The notes under the pieces: generated by a model
The model's database searches: none
What the model saw: only the letters and a program-made list of their open reading frames with translations
Told to the model about the DNA's origin: nothing
Translations under genes and position numbers: made by a program
Shown here: piece after piece, positions 1 through 36,696 of the stretch
Numbering within the stretch: the first letter of the stretch is position 1
Layout: each line of letters starts with the position of its first letter
Virus record (IMG/VR): IMGVR_UViG_3300046535_000692
Span: 1-36,696 of that record
DNA: 36,696 bases
Source of the DNA: a virus
Strand: one strand, 5' to 3'

Positions 1-50
1 CCTCTGGGCCCTCTTTTTTTCTGGGAACTAGAAACTTCTTGAAAACAAGT

Positions 51-177
51 GGTGCCAGTGGTGCCAGTGGTGCCAGAGGGGGTAAAAGAGCAGGTCAGAG
101 GGTATTTGGGGGTGGCACCACTTAGGGTAGGCTTAGTCGTGCCAGTGGCACCACTTTCACTGTGCGTGTAGTGCCAG
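51..177. repeat. GTGCCA iteron-like repeat cluster
   Basis: Three perfect or near-perfect tandem copies of the 9-bp unit GGTGCCAGT lie at 51-77. Further GTGCCA cores occur at 139 and 171, and inverted TGGCAC copies at 113 and 146. The pair at 139-151 forms a dyad, GTGCCA-G-TGGCAC. Five direct and two inverted cores within about 130 bp, with a 9-bp phase at the left, look like binding sites for a protein (replication initiator, repressor or packaging factor). The role is not known. Confidence 0.6.
122..140. promoter_or_regulatory. Iron-box half site (DtxR/DmdR-like)
   Basis: The sequence TTAGGGTAGGCTTAGTCGT shares the 12-mer AGGGTAGGCTTA with the much better iron box at 6508-6526. The left half fits the actinobacterial iron-box consensus and the right half does not: about 13 of 19 positions by my count. 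It lies between the GTGCCA repeats. It may be a decayed or half operator, or chance. Confidence 0.3.
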
Positions 178-272
178 CTACTGTGTGTGATGGAGGTGGG
201 GTAGCGGAGCGGGGCTACTCATGTGGTTCGGGGTAGATCGCACCAAGTGTGGAGCTATCTCGATCTAGTGGG

Positions 273-306
273 TTTGGTCAGACCAAAAACCTAAGCAAGC
301 GCTTAG
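273..306 (-). terminator. Leftward intrinsic terminator after first gene
   Basis: Read on the minus strand just after the stop codon at 311, there is a 6-bp stem CTAAGC-GCTT-GCTTAG (306-291) followed by GGTTTTTGG, as expected for Rho-independent termination. A second hairpin, TTTGGTC-T-GACCAAA (287-273), follows directly. It would end the leftward operon that begins near 6.5 kb. Confidence 0.65.
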
Positions 307-310
307 TTGG

Positions 311-709
311 TCAGAGGGCGGGCTGAGTGAGGCAGGCCCCGAGCTCGGCATCGGATCCGGCGGGGTGGAGACACTCGGAGAGCAGTGCCGGACCGGCGGG
401 GTTGGTGATGACCGAGCCCGAGGGGTTGCGGCGGGACTGGGCGGGGCGGAGGTACAGGGCGACGCAGTACCCGGTGAACCGGTCCGGCACGGTATGGCAG
501 GCCCGTACGGCGGCGACGACGGGGCGCGGCACGGTCGGGACGATGGTCGCGGTCACGGCGGGGACGGGGGACACGGGTACCCCCTCCTGGTTGCTGATGG
601 CGGGTGCGGCGACTGCGAGAGTGGCGATACCGAGCAGAGCGGCCCCGTAGGCGGTCATCGCCCCGATGAGAGGGAGATTCCGGCGGATTTTGGCGGTCTT
701 GAGACGCAT
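311..709 (-). CDS. Small secreted protein with signal peptide
   Basis: A 132-residue protein, last gene of the leftward operon. Residues 1-10 are basic (Lys/Arg-rich) and residues 13-35 are hydrophobic and Ala/Leu-rich, ending in an AVAA-P type signal-peptidase site near residue 35. The mature part has four cysteines, which could form two disulfides outside the cell. The start at 709 is supported by an AGGAAAGG ribosome site. No family is recognised. An exported phage early or moron-type protein could act at the cell surface, for example in superinfection exclusion, but that is only inference. Confidence 0.7.
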   Translation of the reverse strand: MRLKTAKIRRNLPLIGAMTAYGAALLGIATLAVAAPAISNQEGVPVSPVPAVTATIVPTVPRPVVAAVRACHTVPDRFTGYCVALYLRPAQSRRNPSGSVITNPAGPALLSECLHPAGSDAELGACLTQPAL

Positions 710-822
710 GGCGGGCCTTTCCTGGCGTATGTGGTGCGGGGGGGTGGTGCTGAGGGCGGTTTCACGGCCCCGCAGAGTCTCTGAGGGCGTCTGCGGGGCC
801 GGAAGCGGAGGGATACGGCCGG

Positions 823-1236
823 TTAGGCGGCGAGAGCGCTGGAAAGCTGGGAGACGGCCGCCTGGTACTGCGCGATGCGGGGCCGGTAGCCCCTGATGCC
901 ATCCTGGCCGTTGATCATGGCGCGCACCTGGTTGCGGGTGTAGCGGCCGGTCATGCGCGACGGCACCCGGAACGGCTGTGCGGCGATCTGACGGGCTACG
1001 GGGGTGCGCAGGGCCGGGGAGACGCCCATACGCCTGGCGGCGTCCCGTAGCCCTCCTGCGACGGCGGGAATGTCGTCCACGGGGACTCCGGCGGCGAGGA
1101 GGTAGGTGCCGAGGGAACGGGGGCGGCGGGTGGTGGTGGCGAGGAGGGCGATCCGGCGGCGTTCGGTGAGCGGCGGGCGGTTGTCCCGGCGTCGGGTGCG
1201 GAGCATGGCGCGGCGGTCACGCGTTGACTTGATCAT
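823..1236 (-). CDS. Very basic small protein, unknown function
   Basis: A 137-residue, strongly Arg-rich protein with no membrane segment. The N-terminal 30 residues are dominated by Arg and Lys, and a Pro/Val-rich middle is followed by a helical C-terminus ending in Ala-Leu-Ala-Ala. The start at 1236 is chosen because TAGGAATGTC precedes the ATG; a longer upstream extension of the frame lacks a ribosome site and covers the next gene. The charge suggests nucleic-acid binding, but no known fold is seen. It lies between the secreted protein and a small gene at 1275, in the same direction. Confidence 0.6.
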   Translation of the reverse strand: MIKSTRDRRAMLRTRRRDNRPPLTERRRIALLATTTRRPRSLGTYLLAAGVPVDDIPAVAGGLRDAARRMGVSPALRTPVARQIAAQPFRVPSRMTGRYTRNQVRAMINGQDGIRGYRPRIAQYQAAVSQLSSALAA

Positions 1237-1274
1237 GACATTCCTAGGGTTGAGGGCGAATGGCTGATGGAGGG

Positions 1275-1484
1275 TCAGGCGTTCTGTGCGGCGTGCTCCA
1301 TCAGCCGCTTGCGGACGTTGGCGCGGGTCGCCGCTTCGGTCTTCCCGGCTTCCACGCCGGACAGCTTCGGTTCGGTGATGAAGGCGTTCCATCCGCCGAA
1401 CGCGTGGGCGACGTGGGCGACGCGGACGCCGTTGAGGGTGGCGTAGGAGAAACCGGGCTCGACCTTGATCCACTTGAGACGCAT
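1275..1484 (-). CDS. Small hypothetical protein
   Basis: A 69-residue protein, basic at both ends, with an Ala-His-Val-Ala-His-Ala stretch in the middle and a predicted C-terminal helix. Two ATG codons are separated by ATC (ATG-ATC-ATG at 1490-1482). The ribosome site AAAGGA touches the first and lies 6 nt before the second, so the second (1484) is chosen. No family recognised. The following 142 bp up to 1627 hold no gene I can support. Confidence 0.6.
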   Translation of the reverse strand: MRLKWIKVEPGFSYATLNGVRVAHVAHAFGGWNAFITEPKLSGVEAGKTEAATRANVRKRLMEHAAQNA

Positions 1485-1626
1485 GATCATTCCTTTGCTT
1501 ACGGAGAGTGACGGGTTGGCAGATGGTGACGGTTGGCCGGTGTGACGGAGAGTGACTACCCCTCTGTAGTTCCGGCGGGAAGCACACCCGGAGTAGGTGC
1601 ACTCCCCGCCGGTACGGCAGAACGGG

Positions 1627-2082
1627 TCAGCGGTAGTCGTGCGCCCCGAGCGGGCCGGTACCGGTGTCCGTGCGCACCACCATCACGTGATACGTGCGGC
1701 GTGGCCCGAAGCCTACCCCCGGCTTGCCAGCTTCCGGGGTCATGCGCTTGAGCCCGATGTTCCGGTGCTCCGGGTGCCACGTGGCGGTGTAGTACGGCGT
1801 GATGGTCTCGCCGTCGTCCAGCAGCCACAGCGCGCGGCGGAAGTCGGGGAAGACGTCCACGCCGCCCGGGATGCTGATTTCCACACCCGTGAAGCCGTCG
1901 GCGCTCTCGGGCCACGTGATGCGCTCTACGATGCGGTAGGCGTAGTCGCGCGCCCGGGTGTGGTTGTCCATGGGGACCGTGATGTGCAGATGAGCGGACG
2001 TACGGGCGCCCGTAGGGCCGGTCCATCCGATGGGGCGCAGCTCGCGGCCGTTGTTGGCGTCGGTGGTGTAGTCCGTGGTCAT
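1627..2082 (-). CDS. Hypothetical protein, leftward early operon
   Basis: A 151-residue soluble protein. It begins with a polar stretch, followed by a mixed alpha/beta region with a His-Leu-His-Ile strand, a central Asp-Phe-Arg-Arg segment and a C-terminal beta-rich Arg/Thr region. The start at 2082 has AAGGAACATC immediately before ATG, matching several sister genes. No signal peptide, membrane segment or cysteine cluster is present, and no family is recognised. Confidence 0.65.
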   Translation of the reverse strand: MTTDYTTDANNGRELRPIGWTGPTGARTSAHLHITVPMDNHTRARDYAYRIVERITWPESADGFTGVEISIPGGVDVFPDFRRALWLLDDGETITPYYTATWHPEHRNIGLKRMTPEAGKPGVGFGPRRTYHVMVVRTDTGTGPLGAHDYR

Positions 2083-2122
2083 GATGTTCCTTTTCCTGGC
2101 GTAGCGGGTGAGGGGTGAGGGA

Positions 2123-2488
2123 TCAGGCGAAGATATAACGGCCGTGCGTGAGGTGGTCCTGTCCGGTGATCCGAGCCTTACCGGCCGCACGCCGCGCCAG
2201 TTCGTTTCGGATCATGCGCAGGTATGCCAGGTCGCACCGCCGGATGTTCTCGCCCCGGTACGGGCGGCAGTAGCCGGAAAGCTGGAATTCCTTGGTCTTG
2301 GCCTCATGGATCAGGTCTTCCGTGCTCATGGCGGCGTACTCCAGACGGAGGCTGCGGAGCGCCCCGGACTGTTGCCGGGCGCCAGAGCGCCGCATGTTGA
2401 GGATGAAGTCAACGGTTCCGTTGAGATCCATACGGTCGATGCCGTAGACGTGGCCGTACTGGCGGAGCAAGGGGATGTAGTTGCGCAT
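2123..2488 (-). CDS. Hypothetical helical basic protein
   Basis: A 121-residue, mostly helical, basic protein. Two Cys-Arg elements (near residues 80 and 92) and many Arg residues in the second half suggest a small nucleic-acid or protein-binding factor, without a recognisable fold. The start at 2488 is set by AAGGAAACC before the ATG; a longer frame upstream has no such site. It is spaced 40 bp from the next leftward gene. Confidence 0.6.
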   Translation of the reverse strand: MRNYIPLLRQYGHVYGIDRMDLNGTVDFILNMRRSGARQQSGALRSLRLEYAAMSTEDLIHEAKTKEFQLSGYCRPYRGENIRRCDLAYLRMIRNELARRAAGKARITGQDHLTHGRYIFA

Positions 2489-2587
2489 GGCGGTTTCCTT
2501 ACGTGAGGGGGATGGCTGTAGATCCGTGAGGGCGCGCCGTACCCGGTATACCGAGTCAGGTACGGGTGCCCTCACGGAACGGCAGAG

Positions 2588-2965
2588 TCACGCTTCGTTG
2601 AGTTCGTAGTCCTGCGTGACGTCGTTGCCGTCCTCCGACACGTGCACGTGGATGCCGTGCGGGGATAGCGAACCGCATGCGAAGTTGCCGTTGCCGACAC
2701 CGAGCGAGTCTTTCTCGTCTTCCCCGTCGGTACCGCACGGGCAGTTGCTCCGGGCGTTGTCGGCAGCTTCCGCCATCAGCGCACCGGCCATGCGCTCGGC
2801 GTCACGCTCGGAGCGGAAGCCCTTGTAGGTGGTCTGGAGACCGAACGTGCCGCACGAGTCGGACACCTCCACCCGGAACCATCCGCCACCCGCGTACTCG
2901 ACGGCATAGTCCCTGATCCAGTCGCTTTCGTCGTTGGCGGAGTAGACGCGGTTGTGGAGTTCCAT
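2588..2965 (-). CDS. Acidic hypothetical protein
   Basis: A 125-residue acidic protein. The first half predicts beta strands (a WFRVEV-like segment) and a helix rich in Glu/Ala/Arg. The second half has a Cys-Pro-Cys element near residue 78 and a very acidic tail. The ribosome site AGAGGA abuts a first ATG at 2971 and lies 6 nt before a second at 2965 (ATG-ATC-ATG), so 2965 is preferred. Unknown function; the 193 bp upstream, to 3159, show no supported gene. Confidence 0.6.
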   Translation of the reverse strand: MELHNRVYSANDESDWIRDYAVEYAGGGWFRVEVSDSCGTFGLQTTYKGFRSERDAERMAGALMAEAADNARSNCPCGTDGEDEKDSLGVGNGNFACGSLSPHGIHVHVSEDGNDVTQDYELNEA

Positions 2966-3158
2966 GATCATTCCTCTTTCTGATTCGAGGGGTTGAGGAC
3001 ACGCGCGGCGCATCACGGGCCACGGTCCGGGGCACCCGCCCTACGGCGTTGAATGGTGCGGCCTGTCGTCCGTGGCCATACTCGTCTGCTCCGCGCGTGC
3101 AGCGCTACCGGTCAGCCATGACGCTGCGCCCGCCCGAGACGGGGCCGGTAGCTGTGTG

Positions 3159-3437
3159 CTAGTCCTGCGGGAAGTGGAACATGCCGTCCGTGGGGCTGTA
3201 GTCCCCGTCCGACCAGTCATCAATGGAAACGGAGTAGGCGACGACGTTCGGCGCGGTCTTGAGGGTTTCCGCGAGGGTTACTCCCGTGATGACCGATGAC
3301 GTGACAACCCCCTGCCATGTCGGACGGATGCCACGGGCGGGCGACTCAAGCCATGTGATGCGGCGCCATCCCCGGGGGACCGGGGCACGGCGGGTGATGG
3401 AAAACTCGGCAACGACTCCGGTGTCTGTCATGGTCAT
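3159..3437 (-). CDS. Small hypothetical protein
   Basis: A 92-residue protein with alternating hydrophobic residues, suggesting a small beta-rich domain, and an acidic C-terminal third with Asp-Asp-Trp-Ser-Asp-Gly-Asp. GGAAAGAACATC precedes the ATG at 3437; a second in-frame ATG at 3431 is possible. No family recognised. It forms a tight leftward pair with the gene at 3464. Confidence 0.6.
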   Translation of the reverse strand: MTMTDTGVVAEFSITRRAPVPRGWRRITWLESPARGIRPTWQGVVTSSVITGVTLAETLKTAPNVVAYSVSIDDWSDGDYSPTDGMFHFPQD

Positions 3438-3463
3438 GATGTTCTTTCCTTCCTGGCAGATGG

Positions 3464-3712
3464 TCAGCGGCGGGCGAGGTGCGCCGCTTGTGCGTGTGCC
3501 TCGTCTTCGGTCATGTCCAGCGTTTCCGGGTACATGGGCCGTGTCTCGCTTGCGGTGTAGCGGACAACGCTGTAGCGGTCTTCCGCCGCGTCCAGTGCGA
3601 CGACGCGGTACCCCTCGGGTCCGGTGAACACCCAGCGGTTGCAGATGAACGACATGCCGTCACCCGTGGGGTAGTCGGTGCTGCGGGGCGTGGTGGTGGT
3701 GGTCTCGGACAT
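3464..3712 (-). CDS. Small acidic hypothetical protein
   Basis: An 82-residue protein: a Thr-rich flexible start, then a beta-rich core (residues 18-55) and an acidic helical tail (Met-Thr-Glu-Asp-Glu-Ala). GAGGGAACCATC precedes the ATG at 3712. It is the size of a host-takeover early protein, but nothing in the sequence names a function. Confidence 0.6.
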   Translation of the reverse strand: MSETTTTTPRSTDYPTGDGMSFICNRWVFTGPEGYRVVALDAAEDRYSVVRYTASETRPMYPETLDMTEDEAHAQAAHLARR

Positions 3713-3784
3713 GATGGTTCCCTCTCTGTAGTCCCATGGCCACGCGCACCCGTACAGGCATGCGCATGACCATGCGACGGCAGA

Positions 3785-4354
3785 TTAGCTAGCGGACGAA
3801 ACCTCAGCGGCCGTCATTGCGCACGCACACTCATCGTCCGGAACGTGCCCGCACGGTATGGTGTCATCGTCACCGCACGTGATGGGGCACCGGCCGTAGT
3901 GCTCCGAGCGCCATGCAGTGTCGCACCCTACGCAGTGTTGCTCGATGCGCGTCGCCCGGTTGTGAAACTCCGCGCGCTGGGACACTGGCTTACCGCAGTA
4001 CGCGATACGCCCGGACCCCTCACGCCGGATACAGCCGATCTTGCTACGGCCGTTGACCCACGTACGGGACGCCGGGAGATAGTCGAACCCCGTGCCGAAC
4101 TCCGTACGGAGCATCTCGCCGACGGATGCGGCTGTGTGCGAATGGTCGGTGCCGTAGTCCACGCTCTGTGCGACGACGTTCCAACCGGACACGTGACGCT
4201 GGACGATCATGTACGCCCACGTGAGGTGATGCTCCGCCGTAGCGATGGGGCTGACCAGGATGACGGTAGGGGCCGTGTTGGGCGCGTCCGTGTCACGGTT
4301 GACCCGCTCGACGTGCTGCCATTCCTTGTTTGCGTAGATCATCGGAACTGACAT
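3785..4354 (-). CDS. Cys-rich protein, probable zinc binder
   Basis: A 189-residue protein. Residues 1-110 are mixed alpha/beta. The C-terminal 80 residues carry about ten cysteines and several histidines, including Cys-x2-Cys near residue 145, Cys-x3-Cys, Cys-Gly-His and Cys-Ala-Cys, which resembles one or two zinc ribbons. The ATG at 4354 lies 2 nt beyond the stop codon of the upstream gene, and AAGGGTGGTAAG serves as its ribosome site, so the two are probably translationally coupled. A nucleic-acid-binding role fits the zinc cluster but is inference. Confidence 0.65.
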   Translation of the reverse strand: MSVPMIYANKEWQHVERVNRDTDAPNTAPTVILVSPIATAEHHLTWAYMIVQRHVSGWNVVAQSVDYGTDHSHTAASVGEMLRTEFGTGFDYLPASRTWVNGRSKIGCIRREGSGRIAYCGKPVSQRAEFHNRATRIEQHCVGCDTAWRSEHYGRCPITCGDDDTIPCGHVPDDECACAMTAAEVSSAS

Positions 4355-4356
4355 GA

Positions 4357-5325
4357 TCACTTACCACCCTTCGCGTTGTCAGCGTTCTTCTTGATGGCGC
4401 GCGCGATCTTGAGCGCGGCCGACTTCTCAGCCTTTGCCTGCGCGTCGGCCGCGTGTGCGATCTTGCTCTGCGCGTCCAACCGGCGACGGTACCGACGCTG
4501 CCAGCTGTCGGACTTGCTCTTGTACACCGCGACCGTGACACCGATCGCCTCAAGCGCGGACGGGTGCGAGTCTACGAACGCCTTGGCCGGGCCGACAGCT
4601 TTGCCGTTGATCTTGATGACGACCAGCGGCGGAGACTTCACCGACTCGTCGAGATGATCCCGGCCGGTCGGGTCGCTCATGGTGCCACGGGAAGCCACCA
4701 CCTTGCCCCCGCCCGGAGCCTTGACCTTACGTCGGTCCGCCGGGGCGCCTGTCTGAGACTTGCCCCGGACGATGGCAGCCTCATTCGGCAGCACACCCGT
4801 ACCGAAGAACGTCCCCGGCTCCGGGGGGAAGGGACGCACGGGCAGACCGGCCGTAGGAAGGGGCTCGAATGCCTCCGTCTCGGGCGCCGGTGCCGGTTCA
4901 CTCTGAGTGACCGGAGCGTGCAGCTCCCACACACCCTCGGACACAAGCTCCGCGATCTTGGCAGGCGCGTCAAGCTCCGCCGCCGCCCGAAGTTCCGCGA
5001 TCATGTCCGCGTTCTCTTCGGCGTAGGCGGCGTTCCGGGCGTCCTCAAGCGCGGTCTGTCCGGCGTCGCTCGCAAGCCATGCCTCGCACTTCTTGCACTT
5101 CCGGTCGCCCTGAAACTTCTCCGTGACGCCGTTCTTCGCGCGCCATGCGTCCATGGGCTTGGAGCCGGAGCACACGGGCTGCATCTGCGGGTTACCGCCG
5201 ATGTGATCCGCACCCCGTGTGATCAGGGTGGACATGATCACGTGGCCGACGCCGTTCGCGTAGCCGAACCATGAGGGCGTTGCATCGAATGTGAGCGCGA
5301 CGTACGAGGTTTCGATTTCAGTCAT
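4357..5325 (-). CDS. Multidomain hypothetical protein with Cys-x2-Cys
   Basis: At 322 residues this is the largest gene of the leftward arm. Residues 1-90 form a domain with Cys-Lys-Lys-Cys near residue 78. Residues 90-135 are an Ala/Glu-rich helix. Residues 140-185 are a Pro/Glu-rich linker. Residues 225-270 form a small alpha/beta unit. The last 55 residues are a Lys/Arg/Ala-rich helix, probably a nucleic-acid-binding tail. Start 5325 is set by GGAAAGATC before ATG. It is first downstream of the repeat-rich leader (5326-5983). No family is recognised. Confidence 0.65.
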   Translation of the reverse strand: MTEIETSYVALTFDATPSWFGYANGVGHVIMSTLITRGADHIGGNPQMQPVCSGSKPMDAWRAKNGVTEKFQGDRKCKKCEAWLASDAGQTALEDARNAAYAEENADMIAELRAAAELDAPAKIAELVSEGVWELHAPVTQSEPAPAPETEAFEPLPTAGLPVRPFPPEPGTFFGTGVLPNEAAIVRGKSQTGAPADRRKVKAPGGGKVVASRGTMSDPTGRDHLDESVKSPPLVVIKINGKAVGPAKAFVDSHPSALEAIGVTVAVYKSKSDSWQRRYRRRLDAQSKIAHAADAQAKAEKSAALKIARAIKKNADNAKGGK

Positions 5326-5355
5326 GATCTTTCCTTTCGTCTGCCCTGATGGGCG

Positions 5356-5431
5356 GAAGGGTCAACGGCACGCACACACGAGGTATGCGCACTGGTCACC
5401 CTTCCCCCGTGCCGCCCTAGGGGGCAGCACG
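5356..5431. repeat. Nested inverted repeat module 1
   Basis: GGAAGGGT (5356-5363) pairs with ACCCTTCC (5397-5404) directly beside the TGAT hairpin at 5343. Next to it CCGTGC (5408-5413) and GCACGG (5426-5431) extend the TAGG hairpin into a stem of about 10 bp with one mismatch. The stem is strong enough to act as a terminator or processing site, but no T-run follows on either strand. Confidence 0.55.
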
Positions 5432-5544
5432 GGGGGTTGGTGTGATGGAAGTCGATTGGTAGCGCGCACCCATCAGTGCACCACGTGCGCGCCTATGCGC
5501 ACACCCCCTCGGGACGACAAAGCCCGAGACGTACCCCGCAGTTC

Positions 5545-5609
5545 CCGATCTTCACCCGCCCTGATGGGCAGTGCGCTCCGCCCTAGAGGGCAGTACGCGG
5601 GAAGATCGG
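5545..5609. repeat. Nested inverted repeat module 2
   Basis: CCGATCTTC (5545-5553) and GAAGATCGG (5601-5609) are perfect 9-bp inverted arms. They enclose one TGAT hairpin (5558-5569) and one TAGA hairpin (5580-5591), so the segment can fold as a three-way or four-way branched RNA, or a DNA cruciform. A partial copy, CGATCTTCCC plus a TGAT hairpin, recurs at 5832-5853. Confidence 0.6.
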
Positions 5610-5804
5610 TACCGGATTCAATCGGACACCCCCACCTGGTTCACTCGCTCTGGTCACCCGCGCCACGTTTCCGTGCCGCTGCGCATTGCAGCGCGTCGTC
5701 CCTCTTAGGTGGGGACCACCCCTTCCCTCTGTCGCCCTAGGGGGCAATGAAGATCAGGAGATTAGGCCTTCTCAGATTGATCATGTGTCCGGAAGTGTCC
5801 GATA

Positions 5805-5820
5805 TTGAGTTCTCAAGGAA
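5805..5820 (-). promoter_or_regulatory. rrn-leader-like boxA antitermination sequence
   Basis: On the minus strand the sequence reads TTCCTTGAGAACTCAA. From memory this matches the sequence just upstream of 16S rRNA genes in Streptomyces and related actinobacteria (TTGAGAACTCAA followed by CAG or TAG), where Nus factors load for antitermination. It contains the dyad TTGAG-AA-CTCAA. It sits in the leader between the leftward gene at 5984 and the ten genes from 5325 down, the place where an antitermination site would be useful. Recognised by eye, not by search. Confidence 0.6.
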
Positions 5821-5959
5821 CAGCCCATACGCGATCTTCCCGCCCTGATGGGCCGACGCCCTAGTGGGCGCGATCACGCTGGATTCAGTTGGATCATGGC
5901 GACTCATGGTCACCGTCAGTGATCACCTGCCCTGATGGGCTGCTGATCACCTACGGCAA

Positions 5960-5976
5960 CCCCCGTCGCGCGGGGG
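5960..5976 (-). terminator. GC-rich hairpin after the 5984 gene
   Basis: CCCCCG (5960-5965) and CGGGGG (5971-5976) form a 6-bp all-GC stem with a 5-nt loop, 8 bp beyond the stop codon of the leftward gene. On the minus strand only TTGCC follows, so termination would be partial; with the boxA downstream it may be an attenuation point. Confidence 0.4.
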
Positions 5977-5983
5977 CGCTGCC

Positions 5984-6331
5984 CTAGATCATGTTGCAGG
6001 CCTCGGCCCATGAGCCGTACACGGAACGGGCCTTGACCATGATCCACATGGCGGGGGCCTCGGCCACGTCATCCGCGTCCGCGTCACGCCATCCCCATGA
6101 TCCGAACTCCGCGCGGATCCAGGCCAGGGCGGTGCTGGTCACACGGGTGACCTCGGCGTCGCGCACGGTGATGCGCTCACCCGCGCGCAGGCCATGGGCG
6201 GAGATGACCTTGAGGACGACGCGGTCACCAAGATCACGCACGAGGGTCCCGATGATCGCCCGGCGGGGGGACTCCGCGATCATGAGGGTGCCCTGGCTGA
6301 GGGCGTGCTTGATCATCGTGTTGGTGTTCAT
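5984..6331 (-). CDS. First leftward gene, hypothetical protein
   Basis: A 115-residue protein, with beta-rich residues 25-65 and Trp-rich residues 75-105 (Trp-Ile-Arg, Trp-Gly-Trp-Arg, Trp-Ile-Met). It is the promoter-proximal gene of the leftward unit, downstream of the iron box. Three starts overlap in ATGATGATCATG; GGAG lies 9 nt before the last (6331), which is chosen. Its TAG stop lies inside a degenerate copy of the GCCCTAG repeat. No family recognised. Its position suits an early regulator, but no DNA-binding motif is visible. Confidence 0.6.
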   Translation of the reverse strand: MNTNTMIKHALSQGTLMIAESPRRAIIGTLVRDLGDRVVLKVISAHGLRAGERITVRDAEVTRVTSTALAWIRAEFGSWGWRDADADDVAEAPAMWIMVKARSVYGSWAEACNMI

Positions 6332-6507
6332 GATCATCATCTCCGGTCTCGCGGGCGGGGCGCCTGCCCTAGTGGGCGGGGGCCTGGCCTCCGGGGTTTC
6401 CCCCTTTGGCCATGCCCTAAGTCTACAGCCTCGCTAGGGTTTCGGGGCGCTTTTCCGTGACAGGTTCCGGCCACTTGTGGTGCATGATCATGTGTCCGTA
6501 TCCGGCA

Positions 6508-6526
6508 TGAGGGTAGGCTTACCTCA
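6508..6526. promoter_or_regulatory. Iron box (DmdR/IdeR/DtxR-type operator)
   Basis: The 19-mer TGAGGGTAGGCTTACCTCA is an imperfect dyad and fits the actinobacterial iron-box consensus TWAGGTWAGSCTWACCTWA at 16 of 19 positions by my count. It lies 10 bp downstream of a minus-strand TTGACT (6541-6536), overlapping the place where the -10 of a leftward promoter would be. An iron-loaded host repressor bound here would block that promoter. Confidence 0.6.
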
Positions 6527-6535
6527 GTCACACAC

Positions 6536-6541
6536 AGTCAA
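6536..6541 (-). promoter_or_regulatory. Possible -35 of leftward promoter
   Basis: TTGACT on the minus strand. Candidate -10 elements downstream are weak: TACCCT lies at 20 nt, and GCCTAC at 17 nt. Because the spacer and -10 would overlap the iron box, a weak -10 under repressor control is plausible. The true start site cannot be fixed from sequence. Confidence 0.35.
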
Positions 6542-6730
6542 CCGGCACATGATCATCATCACTGAGCGTGCGCATGCGGAGAGTGACAATGATCTTGGCC
6601 TCGGCTACGTAGAGTTACCTCGGAAGTTGATCTTGCTCCACGGCCCGGGTCCGTGAAATTTGTGTGGTTCCTGATGACTTTTCGAAACTCCCCAACACTT
6701 ATCGGTTCATATTCATCGAGAACTCACTGA

Positions 6731-6753
6731 ACGCACGTCACATGCAAGTGCGT
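6731..6753. promoter_or_regulatory. Inverted repeat upstream of rightward promoter
   Basis: ACGCAC (6731-6736) and GTGCGT (6748-6753) form a 6-bp dyad with an 11-bp spacer. It covers the -35 region of the promoter whose -10 is at 6775-6780, as an operator would. No protein candidate for it is encoded in the window. Confidence 0.35.
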
Positions 6754-6774
6754 CATTATCGAAAACGTGTCCGG

Positions 6775-6780
6775 TACAGT
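6775..6780 (+). promoter_or_regulatory. Leaderless -10 element for 6787 gene
   Basis: TACAGT is followed by exactly 6 nt and then ATG at 6787. No ribosome site precedes that ATG. With the usual 6-7 nt between -10 and start site, transcription would begin at or next to the A of ATG, giving a leaderless mRNA. The two HNH genes of this window have the same geometry. Confidence 0.5.
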
Positions 6781-6786
6781 TACCCG

Positions 6787-7017
6787 ATGACCACACCGAA
6801 GCCCGATGACCTCATGACCACGGAAATACGCCTGGCGGTCGTCCGCGCGCAGGTCCGCACCGAAATGCTGGAAGAACGCCTGGAAGCGGTCCGCACGGAT
6901 CACGAACAGCGCCTCCGCGAACTGGAACGCGCCCGCTTCCCGCTCAAGCACATCGGGGCGGCCTCCGCGCTGATCGGCGTGGTCATCGCCGGGATCGCCC
7001 TGTGGCAGCAGCACTGA
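6787..7017 (+). CDS. Coiled-coil protein with C-terminal membrane segment
   Basis: A 76-residue protein. Residues 12-52 are a charged Glu/Arg-rich heptad-like helix (coiled coil), and residues 54-74 form one hydrophobic membrane span ending in a short polar tail. Such a tail-anchored layout is common in small phage membrane proteins (holin-like, spanin-like or superinfection proteins), but none can be named. The ATG at 6787 is chosen because a -10 element lies 6 nt before it; upstream in-frame ATGs at 6664 and 6742 have neither ribosome site nor fitting promoter. Confidence 0.6.
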   Translation: MTTPKPDDLMTTEIRLAVVRAQVRTEMLEERLEAVRTDHEQRLRELERARFPLKHIGAASALIGVVIAGIALWQQH

Positions 7018-7033
7018 CGCATACTTCCGGTGT

Positions 7034-7078
7034 TAAGATCAACGCGAAGACCCCAGCGCCGCGCTAACGGCCTGGGGT
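7034..7078 (+). promoter_or_regulatory. Promoter -10 and hairpin leader of GIY-YIG gene
   Basis: TAAGAT (7034-7039) can serve as -10. Transcription would then begin just before GCGAAGACCCCAG, which pairs with CTGGGGT (ACCCCAG 7050-7056 with CTGGGGT 7072-7078, extended inward by GCC/GGC past a bulged C) around a GCGCTAAC loop. A ribosome site, GCAGGAG, follows at 7094. From memory, hairpins of the type GCGAAG-CCCC...CTAAC...GGGG recur in front of small genes in Streptomyces phages and mobile elements. No -35 is clear. Confidence 0.5.
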
Positions 7079-7106
7079 GTGGTCAGCACTAAGCAGGAGT
7101 GCCAAC

Positions 7107-7751
7107 ATGAGTTATCGTAAGCCGCTTGCCGTCCGCCCCGCAACCGAGCCACTGACGCCCACCATGCGTGCGCGATTTGAGGCAGCCAACGTGCCACTCG
7201 ATGTAAATGACCCAGCATACGAACAGATCGTGAAAACGGTGGTCGTTCTTCATGCCCGTACAGGTCAACTGACAGGAGAACTCCTTCGTGCGGCGACTGA
7301 AATCGGCCGCCTCAAGCAGCAAGCAGCGCAGATTCACGCAGAGTACGTTGATGCGCTAGCCACGGTCCACACAGCAGAGCAGCAGTTCCTGGTGGACGAG
7401 AAGCGAAGGAACGAACTGACTGACCGCGCCGAGGAAGAAGCGGAACACTCGGAAGCCGGTGTGCACTACGTCTACTATGCACGCCGTGGCTCACTGGTGA
7501 AAATCGGGACCAGCTCCGACATCTACCGCCGCATGGCAGAGATCCTTCCCGACGAAGTCATGGCTGTAGAGCCTGGCAGTTATGCGCTTGAGTCAAAGAT
7601 GCACCTACAGTTCCGTCACCTGCGCGCCTTGAGTCGTGGCCAGCGTGAATGGTTCCGTCTTGAACAGGAACTCCGCGACCATATTACGGGCGTCCGTGAT
7701 TTCCACGGGAACCCACCAGTAGGCCTTCCGACACTTCCACCAAGTCACTGA
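7107..7751 (+). CDS. GIY-YIG (T5orf172-like) domain protein
   Basis: A 214-residue protein. Residues 45-115 are helical and charged, a likely coiled coil. Residues 118-205 read as a T5orf172/MUG113-type GIY-YIG nuclease domain: a Tyr-Val-Tyr-Tyr strand (121-124), Lys-Ile-Gly-Thr-Ser (132-136) with Arg residues in the following helix, Leu-Glu-Ser-Lys-x-His with the probable metal-binding Glu162, and Glu-Trp-Phe near the end. Such proteins cut or nick DNA, or are remnants of homing nucleases. GCAGGAG supports the ATG at 7107. It is monocistronic, with its own leader. Confidence 0.75.
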   Translation: MSYRKPLAVRPATEPLTPTMRARFEAANVPLDVNDPAYEQIVKTVVVLHARTGQLTGELLRAATEIGRLKQQAAQIHAEYVDALATVHTAEQQFLVDEKRRNELTDRAEEEAEHSEAGVHYVYYARRGSLVKIGTSSDIYRRMAEILPDEVMAVEPGSYALESKMHLQFRHLRALSRGQREWFRLEQELRDHITGVRDFHGNPPVGLPTLPPSH

Positions 7752-7779
7752 CCGTCGCCATAACGAAAAGTCAAGAGAG

Positions 7780-7795
7780 TGTGACACAGCTCACA
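7780..7795. promoter_or_regulatory. CRP-like palindrome upstream of late promoter
   Basis: TGTGACACAGCTCACA is a perfect TGTGA-N6-TCACA dyad, the classical core recognised by CRP-family regulators, which streptomycetes also have. Its centre lies about 53 bp upstream of the expected start site of the promoter at 7829, a workable activator position. It could equally be the site of a phage-encoded regulator of the late operon. Confidence 0.45.
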
Positions 7796-7828
7796 CAGTA
7801 GAGATTTTTAAGAGATGTAATACCCATG

Positions 7829-7834
7829 TATACT
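7829..7834 (+). promoter_or_regulatory. Late operon promoter -10
   Basis: TATACT, preceded directly by TG, is the best -10 element in this gap and lies ahead of the terminase and structural genes. The expected start site is near 7841. The -35 region holds only TTTTTAA, so an activator may be needed; the palindrome at 7780-7795 is a candidate site. Confidence 0.55.
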
Positions 7835-7843
7835 GGCGACGTA

Positions 7844-7875
7844 GGCGCTCTCGTGATAGTGGAAAGAGCGCCTTT
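7844..7875 (+). terminator. Attenuator-like hairpin at start of late mRNA
   Basis: GGCGCTCT (7844-7851) pairs perfectly with AGAGCGCC (7865-7872), followed by TTT. The 8-bp stem would begin about 3 nt from the 5' end of the late transcript and precede the ribosome site of the first gene. The T-run is short, so either weak termination or 5'-end protection of the mRNA is possible. Confidence 0.5.
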
Positions 7876-7897
7876 CGTCCCGCCTGGGGAGGCGACC

Positions 7898-8548
7898 ATG
7901 TCCACCGAGTACACCCCCGTCTCGGATGTCGATGACGACGCCTCCCCGCACATCTCCCCCATGCTCCCCGACCCCATGGACGCCCTCTTCCCCTCCAAGC
8001 GCCCCCTCACCCCGGAGTACGTACCCTCCAAGGCGTCGGTGGACTGGGCACGGGATGCCGAAGCGGCACGCCTGGCGGCCACCGGCCACACCTACCCGCA
8101 GATATGCGTGAAGCTGGGGATCCTCAAGCGCGACGGCACCCCGGCGGTCGGCAAGGCCGTCGAGATGGTGCGCCGCGCCCTGGGAGCCCAGTACCGGTTC
8201 ACCTCGGACGAGATGCGGCACTCCCAGCTCCAGAGCCTGGACGAGCAGGAGTCCTTGCTGTGGCGGGAGCTGGAGGACAAGCAGATCCTGGTGCAGCAGG
8301 GGCGCGTCATCCACGACGACGACGGGTTGGCGATGGAGGACAAGCGCCTGGCGCTGGAGATCCACGACCGGATCCTGAAGGTCAAGGAACGCCGCGCCAA
8401 GCTGATGGGCCTGGACGCCACCACCCGGATTTCTGTGGAGGCCGACCAGATCGGCAGCGAGATCATCGGCCTGATCTCCATGATCAGCGAAGATCCCCCT
8501 GTCAAGCCCTCGACTCCGCAACTCCCGCCGGGTGAGAATGAGGAATGA
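7898..8548 (+). CDS. terS: Terminase small subunit (probable)
   Basis: A 216-residue protein, the first gene of the late operon. After a disordered acidic start, residues 45-100 read as a DNA-binding helical domain with a helix-turn-helix (Ala-Ala-Arg-Leu-Ala-Ala-Thr-Gly, then Gly-Lys-Ala-Val-Glu-Met-Val). Residues 110-180 are long charged helices that in this family drive ring formation. A Lys-Leu-Met-Gly-Leu-Asp motif near 168 is typical of actinophage small terminases. It would recognise the packaging site and load the large subunit encoded at 10066. GGGGAGG precedes ATG 7898. An alternative is another HTH DNA-binding protein. Confidence 0.65.
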   Translation: MSTEYTPVSDVDDDASPHISPMLPDPMDALFPSKRPLTPEYVPSKASVDWARDAEAARLAATGHTYPQICVKLGILKRDGTPAVGKAVEMVRRALGAQYRFTSDEMRHSQLQSLDEQESLLWRELEDKQILVQQGRVIHDDDGLAMEDKRLALEIHDRILKVKERRAKLMGLDATTRISVEADQIGSEIIGLISMISEDPPVKPSTPQLPPGENEE

Positions 8549-8742
8549 CTTCTCCCCTTCCCACTGAACCCGACTGCTGTGGCTCGCAGCCTCCTGAGTT
8601 CATGACGGACTCCGAAGGCGGCCAGTGGCGCAGCGGCGACTGCTGGTGCACCCTCCCCGCCGACCACGAAGGCCTGTGCCGGTGCGAACTGTGTGCACAG
8701 CGGCACGGCGCACCCGGCTGGTATGCGGAGGTCCCCTCATGA
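8545..8742 (+). CDS. Small Cys-rich protein, probable zinc binder
   Basis: A 65-residue protein whose start overlaps the preceding stop (ATGA). Cysteines at 11, 12, 33, 35, 45, 47 and 50 and His41 and His54 give a Cys-x-Cys...His-x3-Cys-x-Cys-x2-Cys pattern, suited to one zinc site. No known name. The overlaps on both sides indicate strict co-translation with the terminase subunit and the next two Cys-rich proteins. Confidence 0.6.
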   Translation: MTSPLPTEPDCCGSQPPEFMTDSEGGQWRSGDCWCTLPADHEGLCRCELCAQRHGAPGWYAEVPS

Positions 8743-9020
8743 CCGAGTGCATCCCGGGCTCCACGGACGAGCAGCTCCCCGCACACATCCTTTCCCTGCT
8801 GACTCCGTACTCGCCGACGTATCGGTCCACGGCGTGCGAGGCGGCCGGTCAGCTGGCACAGCTCATCGCGGATCTGAACTTCGAGGGCAACCACGGAATG
8901 GTGAGTCCTGATCTTTTCGAACAGATCGGCCAGTGGCGCAGGACGATGCACCAGCGCTGCCGTCTGACGAACAAGTTCACCGGAATCGCCTGCACCTGCA
9001 CCTGCCACGAGACGTCATGA
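8739..9020 (+). CDS. Small helical protein with Cys-rich C-terminus
   Basis: A 93-residue protein. Residues 10-75 are helical, and the end carries Cys-Thr-Cys-Thr-Cys-His (85-90), with Cys74 nearby, as a likely metal site. GGAGG at 8727-8731 and an ATGA overlap set the start at 8739. Unrecognised; the second member of the run of three small Cys-rich genes. Confidence 0.6.
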   Translation: MTECIPGSTDEQLPAHILSLLTPYSPTYRSTACEAAGQLAQLIADLNFEGNHGMVSPDLFEQIGQWRRTMHQRCRLTNKFTGIACTCTCHETS

Positions 9021-9223
9021 CGCGCCCTCCTGGCCACGGAGTCTGGCGTCATTCCCCACTGGTCTCCTTCCTCTCCGCCGGTCGCTCCTGGCACACCGGG
9101 TGCACCCCTGGCGGAAAGCAGAGTGAGATATGGAAGGACACCTGCGGCTGCCGTTACTGTCTGGGCTGCCACACGGTCCAGACCGGCGAGAACTGCGGGC
9201 CCGACTTCGGGGAGGATGCCTAG
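9017..9223 (+). CDS. Small Cys-rich protein
   Basis: A 68-residue protein starting in an ATGA overlap. Cysteines at 29, 43, 45, 48, 51 and 60 include a Cys-Gly-Cys-x2-Cys-x2-Cys-His cluster, strongly suggesting zinc binding. No family is recognised. It is the last gene before the internal terminator at 9284, apart from a 15-codon reading frame. Confidence 0.6.
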   Translation: MTRPPGHGVWRHSPLVSFLSAGRSWHTGCTPGGKQSEIWKDTCGCRYCLGCHTVQTGENCGPDFGEDA

Positions 9224-9224
9224 C

Positions 9225-9272
9225 ATGGACGACACCGACGACATCTTCGATGACGGGCCCGACTGCGAGTAA
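9225..9272 (+). CDS. Possible 15-residue acidic peptide
   Basis: ATG at 9225, one base after the preceding stop, opens a 15-codon frame (seven Asp and one Glu, one Cys) ending with TAA 12 bp before the terminator stem at 9284. It has no ribosome site of its own but could be reached by re-initiation. It may be a real micropeptide, a leader linked to the terminator, or chance. Confidence 0.25.
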   Translation: MDDTDDIFDDGPDCE

Positions 9273-9283
9273 CCCCTATTCCC

Positions 9284-9319
9284 GAAAGACCGCCTGGGCT
9301 CCGGGCGGTCTTTCTTCTT
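9284..9319 (+). terminator. Strong intrinsic terminator inside late operon
   Basis: GAAAGACCGCC (9284-9294) and GGCGGTCTTTC (9304-9314) form a perfect 11-bp stem with a 9-nt loop, followed by TTCTT. This is the best Rho-independent terminator on the plus strand, yet it lies between the small terminase cluster and the remaining late genes, with no obvious new promoter before 9339. Read-through or antitermination seems needed. Confidence 0.75.
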
Positions 9320-9338
9320 GCCCGACGTCTGGGGAGAC

Positions 9339-9515
9339 ATGGCAAACCGAACATTCACCGTGACATACGTGGCAGCCGGAGTGGAGACTCCCCAGGAAGT
9401 CATCGCACAGGATTATCGTCACGAGACCCTCTTCACGGTCTTCACCGACGACGAAGAGGCGGACGTGTTCTCCGTGCGTAACGACCTCCTCCTCACCGTG
9501 AGTGAAGAACTCTGA
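9339..9515 (+). CDS. Small hypothetical protein before Acb2-like gene
   Basis: A 58-residue acidic protein with alternating hydrophobic residues, which predicts a small beta domain. GGGGAG at 9331 sets ATG 9339. Its TGA shares a base with the next ATG (TGATG), so it is translationally coupled to the Acb2-like gene. No family recognised. Confidence 0.6.
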   Translation: MANRTFTVTYVAAGVETPQEVIAQDYRHETLFTVFTDDEEADVFSVRNDLLLTVSEEL

Positions 9516-9775
9516 TGGCCGACAACCCGATTCTCGTACATTTCGTCTACGACCACCTGCCGCCGCACCTGCGTGAGGTCTCCAAGCCGATCTGCATCCT
9601 GGCGAAGAAGTACGCTGCCGAACTCCCGGCGAGCGCCGAACTTTCTACCGGCCTGCGCAAGCTGCTGGAGGCCAAGGACGCTCTGGTCCGCGCGGCGGTC
9701 GAGAAGGCTGCCGCCGACCCGAAGATGAACGTCCCCGCCGCGAAGCACTGGGGCGGAGCATCTCAGTATGAGTGA
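9515..9775 (+). CDS. Acb2/Tad1-hairpin-like protein, candidate anti-CBASS
   Basis: An 86-residue protein. Residues 5-65 match my memory of the Acb2/Tad1 hairpin family: a Phe-x-Tyr-x2-Leu-Pro-Pro-His-Leu start, a helix with Leu-Ala, a Leu-Pro turn with Glu, then Leu-Arg-Lys-Leu-Leu-Glu-Ala-Lys-Asp-Ala-x-Val-Arg. Known Acb2 proteins form oligomers that soak up the cyclic nucleotides made by CBASS, and Tad1 does so for Thoeris signals, so the host cell does not commit suicide. Here that role is inference from the motif. It overlaps the genes on both sides, so expression is late with packaging genes. The C-terminal 20 residues are flexible. Confidence 0.6.
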   Translation: MADNPILVHFVYDHLPPHLREVSKPICILAKKYAAELPASAELSTGLRKLLEAKDALVRAAVEKAAADPKMNVPAAKHWGGASQYE

Positions 9776-10040
9776 CGAGAACGGCACCTACCGGGAACGG
9801 GCACACCTGGTGGCGCTGCTGACGCGGATGTACCCGTCGCATATCGGCTACACGGATCCCGGAGAGCCGGACTACGCTGTCGTGCTCATCGAGACCCCTG
9901 CCGGTCAGCTCTCCTGGCATATCGCATCTGCGGATATGGATCTGTTCCGGCATGTCCCGCCGACGGACGATTCCTGGCAACCGTGGGACGGCCACACCAC
10001 CGAAGAGAAGTATCAGCGCGTAGAGAAGCTCTGCCGCTGA
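9768..10040 (+). CDS. Conserved actinophage WDGHTTEEKY protein
   Basis: A 90-residue protein, overlapping the preceding gene by 8 nt. The C-terminus carries Trp-Asp-Gly-His-Thr-Thr-Glu-Glu-Lys-Tyr, a signature I recall from many Streptomyces phage and prophage hypothetical proteins. It follows a Gln-Leu-Ser-Trp-His-Ile segment and an Asp-Leu-Phe-x-His-Val-Pro segment. Conserved His/Asp/Glu suggest a possible catalytic or metal site, but the function is not known. Being coupled to the Acb2-like gene, it may belong to the same counter-defence module. Confidence 0.65.
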   Translation: MSDENGTYRERAHLVALLTRMYPSHIGYTDPGEPDYAVVLIETPAGQLSWHIASADMDLFRHVPPTDDSWQPWDGHTTEEKYQRVEKLCR

Positions 10041-10065
10041 GGACGACTGACCTGGGGAGGCCAGC

Positions 10066-11604
10066 GTGAGCAACGAGCTGGCCGAATACGGTCTGGATCC
10101 CGAGCAGCTGGATATCGAGCAGCTGAAGAGTCTGGTCGAGCGCCTCACCCGGATGGGTGACACCAAGCGCCTGAAGGAAGTGCTGGAAAAGACCAAAGAG
10201 GCTGTGGACAACCGGCAGGCCATGGGCCGCCAGGCACGCTGGGCTTCGGATCCGGCCGCATGGGTCAGGGAACGCCTGAATCAGGAAATCTGGTCCAAGC
10301 AGCTCGAAATCATGGAGTCCGTCCGTGATCACCGCCGGACCGCCGTTCGCTCCGGCCACGGCGTCGGTAAGTCATGGACAGCGGCTCTGACAGCGGCATG
10401 GTGGATCGACGCACACCCCCCTGGCACAGCTTTTGTCACGTCCACCGCCCCCACCTCGGCCCAGATTCGTGCGATCCTCTGGCGGTACATCAACCGCATG
10501 CATAAGGCGGGCAACCTGCCTGGGCGCACCAATCAGACCGAGTGGTTCATCGGCGACGAGATGGTGGGGTTCGGCCGAAAGCCAGCCGACCAGAACGAAT
10601 CCGGTCTCCAGGGTGTTCACGCTCAGTACATGCTCGTACTGTACGACGAGGCGTGCGGAATCGAAGAGCAGATATGGACAGCCGGTGACGCTCTCGCCAC
10701 CGGACCCGACTGCCGACAGCTGGCCATCGGAAACCCCGACAACTCGGCCAGCAAGTTTTTCGCCGTATCCAAGCCGGGATCCGGATGGCACTCCATCAGG
10801 ATTGCCGCGTTCGATTCCCCGAACTTCACCGGGGAGGAAGTCTCCCCTGCGGTAGCCGCTTCGCTGGTCTCTCCCGTATGGGTGGACGAGAAGAAAGCGG
10901 AGTGGGGCGAGGACAACCCGCTCTACCGCAGCAAGGTGCTGGGGGAGTTCTCCGAAGATTCCGTCGATACCGTGGTGCGCGCTTCCGATGTGGCGGCCTG
11001 CCGGGTGGACTCGGAAATCCTGCGCAGTCCGGCTGAACTTTCCCCCGTGGAACTCGGAGTGGACGTCGGCGGCGGTCAGGACGAGACCGTCATCCGGGAA
11101 CGGCGCGGAATGCTGGTCGGCCGGGAGTGGAAACTGCGCTCCGACCGTCCGGAGAAGATCGCCCCGCTGATCCTGAGGGCTATCCGGGAAACCGGCGCGA
11201 CCGCCGTGAAGGTGGACTCCATCGGCGTCGGCTTCGGCGTCATCGGCGAACTGCGCAACTCCGCCTCCCGGCGTGAGCACAACGCGCAGGTCATCGGAAT
11301 CAACGTCTCGAACACCCCGCTGGACAAGAAGAAGTTCGTGAATCTGCGTGCCGAGATGTGGTGGAACATCGGGCGCGAGATGTCTTCTTCCGGCGCCTGG
11401 GATCTGTCAAAGATGGAAAATGCAGACGACACCTGCGCACAGCTGCTGATGCCCCGCTGGGACCTGGACTCCAAAGGCCGCATCCGGGTAGAGCTGAAGG
11501 ACGACATCAGGAAGCGGCTGGGCGGAAAATCTCCCGACTCTGCCGATTCGTTGCTCTTGGCCTACGCCAGCGGCCTCCGTCCGAGGATAAGGATTCTCCG
11601 ATGA
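10066..11604 (+). CDS. terL: Terminase large subunit
   Basis: A 512-residue packaging motor. The ATPase domain has a Walker A, Ser-Gly-His-Gly-Val-Gly-Lys-Ser (about 95-103), and a Walker B, Leu-Val-Leu-Tyr-Asp-Glu with Asp194-Glu195. The RNase-H-like nuclease has the expected acidic residues: Asp333 in Gly-Val-Asp-Val-Gly-Gly-Gly, Asp384 in Val-Asp-Ser-Ile-Gly and Asp491/494 in Pro-Asp-Ser-Ala-Asp-Ser-Leu. Length is normal for the family. It translocates DNA into the prohead and cuts concatemers. GTG start at 10066 with GGGGAGG 6 nt upstream. Confidence 0.95.
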   Translation: MSNELAEYGLDPEQLDIEQLKSLVERLTRMGDTKRLKEVLEKTKEAVDNRQAMGRQARWASDPAAWVRERLNQEIWSKQLEIMESVRDHRRTAVRSGHGVGKSWTAALTAAWWIDAHPPGTAFVTSTAPTSAQIRAILWRYINRMHKAGNLPGRTNQTEWFIGDEMVGFGRKPADQNESGLQGVHAQYMLVLYDEACGIEEQIWTAGDALATGPDCRQLAIGNPDNSASKFFAVSKPGSGWHSIRIAAFDSPNFTGEEVSPAVAASLVSPVWVDEKKAEWGEDNPLYRSKVLGEFSEDSVDTVVRASDVAACRVDSEILRSPAELSPVELGVDVGGGQDETVIRERRGMLVGREWKLRSDRPEKIAPLILRAIRETGATAVKVDSIGVGFGVIGELRNSASRREHNAQVIGINVSNTPLDKKKFVNLRAEMWWNIGREMSSSGAWDLSKMENADDTCAQLLMPRWDLDSKGRIRVELKDDIRKRLGGKSPDSADSLLLAYASGLRPRIRILR

Positions 11605-11801
11605 TCTTCGACCACGGCATCCGCGTTTTCGACGGCGCTACCCGGGCTCGCTTCAAGGCCATCATGGACGGCAACCCGAACTGCGCGGTCTGCCCTTCCA
11701 AGAAGGCCGTCGGGATGTGGATGAACCCCCGGACGCAGCACATCATTCCCATGTGCCAGGACCACCTGACCCAGTATTACGAGGACGAGGAAGCCACGTG
11801 A
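11601..11801 (+). CDS. Small zinc-site protein between terminase and portal
   Basis: A 66-residue protein starting in the ATGA overlap with the terminase stop. Cys28-x2-Cys31 and Cys52-x2-His55 make a single CCCH zinc knuckle, similar in layout to a treble clef, with an acidic tail. No HNH catalytic residues are apparent. Function unknown; it is co-translated with the terminase and the next membrane protein. Confidence 0.65.
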   Translation: MIFDHGIRVFDGATRARFKAIMDGNPNCAVCPSKKAVGMWMNPRTQHIIPMCQDHLTQYYEDEEAT

Positions 11802-12025
11802 GCCCCAAGACATTTATCGGGCGCATCAACTGGTCCTCTCTCGGACCGAATGCCGCCTCTGGGCTACTGGGGCTGGCCGCTGTCGCGCTGATCTCCCTGG
11901 GCATCGGAATGATTTTCCTCCCGGCGGGGGTGATCGCCGCTGGTGTCGGCTGTATCGCATTGCAGTGGCTGTTTTTCGGGGGGTCTGGCGAATCTTCCCC
12001 ACCTGACGACAATCGACGGCGATAA
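11798..12025 (+). CDS. Small membrane protein, two spans
   Basis: A 75-residue protein with a GTGA overlap at its start. Two hydrophobic segments, about 20-38 and 41-60, are separated by a tight Leu-Pro-Ala-Gly turn, and a polar Ser/Pro/Asp/Arg tail follows. It would form a membrane hairpin. Its place just before the portal gene gives no clear clue; a holin-like role is possible only by topology. Confidence 0.6.
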   Translation: MSPKTFIGRINWSSLGPNAASGLLGLAAVALISLGIGMIFLPAGVIAAGVGCIALQWLFFGGSGESSPPDDNRRR

Positions 12026-12047
12026 CAGAATCTGAGAGGGAGGCCTC

Positions 12048-13403
12048 ATGGCACGCACGTTCCTGGGACCTCTGCTCAATAGGGTTCCCGTACCGATGAC
12101 CATTCACCGTGGCGGATACGCCGGTGGACGCGGCTATACCGGTGCGACCACACCGACGGCCAATATGCAGTCGATGATGCGGGCGCAGTCCAGCGTCGGA
12201 ACGCTTTTCGCCATCTGCGACAGGATTACCACCGCCTACAGCCAGGTGGAGTGGGGCCTTTACCACAAGTCCACGGATGCCCGCCGCGTCTACGACAACG
12301 GCCAGGATACCCGCCGCCAGGTGAAGAAGCACCCGGCGCTGGACCTGTGGAACATGCCGAACCCGTTCTTCGGCGGCAGCGAATTCCGGGAGTCCACCCA
12401 GCAGCACGAGGAACTGACCGGCGAGCAGTACTGGCTGGTCGTCAAGAACCAGTTCGGTTTCCCCCAGGAGATGTGGTTCGTGCGGCCCGACCGCATGGAG
12501 CCTATTCCTGACCGGGAGAACTACCTGGCCGGATACGTCTACCACGGCCCCGGTGGTGACGATGTCCCGCTGGCCAAGGAAGACGTCATCTTCCTGCGCA
12601 GGCCGAATCCTCTGGACCCCTACCGGGGTATTGGTGCGGTGCAGACGATCATGGGCGAGCTGGAGTCCCAGCGGCTGAGCACCGAGTGGAACCGGAACTT
12701 CTTCAGCAACGGAGCCATTCCCGGCGCGGTGATCGAGGCCGACCAGAACATCTCCGACGACGACTTCAACGAATTCCAGCGCCGCTGGGCGGAAACGCAC
12801 AAGGGCGTAGCGAATGCGCACCGGGTGGCGGTTCTCGAAGCGGGAATGAAGTTCCGTGAGATCAAGTACACGATGGACGACATGCAGTTCGTTCAGCTGC
12901 GTGACGCTTCCCGCGAAACCATTCGTGAGGCTTTCGGATTCCCCAAGGCGATGCTCGGATCCACCGATGACGTGAACAAGGCCAACGCCTATGCGGGTGA
13001 AGTCATGTTCGCCCGGTGGATGACCAAGCCACGGCTCCAGCGCTGCAAGGAAGCACTTAACCGGTACATCCTTCCGATGTACGGACCGAGCGCCGCGAAC
13101 CTGGAATTCGACTACGTCAACCCGGTGCCGGAGGACGAGGAGATCGCCGCGACGGTTCTCCTGGACCGCGCGACAGCCGCTCAGGCGCTGGCCTCCACCG
13201 GCCTGTGGGAGCCCTCCGACATTCTCATGACGGTCGGCCTCCCAGCCATGGCGGAAGTTCCGCTGCCCGAGCCCGTAACGCCCGCAGAGCCGGGAGCCCC
13301 CGCCACCCCGGGTGCACTTCCTCCAGGCCGCGAGGATGCTCCGCAGCACAACGACCCAGGACATCTCCCACGGGCGAAGCCTGGGAAGAAGGTGCGTGAG
13401 TGA
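12048..13403 (+). CDS. Portal protein (HK97 family)
   Basis: A 451-residue portal. Its hallmarks are an early Ser-Val-Gly-Thr-Leu-Phe-Ala-Ile-Cys-Asp-Arg helix, His-Pro-Ala-Leu-Asp-Leu-Trp-Asn-Met-Pro-Asn, a Glu-Leu-Thr-Gly-Glu-x-Tyr-Trp-Leu-Val strand, and Gly-Phe-Pro-Lys-Ala-Met-Leu-Gly in the stem region. It forms the dodecameric ring at one capsid vertex through which DNA enters. GAGAGGGAGG precedes ATG 12048. The C-terminal 60 residues are Pro/Ala-rich. It is followed by a gene in a GTGA overlap. Confidence 0.92.
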   Translation: MARTFLGPLLNRVPVPMTIHRGGYAGGRGYTGATTPTANMQSMMRAQSSVGTLFAICDRITTAYSQVEWGLYHKSTDARRVYDNGQDTRRQVKKHPALDLWNMPNPFFGGSEFRESTQQHEELTGEQYWLVVKNQFGFPQEMWFVRPDRMEPIPDRENYLAGYVYHGPGGDDVPLAKEDVIFLRRPNPLDPYRGIGAVQTIMGELESQRLSTEWNRNFFSNGAIPGAVIEADQNISDDDFNEFQRRWAETHKGVANAHRVAVLEAGMKFREIKYTMDDMQFVQLRDASRETIREAFGFPKAMLGSTDDVNKANAYAGEVMFARWMTKPRLQRCKEALNRYILPMYGPSAANLEFDYVNPVPEDEEIAATVLLDRATAAQALASTGLWEPSDILMTVGLPAMAEVPLPEPVTPAEPGAPATPGALPPGREDAPQHNDPGHLPRAKPGKKVRE

Positions 13404-13660
13404 GCATCAAGCACGAGATCCGGCTGATCTCCACGTCCGGAAGCACAGCACAGCTGTTCATCGGCGACAAGGATGTCAGCTCGAATGTCACTGCGCTCAA
13501 TCTGGAGATCGCCCGGAATGGTCCTCAGCTGACGCTGGACATCATCGCTTTCCCTCTGGACATTCACATGCTCCAGATCCCTGTCCAGATCAACGAGGGA
13601 ACGCACGATCTTCTCGTTCAGCTCGGCTGGACCCCACCGCCTGAGGAGGGCGCTCCATGA
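13400..13660 (+). CDS. Small head-region protein of unknown role
   Basis: An 86-residue, beta-rich, hydrophobic protein starting at GTG in an overlap with the portal stop and ending in an ATGA overlap with the protease. It contains no signal peptide or metal site. The position between portal and protease suggests a head assembly factor, but no homologue is recognised. Confidence 0.65.
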   Translation: MSIKHEIRLISTSGSTAQLFIGDKDVSSNVTALNLEIARNGPQLTLDIIAFPLDIHMLQIPVQINEGTHDLLVQLGWTPPPEEGAP

Positions 13661-15330
13661 GTTTCATCGAGCTGGTGGCTCAGGCCCCGCCTGGAATGCA
13701 GGCGCAGGGTCCTGAGACTCCCCAGCAGAAGACACAGTGGTACCGCATCGAGAACGCCGCCGAAGAGACCGCAGACGTATATGTCTACGACTCGATCGGC
13801 GGCTGGTCCGGCGTGGCACCCGAGGACTTCATCAACGACCTGAAGGGTGTCACCGCGCGGAAGATCAACCTCAGGATCAATTCTCCTGGCGGTTCGGTCT
13901 TCGACGGTATCGCGATTGCCAACGCCATCCGTTCCCACCCCGCACATGTCACCACACACGTGGACGGCCTGGCCGCATCCATCGCGTCGGTGATCGCGCT
14001 GGCCGGTAACCGGGTGGTGATGCAGCCTTCCTCGCAGATGATGATTCACGACGCCGCTGGCGGCTGTTTCGGCAATTCCACCGAGATGATGGAGATGGCC
14101 GCGCTCCTGGACAAGCAATCGGACAACATTGCCGCAGCCTACTCCGCTCGCGCTGGCGGGACATCCGCCGAATGGCGCGACGTCATGCGTGCGGAAACCT
14201 GGTACCTGGCGGATGAGGCAGTCAAGGCCGGTCTCGCGGATGAGGCAGTTCCGCTGCCGAAGTCCGATGACCAGCAGGCCGCAGCCGCTGCCCGAGCCGC
14301 TCGCCCGATCCTGAACACCTGGGACCTCTCGGTCTTCCGCTACGCGGGCCGTGAGGCGGCTCCTGGGCCCGTCAACGCGGTCACTGAGCCTCCGCCTGTT
14401 GCCCCTGAGCCCATCACCGTCGATTTCAAGCTCGATGGCGCGGAGTTCGAGAAGCTCTGGCTGGAGATGGCCCGGAAGACAATCGACGCCAGGGCACTGG
14501 ATCCGGGTGTCTTCGATGCCGCTTCCCCGTCGCATTCCACGGCGGTCAAGGAAGGCACCTGGGATGCCGGGGCGAATGAGGGCAAGCTCCCCAGCCCGAT
14601 GCCCATCGCCACGGCCAAGAAGTTCTACGCCGCGTACGACTCCGATGGCGTGGAGGACGGCGAGATTACCAAGCAGCACGGGCATCTCCCCCACCACTTC
14701 GTCTCCGCCGACGGATCCCCCGGGGCGGCATCCCTGGCCGGTGTGCGTAATGCCCTGGCCCGTCTGAACCAGACACAGGGAATCTCCGCAGCCGACAAGG
14801 CCGCCGCCAAGGCGCATCTTCAGAAGCACCTTGCGGCAGGTGGCGGAAGCAGCGAAGACGACACCACCGACTCCGGCGACGCACATGTTCACGCTCACCG
14901 TGAGCCAGAGATGGTGAATGTGATGCGGCAGTTCGATGAGGGCGACATCGTCGCCGTTATCTGCGAACCGCACGAGCCCGGCCACACCAAGGGTGTCGTC
15001 CACTGCGTCAACGGAAATGCCTACGGGATCATTTTCGAGACCGGTGACGACGACACCGCACCTGGTGAGCCGTATTACTGGTACGTCGATGACGAACTCC
15101 AGTTCGTGGCGGAAGGTCCGGACGGCGGAGGCGCTGATGAAGACGAAGACGCCTACGTAGAGCCGGAAGCACCAGCTGCCGCACCCATGCCCGGGTCTTC
15201 GCACCCGTACGGCATTCCCAACGCAGAATCCGACGACTGGGATTCCCTCGTCGCCGGGCTGATGTCAGATGATCCGCAGCCGTCTAGCGCGGACGAAATC
15301 CTCCACAACCTCTTTAAGGAGGTCTCGTGA
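13657..15330 (+). CDS. ClpP-type prohead protease with long C-terminal extension
   Basis: A 557-residue protein, much longer than the usual 200-300. Residues 25-200 are a ClpP/S14 serine protease: Ser-Pro-Gly-Gly-Ser-Val-Phe-Asp-Gly, Gly-Leu-Ala-Ala-Ser with probable nucleophile Ser108, and Met-Met-Ile-His-Asp with His131. Residues 290-390 hold a second module (His-Ser-Thr-Ala-Val-Lys, His-Gly-His-Leu-Pro-His-His, His-Leu-Gln-Lys-His-Leu) that I recall from other actinophage prohead proteases. The rest is acidic and Pro-rich with a beta-rich insert and could act as scaffold. It matures the capsid encoded next. Confidence 0.88.
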   Translation: MSFIELVAQAPPGMQAQGPETPQQKTQWYRIENAAEETADVYVYDSIGGWSGVAPEDFINDLKGVTARKINLRINSPGGSVFDGIAIANAIRSHPAHVTTHVDGLAASIASVIALAGNRVVMQPSSQMMIHDAAGGCFGNSTEMMEMAALLDKQSDNIAAAYSARAGGTSAEWRDVMRAETWYLADEAVKAGLADEAVPLPKSDDQQAAAAARAARPILNTWDLSVFRYAGREAAPGPVNAVTEPPPVAPEPITVDFKLDGAEFEKLWLEMARKTIDARALDPGVFDAASPSHSTAVKEGTWDAGANEGKLPSPMPIATAKKFYAAYDSDGVEDGEITKQHGHLPHHFVSADGSPGAASLAGVRNALARLNQTQGISAADKAAAKAHLQKHLAAGGGSSEDDTTDSGDAHVHAHREPEMVNVMRQFDEGDIVAVICEPHEPGHTKGVVHCVNGNAYGIIFETGDDDTAPGEPYYWYVDDELQFVAEGPDGGGADEDEDAYVEPEAPAAAPMPGSSHPYGIPNAESDDWDSLVAGLMSDDPQPSSADEILHNLFKEVS

Positions 15331-16703
15331 CCACTCCGGTTATTCCGCGCAATGACGACGAACTCGCGGAGATGCTCGGTGATACCGCCAATCTGAAGAA
15401 GATTGCGGCGTCCAAGGACTCGCTCAAGGAGTTCATCTCCGCCTATGCCCGCAAGGCGCAGGCTGAGGGAACCGACCTTTCGGACCAGATCGAGGCTGAG
15501 GTCCAGCGCGGCCTGGTCAAGTACCTGGCCGACAACGGGGCCAAGGACGCCAAGGGCGACGCCAAGCGCCTGAACATGGCTCCTGACACCAACCCGATGG
15601 TCAACGGTGCGAAGCTGGGCAGCCAGTACAACCCGAAGGCTCCCGGCGCGGCCATCAACGACCTCTTCGGCTCGACCGCTGAGTACCTGAAGGCCATCTG
15701 GCACGGTGCGCGCTCCCCTGAGGCGATGAAGGCCCAGTCGGACATCCGCTCCATCCAGAACTCCTTCGGTTCCATCGTTCCGTCCGACGGTGGATTCCTC
15801 ATCCCCGAGTACCTCCGGGCTGAGCTGCTGCGTGTCGCCCTGGAGCGGTCGATGGTGCGCCCTCGCGCTCGCATCGTGCCCATGGAGACCCTCACCGTTC
15901 CGTTCCCGACCATTGACGACACGAGTCACGCCTCGAACGTCTACGGTGGTGTGACGGCGTACTGGACCGAGGAATCCGGCGCGCTCACCACAACCAGTGC
16001 CACATTCGGTCGTGTGCGCCTGGAAGCGAAGAAGCTCACCACCTACACCGAGGTTCCCAACGAACTGTTCCAGGACTCGGTCCTGTCGCTCCAGATGTTC
16101 ATCAACCAGATTTTCCCCGAGGCCATGGCCTGGTTCGAAGATGTGGCGTTCATTTCGGGTACCGGTGTCGGTGAGCCTCTCGGCTTCCTGAATGCGGATG
16201 CTGCCGTTTCCGTGGCCAAGGAAAGCGGCCAGGCTTCTGCGACAATCCTGTGGGAGAACATCGTCAAGATGTACTCCCGCATGCTGCCGACTTCGCTGGA
16301 CCGTGCGGTGTGGATTGCCCACATCGACACCTTCCCGGAGCTGGCGACCATGGCGCTTTCGGTCGGCACTGGCGGCTCCGCCGTCTGGATCGGCCAGGGC
16401 CTCAACCAGCCCGGTTCGGCCGGTCCGCCCATGAGCATCCTGGGTCGTCCGATCTTCTTCACGGAGAAGGTCCCGTCGGTCGGTACCACCGGAGATATCA
16501 ACCTGGTCGATCTGGGCTATTACCTCGTCGGTGACCGCCAGACCATGAGTGCGGACAGTTCGCCGCATTTCAAGTTTTCCAATGACCAGACGGCGCTTCG
16601 TTTTATTCAGCGCGTGGATGGCCAGCCCTGGCTCCAGTCGGCGATCACTCCTCATCAGGGTACAAACACACTCAGCCCGTTCGTCCGCCTCGCCACCAGG
16701 TAG
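15327..16703 (+). CDS. Major capsid protein (HK97 fold)
   Basis: A 458-residue protein. Residues 1-110 are helical and charged, like the scaffolding delta domain that the protease removes. The core then shows the HK97 signature: Gly-Gly-Phe-Leu-Ile-Pro-Glu, a spine helix, Trp-Thr-Glu-Glu-Ser-Gly-Ala, Leu-Glu-Ala-Lys-Lys-Leu and a Gly-Thr-Gly-Val-Gly-Glu-Pro-Leu-Gly-Phe-Leu loop. It builds the icosahedral shell. GTG start at 15327, overlapping the protease stop, with AAGGAGG upstream; such strong sites suit high expression. A promoter-like and a terminator-like element follow the gene. Confidence 0.93.
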   Translation: MTTPVIPRNDDELAEMLGDTANLKKIAASKDSLKEFISAYARKAQAEGTDLSDQIEAEVQRGLVKYLADNGAKDAKGDAKRLNMAPDTNPMVNGAKLGSQYNPKAPGAAINDLFGSTAEYLKAIWHGARSPEAMKAQSDIRSIQNSFGSIVPSDGGFLIPEYLRAELLRVALERSMVRPRARIVPMETLTVPFPTIDDTSHASNVYGGVTAYWTEESGALTTTSATFGRVRLEAKKLTTYTEVPNELFQDSVLSLQMFINQIFPEAMAWFEDVAFISGTGVGEPLGFLNADAAVSVAKESGQASATILWENIVKMYSRMLPTSLDRAVWIAHIDTFPELATMALSVGTGGSAVWIGQGLNQPGSAGPPMSILGRPIFFTEKVPSVGTTGDINLVDLGYYLVGDRQTMSADSSPHFKFSNDQTALRFIQRVDGQPWLQSAITPHQGTNTLSPFVRLATR

Positions 16704-16712
16704 GCAGGCCTG

Positions 16713-16718
16713 TATGAT
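16713..16718 (+). promoter_or_regulatory. Leaderless-type -10 after capsid gene
   Basis: TATGAT, preceded by TG, is followed by exactly 6 nt and then GTG at 16725. This is the same spacing as at the two HNH genes and the 6787 gene. It may be the surviving promoter of a decayed HNH gene, and could now serve the downstream head genes. Confidence 0.45.
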
Positions 16719-16724
16719 CGGTGA

Positions 16725-16913
16725 GTGACTACCAATCAGTGGCGCAAGAAATGCGTTGACGGCTGCACGTGCAAAAGGCCCCGAGCCCACCAGCTTGGGG
16801 CCTTCGTCGCGTTGTGCCATAGCGCATGGGTGCGCCCTATCTGGTGGGGATGCAAGTTCAACACCTGGTGGCGCACGAGCAGCCAGCATAGAGATTCACG
16901 GAGGACAGTAGAA
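16725..16913 (+). pseudogene. Possible HNH endonuclease relic (N-terminal motif only)
   Basis: From GTG 16725 the frame encodes Lys-Lys-Cys-Val-Asp-Gly-Cys-Thr-Cys-Lys-Arg near its start. This is the zinc motif found at the N-terminus of many actinophage HNH endonucleases; compare Lys-Cys-x3-Cys-Thr-Cys-Asp-Arg-His in the HNH gene at 28073. After about 20 codons the sequence resembles nothing and contains a hairpin. The frame stays open into the gene at 16914, so an alternative is a 142-residue protein reading through. Confidence 0.3.
16775..16804 (+). terminator. Terminator-like hairpin after capsid gene
   Basis: AAGGCCCC (16775-16782) pairs with GGGGCCTT (16797-16804), extended inward by AGC/GCT, followed by CGTCG rather than a T-run. 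AAGGCCCC...GGGGCCTT stems are a common streptomycete terminator shape. It could lower transcription after the highly expressed capsid gene. Confidence 0.5.
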
Positions 16914-17153
16914 GTGACCTGGGTCAAGCGTTACGACAATTCCGTTCCCAGTAACTTCAGCTACATCGAACTGGAGGATCTCCGCGAGATTGCTGTACGC
17001 GGTTCCGGGTCCACCTGGAACATCCAGGGAGTCGAAAAGTCCACTGGCACACTAACAGCGATCTACCCTCTGTTGTACTCGACGGAGGCGGACGCTGATG
17101 CGGCGCTGGCGAAGATTTTCGGTCTGACCGGATCGATTGACCTCAGCCTCTAA
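16914..17153 (+). CDS. Small head-tail region protein
   Basis: A 79-residue protein from GTG 16914, chosen because GGAGG lies 9 nt upstream (16900-16904). An N-terminal Trp-Val-Lys-Arg-Tyr-Asp segment, a beta-rich middle and a C-terminal Ala/Asp-rich helix with Ile-Phe-Gly-Leu are seen. No family recognised. The frame is open upstream to 16725, so a longer form is possible. Confidence 0.55.
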   Translation: MTWVKRYDNSVPSNFSYIELEDLREIAVRGSGSTWNIQGVEKSTGTLTAIYPLLYSTEADADAALAKIFGLTGSIDLSL

Positions 17154-17160
17154 TCCAGTG

Positions 17161-17180
17161 CCCGGCCCTTTCGAGCCGGG
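17161..17180 (+). terminator. Hairpin between small gene and virion protein
   Basis: CCCGGC (17161-17166) and GCCGGG (17175-17180) form a 6-bp stem with an 8-nt loop, directly after the stop at 17153. There is no T-run. It may be a weak terminator or an mRNA-stabilising structure in front of the next gene. Confidence 0.35.
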
Positions 17181-17245
17181 TGTGAGCAAGGCGGCAGCGA
17201 CGCCCCGCCCCAAGCCCTTATGTCATTCATGAAGCAGGTGTACTC

Positions 17246-17764
17246 ATGGCCCAGGAAGCTCTTGGCCGCACGTTCGACATCTCCACCGGGTTCGTTCCCG
17301 TGGACATGCAGACCGCTACCAACACCGGTAAGCGCGTCCGGCTTTACCACTCCACCCAGCTGACCATCGTCATGTTCAAGGCGGCCGGTACCGCTGGTGA
17401 TGACCCGGTGCTCACCCTTCAGCAGCACACCGCTGCGAGTGGTGGCACGACCGCGAACCTCGCGATCATCGACCACTACCACTACAAGGCTGCGACCACA
17501 CTGGCCGGTACCGAGACCTGGACCACGGTCACTCAGACCGCTTCCCAGACCATCACCGACCCTGGCGGCCTGGGCACTTCGGCCGAGACACAGATGATCC
17601 TCGTCATCCCGGTCGGCGCTCCGAAGCTGTCGGACGGCTACGCCTACGTCTCGCTGAACGTGGCAGACGTCGGCGGCAACGCCCAGCTCGGCTCGGTTCT
17701 GTACTTCCTCAGCGAACTCCAGGTCCAGCGCAAGCCCGCCAACCTCGTCGCGCCACTCAGCTAA
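17246..17764 (+). CDS. Probable virion (decoration-type) protein
   Basis: A 172-residue, Thr/Ala/Gly-rich, beta-strand-dominated protein without cysteine or membrane segment. It follows the capsid module and precedes two paralogous beta-rich proteins. Its short helix-poor composition and repeated Thr-Thr/Ala-Ala turns are typical of head decoration or accessory virion proteins. ATG 17246 has AGGTG upstream. No specific family can be named. Confidence 0.55.
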   Translation: MAQEALGRTFDISTGFVPVDMQTATNTGKRVRLYHSTQLTIVMFKAAGTAGDDPVLTLQQHTAASGGTTANLAIIDHYHYKAATTLAGTETWTTVTQTASQTITDPGGLGTSAETQMILVIPVGAPKLSDGYAYVSLNVADVGGNAQLGSVLYFLSELQVQRKPANLVAPLS

Positions 17765-17779
17765 GAAGGGAGTCCTCCT

Positions 17780-18253
17780 ATGTCGATTATCGTTCAGGGC
17801 TCCCAGCTGCGCAATCTCCAGCTTGGCAACACACCAGTTACCAAGTCCACCGGCACGCTGGCCGCTACAACCGTCGCCCTGTTCACCATTGCCGGTGGCG
17901 AAGTTCTCATCACCGCGATGTGGGGCAAGGTCACAACCGCTATCACCGTGGCGAACTCGTACAAGCTCCAGTTCAACCCCACCACGGGTGACACTGGCGA
18001 CCTGTGCGCAGCCACCGACATTGGTACCAACGACAGCGCGGCGGGTTCTCTCCTGACCTTCTCGCTGGCCACCACGACTGCACCTAAGAAGCTGATCGCC
18101 GGTTCCGCTTCTGGTGGCGGCTACGCGGAGCCACTGCGTGCGGTCGTCAGTACCGGGCAGATCGAGCATGTATCTCTCGGCACTGACGGTGTCATTTCGT
18201 GGAACATCACCTGGGTTCCGCTCACGGATGGCGCAACCCTGGTAGCCGCCTGA
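17780..18253 (+). CDS. Virion-associated beta protein, paralogue A
   Basis: A 157-residue beta-rich protein. It shares its whole layout with the next gene: an Ile-x-Gln-Gly start, Lys-Ser-Thr-Gly-Thr-Leu-Ala-Ala-Thr-Thr-Val-Ala-Leu-Phe-Thr, Ala-Asn-Ser-Tyr-Lys-Leu-Gln, and the identical end Pro-Leu-Thr-Asp-Gly-Ala-Thr-Leu-Val-Ala-Ala. A decoration or fibre-base role is plausible from position. AAGGGAG upstream supports ATG 17780. Confidence 0.6.
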   Translation: MSIIVQGSQLRNLQLGNTPVTKSTGTLAATTVALFTIAGGEVLITAMWGKVTTAITVANSYKLQFNPTTGDTGDLCAATDIGTNDSAAGSLLTFSLATTTAPKKLIAGSASGGGYAEPLRAVVSTGQIEHVSLGTDGVISWNITWVPLTDGATLVAA

Positions 18254-18708
18254 TGAGCGTGATCATTCAGGGGACAGAGCTCCGGACGCTGAATTTCGGA
18301 CGCCGGACCTCCAAGTCCACCGGCACCCTGGCGGCTACCACCGTGGCTTTGTTCACGGTGGCGGGCGGCCAGGTCGCCATTACATCCATGTACGGGGTCG
18401 TAGGGACGGCGATCACGGTTGCCAACTCCTACAAGCTCCAGCACAATCCGACCGCTGGTACCACGGTGGATCTGTTCGCGGCGTTCGATCTCGGAACCAC
18501 CGACACAGCCGTGGGCGAACTTCTCGGATTTACTGGTGATTCCACCGGGTCTGTTCTGACCTTCGGCGGAGCGGTGGAGCTGCTCCGTGCGCCTTTCGCT
18601 CTGGCCGCCGGTCAGATCGAATCGGTTTCCGCCGGTACCGATGGTGAGATCACCTGGTATGTCACATGGGAACCGCTGACCGACGGCGCGACACTGGTCG
18701 CCGCCTAA
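18253..18708 (+). CDS. Virion-associated beta protein, paralogue B
   Basis: A 151-residue protein, the tandem copy of the preceding gene, starting within its stop (TGATG). The copies are clearly alike over their full length, including at the DNA level around the Thr-Gly-Thr-Leu-Ala-Ala block. They differ most between residues 85 and 115. A duplication followed by divergence is the simplest reading; the pair may form hetero-oligomers. Confidence 0.6.
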   Translation: MSVIIQGTELRTLNFGRRTSKSTGTLAATTVALFTVAGGQVAITSMYGVVGTAITVANSYKLQHNPTAGTTVDLFAAFDLGTTDTAVGELLGFTGDSTGSVLTFGGAVELLRAPFALAAGQIESVSAGTDGEITWYVTWEPLTDGATLVAA

Positions 18709-18720
18709 TCCGCATGTCGC

Positions 18721-18744
18721 GGGGCTCTGGGAAACCGGAGCCCC
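18721..18744 (+). terminator. Hairpin before zinc-ribbon/SAP gene
   Basis: GGGGCTC (18721-18727) and GAGCCCC (18738-18744) make a perfect 7-bp stem with a 10-nt loop, just after the paralogue pair. No T-run follows. It is suited to partial termination or to setting mRNA ends between head and tail genes. Confidence 0.45.
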
Positions 18745-18762
18745 GTAGGGGAGAGTTACATC

Positions 18763-19290
18763 ATGATTGTTTACAAGTGCACGACATGCCCGGCCCGGTA
18801 CGGCGGCCCTCTGCGCGATTGCCCTCGGTGCCGCAAAGGAAAGGCTCTGGTCATGGCCCTGAATGAGTGCGAAGGCTGCACAACTCTTTTCGCGGTGGGT
18901 CTGCGGATGTGCCCGAACTGCCGCTCCAAGGACTTCCACGAGGAGGGCGAAATGCCCAAGATCACTGTTCACGGCGGACCCTCGAACGCGGCGCTGGACG
19001 CTGAGAACGCGCGTCTGGCAGCCGAGAATGACGCCCCCGCAGCGGCTATCTCCCCGGCTGCTCCGGAGGTAGAGCCCCTGGTCGGTTCCGTTCCTGACCA
19101 GGGGCCCGTCTTCGCACCGCTTGACGACGCTCCGGCCGACGATGCGCCCGCCGTGGTGACCGAGGAGAGCGACGACTCCAGTGAGGAGATGACCCTCTCC
19201 GAACTCCGCAAGGAGTGCGAGAAGCAGGGCCTCCCCACCTACGGCAACAAGGCGGCCCTCAAGATGCGTCTGAACGGCCCGGCGGAGTAA
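18763..19290 (+). CDS. Double zinc-ribbon protein with SAP domain
   Basis: A 175-residue protein. Two four-cysteine zinc ribbons lie at the N-terminus (Cys6, 9, 20, 23 and Cys36, 39, 50, 53). An acidic Ala/Pro linker of about 75 residues follows. The last 30 residues (144-172) read as a SAP motif: Thr-Leu-Ser-Glu-Leu-Arg-Lys-Glu-Cys and Tyr-Gly-Asn-Lys-Ala-Ala-Leu-Lys-x-Arg-Leu. SAP motifs bind DNA, so the protein may touch genome DNA at the head-tail junction or act as a late regulator. GGGGAGAG precedes ATG 18763. Confidence 0.7.
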   Translation: MIVYKCTTCPARYGGPLRDCPRCRKGKALVMALNECEGCTTLFAVGLRMCPNCRSKDFHEEGEMPKITVHGGPSNAALDAENARLAAENDAPAAAISPAAPEVEPLVGSVPDQGPVFAPLDDAPADDAPAVVTEESDDSSEEMTLSELRKECEKQGLPTYGNKAALKMRLNGPAE

Positions 19291-19293
19291 CCG

Positions 19294-19518
19294 GTGACCA
19301 CGGGCACCGGTAACTGGTACGCCTTGCTGTCCATCGTCCGCGAGGGCATGGGCTATGTGGCAGTCGAGCCACAGATCCGGTTGATGGCCTGTCCGAACGA
19401 CGGCGAGCCGTACAGCCAGGGACCTGACGGAATGCTGTTCTGCCGGTATGACGGATACCGGCCTGACGGTACGTATGTCGGCGACTACGAGCAGCACCGG
19501 ACGTTCACGCGGTACTAA
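19294..19518 (+). CDS. Small conserved-type protein with paired Cys motifs
   Basis: A 74-residue protein from GTG 19294, 3 bp after the SAP gene. It has a helical start and two knuckle-like motifs, Cys33-Pro-Asn-Asp-Gly and Cys50-Arg-Tyr-Asp-Gly. It contains only these two cysteines, so any metal site would need a dimer. The tail is Tyr-rich. Function unknown; this small gene lies directly before the tailspike. Confidence 0.6.
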   Translation: MTTGTGNWYALLSIVREGMGYVAVEPQIRLMACPNDGEPYSQGPDGMLFCRYDGYRPDGTYVGDYEQHRTFTRY

Positions 19519-19536
19519 CACCTGGAGGTGGCTGAC

Positions 19537-21606
19537 ATGAGCGCAGTCGGTTATGTCAGCACCACAGGTGACACCCGCAAGGTCACCAAAGCCGGGGACA
19601 CCATGACGGGTGACCTCGTCCTGAATGATGACACCCCGGATACCAGCCACTCCGCAGGCAGTAAGACGTACATCGACACACAGGTAGCGACGAAGGCCAG
19701 CACCAGCACCCAGATTATCGCCGGAACCGGCCTGACCGGCGGCGGCACTCTGGCTGCTGACCGGACTCTGACCGTGGCGTATGGATCCACCAGCACAACT
19801 TCGTGCGTTGGTAACGACTCGCGGCTGTCGGATTCCCGTACACCGAGCGGAACCGCTTCCGGTGACCTTTCCGGGCCATACCCTGGACCCACCGTTGCCA
19901 AAGTCAATGGCGTCACGATCTCGGGCACTCCCGCTGTCGGTTACGCTCCGGTGGCCACGAGTTCTTCAGCGGCTTCCTGGGCGGCTATCTCCACATCCAG
20001 CGCCTGGATCTTTGACGTCACATCCACCACGTACGGTGCGGTCGGTGATGCGCAGATCGTAACCGACGGGGCGATGACTTCCGGAAGTGCGGTACTGACC
20101 AGCGCTTCCGGTCTGTTCACCGCCGGTGATGTCGGAAAGTCGATTCAGGTCAAAGGGGGCGCCGCCACCGGCATCACCACGCTGGTCACCACCATCCTGT
20201 CCCGACAGAGCGCCACACAAGTGACCCTGTCCGCCGTGAACTCCTCCGGCGGCTCCATTACTGGCGCTCAGGTCATCTGGGGAACCGACGACACCGTAGC
20301 CATCCAGGCAGCCGTTACCGCCGCTGAAGCGTACCTGGTGGCGCACACGTACGCACAGGTGTTCTTCCCTCCACGCATGTACGTGGTCGCTGGGGCCCTG
20401 AACACCAGCAAATCCGGAAACGGCCAGCTTGTATTCGGCGTGTACAGCACGACGGCGGACAAGAGGATCCTGGAATTCGCAGGAGCCACGAATGGCGCTC
20501 CAGCCGTCCGACACTGGCAGCAGACTGTTCCGCAGACCGCCGGGTCGTGCCTGATCAGCTTCGGCGTATACGCGTCAACGACTGCTCAGACCAACGACAT
20601 CAACGCGCACGGCAACCCTGGCGTGATCTCCGGCCCGAACGAGGGCTCCGGCTACGGCGTCAACGCGGTCTACAGCAACGTCATGCCGGTCATCACCAAC
20701 CTGGCGATCATCACCACCCACAGCGCCTACGGCATCACCTACGGTGCAGCTAATTTGTGGGGATGCGCCAATGCGCACCTGGAGAACTTCGCCTACGGCA
20801 CCGCCGGAACCGTCGCCAGTCCTTCCACTGACTACAGCTCGCCCGGGACATTCGGAACTGGCCTTTCTGTGGGACTTCTCCTCCCCGCCCCTGGCAACAA
20901 CGATTACGTGATCGCCAAGAACATCTCCTGCGGCGGCGGCTACACCTACGCGATGTTCCTGACCGAGCACGCGGTGGTGGACCGTTATATGGCCCTGTAC
21001 TGCTGGGCCGGACTGTGCGCCGTCGGAAACTACGCCAGCTCGGTCGGCTCTGTTCACTCCATGCATGTCACTTCAGCATCCATTGAAGCGTGCACACACG
21101 AGCTGTACATCATCGGTGCTGGGTCGCAGGGTGTCGGACCGACGATCTACATCAACATCTCCACCGAGTCCAGCACGCCGAATGTGGCCGGGAATTCCAC
21201 CGCCGCTATGAATGCCGCTCTCGGGCGCGTGACATTTACGGGTCTGTTCACCGAGGCCAATGTGAGCGTCTCCGCCCCAACGGGCCTGGAGCTTGTCAAC
21301 GGCCAGGTCCCGCGCGCCATCAAGCGGAAGACCACCACATTCACTTGCACACCGATCGACCGTACCCTGATCTGCGACACGACCAGTGCCGGATTCACCG
21401 GGACCCTCCCGGCCGCCGATTACAACGCCGTTGAGTACGTATTCAAGAACGTCGGTTCCAATACGCTCACGGTGGATACGACCAGCAGCCAGCTCATCTA
21501 CACGACCAGCGGCACCGGAGCCACCTCAACTACAGCGGCTACCGGAGTGACCTTGCGGGTGCAGGCTCTGTACAACGGCAGTTCGTGGGGCTGGTACGCC
21601 GTCTAA
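19537..21606 (+). CDS. Tailspike-like protein with pectate-lyase beta-helix
   Basis: A 689-residue protein. Residues 1-140 resemble fibre heads ([10 protein letters not shown], Gly-Thr-Gly-Leu-Thr-Gly-Gly-Gly-Thr). Around 164-172 Tyr-Gly-Ala-Val-Gly-Asp begins a right-handed beta-helix of the pectate-lyase superfamily, with Asp-Asp-Thr-x-Ala-Ile-Gln-Ala-Ala-Val near 252. The last 90 residues form a compact C-terminal domain typical of fibre tips. It probably binds or degrades a cell-surface polysaccharide. ATG 19537 lies 8 nt after GGAGG. Its place before the connector genes is unusual. Confidence 0.8.
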
Positions 21607-21645
21607 TACCGGCAAAGATCCCCACAACGCAATAGGAGGACCAGG

Positions 21646-23043
21646 ATGGCCAGCGTTACCGCAGGGGACACTCTGGTCCTGCTGTCTCAGTGGTATGACT
21701 TCGTGGGCGGCACCCTCGTAGACCTGGATGCCAGCCCCAGCATCACCATTACCAACATAGCGACCTCCACAGTGGCTGTCGCAACCACCACGACCGGTGT
21801 CACACAACCGGGCATCGGTGCGTACGGCTACCCCTGGGCGACTCCGTCCTCTCTGGCGGCTGGCTCCTACCTGGTCACCTGGTCTGGCCTGAAGAGCAGC
21901 GTGGCGGTCAACAGCGACGAAGTCATCACTGTTGCTGGAAGCGGAACGACACCGACATCAGCGGCTGTTGAGCTGGCCGTCTACACCACCCGGGAAACCG
22001 TAAAACGCGCCCTGGAGATCCAGGAGACCGCGCGGAGCAACCGGCAGATCGACCGCGCGATCCGGTCCTCCTCACGCATTGTCGAAGGCCTCACGCACCG
22101 GACGTTCTACCCCGAGTACATGACCAACAAGTACGACTGGCCCAATATCCAGGGCGCGCTTCCCTGGAGGCTCTGGCTGGATGACAGCACTCTGGTCAGC
22201 CTGAGCGCTCTCAGCAGCACGGGTGGCGGAGTCGTCAGCATCGCGGACGCCCTCCTGGAGCCGAACCGCACAGGACCGCCGTACAGTCGTATTGAACTGA
22301 AACTGGACAGCGCCTCCGCTTTCGGCGGCGGCAGCACGTACCAGCAGTCCATCCTGGTTACCGGGATCTTCGGCTACTCGAATGAGCAGAACACCACAGG
22401 GCTGACCGCCGAAGCGCTGGACGCGACCGAAACAGCGATCGACGTGGACGGAACGACAGCGGGAATGGTGGGCGTCGGGTCGATCATCAAGATCGATGAC
22501 GAGCGCTGCATCGTGACCGAGCGCTCCTTCCTGGATACCACGGTCAACCTCGCGGGAAACATCGCTATCACGGTGACTGGTACAGACACACTCGTTGCCG
22601 TTCCTGACGGAACCCAGTTCGCACCCGAAGAGACGATCCTCATCGACGCGGAGAAGTTCCTGATTGTGGATATCGCTGGGAACAACCTGCTGACACGGCG
22701 CGCTTTCGATGGCACCCCAGCGGCTGCCCACACCACTGGAGCCGATATCTACGCCAGCCGGACTCTTCAGGTTCAGCGTGGGGCACTGGGGACGACAGCA
22801 GCCGTGCACTCCATCGGCACCACCGTGTACGAATGGATCGTGCCTTACGGCATCAGGGAATTCGTCACCGCGTACGCGATTTCCGATCTCCTGGAAGAGC
22901 AGACCGGATGGTTCCGCACAATGTCGGCTGCTTCCAGCACGGGTGGCGCGGCCAAGCGCCCGGCGACCATGGTGGCACTTCAGGATCTTCGCGACCGCGT
23001 AGCCCAGCAGTACACCCGTAAGGCCCGTCAGCGCACGATCTAG
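21646..23043 (+). CDS. Head-tail connector with extra beta domains
   Basis: A 465-residue protein. Residues 1-100 are an Ig-like beta domain. Residues 108-180 are a helical part (Arg-Glu-Thr-Val-Lys-Arg-Ala-Leu and Arg-x-Ile-Asp-Arg-Ala-Ile-Arg) resembling the gp6/gp15-type adaptor, and its closing helices lie at 395-465. Between them sits about 200 residues of beta structure with Thr/Asp-rich repeats. It probably forms the adaptor ring below the portal. AGGAGG supports ATG 21646. Assignment rests on layout and position. Confidence 0.6.
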   Translation: MASVTAGDTLVLLSQWYDFVGGTLVDLDASPSITITNIATSTVAVATTTTGVTQPGIGAYGYPWATPSSLAAGSYLVTWSGLKSSVAVNSDEVITVAGSGTTPTSAAVELAVYTTRETVKRALEIQETARSNRQIDRAIRSSSRIVEGLTHRTFYPEYMTNKYDWPNIQGALPWRLWLDDSTLVSLSALSSTGGGVVSIADALLEPNRTGPPYSRIELKLDSASAFGGGSTYQQSILVTGIFGYSNEQNTTGLTAEALDATETAIDVDGTTAGMVGVGSIIKIDDERCIVTERSFLDTTVNLAGNIAITVTGTDTLVAVPDGTQFAPEETILIDAEKFLIVDIAGNNLLTRRAFDGTPAAAHTTGADIYASRTLQVQRGALGTTAAVHSIGTTVYEWIVPYGIREFVTAYAISDLLEEQTGWFRTMSAASSTGGAAKRPATMVALQDLRDRVAQQYTRKARQRTI

Positions 23044-23056
23044 CCAGGAGGAGAAG

Positions 23057-23470
23057 ATGGCACCTCCGTCCAACTGGGCTCCCCACCCCGAAGTCCGCAG
23101 CGGAGACGATCTTTCCTTCGGAGAGCGCGCTGCCGATATGGTCCGCAACGGGATGGGCTCCTGGGTATTCGTCATCTCGTTCTTCAGCTTCATGCTGGTG
23201 TGGGCTTCCGTGAATGTCGCTGGGGTTATCGGCCGTTGGGATCCGTACCCCTTCATCCTGCTGAATCTGGTGCTGTCCATGCTGGCCTCCGTCCAGGGAG
23301 CCATCCTCCTGATCGCCGCCAAGCGCTCCGATCAGATATCCGCCGAACTGGCGAATGCGAACTACAAGAGCAGCATCGAAGACCAGGAGACCGGCGCCGA
23401 GTCGCTGAGGCTCGTCCAGAAACTGTGCAAGGCGCTCGGAGTGGACGAAGCGGTGGACGAGGAGGCCTGA
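23057..23470 (+). CDS. DUF1003 membrane protein
   Basis: A 137-residue protein. Two membrane spans lie at about 36-57 and 67-90 and are joined by Trp-Asp-Pro-Tyr-Pro-Phe-Ile-Leu-Leu-Asn-Leu-Val-Leu-Ser-Met-Leu-Ala. This is the DUF1003 hallmark, followed by a charged helix (Lys-Arg-Ser-Asp-Gln). The family occurs in many bacteria without a settled function. AGGAGG precedes ATG 23057, and the stop overlaps the next start. A membrane protein between connector genes is not a virion part by nature; holin-like action or superinfection exclusion are possible roles. Confidence 0.75.
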   Translation: MAPPSNWAPHPEVRSGDDLSFGERAADMVRNGMGSWVFVISFFSFMLVWASVNVAGVIGRWDPYPFILLNLVLSMLASVQGAILLIAAKRSDQISAELANANYKSSIEDQETGAESLRLVQKLCKALGVDEAVDEEA

Positions 23471-23856
23471 TGCCCGGCTTGGAGATAGAAGCCTATACGC
23501 ACGCTTCGGGCTCCATCTGGAGCCGTCTCATCAACCGGCGCATGGATGTCGCTTCTGAGGAGATATCAAAGCAGCTGGCGGAAAAGGGCAAGGAGCTGGT
23601 GGAGAGTCACCTTGACCAGGTGATCGTCAATCCGACTCCCTATTACCAGACGCAAATCCGTGCTGAACCAGAAGGTGTGTTCTACCGGGTCTCGGATAGC
23701 GGGGTTGTGTACGGAGGATGGCTCGAAGGCATCGACGGCCGCAACAAGCCACGTCCCGGATTCCCCGGCTACCACACGTTCCGTATCGTCAAGGGTCAGC
23801 TGGAGAAGGAAGCACCCTCCATCGCTCGCGTAGTGGTCCACGAATACACGATCTGA
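23470..23856 (+). CDS. Neck / tail-completion protein (HK97 gp10-like)
   Basis: A 128-residue protein starting in TGATG. A long N-terminal helix with Lys-Glu-Leu-Val-Glu-Ser-His is followed by beta strands and a Gly-Gly-Trp-Leu-Glu-Gly element, then Phe-Pro-Gly-Tyr-His-Thr-Phe. That order is usual in HK97 gp10-type head-closure or tail-completion proteins, which sit at this place in siphovirus operons. Direct sequence support is modest. Confidence 0.6.
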   Translation: MPGLEIEAYTHASGSIWSRLINRRMDVASEEISKQLAEKGKELVESHLDQVIVNPTPYYQTQIRAEPEGVFYRVSDSGVVYGGWLEGIDGRNKPRPGFPGYHTFRIVKGQLEKEAPSIARVVVHEYTI

Positions 23857-23865
23857 GGAGGCCCC

Positions 23866-24321
23866 GTGTCGCTCAACATCACCGGGATCCTGGATGCCGT
23901 GGTTACGCACGCTTCTGAAATCGGGCGCTTCGATGTCGTAAACCGTTTTGAGACGAAGCGTGCCCCTGGGCAGGGCATGACGGCATCCATCTGGGTGAAC
24001 AGCGTCAACCCTATCCAGTCTTCTGGGCTCGCTACAACGACGACGCGTATCGAGTTCACCGTACGCATATATCTGAACTCCTTGCAGCAGCCCTACGACG
24101 ACAACGACACGCTGCTGACACAGACGCTGGACGCCTTGTTCGCCGCCTACATCGACAACTTCACTCTTGGCGGACTGGTCCGGCATGTTGACATATTCGG
24201 GGCCTATGGCCAGGGGCTCGTGTCCAGGGCTGGATATATCAACCAGGACGGCCACGAGTTCCGCGTCATGTCCATTACTCTTCCGGTCCTGGTCGATGAC
24301 CTCTGGGATCAGGTTCCGTAA
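23866..24321 (+). CDS. Tail terminator protein (probable)
   Basis: A 151-residue protein from GTG 23866, with GGAGG upstream. Alternating helix and strand, a central Glu-Phe-Thr-Val-Arg-Ile-Tyr-Leu strand and a Leu-Leu-Thr-Gln-Thr-Leu-Asp-Ala-Leu-Phe helix fit the small fold of tail terminators. These cap the tail tube and dock it to the head. The assignment rests mainly on its place directly before the tube gene. Confidence 0.55.
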   Translation: MSLNITGILDAVVTHASEIGRFDVVNRFETKRAPGQGMTASIWVNSVNPIQSSGLATTTTRIEFTVRIYLNSLQQPYDDNDTLLTQTLDALFAAYIDNFTLGGLVRHVDIFGAYGQGLVSRAGYINQDGHEFRVMSITLPVLVDDLWDQVP

Positions 24322-24350
24322 AACCGCTTTATATCCCTTAGGAGGGTGAC

Positions 24351-25730
24351 GTGGCAAAATCCTCGGGCTTGGGGGATAACTTCTACCTGTCGGGCTACGA
24401 TCTGAGCACTGACATCGGAAGCCTGTCCAGCATCAGCGGCGGACCGGCACTCCTGGATGTCACGTCCATCGACAAGTCCGCCTACGAACGAATCGGTGGC
24501 CTGCGTAATGGCAACCTGGAGTTCATGGCGTTCTTCGACACCGCCGCCGGTAAAGCTCACCCGCGTCTCTCGACTCTGCCGACCACCGACGTCATCGCCA
24601 CGTACGCCCGAGGCACGACGCTCGGGAACGACGCCGCGTGCATGGTCGCCAAGCAGATCAACTACGACGGCACCCGAGCCGCCGACGGTATGTTCACCTT
24701 CGCTGTCCAGGCTCAGTCGAACGCATACGGTATCGAGTGGGGTCAGCAGCTCACTGCCGGACTCCGCACAGATACTGCGGCGACCAACGGCACGGGTGCC
24801 GCCCTGGACAACGATGGCATCAACGCCGTACAACTGCCTGGCTCCTCCGGCAACACCATCACCACCCCGGATGCGGCGTCTCTCGACATTGTCGGAGACA
24901 TCGATATCCGTGCCCGCATCGCGGCGGATGACTGGACCCCGGCCGCCGACAGCGCGATCGTGGCGAAGTACAACACCACAGGCAACCAGCGTTCCTACGC
25001 CCTGTACCTGAACTCCACAGGCGCTCTGAGTATGCGGTGGAGCGCAGACGGCACCACGGTGATCACCAAGAACTCCACCGTGAACCCCACTGTCACCGAT
25101 GGCCAGATTCTCTGGGTGCGCGCAACGCTCGATGTGGATAACGGCGCCACAGGCAACACGGTCACGTTCTACACCAGCAACGACGGAACCACCTGGACGC
25201 AGCTCGGAGCCACTGTTGTCACTGCGGCGACTACTGCGATCTTCGCCAGCACCGCTGTCCTGGAAATCGGAAGCCGCAACACAGGAACTGCCGAATTCCT
25301 GGCGGGGAAGTTCTTCGAGGCCCAGGTTCTCAGCGGAATCGGTGGAACTTCCGTAGCTCACCCGGTTGCGAGCACGGCTTCGGTCACCGATGCCACTCCG
25401 CTGACTTGGACCGTGAACGGCACCGCGTTCTTCACGAACAACAGCTACTTCGGCCTTCAGGCTTATCTCCAGGTCACCAGCTTCACCGGCACCGACGTGA
25501 CAATCAAGCTCCAGTCTTCCATGGATAACGCGGCCACCGATGCTTACGCGGATGTGACAGGCGGCGGATTCACCACAGTCACTTCCGGTCCGACCTCGGA
25601 GCGCATCGCAACCAGCGCAACGCTTCCAATTGAACGGTATCTTCGCGTCGTGACAACCACGAGTGGCGGGTTCACCAGTCTGACATTCAATGTTGTGGCT
25701 GTGCGCAATAAGGTTTCTACCGTGTTCTAA
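24351..25730 (+). CDS. Major tail tube protein with LamG-type insertion
   Basis: A 459-residue protein. Residues 1-130 fit a tube protein (Asp-Val-Thr-Ser-Ile-Asp-Lys-Ser-Ala-Tyr-Glu-Arg). Residues 150-345 read as a concanavalin-like LamG domain (Ile-Asp-Ile-Arg-Ala-Arg-Ile, Leu-Tyr-Leu-Asn-Ser-Thr-Gly, Trp-Val-Arg-Ala-Thr-Leu-Asp), which in virions decorates the tail and can bind sugars. Residues 350-459 are another beta domain. The tube motif recurs in the shorter protein at 28080. GTG start at 24351 after a strong AGGAGGGTG. Confidence 0.7.
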   Translation: MAKSSGLGDNFYLSGYDLSTDIGSLSSISGGPALLDVTSIDKSAYERIGGLRNGNLEFMAFFDTAAGKAHPRLSTLPTTDVIATYARGTTLGNDAACMVAKQINYDGTRAADGMFTFAVQAQSNAYGIEWGQQLTAGLRTDTAATNGTGAALDNDGINAVQLPGSSGNTITTPDAASLDIVGDIDIRARIAADDWTPAADSAIVAKYNTTGNQRSYALYLNSTGALSMRWSADGTTVITKNSTVNPTVTDGQILWVRATLDVDNGATGNTVTFYTSNDGTTWTQLGATVVTAATTAIFASTAVLEIGSRNTGTAEFLAGKFFEAQVLSGIGGTSVAHPVASTASVTDATPLTWTVNGTAFFTNNSYFGLQAYLQVTSFTGTDVTIKLQSSMDNAATDAYADVTGGGFTTVTSGPTSERIATSATLPIERYLRVVTTTSGGFTSLTFNVVAVRNKVSTVF

Positions 25731-25750
25731 CTCAGTCTGGGGAGACTCTC

Positions 25751-26191
25751 ATGCAGCACCTGAACCGTATCGCACCGCAGATGCCAGCGAGCGCCTACAA
25801 GACCTATACGGTCGTCGCTCCGCTCGCTACGCACTTCCGCCCAGCCACGTGTGCGGAGGTGGAATGCGACAAGTACCTCAAGGGCTGGCGCATCCGCACG
25901 GACACGCTGGACGCGCAGATGATCCACACGGCAATCAATGCCGGACGGAAGTATCAGTGGCTGCATGTGTCGGAGCTGGAGAACTGGCTCGTCTTCGAGG
26001 CGGGCCAGTCCTGCTTCCAGGTCTCCACGCACCGCACCCGGATTGACAAGCCGGAACTGTTCATCGTCCGGGACGGCGACTGGCGCGGGAACCCCCGGGG
26101 GACCGAACCGGAAAGGCACAACGCGGATACCTGGGTGGATTCCTTCGCGAATCACCAGGACAAGCTTTCCCAGGCACACCAGCAGGGCTAA
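25751..26191 (+). CDS. Conserved actinophage tail-region protein
   Basis: A 146-residue protein. It has Thr-His-Phe-Arg-Pro-Ala-Thr-Cys-Ala-Glu-Val-Glu-Cys, a Gly-Gln-Ser-Cys-Phe turn, a His-Arg element, and near the end Leu-Phe-Ile-Val-Arg-Asp-Gly-Asp-Trp-Arg-Gly-Asn-Pro-Arg-Gly. I recall this combination from many Streptomyces phages right after the tube gene. Two or three cysteines could hold metal. The function is not known. ATG 25751 follows GGGGAG. Confidence 0.65.
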   Translation: MQHLNRIAPQMPASAYKTYTVVAPLATHFRPATCAEVECDKYLKGWRIRTDTLDAQMIHTAINAGRKYQWLHVSELENWLVFEAGQSCFQVSTHRTRIDKPELFIVRDGDWRGNPRGTEPERHNADTWVDSFANHQDKLSQAHQQG

Positions 26192-26208
26192 CATCCAATG
26201 GAGGCGAC

Positions 26209-26490
26209 ATGAGTTCACTCAGGCCGACCACGGCCACACTGGCGAATGTCGCCTCCTCAGCGACCAACGTCACCATCTTCGCGGCAGCCGGAAACACACG
26301 GGCCCGGACAGTCGTCAACGACTCCACCGCAGTTCTCTACCTGAAGTATGGGGTTACGGCATCCACCACCAGTTACACGGTGCAGCTTGCCGCAGGCGCA
26401 TATTACGAGTTCCCGCAGCCGACATACGCCGGTCAAGTCGATGGCATCTGGGCTTCGGCCAACGGGTCCGCCCGAGTGACGAGCTGGTGA
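26209..26490 (+). CDS. Small beta virion protein
   Basis: A 93-residue, Thr/Ala/Ser-rich protein predicted as a beta sandwich, with a Tyr-Tyr-Glu-Phe-Pro-Gln-Pro segment near the end. TGGAGG precedes ATG 26209. Small proteins of this type recur among actinophage fibre and tail accessory proteins and often sit beside fibre genes, as here. No specific role assigned. Confidence 0.6.
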   Translation: MSSLRPTTATLANVASSATNVTIFAAAGNTRARTVVNDSTAVLYLKYGVTASTTSYTVQLAAGAYYEFPQPTYAGQVDGIWASANGSARVTSW

Positions 26491-26494
26491 TCTA

Positions 26495-27334
26495 ATGCCA
26501 CTCTACAACCCTGGAATCCTGGCGACCGGCGGCACCATCACCGGAAACCTCAGCGAGACCGGTAATGGAACCATCAGCGGTACGCTGGCAGTAGGCGGGA
26601 ACACCGCATTATCCGCGAACCTGCTGGTCGGCTCCAACACTGCACTGGGTGACAACGGCGTTGGAGAGATCCAGCTCGCCAACGTCACCAGCGCACCGAC
26701 CACCAGTCCAGTTGGCGGTGCGGTGATCTACGCCAGTGGCGGTGGCGTTTTCCACCGAGACACTGGCGGCGTCTCAACTCCTGTCATCTCCCTCAACCGG
26801 GTGGGGATCGGGATGCCCACAGGGCTGGGTGAGACTGCCAACCGCTCGACCATCGGAACCCTTACCACGGCGATCACCAGCGGCACCCTGTACATCTTCT
26901 CCATCGGCCTGATGGCCGGTGAGTCGATTGGGCACGTAGGTTTCGCCACAGGAACGGTTGCCGCGAACGGTCCAACGCACTGGTGGACGGCGGTGCTGGA
27001 TAACACGTACAAGCAGCAGGCCCACTCGGCGGACCAGACCTCCACGGCTCTCCCGGCGTCTACGTGGCAGAACCTGGCTATGGTCACGCCATTCATGCCT
27101 ACGTATACGGGAACATACTTCCTGGCACTGATGGTGACGACCAGCGTCACCCAGCCCACCATCGCATCCAATGCGGCCTCCCCTACCATCTTCGTGACCG
27201 GAACAAACGCCCCTACCCCGCTTATCGGTGGCCTCTCCACTACTGGCCTGACCACCCCGGGCACGGACAACTCGACGGTCTACGCGGCCCCAACCGCTGC
27301 GGTACCCACTCTGTACATGTATTGCAGCGCGTGA
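26495..27334 (+). CDS. Tail fibre-like protein
   Basis: A 279-residue protein. The N-terminal 70 residues repeat short Gly-Asn/Gly-Gly-Thr turns (Gly-Gly-Thr-Ile-Thr-Gly-Asn-Leu, Gly-Thr-Leu-Ala-Val-Gly-Gly-Asn-Thr) typical of fibre stalks. A peptide Gly-Gly-Gly-Val-Phe-His-Arg-Asp links to a C-terminal beta domain of about 170 residues, probably the receptor-facing part. No helices or membrane spans are predicted. It is the last rightward gene before a strong hairpin and the first HNH insertion. Confidence 0.65.
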   Translation: MPLYNPGILATGGTITGNLSETGNGTISGTLAVGGNTALSANLLVGSNTALGDNGVGEIQLANVTSAPTTSPVGGAVIYASGGGVFHRDTGGVSTPVISLNRVGIGMPTGLGETANRSTIGTLTTAITSGTLYIFSIGLMAGESIGHVGFATGTVAANGPTHWWTAVLDNTYKQQAHSADQTSTALPASTWQNLAMVTPFMPTYTGTYFLALMVTTSVTQPTIASNAASPTIFVTGTNAPTPLIGGLSTTGLTTPGTDNSTVYAAPTAAVPTLYMYCSA

Positions 27335-27348
27335 CGGTGGCGGGATGT

Positions 27349-27388
27349 CTCAGGCGCATCGGGCGTCATCCAGCCCGATGCGCCTGAG
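27349..27388. terminator. Strong 16-bp terminator hairpin between convergent genes
   Basis: CTCAGGCGCATCGGGC (27349-27364) and GCCCGATGCGCCTGAG (27373-27388) are perfect inverted arms with an 8-nt loop. It lies 15 bp after the rightward fibre gene and 38 bp from the end of the leftward HNH gene, so it can stop both. No long T-run follows. It may have come with the HNH gene. Confidence 0.65.
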
Positions 27389-27425
27389 TTACAGGCAATT
27401 CTTCGCTGGTTAGCCCATAACTACC

Positions 27426-28073
27426 TCAAGACGAGCTTTCCCTCTTTGCCTGTTCGGCACGTTTCTTTATCCACCCGCCAGGATCCCTGCGACGAGCGTT
27501 GTTTTCAGCTCGCGTCAGCCAACGGCAATTACTGGGCTCATAGTTGCCGTCAGGATCACGCCTGTCAATCTGGTGATCCATAGACGGACGTTCCCCCATG
27601 TCTTCGAGGAAGTTCTCGAAGTTCTCCATCCAGCGGTCACACACCCTGATTCCACGGCCCCCATACGTTGGATACGAAGCGTTTCCTTCGTCACGGCAGC
27701 GGGATTTCATGGAGTTCCATACGGTGTACGTCGGAGTCTTCGACCACCCATGCGTGTACGCAGATGAACGATCCTCCGTGTAAGTGGCGAGTTGTTTGCG
27801 CACTTCCTCTGTGTGGTGCTTCCCCGTCATGGGGTGCTCAACCCGGCTGTTGTGCCCAGCAACGTACTTGCTGACACGATTTCGTCGTTCATCTACCGCT
27901 GCGTATTCGCCGCAACCGCATGCACACAACTGCGGCACAGCAGCCTTCTTCAAGAAGGCCTTCTTCTCATCCGATGGTCCGTTTTTCTTCTGACCCTCGC
28001 CGATGTTTTTACGTCGCTCCGCGCTGAATGGGCGGTGCCTGTCACAGGTGCAGTCAGGTGAACATTTCGCCAT
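27426..28073 (-). CDS. HNH homing endonuclease
   Basis: A 215-residue free-standing endonuclease. Cys4, Cys8, Cys10 and His13 form the N-terminal zinc motif. Phe-Ser-Ala-Glu-Arg-Arg-Lys and a second Cys-Ala-Cys-Gly-Cys-Gly-Glu motif (50-57) with His-His-Thr-Glu-Glu-Val are NUMOD-like DNA-binding parts. The HNH core has Tyr-Gly-Gly-Arg-Gly-Ile-Arg-Val-Cys, Asp156-His157-Gln and Asn-Tyr-Glu-Pro-Ser-Asn172-Cys-Arg-Trp. It spreads by cutting an unoccupied site in related phages. It lies against the direction of the operon and has a leaderless promoter at 28085-28080. Confidence 0.88.
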   Translation of the reverse strand: MAKCSPDCTCDRHRPFSAERRKNIGEGQKKNGPSDEKKAFLKKAAVPQLCACGCGEYAAVDERRNRVSKYVAGHNSRVEHPMTGKHHTEEVRKQLATYTEDRSSAYTHGWSKTPTYTVWNSMKSRCRDEGNASYPTYGGRGIRVCDRWMENFENFLEDMGERPSMDHQIDRRDPDGNYEPSNCRWLTRAENNARRRDPGGWIKKRAEQAKRESSS

Positions 28074-28079
28074 GGCTTC

Positions 28080-28085
28080 ATGGTA
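28080..28085 (-). promoter_or_regulatory. Leaderless promoter of first HNH gene
   Basis: On the minus strand the sequence reads TTGCTT (28108-28103), 17 nt, TGA-TACCAT (-10 at 28085-28080), 6 nt (GAAGCC) and ATG. No ribosome site exists in those 6 nt. It overlaps the start codon of the rightward gene at 28080, so the two genes share their first bases. Confidence 0.6.
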
Positions 28086-28547
28086 TCACCTGTGTCCAAT
28101 CAAAGCAACCAACCAAAACACCAGATCAGAAGGGGTGTGGTTCAAATTTCGAAGGCAAGCGGCCTTGGGTGGACGACTCTCAGTGCAGACGATAGCAGTG
28201 GCACTCCGGTCGTTATCAAGAATGACTGTACAAATCTCTCGTTCGCCACACCTCGTGGCGTCCAGGACATCACCGGCGTGGACAAGAGCGCTTTCGAGCG
28301 TCTCCTCCTGCTGGCGGACTTCTCGGTCACGCTGAACGGCGTCTACAACACCGCCGTGTCCCACTCGGTCTTCAAGACCGTTCCCAGCACCTCAGTCAAC
28401 CGCACGCTGTCCATGACGGTGAATGCGGTATCGCTTCCCAACGAGGTCATCTTCACCGACTACCCGCTGACTCGTGCGCAGTCCGGTGAACTTACGTGGG
28501 CCGTGCCTGGCAGCTTGGCGGACGGAACTGTCCCGACTTGGGCGTAA
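28080..28547 (+). CDS. Second tail tube-like protein
   Basis: A 155-residue protein. Asp-Ile-Thr-Gly-Val-Asp-Lys-Ser-Ala-Phe-Glu-Arg at about 63-74 matches Asp-Val-Thr-Ser-Ile-Asp-Lys-Ser-Ala-Tyr-Glu-Arg of the large tube protein at 24351, and the downstream strands have the same spacing. An Asp-Gly-Thr-x-Pro-Thr-Trp-Ala end is typical of short actinophage tube proteins. The N-terminus Met-Val-Ser-Pro-Val-Ser-Asn-Gln-Ser-Asn favours ATG 28080, although no good ribosome site is left there; the HNH promoter occupies the same bases. Confidence 0.65.
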   Translation: MVSPVSNQSNQPKHQIRRGVVQISKASGLGWTTLSADDSSGTPVVIKNDCTNLSFATPRGVQDITGVDKSAFERLLLLADFSVTLNGVYNTAVSHSVFKTVPSTSVNRTLSMTVNAVSLPNEVIFTDYPLTRAQSGELTWAVPGSLADGTVPTWA

Positions 28548-28587
28548 TGTCCGTTTTCTAGAAGATTCACCAAAGGGGAGAAACACC

Positions 28588-28995
28588 ATGGGCTTCAAGG
28601 CGAAGCGCAAGATTTACAAGCTCAAGTTCGCGGACGAGGACCTGGCCGGGCTGGAAGTCATGGCCCGGTCGGTCTCGCTCGGCCAGATGCTCGACCTCTC
28701 CAGCTCCGAGGGCGTCGGCAAGGTGGACAGGGACGACGCCGAACAGACCAACGGCATGTTCGACCTGTTCGTCAGCGCCCTGGTGAGCTGGAACCTGGAG
28801 GAGGAGGACGAAGACGGCAACGCCGTTCCCGTCCCCCCGACTCTCTCCGGGCTGAGGACGCAGGATACCGAGTTCGCCATGTCCCTGGTCAACGCCTGGG
28901 CCGAAGCGATTTCGAGTGTATCCGCCCCTTTGGCGAAGCCGTCGAACTCTGGCGGGACTCCACCGGAGGCGTCGCTCCCGATGGAAGCATTGTAG
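28588..28995 (+). CDS. Tail assembly chaperone, short form (gpG-like)
   Basis: A 135-residue helical acidic protein. It shows a Lys-rich start, Asp-Glu-Asp-Leu-Ala-Gly-Leu-Glu-Val, then a stretch with Glu-Glu-Glu-Asp-Glu-Asp and an Ala-Trp-Ala-Glu-Ala-Ile-Ser-Ser-Val-Ser helix. The Ser-Leu-Pro-Met-Glu-Ala-Leu end is typical of the short chaperone. It coats the tape measure during tail assembly. AAGGGGAG precedes ATG 28588. A second frame is joined by -1 frameshifting near the end. Confidence 0.8.
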   Translation: MGFKAKRKIYKLKFADEDLAGLEVMARSVSLGQMLDLSSSEGVGKVDRDDAEQTNGMFDLFVSALVSWNLEEEDEDGNAVPVPPTLSGLRTQDTEFAMSLVNAWAEAISSVSAPLAKPSNSGGTPPEASLPMEAL

Positions 28996-29144
28996 ACAAA
29001 CCACGGCAACTGAGCGAAGCGGAATTCATTCTCCGCACCTGTGAACGGTTCAAGTGCCTTCCCAGCCAGCTGCTGGAAGAGGACGCCTCGTTCCTGAGGC
29101 TTCTGGCGATTGAGGATTTGGGGAGGCGCAACGACGATGGCTGA
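28588..29144 (+). CDS. Tail assembly chaperone, long form by -1 frameshift
   Basis: Shifting by -1 at the heptamer CCCTTTG (28926-28932) joins the short form to a frame that is open to TGA 29142-29144. This gives about 185 residues (joined 28588-28932 and 28932-29144). The added part, with Glu-Ala-Glu-Phe-Ile-Leu-Arg-Thr, Cys-Leu-Pro-Ser-Gln-Leu-Leu-Glu-Glu-Asp and Phe-Leu-Arg-Leu-Leu-Ala-Ile-Glu-Asp-Leu-Gly, looks like the T extension of lambda-type GT chaperones. It overlaps the tape measure start by 8 nt. An earlier slip at C-CCC-CCG (28833-28839) is the alternative. Confidence 0.7.
28926..28932 (+). promoter_or_regulatory. -1 frameshift slippery heptamer
   Basis: C-CCT-TTG in the reading frame of the short chaperone fits X-XXY-YYZ. 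After the slip the codons become CCC and TTT. The -1 frame has no stop from before 28833 to 29142, as required. No strong hairpin downstream was worked out. Confidence 0.55.
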
Positions 29145-32100
29145 CATAGTCGAGATCCTGATCGTCGCGAAGAACCTCACCAAGCCAGCTTTCGCCGAAG
29201 CACGGGGCGGCATGACCGCCCTGGAAACCTCCACCAAGAAGTTCCAGATGGTGGCCGCTGGCGCAGCTGTGGCGACTGGTGCGGTGGTGTTCGAGGCCGT
29301 CAAGATGGCCAGCTCCTTCCAGAGCAAGATGACACTGCTGACCACACAGGCCGGTGTGGCGCACAGCAACATGAAGCAGCTGACCAGCGGGGTACTCGAC
29401 CTCGCTGGTCAGGTTGGCTTCAGCCCGAACTCCCTCGCCGAAGCGCTGTTCCATGTGGAATCGGCTTTCGAGTCGCAGCACATCAGCGCCAAGAAAGCCC
29501 TGGACATCACCAAGATCGCCGCTGAAGGCGCCGCCGTCGGTCAGGCCAACCTGGTGGATGTCACCAACGCCCTCACCGCCGCTATCGCTTCCGGCATTCC
29601 TGGCACCGAGGACGCCGCCAAGGCGATGGGCGTCCTGAACGCGACCGTCGGTGTCGGTGACATGACGATGCAGAACCTGGCCGACGCTCTCGGTACGGGT
29701 CTTCTGGCGACCGTCAAGGGCTTCGGCCTCAACATCAACGACGTCAGCGCCGCGCTCGCGACTTTCGGTGACAACAACATCCGTGGCGCCAAGGCCGGTA
29801 CCGACCTCCGTATGGCCGTCCAGGCCCTCGCGCACCCTGTGGCGACCGGCGCCAAGGAGCTGGCGAACCTCGGACTCAAGACCGACACCCTGTCCAAGGA
29901 CATGCAGAAGGGTGGCCTCAAGCTCGCCCTCCAGGACCTTATCGACCACATGAACAAGGCTGGTGTCAGCGCCAAGGAACAGGGCGAAGTCATCACCACC
30001 GTGTTCGGTAAGCGCGCGGGTATCGGCCTCAACATCCTGGTTGACCAGTTCGACCGGCTGAAGAGCAAGTACGAGCCAGCGGAAAAAGGTGCGAAGAACT
30101 TCGGCAAGGCCTGGGAGGAAACCCAGAAAACCTTCTCTCAGACCATGAAGCAGCTTCAGGGCGCGTTCGATTCTCTGATGATCTCTATCGGCATGAAACT
30201 GATGCCCGTGGTGCAGTCGTTCGTCAATCTGATGCTCCAGCACAAAACTGCCACCCTGGCCGTTATCGGCACGCTGGCCACGCTGGTCGTCGGACTCGGG
30301 GCGTTTTCCATCGCCACCAAGCTCGCAGCCGTGGCCATGTACCTTTTCCGGGACTCGACCATCGCGGCTGAGGCCGGTATGGTGATGTCCCGGCTCTGGT
30401 TCATCACACTGATGGCCGCCGTGAAGGCTCAGACAACTGCTACCGCGCTCTCGACCGCCGCTACCCGGGTGTGGGTTGCGACACAGGCGGGGGTATCCGC
30501 TCTCGTCGGTGTCTATCAGACCGTTGTACGCGCAATCACCTTCGAACTGATGCTCATGAAGGCCGACTTCGTTGCGGCCGGTGGCGGATTCAAGGGCATG
30601 ATGGCCGCCCTGTCCGGATTCGGACCGATCCAGGGAGTCAAAACCGCATTCAGGGAAATGCGCGCTGCGTCCGTCGCTGCTGGCGGAGGTGTCGCCGGGC
30701 TCGCGGCTGGCTTCAAATCTCTCAACGCGGCCGTAAAGGGAACCATCATCATCGCGGCTCTCGTAGCGATTGCTGCCGGTGTGTACGAACTGGAGAAGCA
30801 CACCAAAGCAGCCCGGGTCAGCATCGATGACCTGGCAACCTCCCTGGAAAACGGCGTCGCCAGCGGAAAGATTCTTTCACCGGTTCTGGATGATCTCCAG
30901 AAAGCACAAGACGGCCTAGTGAAGGCTACCGACTCCAGCGCCAGCGCATGGGACAAGTTTGCCTACAGCTTCACACACTTCGGTGCCCACTTCAGGGACA
31001 GCGGGACCTCCGCGCAGGCTGCGGCGAATGATTATCGTGACCTTGGTGCGGCTATCGGCAAGATCGCACAAAGCGAAGGTGTCAACACCGCCACGAGCGC
31101 TCTCAAGCTGCTGAATCAGCAGGGCGTGCATATTCCAACGAAGTACCTGAAGGACTACAACAAGGCGATCAAGGAAACAGAACTCCAGTCCAAACTGACT
31201 GCGGTCAGTGAGGGCAAGTTCGGCTGGGCAGCATTGGCGACGCAGAAAGCGCTGGCCAAGCAGAAGGCCGAAGCCGACGGTCTCAGGCAGTCCCTCCAGG
31301 CCCTGGACGCCATCAATCAGGCGGCGTACGGATCCGAGACGGCATTCTACCAGGCTATCCACGACGCCACCAAGGGGATCAAAGACAACGGAAAGACGCT
31401 CAACATCCACACGGATGCTGGGCGTAAGAACCGTGACCTGATTAACGCCATGGCTGCCGCCACCGATGATCTGACTTCTAAGATGGCTGACCAGGGTGAT
31501 TCCTGGAAGTCTGTCAACAAGAAGTACGAGGAGGGCTACAATGCCCTCGTCAAAACAGCTATGGGGATGGGCGACACAAGGGCAGAAGCTAAAAAGCTGG
31601 CAAATCAGCTTCTGAATATTCCGGCTGATACCACCATCAAGATCAATGCCAAACTGGATGATCTTGAGACCAAGCTGAAGAAGGCCAAGGCGTCCCTCCG
31701 GACGCTGCCGCCTTCCCAGCAGGTGGACATGAAGGCGTACATCGGTCAGCTGGAAGCCGCTATCCGGAAGGCCAAGGGCGAGATCGCTTCCGTTCATGGT
31801 AAGACGGTGACGCTCTACTCCAAGTACGTGAGCGTCGGAAAGCAGCCGGGTACTGGAACTGTCCTGAAGGCCGGTGGCGGCCTCTTGAGTGGCCCAGGTT
31901 CGGGGACGTCGGACGACATCCCGCTCATGGCGTCCAACGGCGAATACGTCGTCAAGGCTTCTGCTGTCCAGAAGTACGGTCCTCGCTTCCTGGATGCCCT
32001 GAACAGCGGGTCACTCCCAGCGTTCGCGACCGGTGGCAGCGTCACCAAGGCGGAGCAGTCCGCACGGAACAGCGCGGCCAGTCAGTTCGACATCTCCTTC

Positions 32101-33108
32101 TTCGGAAGGATCGCCGGGTACAAGCACAATCCGTTCGAGAAGTCACTCGAAGCGGCAGCCTCTCTCGGCGACCTGGTCAGCACCCTGAACAAGTGGCGCT
32201 CGACCATCAAGGCCGCTCTGAGCGGTGTACAGGAAACCCGGCTGCTCGATCACCTGACGAATGTCGGCCGGAGTCTGATCAAGCACGAAAAGGCTCTGGA
32301 CAAGGTCAACGAAGCGCTGACCAAGGCGAAGGACAAGCTCTCCAGCCTCAAGGACGCGGCAGCGCAGCTGAAGGATTCGGTGAAGTCGGGCATCATCTCC
32401 GGCGCCAACATCACCGGCACCGCACAATCCACCGGGCTGACGTCCACCGGCCGGATCATGGACCAGCTGACCATGGACCGGGACAAGGCGAAGGCCCTCG
32501 CGGACTCCCTGAAGCAGCTGAAGAGCATGGGCCTGAACAGTCAGTCCCTCAGCGAGATCGCCCAGGCTGGTGTATCCGGTGGGGGACTGGCTACCGCTCA
32601 GGCGCTGCTGTCGGCCTCCGGCGGCCAGATCGACCAGATCAACAGCCTGGAGAAGCAGCTCAAGGCATCTGCGGACTCCTCCGGGAAGACCACAGCGTCA
32701 GCCGTGTACGCGGCCAGCATCAAGCACGCGGACAAGGTCGTCAAAGCACTGGAGAAGCACCAGGCGTCTTTGGAGAAGGCCATCGAGAAGATGACCAAGG
32801 CGCTGGAGAAGCTGATCACGAAGGCGCTCGGGATCAAGCATCACGCATCCGGCGGTGCCGCTGGCGGTGCTTCCTGGATCAACGAGATGGGCGCCGAACT
32901 GGTGCACCTCCCGGACGGCTCGACGGTGTACCCGGCGGGGCAGTCCCGGCAGATGGCCATGGCCGGTGGTGGCTCGGACGCCCCGATCGTCATCAACCTG
33001 GAAGTCGGAGGCAGGCACTTCGAGCAGCTCTGGGTGGACACCGGCCGTCGCGTAGTCCGCACCCGTGGCGGCAACGTTCAGGCCGCTCTCGGCCGTCCAG
33101 GTTCGTAA
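29137..33108 (+). CDS. Tape measure protein
   Basis: A 1323-residue protein, the longest gene seen. Its length sets the tail length: at about 1.5 angstrom per residue this predicts a tail near 200 nm. Residues 60-300 match the PhageMin_Tail region (Leu-Thr-Thr-Gln-Ala-Gly-Val, Gly-Val-Gly-Asp-Met-Thr-Met, Phe-Gly-Asp-Asn-Asn-Ile-Arg-Gly-Ala). Hydrophobic segments lie at about 371-404 and 535-553, and the rest is long Ala/Lys-rich helices, with coiled coils near 1045-1110 and 1190-1240. GGGGAGG precedes ATG 29137. The stop abuts the stop of the leftward HNH gene. Confidence 0.93.
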   Translation: MADIVEILIVAKNLTKPAFAEARGGMTALETSTKKFQMVAAGAAVATGAVVFEAVKMASSFQSKMTLLTTQAGVAHSNMKQLTSGVLDLAGQVGFSPNSLAEALFHVESAFESQHISAKKALDITKIAAEGAAVGQANLVDVTNALTAAIASGIPGTEDAAKAMGVLNATVGVGDMTMQNLADALGTGLLATVKGFGLNINDVSAALATFGDNNIRGAKAGTDLRMAVQALAHPVATGAKELANLGLKTDTLSKDMQKGGLKLALQDLIDHMNKAGVSAKEQGEVITTVFGKRAGIGLNILVDQFDRLKSKYEPAEKGAKNFGKAWEETQKTFSQTMKQLQGAFDSLMISIGMKLMPVVQSFVNLMLQHKTATLAVIGTLATLVVGLGAFSIATKLAAVAMYLFRDSTIAAEAGMVMSRLWFITLMAAVKAQTTATALSTAATRVWVATQAGVSALVGVYQTVVRAITFELMLMKADFVAAGGGFKGMMAALSGFGPIQGVKTAFREMRAASVAAGGGVAGLAAGFKSLNAAVKGTIIIAALVAIAAGVYELEKHTKAARVSIDDLATSLENGVASGKILSPVLDDLQKAQDGLVKATDSSASAWDKFAYSFTHFGAHFRDSGTSAQAAANDYRDLGAAIGKIAQSEGVNTATSALKLLNQQGVHIPTKYLKDYNKAIKETELQSKLTAVSEGKFGWAALATQKALAKQKAEADGLRQSLQALDAINQAAYGSETAFYQAIHDATKGIKDNGKTLNIHTDAGRKNRDLINAMAAATDDLTSKMADQGDSWKSVNKKYEEGYNALVKTAMGMGDTRAEAKKLANQLLNIPADTTIKINAKLDDLETKLKKAKASLRTLPPSQQVDMKAYIGQLEAAIRKAKGEIASVHGKTVTLYSKYVSVGKQPGTGTVLKAGGGLLSGPGSGTSDDIPLMASNGEYVVKASAVQKYGPRFLDALNSGSLPAFATGGSVTKAEQSARNSAASQFDISFFGRIAGYKHNPFEKSLEAAASLGDLVSTLNKWRSTIKAALSGVQETRLLDHLTNVGRSLIKHEKALDKVNEALTKAKDKLSSLKDAAAQLKDSVKSGIISGANITGTAQSTGLTSTGRIMDQLTMDRDKAKALADSLKQLKSMGLNSQSLSEIAQAGVSGGGLATAQALLSASGGQIDQINSLEKQLKASADSSGKTTASAVYAASIKHADKVVKALEKHQASLEKAIEKMTKALEKLITKALGIKHHASGGAAGGASWINEMGAELVHLPDGSTVYPAGQSRQMAMAGGGSDAPIVINLEVGGRHFEQLWVDTGRRVVRTRGGNVQAALGRPGS

Positions 33109-33891
33109 TCATTCGGTGGCGCGGAGCGTGCGTGTACCCCACGCCCCTCCGCGCCGCTGATTGTGGCGCTGAGTCACAGGATCCGCCCAGCGGAGATTTC
33201 CTGGCTCGTAGTGGCCATCGTTGTCAATGCGGTCCAGCGAGTGACCTGGAGGGCATGGTCCGAGCGTGTTTTCCAGGTATGTTACGAATACTGTGACGTC
33301 GTACCACTCATCGCAAAGACGGATGCCACGAGCGCCATAGTTATTGTAGTGATGATTCTCAGGGTCATCACACCGGGCGCGGATATTGTTCCACCGAGAA
33401 TAGTGAGAGTGATTGGTGAGGCCATGAGTGGCCTGACTCTTCCCAATGCGCGAGGCGTGCTCTCGCTGGAGGCATCCGCAGGAGCGTGTGACTCCCTGTA
33501 CGAGGTTGTGGACCCATGTGTCCACGAGGTTCCCGCACCGGCAAACGCAATGGGCTTTGCGGACTTTTGTGCCTTGCGACCCAATCTCGGAAGTCTCTCT
33601 CATGAACGTGAGGCGTCCGAAATGCTGGCCCGGACGGATTAGGACCTGGCGTGGGGCACCTCGCGTCTCACGGAACTTCTTGGACATGGTGCCTTTTTGC
33701 TTGAGGCAACCGCAGGATCGAGTGCGCTTCATCAGAGCTTGCAAGAGAATTCTTTTCTCAACTCCGCAGTCACATGTACATATAGCTGCCCAGGCGGCTC
33801 GTCCGTCGGCCAGCCTGATCTGTTCCTCCCGGACTACTACGAGTCGCCCAAAACGATCGCCAGCACTTACTGAATAGCTTCTCGGCTTCAT
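33109..33891 (-). CDS. HNH homing endonuclease with two zinc-ribbon domains
   Basis: A 260-residue endonuclease. Two AP2-like ribbons come first: residues 11-63 (Gly-Arg-Leu-Val-Val, Cys-x-Cys-Asp-Cys-Gly, Ser-Cys-Gly-Cys) and 87-131 (Gly-Arg-Leu-Thr-Phe, Cys-Val-Cys-Arg-Cys-Gly, Ser-Cys-Gly-Cys). The C-terminal HNH core has Tyr-Gly-Ala-Arg-Gly-Ile-Arg-Leu-Cys, His207-Ser-Leu-Asp-Arg-Ile-Asp-Asn-Asp and Tyr-Glu-Pro-Gly-Asn-Leu-Arg-Trp. It is only distantly like the HNH gene at 27426, so it was acquired separately. Convergent with the tape measure gene, with zero bases between the stops. Confidence 0.9.
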   Translation of the reverse strand: MKPRSYSVSAGDRFGRLVVVREEQIRLADGRAAWAAICTCDCGVEKRILLQALMKRTRSCGCLKQKGTMSKKFRETRGAPRQVLIRPGQHFGRLTFMRETSEIGSQGTKVRKAHCVCRCGNLVDTWVHNLVQGVTRSCGCLQREHASRIGKSQATHGLTNHSHYSRWNNIRARCDDPENHHYNNYGARGIRLCDEWYDVTVFVTYLENTLGPCPPGHSLDRIDNDGHYEPGNLRWADPVTQRHNQRRGGAWGTRTLRATE

Positions 33892-33897
33892 GCAGCC

Positions 33898-33903
33898 ATC
33901 GTA
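33898..33903 (-). promoter_or_regulatory. Leaderless promoter of second HNH gene
   Basis: Minus strand: TGA-TACGAT (-10 at 33903-33898), then 6 nt (GGCTGC) and ATG at 33891. The TGA-TAC(C/G)ATG arrangement matches the first HNH gene. No convincing -35 is present; the TG extended -10 may compensate. Confidence 0.6.
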
Positions 33904-33927
33904 TCACATGTATCAAGGATGGTAACC

Positions 33928-34434
33928 GTGCATCGCTACACGAGTTGGAACGGACCTGCACCAACAACTGCGGCGCAGGCCGCAGTTACCACAAATACCG
34001 CTATCGAGACCATGCTTCAGGTGGCTACTCCGTCTACCCGGCAGATCCAGCTGATCTCCTGGAGCTTCACCCTGGATGACCCGCCCGGTGCGGACGCCGT
34101 GATCGAGCTGCTTCAGACGGACGTGGCCGCCACGGTCACCGCACATGTTGCTGCGGGTATCCAGCCTCTAGATCCGAACGCTCCGGCTTCCCTTTGTGTC
34201 GGTGGCGTGAACCTCACCGGCTACACAGCCACCGCCGAAGGGACGACTACAGCATCTCGGGTATTCGATACAGTATCCCTGAGTTCGACATCCGGAGAAT
34301 CCGGGCTGGCATACACATATCAGTGGATGCCAGATGAGCGCCCGATCATCGCCATCAGCAAGTTCCTGCGTGTTCGTGTCACTACACCCACAACAGGCGT
34401 CGGAATGCGGTGTCGAATTACTTGGGATGAGTAG
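33928..34434 (+). CDS. Virion protein of the distal tail region
   Basis: A 168-residue, Thr/Ala-rich, beta-strand protein without cysteine clusters or membrane spans. The ribosome site AAGGATGG (33915-33922) best fits GTG 33928; ATG 33919 overlaps that site and is less likely. Its place between tape measure and minor tail genes suggests a tail accessory or tip protein. No family recognised. Confidence 0.6.
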   Translation: MHRYTSWNGPAPTTAAQAAVTTNTAIETMLQVATPSTRQIQLISWSFTLDDPPGADAVIELLQTDVAATVTAHVAAGIQPLDPNAPASLCVGGVNLTGYTATAEGTTTASRVFDTVSLSSTSGESGLAYTYQWMPDERPIIAISKFLRVRVTTPTTGVGMRCRITWDE

Positions 34435-34443
34435 GAGAAGAAC

Positions 34444-34623
34444 ATGGCATCACCAGAAGAAGCAATTTCCACCGCTTTGGGTAACTTGATGGACCCCAGT
34501 AAGATCCTGGCTTGGACGAACGATCTCTCCACGGGGCAACTGAAGATCATCTACGATGGTCCGGAACCGGTAACGTCCGAGAACACAACTGTCATCGTTC
34601 TGAACGCACACGCGGACGAGTAA
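34444..34623 (+). CDS. Small protein between tail genes
   Basis: A 59-residue protein with a good ribosome site (TAGGAGAAG) before ATG 34444 and TAA at 34621. The first half is helical and the second half beta-rich (Leu-Lys-Ile-Ile-Tyr, Thr-Val-Ile-Val-Leu). Spacing of 9 bp upstream and 28 bp downstream fits the operon. Unknown function. Confidence 0.6.
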   Translation: MASPEEAISTALGNLMDPSKILAWTNDLSTGQLKIIYDGPEPVTSENTTVIVLNAHADE

Positions 34624-34651
34624 ATGACACAACACTGAAGGAGGGGGAGCC

Positions 34652-36696
34652 GTGAGTGTCGCCGCATTGGCCATGGGCTGGCAGCGCCGGATGGGCGGCA
34701 TCGCCGGTCCCCTCTCCGCGTCGGGAGAAGCCAACAACGGGAGTCCCGTCACGGCGGAACTCCTCGTCAATGGCGTCTGGACGGACATCACGTCGTATGT
34801 GATGGTACGAGACGACTCCGGAAACATCTCCATCACCAAGGGCCAGCCGAACGAGAGCACCCTGCCGGACAAGTCCACCTGCAACTTCCTGCTGAACAAT
34901 CGTGATGGCCGGTTCTCTCCGCGCAATCCTTCTGGGATCTATTACGGACAGATCGGCCGCAACACCCAGTTTCGTATCAGCGTGCCGGAGAACGACGGCA
35001 AGAACTACCGCTTCTGGGGCGAGATATCCGAGTGGCCGCAGAAGTGGGACATCACTGGCACGGACATCTGGGTGGAGGTTCAGGCCTCCGGACCTTTCCG
35101 CCGCCTGAGCCAGGGCCGCGCACCCACACACTCCGTACTGTACAACGCGTTCACCGACGGCTCTGTTGGTACTTTCCAGGAGTACTGGCCATGTGAAGAC
35201 GTCGTGGGCTCCATCACCATGGCCTCGGGCATCTCAGGGCACCGGGCGATGTCCATCGCGGGAGCCCCCACCCTGGCGTCTTTCACGGACTTCGGGACGT
35301 CCGACCCGCTGCCGCTCATGACCGACAGCTCGTTCACCGGGTATCCTCAGGACTACACCAATCCCACAGTGACACAGGTCCGCTTTCTGCTCTTCATTCC
35401 CATAGACGGCGCTCCAGACCACAAAATCGTGTGCCGTATCGCGCAGGACGACTCAGCAGCGACTACAGCTTTCTGGGAACTCTCCTACGTTGCCGCCACA
35501 GGAACACTCAACCTGAACGCCCTTGCCGGTGACGGATCCGTTCTTGGCGGAACCCTGAGTCACACGACAGATATTCGTGGCAAACTGCTGCGCGTATCGG
35601 TCGAGATCAACGAGAATGGTGCGAATCTCGACCGGACTATCCGAGTCCTGCACCTCGGTGACACTACCGAAACTACCGCAACCGACTCCCAGGCCAGCAC
35701 AGCACTGACCGATGTCATATCTATCACCATGTGCCCCGACTCCATTGCGGCAGTTGGCGCACACGCCGGACGCGGACTCACCAATGGCGTCGTCGGCCAT
35801 GTGACTCTCCAGACCTCCCTCACATCGATGACGGACCTGGGGATTCGGCTTGACCCCACAGGAGAAGCCGCCGGGCGCCGGGCGCAGCGTATCTGCTCCG
35901 AGCACGGGATCGGGTTCGACAGCATCGGCGACCTGGATGCTACAGAGCCCATGGGTGCCGAGGCCAAGCTGAAGCCACTGGATCTCGTCAACGAATGCGC
36001 GGCAGCTGACCTCGGAATCGTCTACGAGAACCTGGCACAGTTCGGCCTCGGTTACCGCACCCGGCAGTCCATGTACAGCCAGGATCCGGCGCTTACGCTG
36101 ACGTATTCGGCTGCCAATCTCTCAGAGATCCCCGTCCCAACCGATGACGACCTGCTGAGCCGGAACAGCATCGCGGTCACCAACAGCAACACCAGCATCG
36201 TCGCGACAGCCGAGCAGACCACCGGAACTCTGTCCACAGCTGACCCGCCGGTCGGCATCGGAGTGTACGGGGACGACTCATCCGTCAACGTCGCATCGGA
36301 CAGCCAGCTGGCGAACCAGGCCAATTGGCGGCTGCATCAGGGGACTGTTGACGAAGCCCGGTACCCGCAGATATCTGTCAATCTGGCGCACCCCACATTC
36401 GCAACGAATCCCGCGCTGAAGAACGCCGCGCTCTCCTTGCGCGTCGGCGACAGGATCAGTCTTCTCGGGCCGCTTCCCTCACAGGCACCGGATGACGTCT
36501 CCGTGCTGGTTGTGGGATTCAGCGAGACGATCACCCACTTCGAGCACCGGCTGACATTCAACTGCGAACCGGCATCGGCATGGCAGATCGGCATCATCGA
36601 AGGATCCTCAGCCGTTCGCGCCGCCACTGCGGATTCCTCCCTGGCGGCGGATGCTACTTCGGTAGACACAACATTCAGCGTGGCTACCAACTCCGG
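34652..36696 (+). CDS. Minor tail protein, runs off the window
   Basis: GTG 34652 follows AGGAGGGGG. The frame stays open for at least 681 codons to the window edge, so the gene is partial here. Residues 30-160 are a beta-rich tail-tip domain (Ser-Ile-Thr-Lys-Gly-Gln-Pro-Asn-Glu, Asn-Asn-Arg-Asp-Gly-Arg-Phe-Ser-Pro-Arg-Asn-Pro) that I recall from actinophage minor tail proteins. Residues 175-390 resemble an inserted LamG-type domain. Residues 390-650 are a tail-hub-like alpha/beta part. It probably builds the distal tail or baseplate. Confidence 0.78.
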   Translation, partial: MSVAALAMGWQRRMGGIAGPLSASGEANNGSPVTAELLVNGVWTDITSYVMVRDDSGNISITKGQPNESTLPDKSTCNFLLNNRDGRFSPRNPSGIYYGQIGRNTQFRISVPENDGKNYRFWGEISEWPQKWDITGTDIWVEVQASGPFRRLSQGRAPTHSVLYNAFTDGSVGTFQEYWPCEDVVGSITMASGISGHRAMSIAGAPTLASFTDFGTSDPLPLMTDSSFTGYPQDYTNPTVTQVRFLLFIPIDGAPDHKIVCRIAQDDSAATTAFWELSYVAATGTLNLNALAGDGSVLGGTLSHTTDIRGKLLRVSVEINENGANLDRTIRVLHLGDTTETTATDSQASTALTDVISITMCPDSIAAVGAHAGRGLTNGVVGHVTLQTSLTSMTDLGIRLDPTGEAAGRRAQRICSEHGIGFDSIGDLDATEPMGAEAKLKPLDLVNECAAADLGIVYENLAQFGLGYRTRQSMYSQDPALTLTYSAANLSEIPVPTDDDLLSRNSIAVTNSNTSIVATAEQTTGTLSTADPPVGIGVYGDDSSVNVASDSQLANQANWRLHQGTVDEARYPQISVNLAHPTFATNPALKNAALSLRVGDRISLLGPLPSQAPDDVSVLVVGFSETITHFEHRLTFNCEPASAWQIGIIEGSSAVRAATADSSLAADATSVDTTFSVATNS

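Follow-up and report, generated by a model that had tools for sequence, protein, structure and literature searches.

Phages are already known to use Nus factors, and most knowledge of Nus-dependent phage antitermination comes from the lambdoid phages that infect enterobacteria. The put RNA of phage HK022 is a pair of hairpins that acts directly on RNA polymerase. In rRNA (rrn) operons, antitermination involves NusB-S10 on boxA and NusA and NusG on the polymerase, with resistance to Rho as the outcome (PMC10931766, PMC5725501). boxA also occurs outside rRNA operons, upstream of suhB and of genes for ParE-like toxins (PMC5725501) and before CRISPR arrays (Stringer et al. 2020, cited in PMC7862264). 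With boxA in the leader, transcription of the untranslated arrays that follow has been shown to rise (PMC7862264).

We analyzed a viral DNA stretch of 36,696 nt (IMG/VR record IMGVR_UViG_3300046535_000692, here called the window) that carries a boxA-like site ahead of a leftward operon. The features of this region are as follows.

5805 to 5820, minus strand: boxA core, TTCCTTGAGAACTCAA, equal to Streptomyces rrn leaders
5800 to 5821, minus strand: extended signal, G-TTCC-TTGAGAACTCAA-TATCG, as aligned to rrn and 57 phage leaders
5790 to 5801, minus strand: small hairpin CGGA-CACU-UCCG, formed by the GTGTCCG repeats directly after the signal
5842 to 5853, minus strand: upstream hairpin GCCC-AUCA-GGGC, ending 25 nt before TTGAG, in a boxB-like position and with a non-GNRA loop
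5343 to 5940, minus strand: eight GCCC-NNNN-GGGC hairpins, at 5343, 5414, 5558, 5580, 5734, 5842, 5858, and 5929
5326 to 5804, minus strand: untranslated leader from boxA to the first gene, MFE -239, z about -5.5
4357 to 5325, minus strand: first gene after the leader, 322 aa, no function assigned
311 to 4360, minus strand: remaining leftward genes after the leader
5984 to 6340, minus strand: leftward gene upstream of boxA, 118 aa

Compared with the Streptomyces and mycobacterial rrn antiterminator (boxB-boxA-boxC), the window has an identical boxA and a nearly matching candidate NusA-type sequence. A hairpin that may be the boxB counterpart lies upstream, at close to the 24 nt of Streptomyces rrn, and structured untranslated RNA lies downstream, as in rrn. 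However, the window element precedes phage genes rather than rRNA, and its hairpin loop and flanks differ. Lambda nut, which works with the N protein, likewise places a Nus-factor boxA in a phage leader before an operon, but its order is boxA and then boxB, whereas the main hairpin of the window precedes the TTGAG core by 25 nt. Where nut has boxB downstream of boxA, the window has only a 4-bp hairpin, and its boxA sequence is of the actinobacterial rrn form. The family searches of the leftward proteins identified no N-like partner. HK022 put is also an RNA element in a phage leader, and both may act without a phage protein; the difference is that boxA is present in the window. The first-pass annotation had likened the site to lambda nut or HK022 put; the order of hairpin, boxA, and NusA-type site agrees with rrn operons rather than with either of these. 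The boxA before CRISPR arrays is likewise of rrn type and borrowed so that polymerase continues through an untranslated RNA, but the window case concerns a phage operon in actinobacteria. Finally, suhB is repressed by a boxA close to its start codon (PMC5725501), whereas the window boxA is 480 nt upstream, in a leader.

The boxA signal and host rrn leaders

For host sequences, we used a complete Streptomyces genome with seven copies of CTTGAGAACTCAACAG, six of which precede the 16S start by 186 nt, together with other actinobacterial rrn leaders, which carry TTTGAGAACTCAATAG at 172-195 nt before the 16S start. Streptomyces rrn has an upstream hairpin, GCCC-GAGA-GGGT, 24 nt before boxA, and the mycobacterial-type rrn leaders examined are without a GNRA hairpin at that position. 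The first-pass annotation had equated the window motif with the sequence preceding Streptomyces 16S genes, and actual rrn leaders bear this out: a 72-nt Streptomyces rrn leader aligned to the window gave 17 of 17 contiguous identical bases (blastn, E 1.2e-4). TTCCTTGAGAACTCAA was also found exactly where it had been placed, at 5820-5805 on the minus strand, and as a single exact copy in the 36,696-base record.

Within the extended signal, GAACTCAATA is similar to the site that rrn leaders have for NusA. The window site reads CAATAT, a 5/6 match to the CAAYAG that other phages fit in full, and it departs from the CAAYAGNG consensus by one difference, T for G at +2. The 18-mer TTCCTTGAGAACTCAATA had no match in the rrn leaders examined and only six scattered matches, one of them in Streptomyces, without 16S after. 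Since it is missing from those leaders, the window's TTCC...CAATA is a blend of a Streptomyces-like and a mycobacterial-like end. The 66-nt extended rrn match known from other phages is absent from the window, and an Rfam search of the window returned nothing meaningful.

Scored with a motif model built from the leaders of 56 other phages, the window site reached 31.4 bits, with 3.3 for the next-best site in the window and 15.0 for the best site in 200 dinucleotide shuffles. The score argues against a random match where noncoding DNA happens to be AT-rich, and the strand and place of the site are also correct. Chance would be in keeping with the T instead of G at +2 and with the lack of the motif in most close relatives; nevertheless, we regard it as very improbable.

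Leader, hairpins, and neighboring genes

The site lies within a 658-nt gap (5326-5983) between two leftward genes, with 479 nt from the motif to the first downstream gene. The two GTGTCCG copies with a 10-bp period described in the first pass are present on the plus strand at 5785-5791 and 5795-5801, and short GCCC-NNNN-GGGC hairpins lie on either side of boxA, in agreement with its flanking hairpins. This hairpin type has nine sites within 1 kb (5343-6366), the ninth at 6366, vs. four across the remaining window, and the loops of the array fall into two families, AUCA and NCUA. At the boxB position, 25 nt from the core, GCCC-AUCA-GGGC has a loop that is not GNRA, and its placement is weak evidence because several such hairpins lie upstream. 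The leader as a whole is far more stably folded than its shuffles, although structure by itself says little here, as coding controls in the same phages sometimes fold equally well.

The protein of the first gene (4357-5325) shows weak similarity to proteins encoded first in their operons in Streptomyces phages JustBecause and Kela and in a 102-kb IMG/VR record (G090). We found no close relatives of it in viral contigs, and a search of window DNA 4800-6800 against phages found no relative. The leftward proteins had no match to a family of known function at the thresholds used, which is compatible with an N-type protein among them. Because the gene at 5984-6340 precedes the motif and has the same orientation, transcription may begin before that gene; a sigma-70-like promoter was not found closely upstream of boxA. 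A 58-aa frame across boxA (5737-5913, minus strand) was rejected as a gene: its third-position G+C of 0.67 is below that of most leftward genes, and it overlaps hairpins. We treated it as noncoding.

The first-of-operon proteins of the window (4357-5325) and of two other loci (L281:5951-6994 and L121:2932-4863) have a common N-terminal pattern, GYAxGxGH ... RCKxC, which makes a new small zinc-binding family possible on sequence grounds. In the rightward arm, 7077-7751 encodes a T5orf172 (GIY-YIG-like) domain protein, and the adjoining 7826-8548 matches PHROG 645.

Recurrence and anatomy across phages and plasmids

A 30-nt rrn-like query matched 163 records of the phage collection, namely 162 actinophages and one Vibrio phage; 145 were Streptomyces phages, and the remainder of the 162 were Mycobacterium, Gordonia, Rhodococcus, and Nocardia phages. 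In these 163 records, the motif comprises boxA and the adjoining NusA-type site CAAYAG, and across phages, it is mostly intergenic, on the sense strand, and before the first gene of an arm. A mycobacterial-type query gave 162 records, adding Arthrobacter and Corynebacterium phages but also some scattered matches in genes of non-actinobacterial phages. The reversed query, our control, gave 16 scattered records, nearly all of non-actinobacterial phages and mostly within genes. Both the recurrence of the motif, sense and intergenic, in many unrelated actinophages and the sparse control speak strongly for the first-pass suggestion that the phage may use a host rrn-type signal. High-GC contigs of IMG/VR hold many further matches, and low-GC matches look like chance. 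We discarded a first broad IMG/VR pattern, which was mostly chance in low-GC contigs; the family is formed by the high-GC matches only.

We examined 17 annotated phages, which represent roughly twelve lineages (Likavirus, Camvirus, Stanwilliamsviridae, Beephvirinae, Mclasvirinae, Bantamvirus, Rerduovirus, Fromanvirus, Jasminevirus, Borockvirus, Zukovirus, and Zierdtviridae). Fifteen sites lie outside annotated genes, the next gene is on the same strand in 15/16, and the leader from boxA to the next gene is commonly 120-690 nt. The Joe site is intragenic by an antisense gene call from one gene finder only, and the Coruscant site is intragenic near an annotated gene start, with no such gene annotated in related phages. 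phiC31 has no such boxA. HaugeAnator, Manuel, and RGL3 (L248:761, L260:781, and L253:3418) have a second near-boxA ∼403-411 nt from the first. In GurgleFerb (L256, 113-136), boxA is directed outward at the left end of the genome, an Lsr2-like gene lies upstream of it, and transcription may run across the joined genome ends.

With the 72-nt Streptomyces rrn leader as query, 122 phage records matched (120 Streptomyces and 2 Gordonia phages), the best being phage Lannister at 90.9% over 66 nt (E 8e-18). Such a 66-nt match in some phages is what capture of host DNA would produce, and the site could accordingly be an attachment site or a recent functionless scrap of host rrn DNA. However, no integrase family was recognized among the window proteins searched, and the motif occupies leaders of many unrelated phages, where flanks drift, the core is conserved, and the hairpin is kept with different stems; we give this explanation the lowest probability of all. 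The near-complete rrn mimicry of some phages, with two copies ∼400 nt apart in some leaders, could also be read as a decoy, an abundant leader RNA that titrates NusB-S10 and NusA from host rRNA operons and lowers rRNA synthesis. A sponge would require no fixed site before operons, yet the motif sits in operon leaders, and the window has a single copy. We judge a decoy improbable and place it just after the DNA operator considered below.

The anatomy of the signal was derived from 57 phage leaders, thinned for similarity. At positions left unforced by the search, G at -5 occurs in 52/57 leaders and G at +4 occurs in 55/57, and the window matches both; the near-invariant G at +2, which is mostly forced by the search pattern, is absent from the window (T). 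A GNRA-tetraloop hairpin precedes boxA in 18/57 leaders, with 20-26 nt between its end and TTGAG in nearly every case, vs. a mean of 3.4 and a maximum of 9 in shuffled upstream sequences and 1 with the loop reversed. Its stems vary (CCC/GGG, GGC/GCC, GCC/GGC, CCCG/CGGG, and CAG/CTG). The core, TTGAG-AA-CTCAA, is an inverted repeat with a 2-nt center, and operators are frequent in phage leaders; the near-palindrome might thus function as DNA, through binding of a repressor or other phage regulator, and not at the RNA level. Against this, conservation is asymmetric (upstream TTCC, G at -5, and downstream CAGNG), the variants of other phages mostly alter the right half only (CTGAA, CTCCA, and CTAAA), the motif almost always has the orientation of the gene that follows, and the same string is the rrn boxA. 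A DNA operator is, therefore, unlikely.

Relatives of the window were gathered through terminase similarity. The 102-kb record G090, with a 70% identical terminase, carries the signal as TTGAGAACTGAACAG, in which boxA has one mismatch. This boxA is directed leftward relative to the terminase, as in the window, and precedes it by ∼5 kb, compared with 4.2 kb for the window; a leader of ∼650 nt follows, with a first gene weakly similar to that of the window (E 1e-5 in a single comparison). The check proposed in the first pass, for the motif at the equivalent place in related phages, found it in G090 only: ∼30 other terminase relatives are without the boxA signal, several of these records being fragments. 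From these sequences, the signal appears to come and go within the family, which fits modular phage genomes, or to be replaced at times. One of 121 Streptomyces genomes has a 64% identical terminase, and because of this and of the Streptomyces-type 5′ part of the motif, the host of the window is probably a streptomycete or close kin.

In PLSDB, the motif occurs in 33 plasmid records (H304-H336), all actinobacterial and mostly outside annotated genes; some matches in large plasmids may be rrn copies. The Streptomyces genome used above (G014) also has a non-rrn boxA copy (L275, C1 about 5201399) with a GAAGGAAGCG upstream element. It precedes DUF6284 and Pycsar-effector-like genes and adjoins a GntR/UTRA regulator, and the locus looks like an integrative conjugative element with the same boxA signal. 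In S. indicus (L240), CTTGAGAACTCAATA has rrn-like upstream bases and no 16S after it within the stretch examined.

Proposed action and significance

We conclude that the window site is quite probably an rrn-type antiterminator of the actinobacterial kind that acts in cis for the phage operon, as judged from its sequence and setting. boxA is on the predicted transcribed strand, ahead of an untranslated structured leader RNA. Once transcribed, the boxA RNA would be bound by host NusB-S10, NusA would bind just downstream of boxA, and NusG would join. The modified RNA polymerase would resist Rho and pausing across the folded untranslated leader of ∼480 nt and would then continue into the leftward operon. 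rrn-like action is the most likely role for the window boxA because the leader, being long, untranslated, and folded, is a target for Rho and pausing. We infer Nus-factor binding, read-through, and no need for a phage protein such as lambda N.

Its recurrence in many unrelated actinophages suggests that the motif represents a common, apparently undescribed borrowing of host transcription machinery. We found no account of an rrn-type boxA in actinophages in the open-licence literature, and older subscription papers may mention one. We lean somewhat toward a broader view, in which actinobacterial mobile elements generally (plasmids, integrative elements, and phages from six or more host genera) carry a host rrn-type antiterminator of GNRA hairpin, boxA, and NusA site before operons and so run RNA polymerase in its ribosomal, Rho-resistant state without a dedicated phage antiterminator protein. 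If true, a host-identical rrn antiterminator that recurs among actinophages would account for the escape of long operons with many gaps from termination. The phage boxA leaders would then be natural and simple reporters of NusB, S10, and NusA in actinobacteria, and the motif would be a marker of operon starts in sparsely annotated phages.
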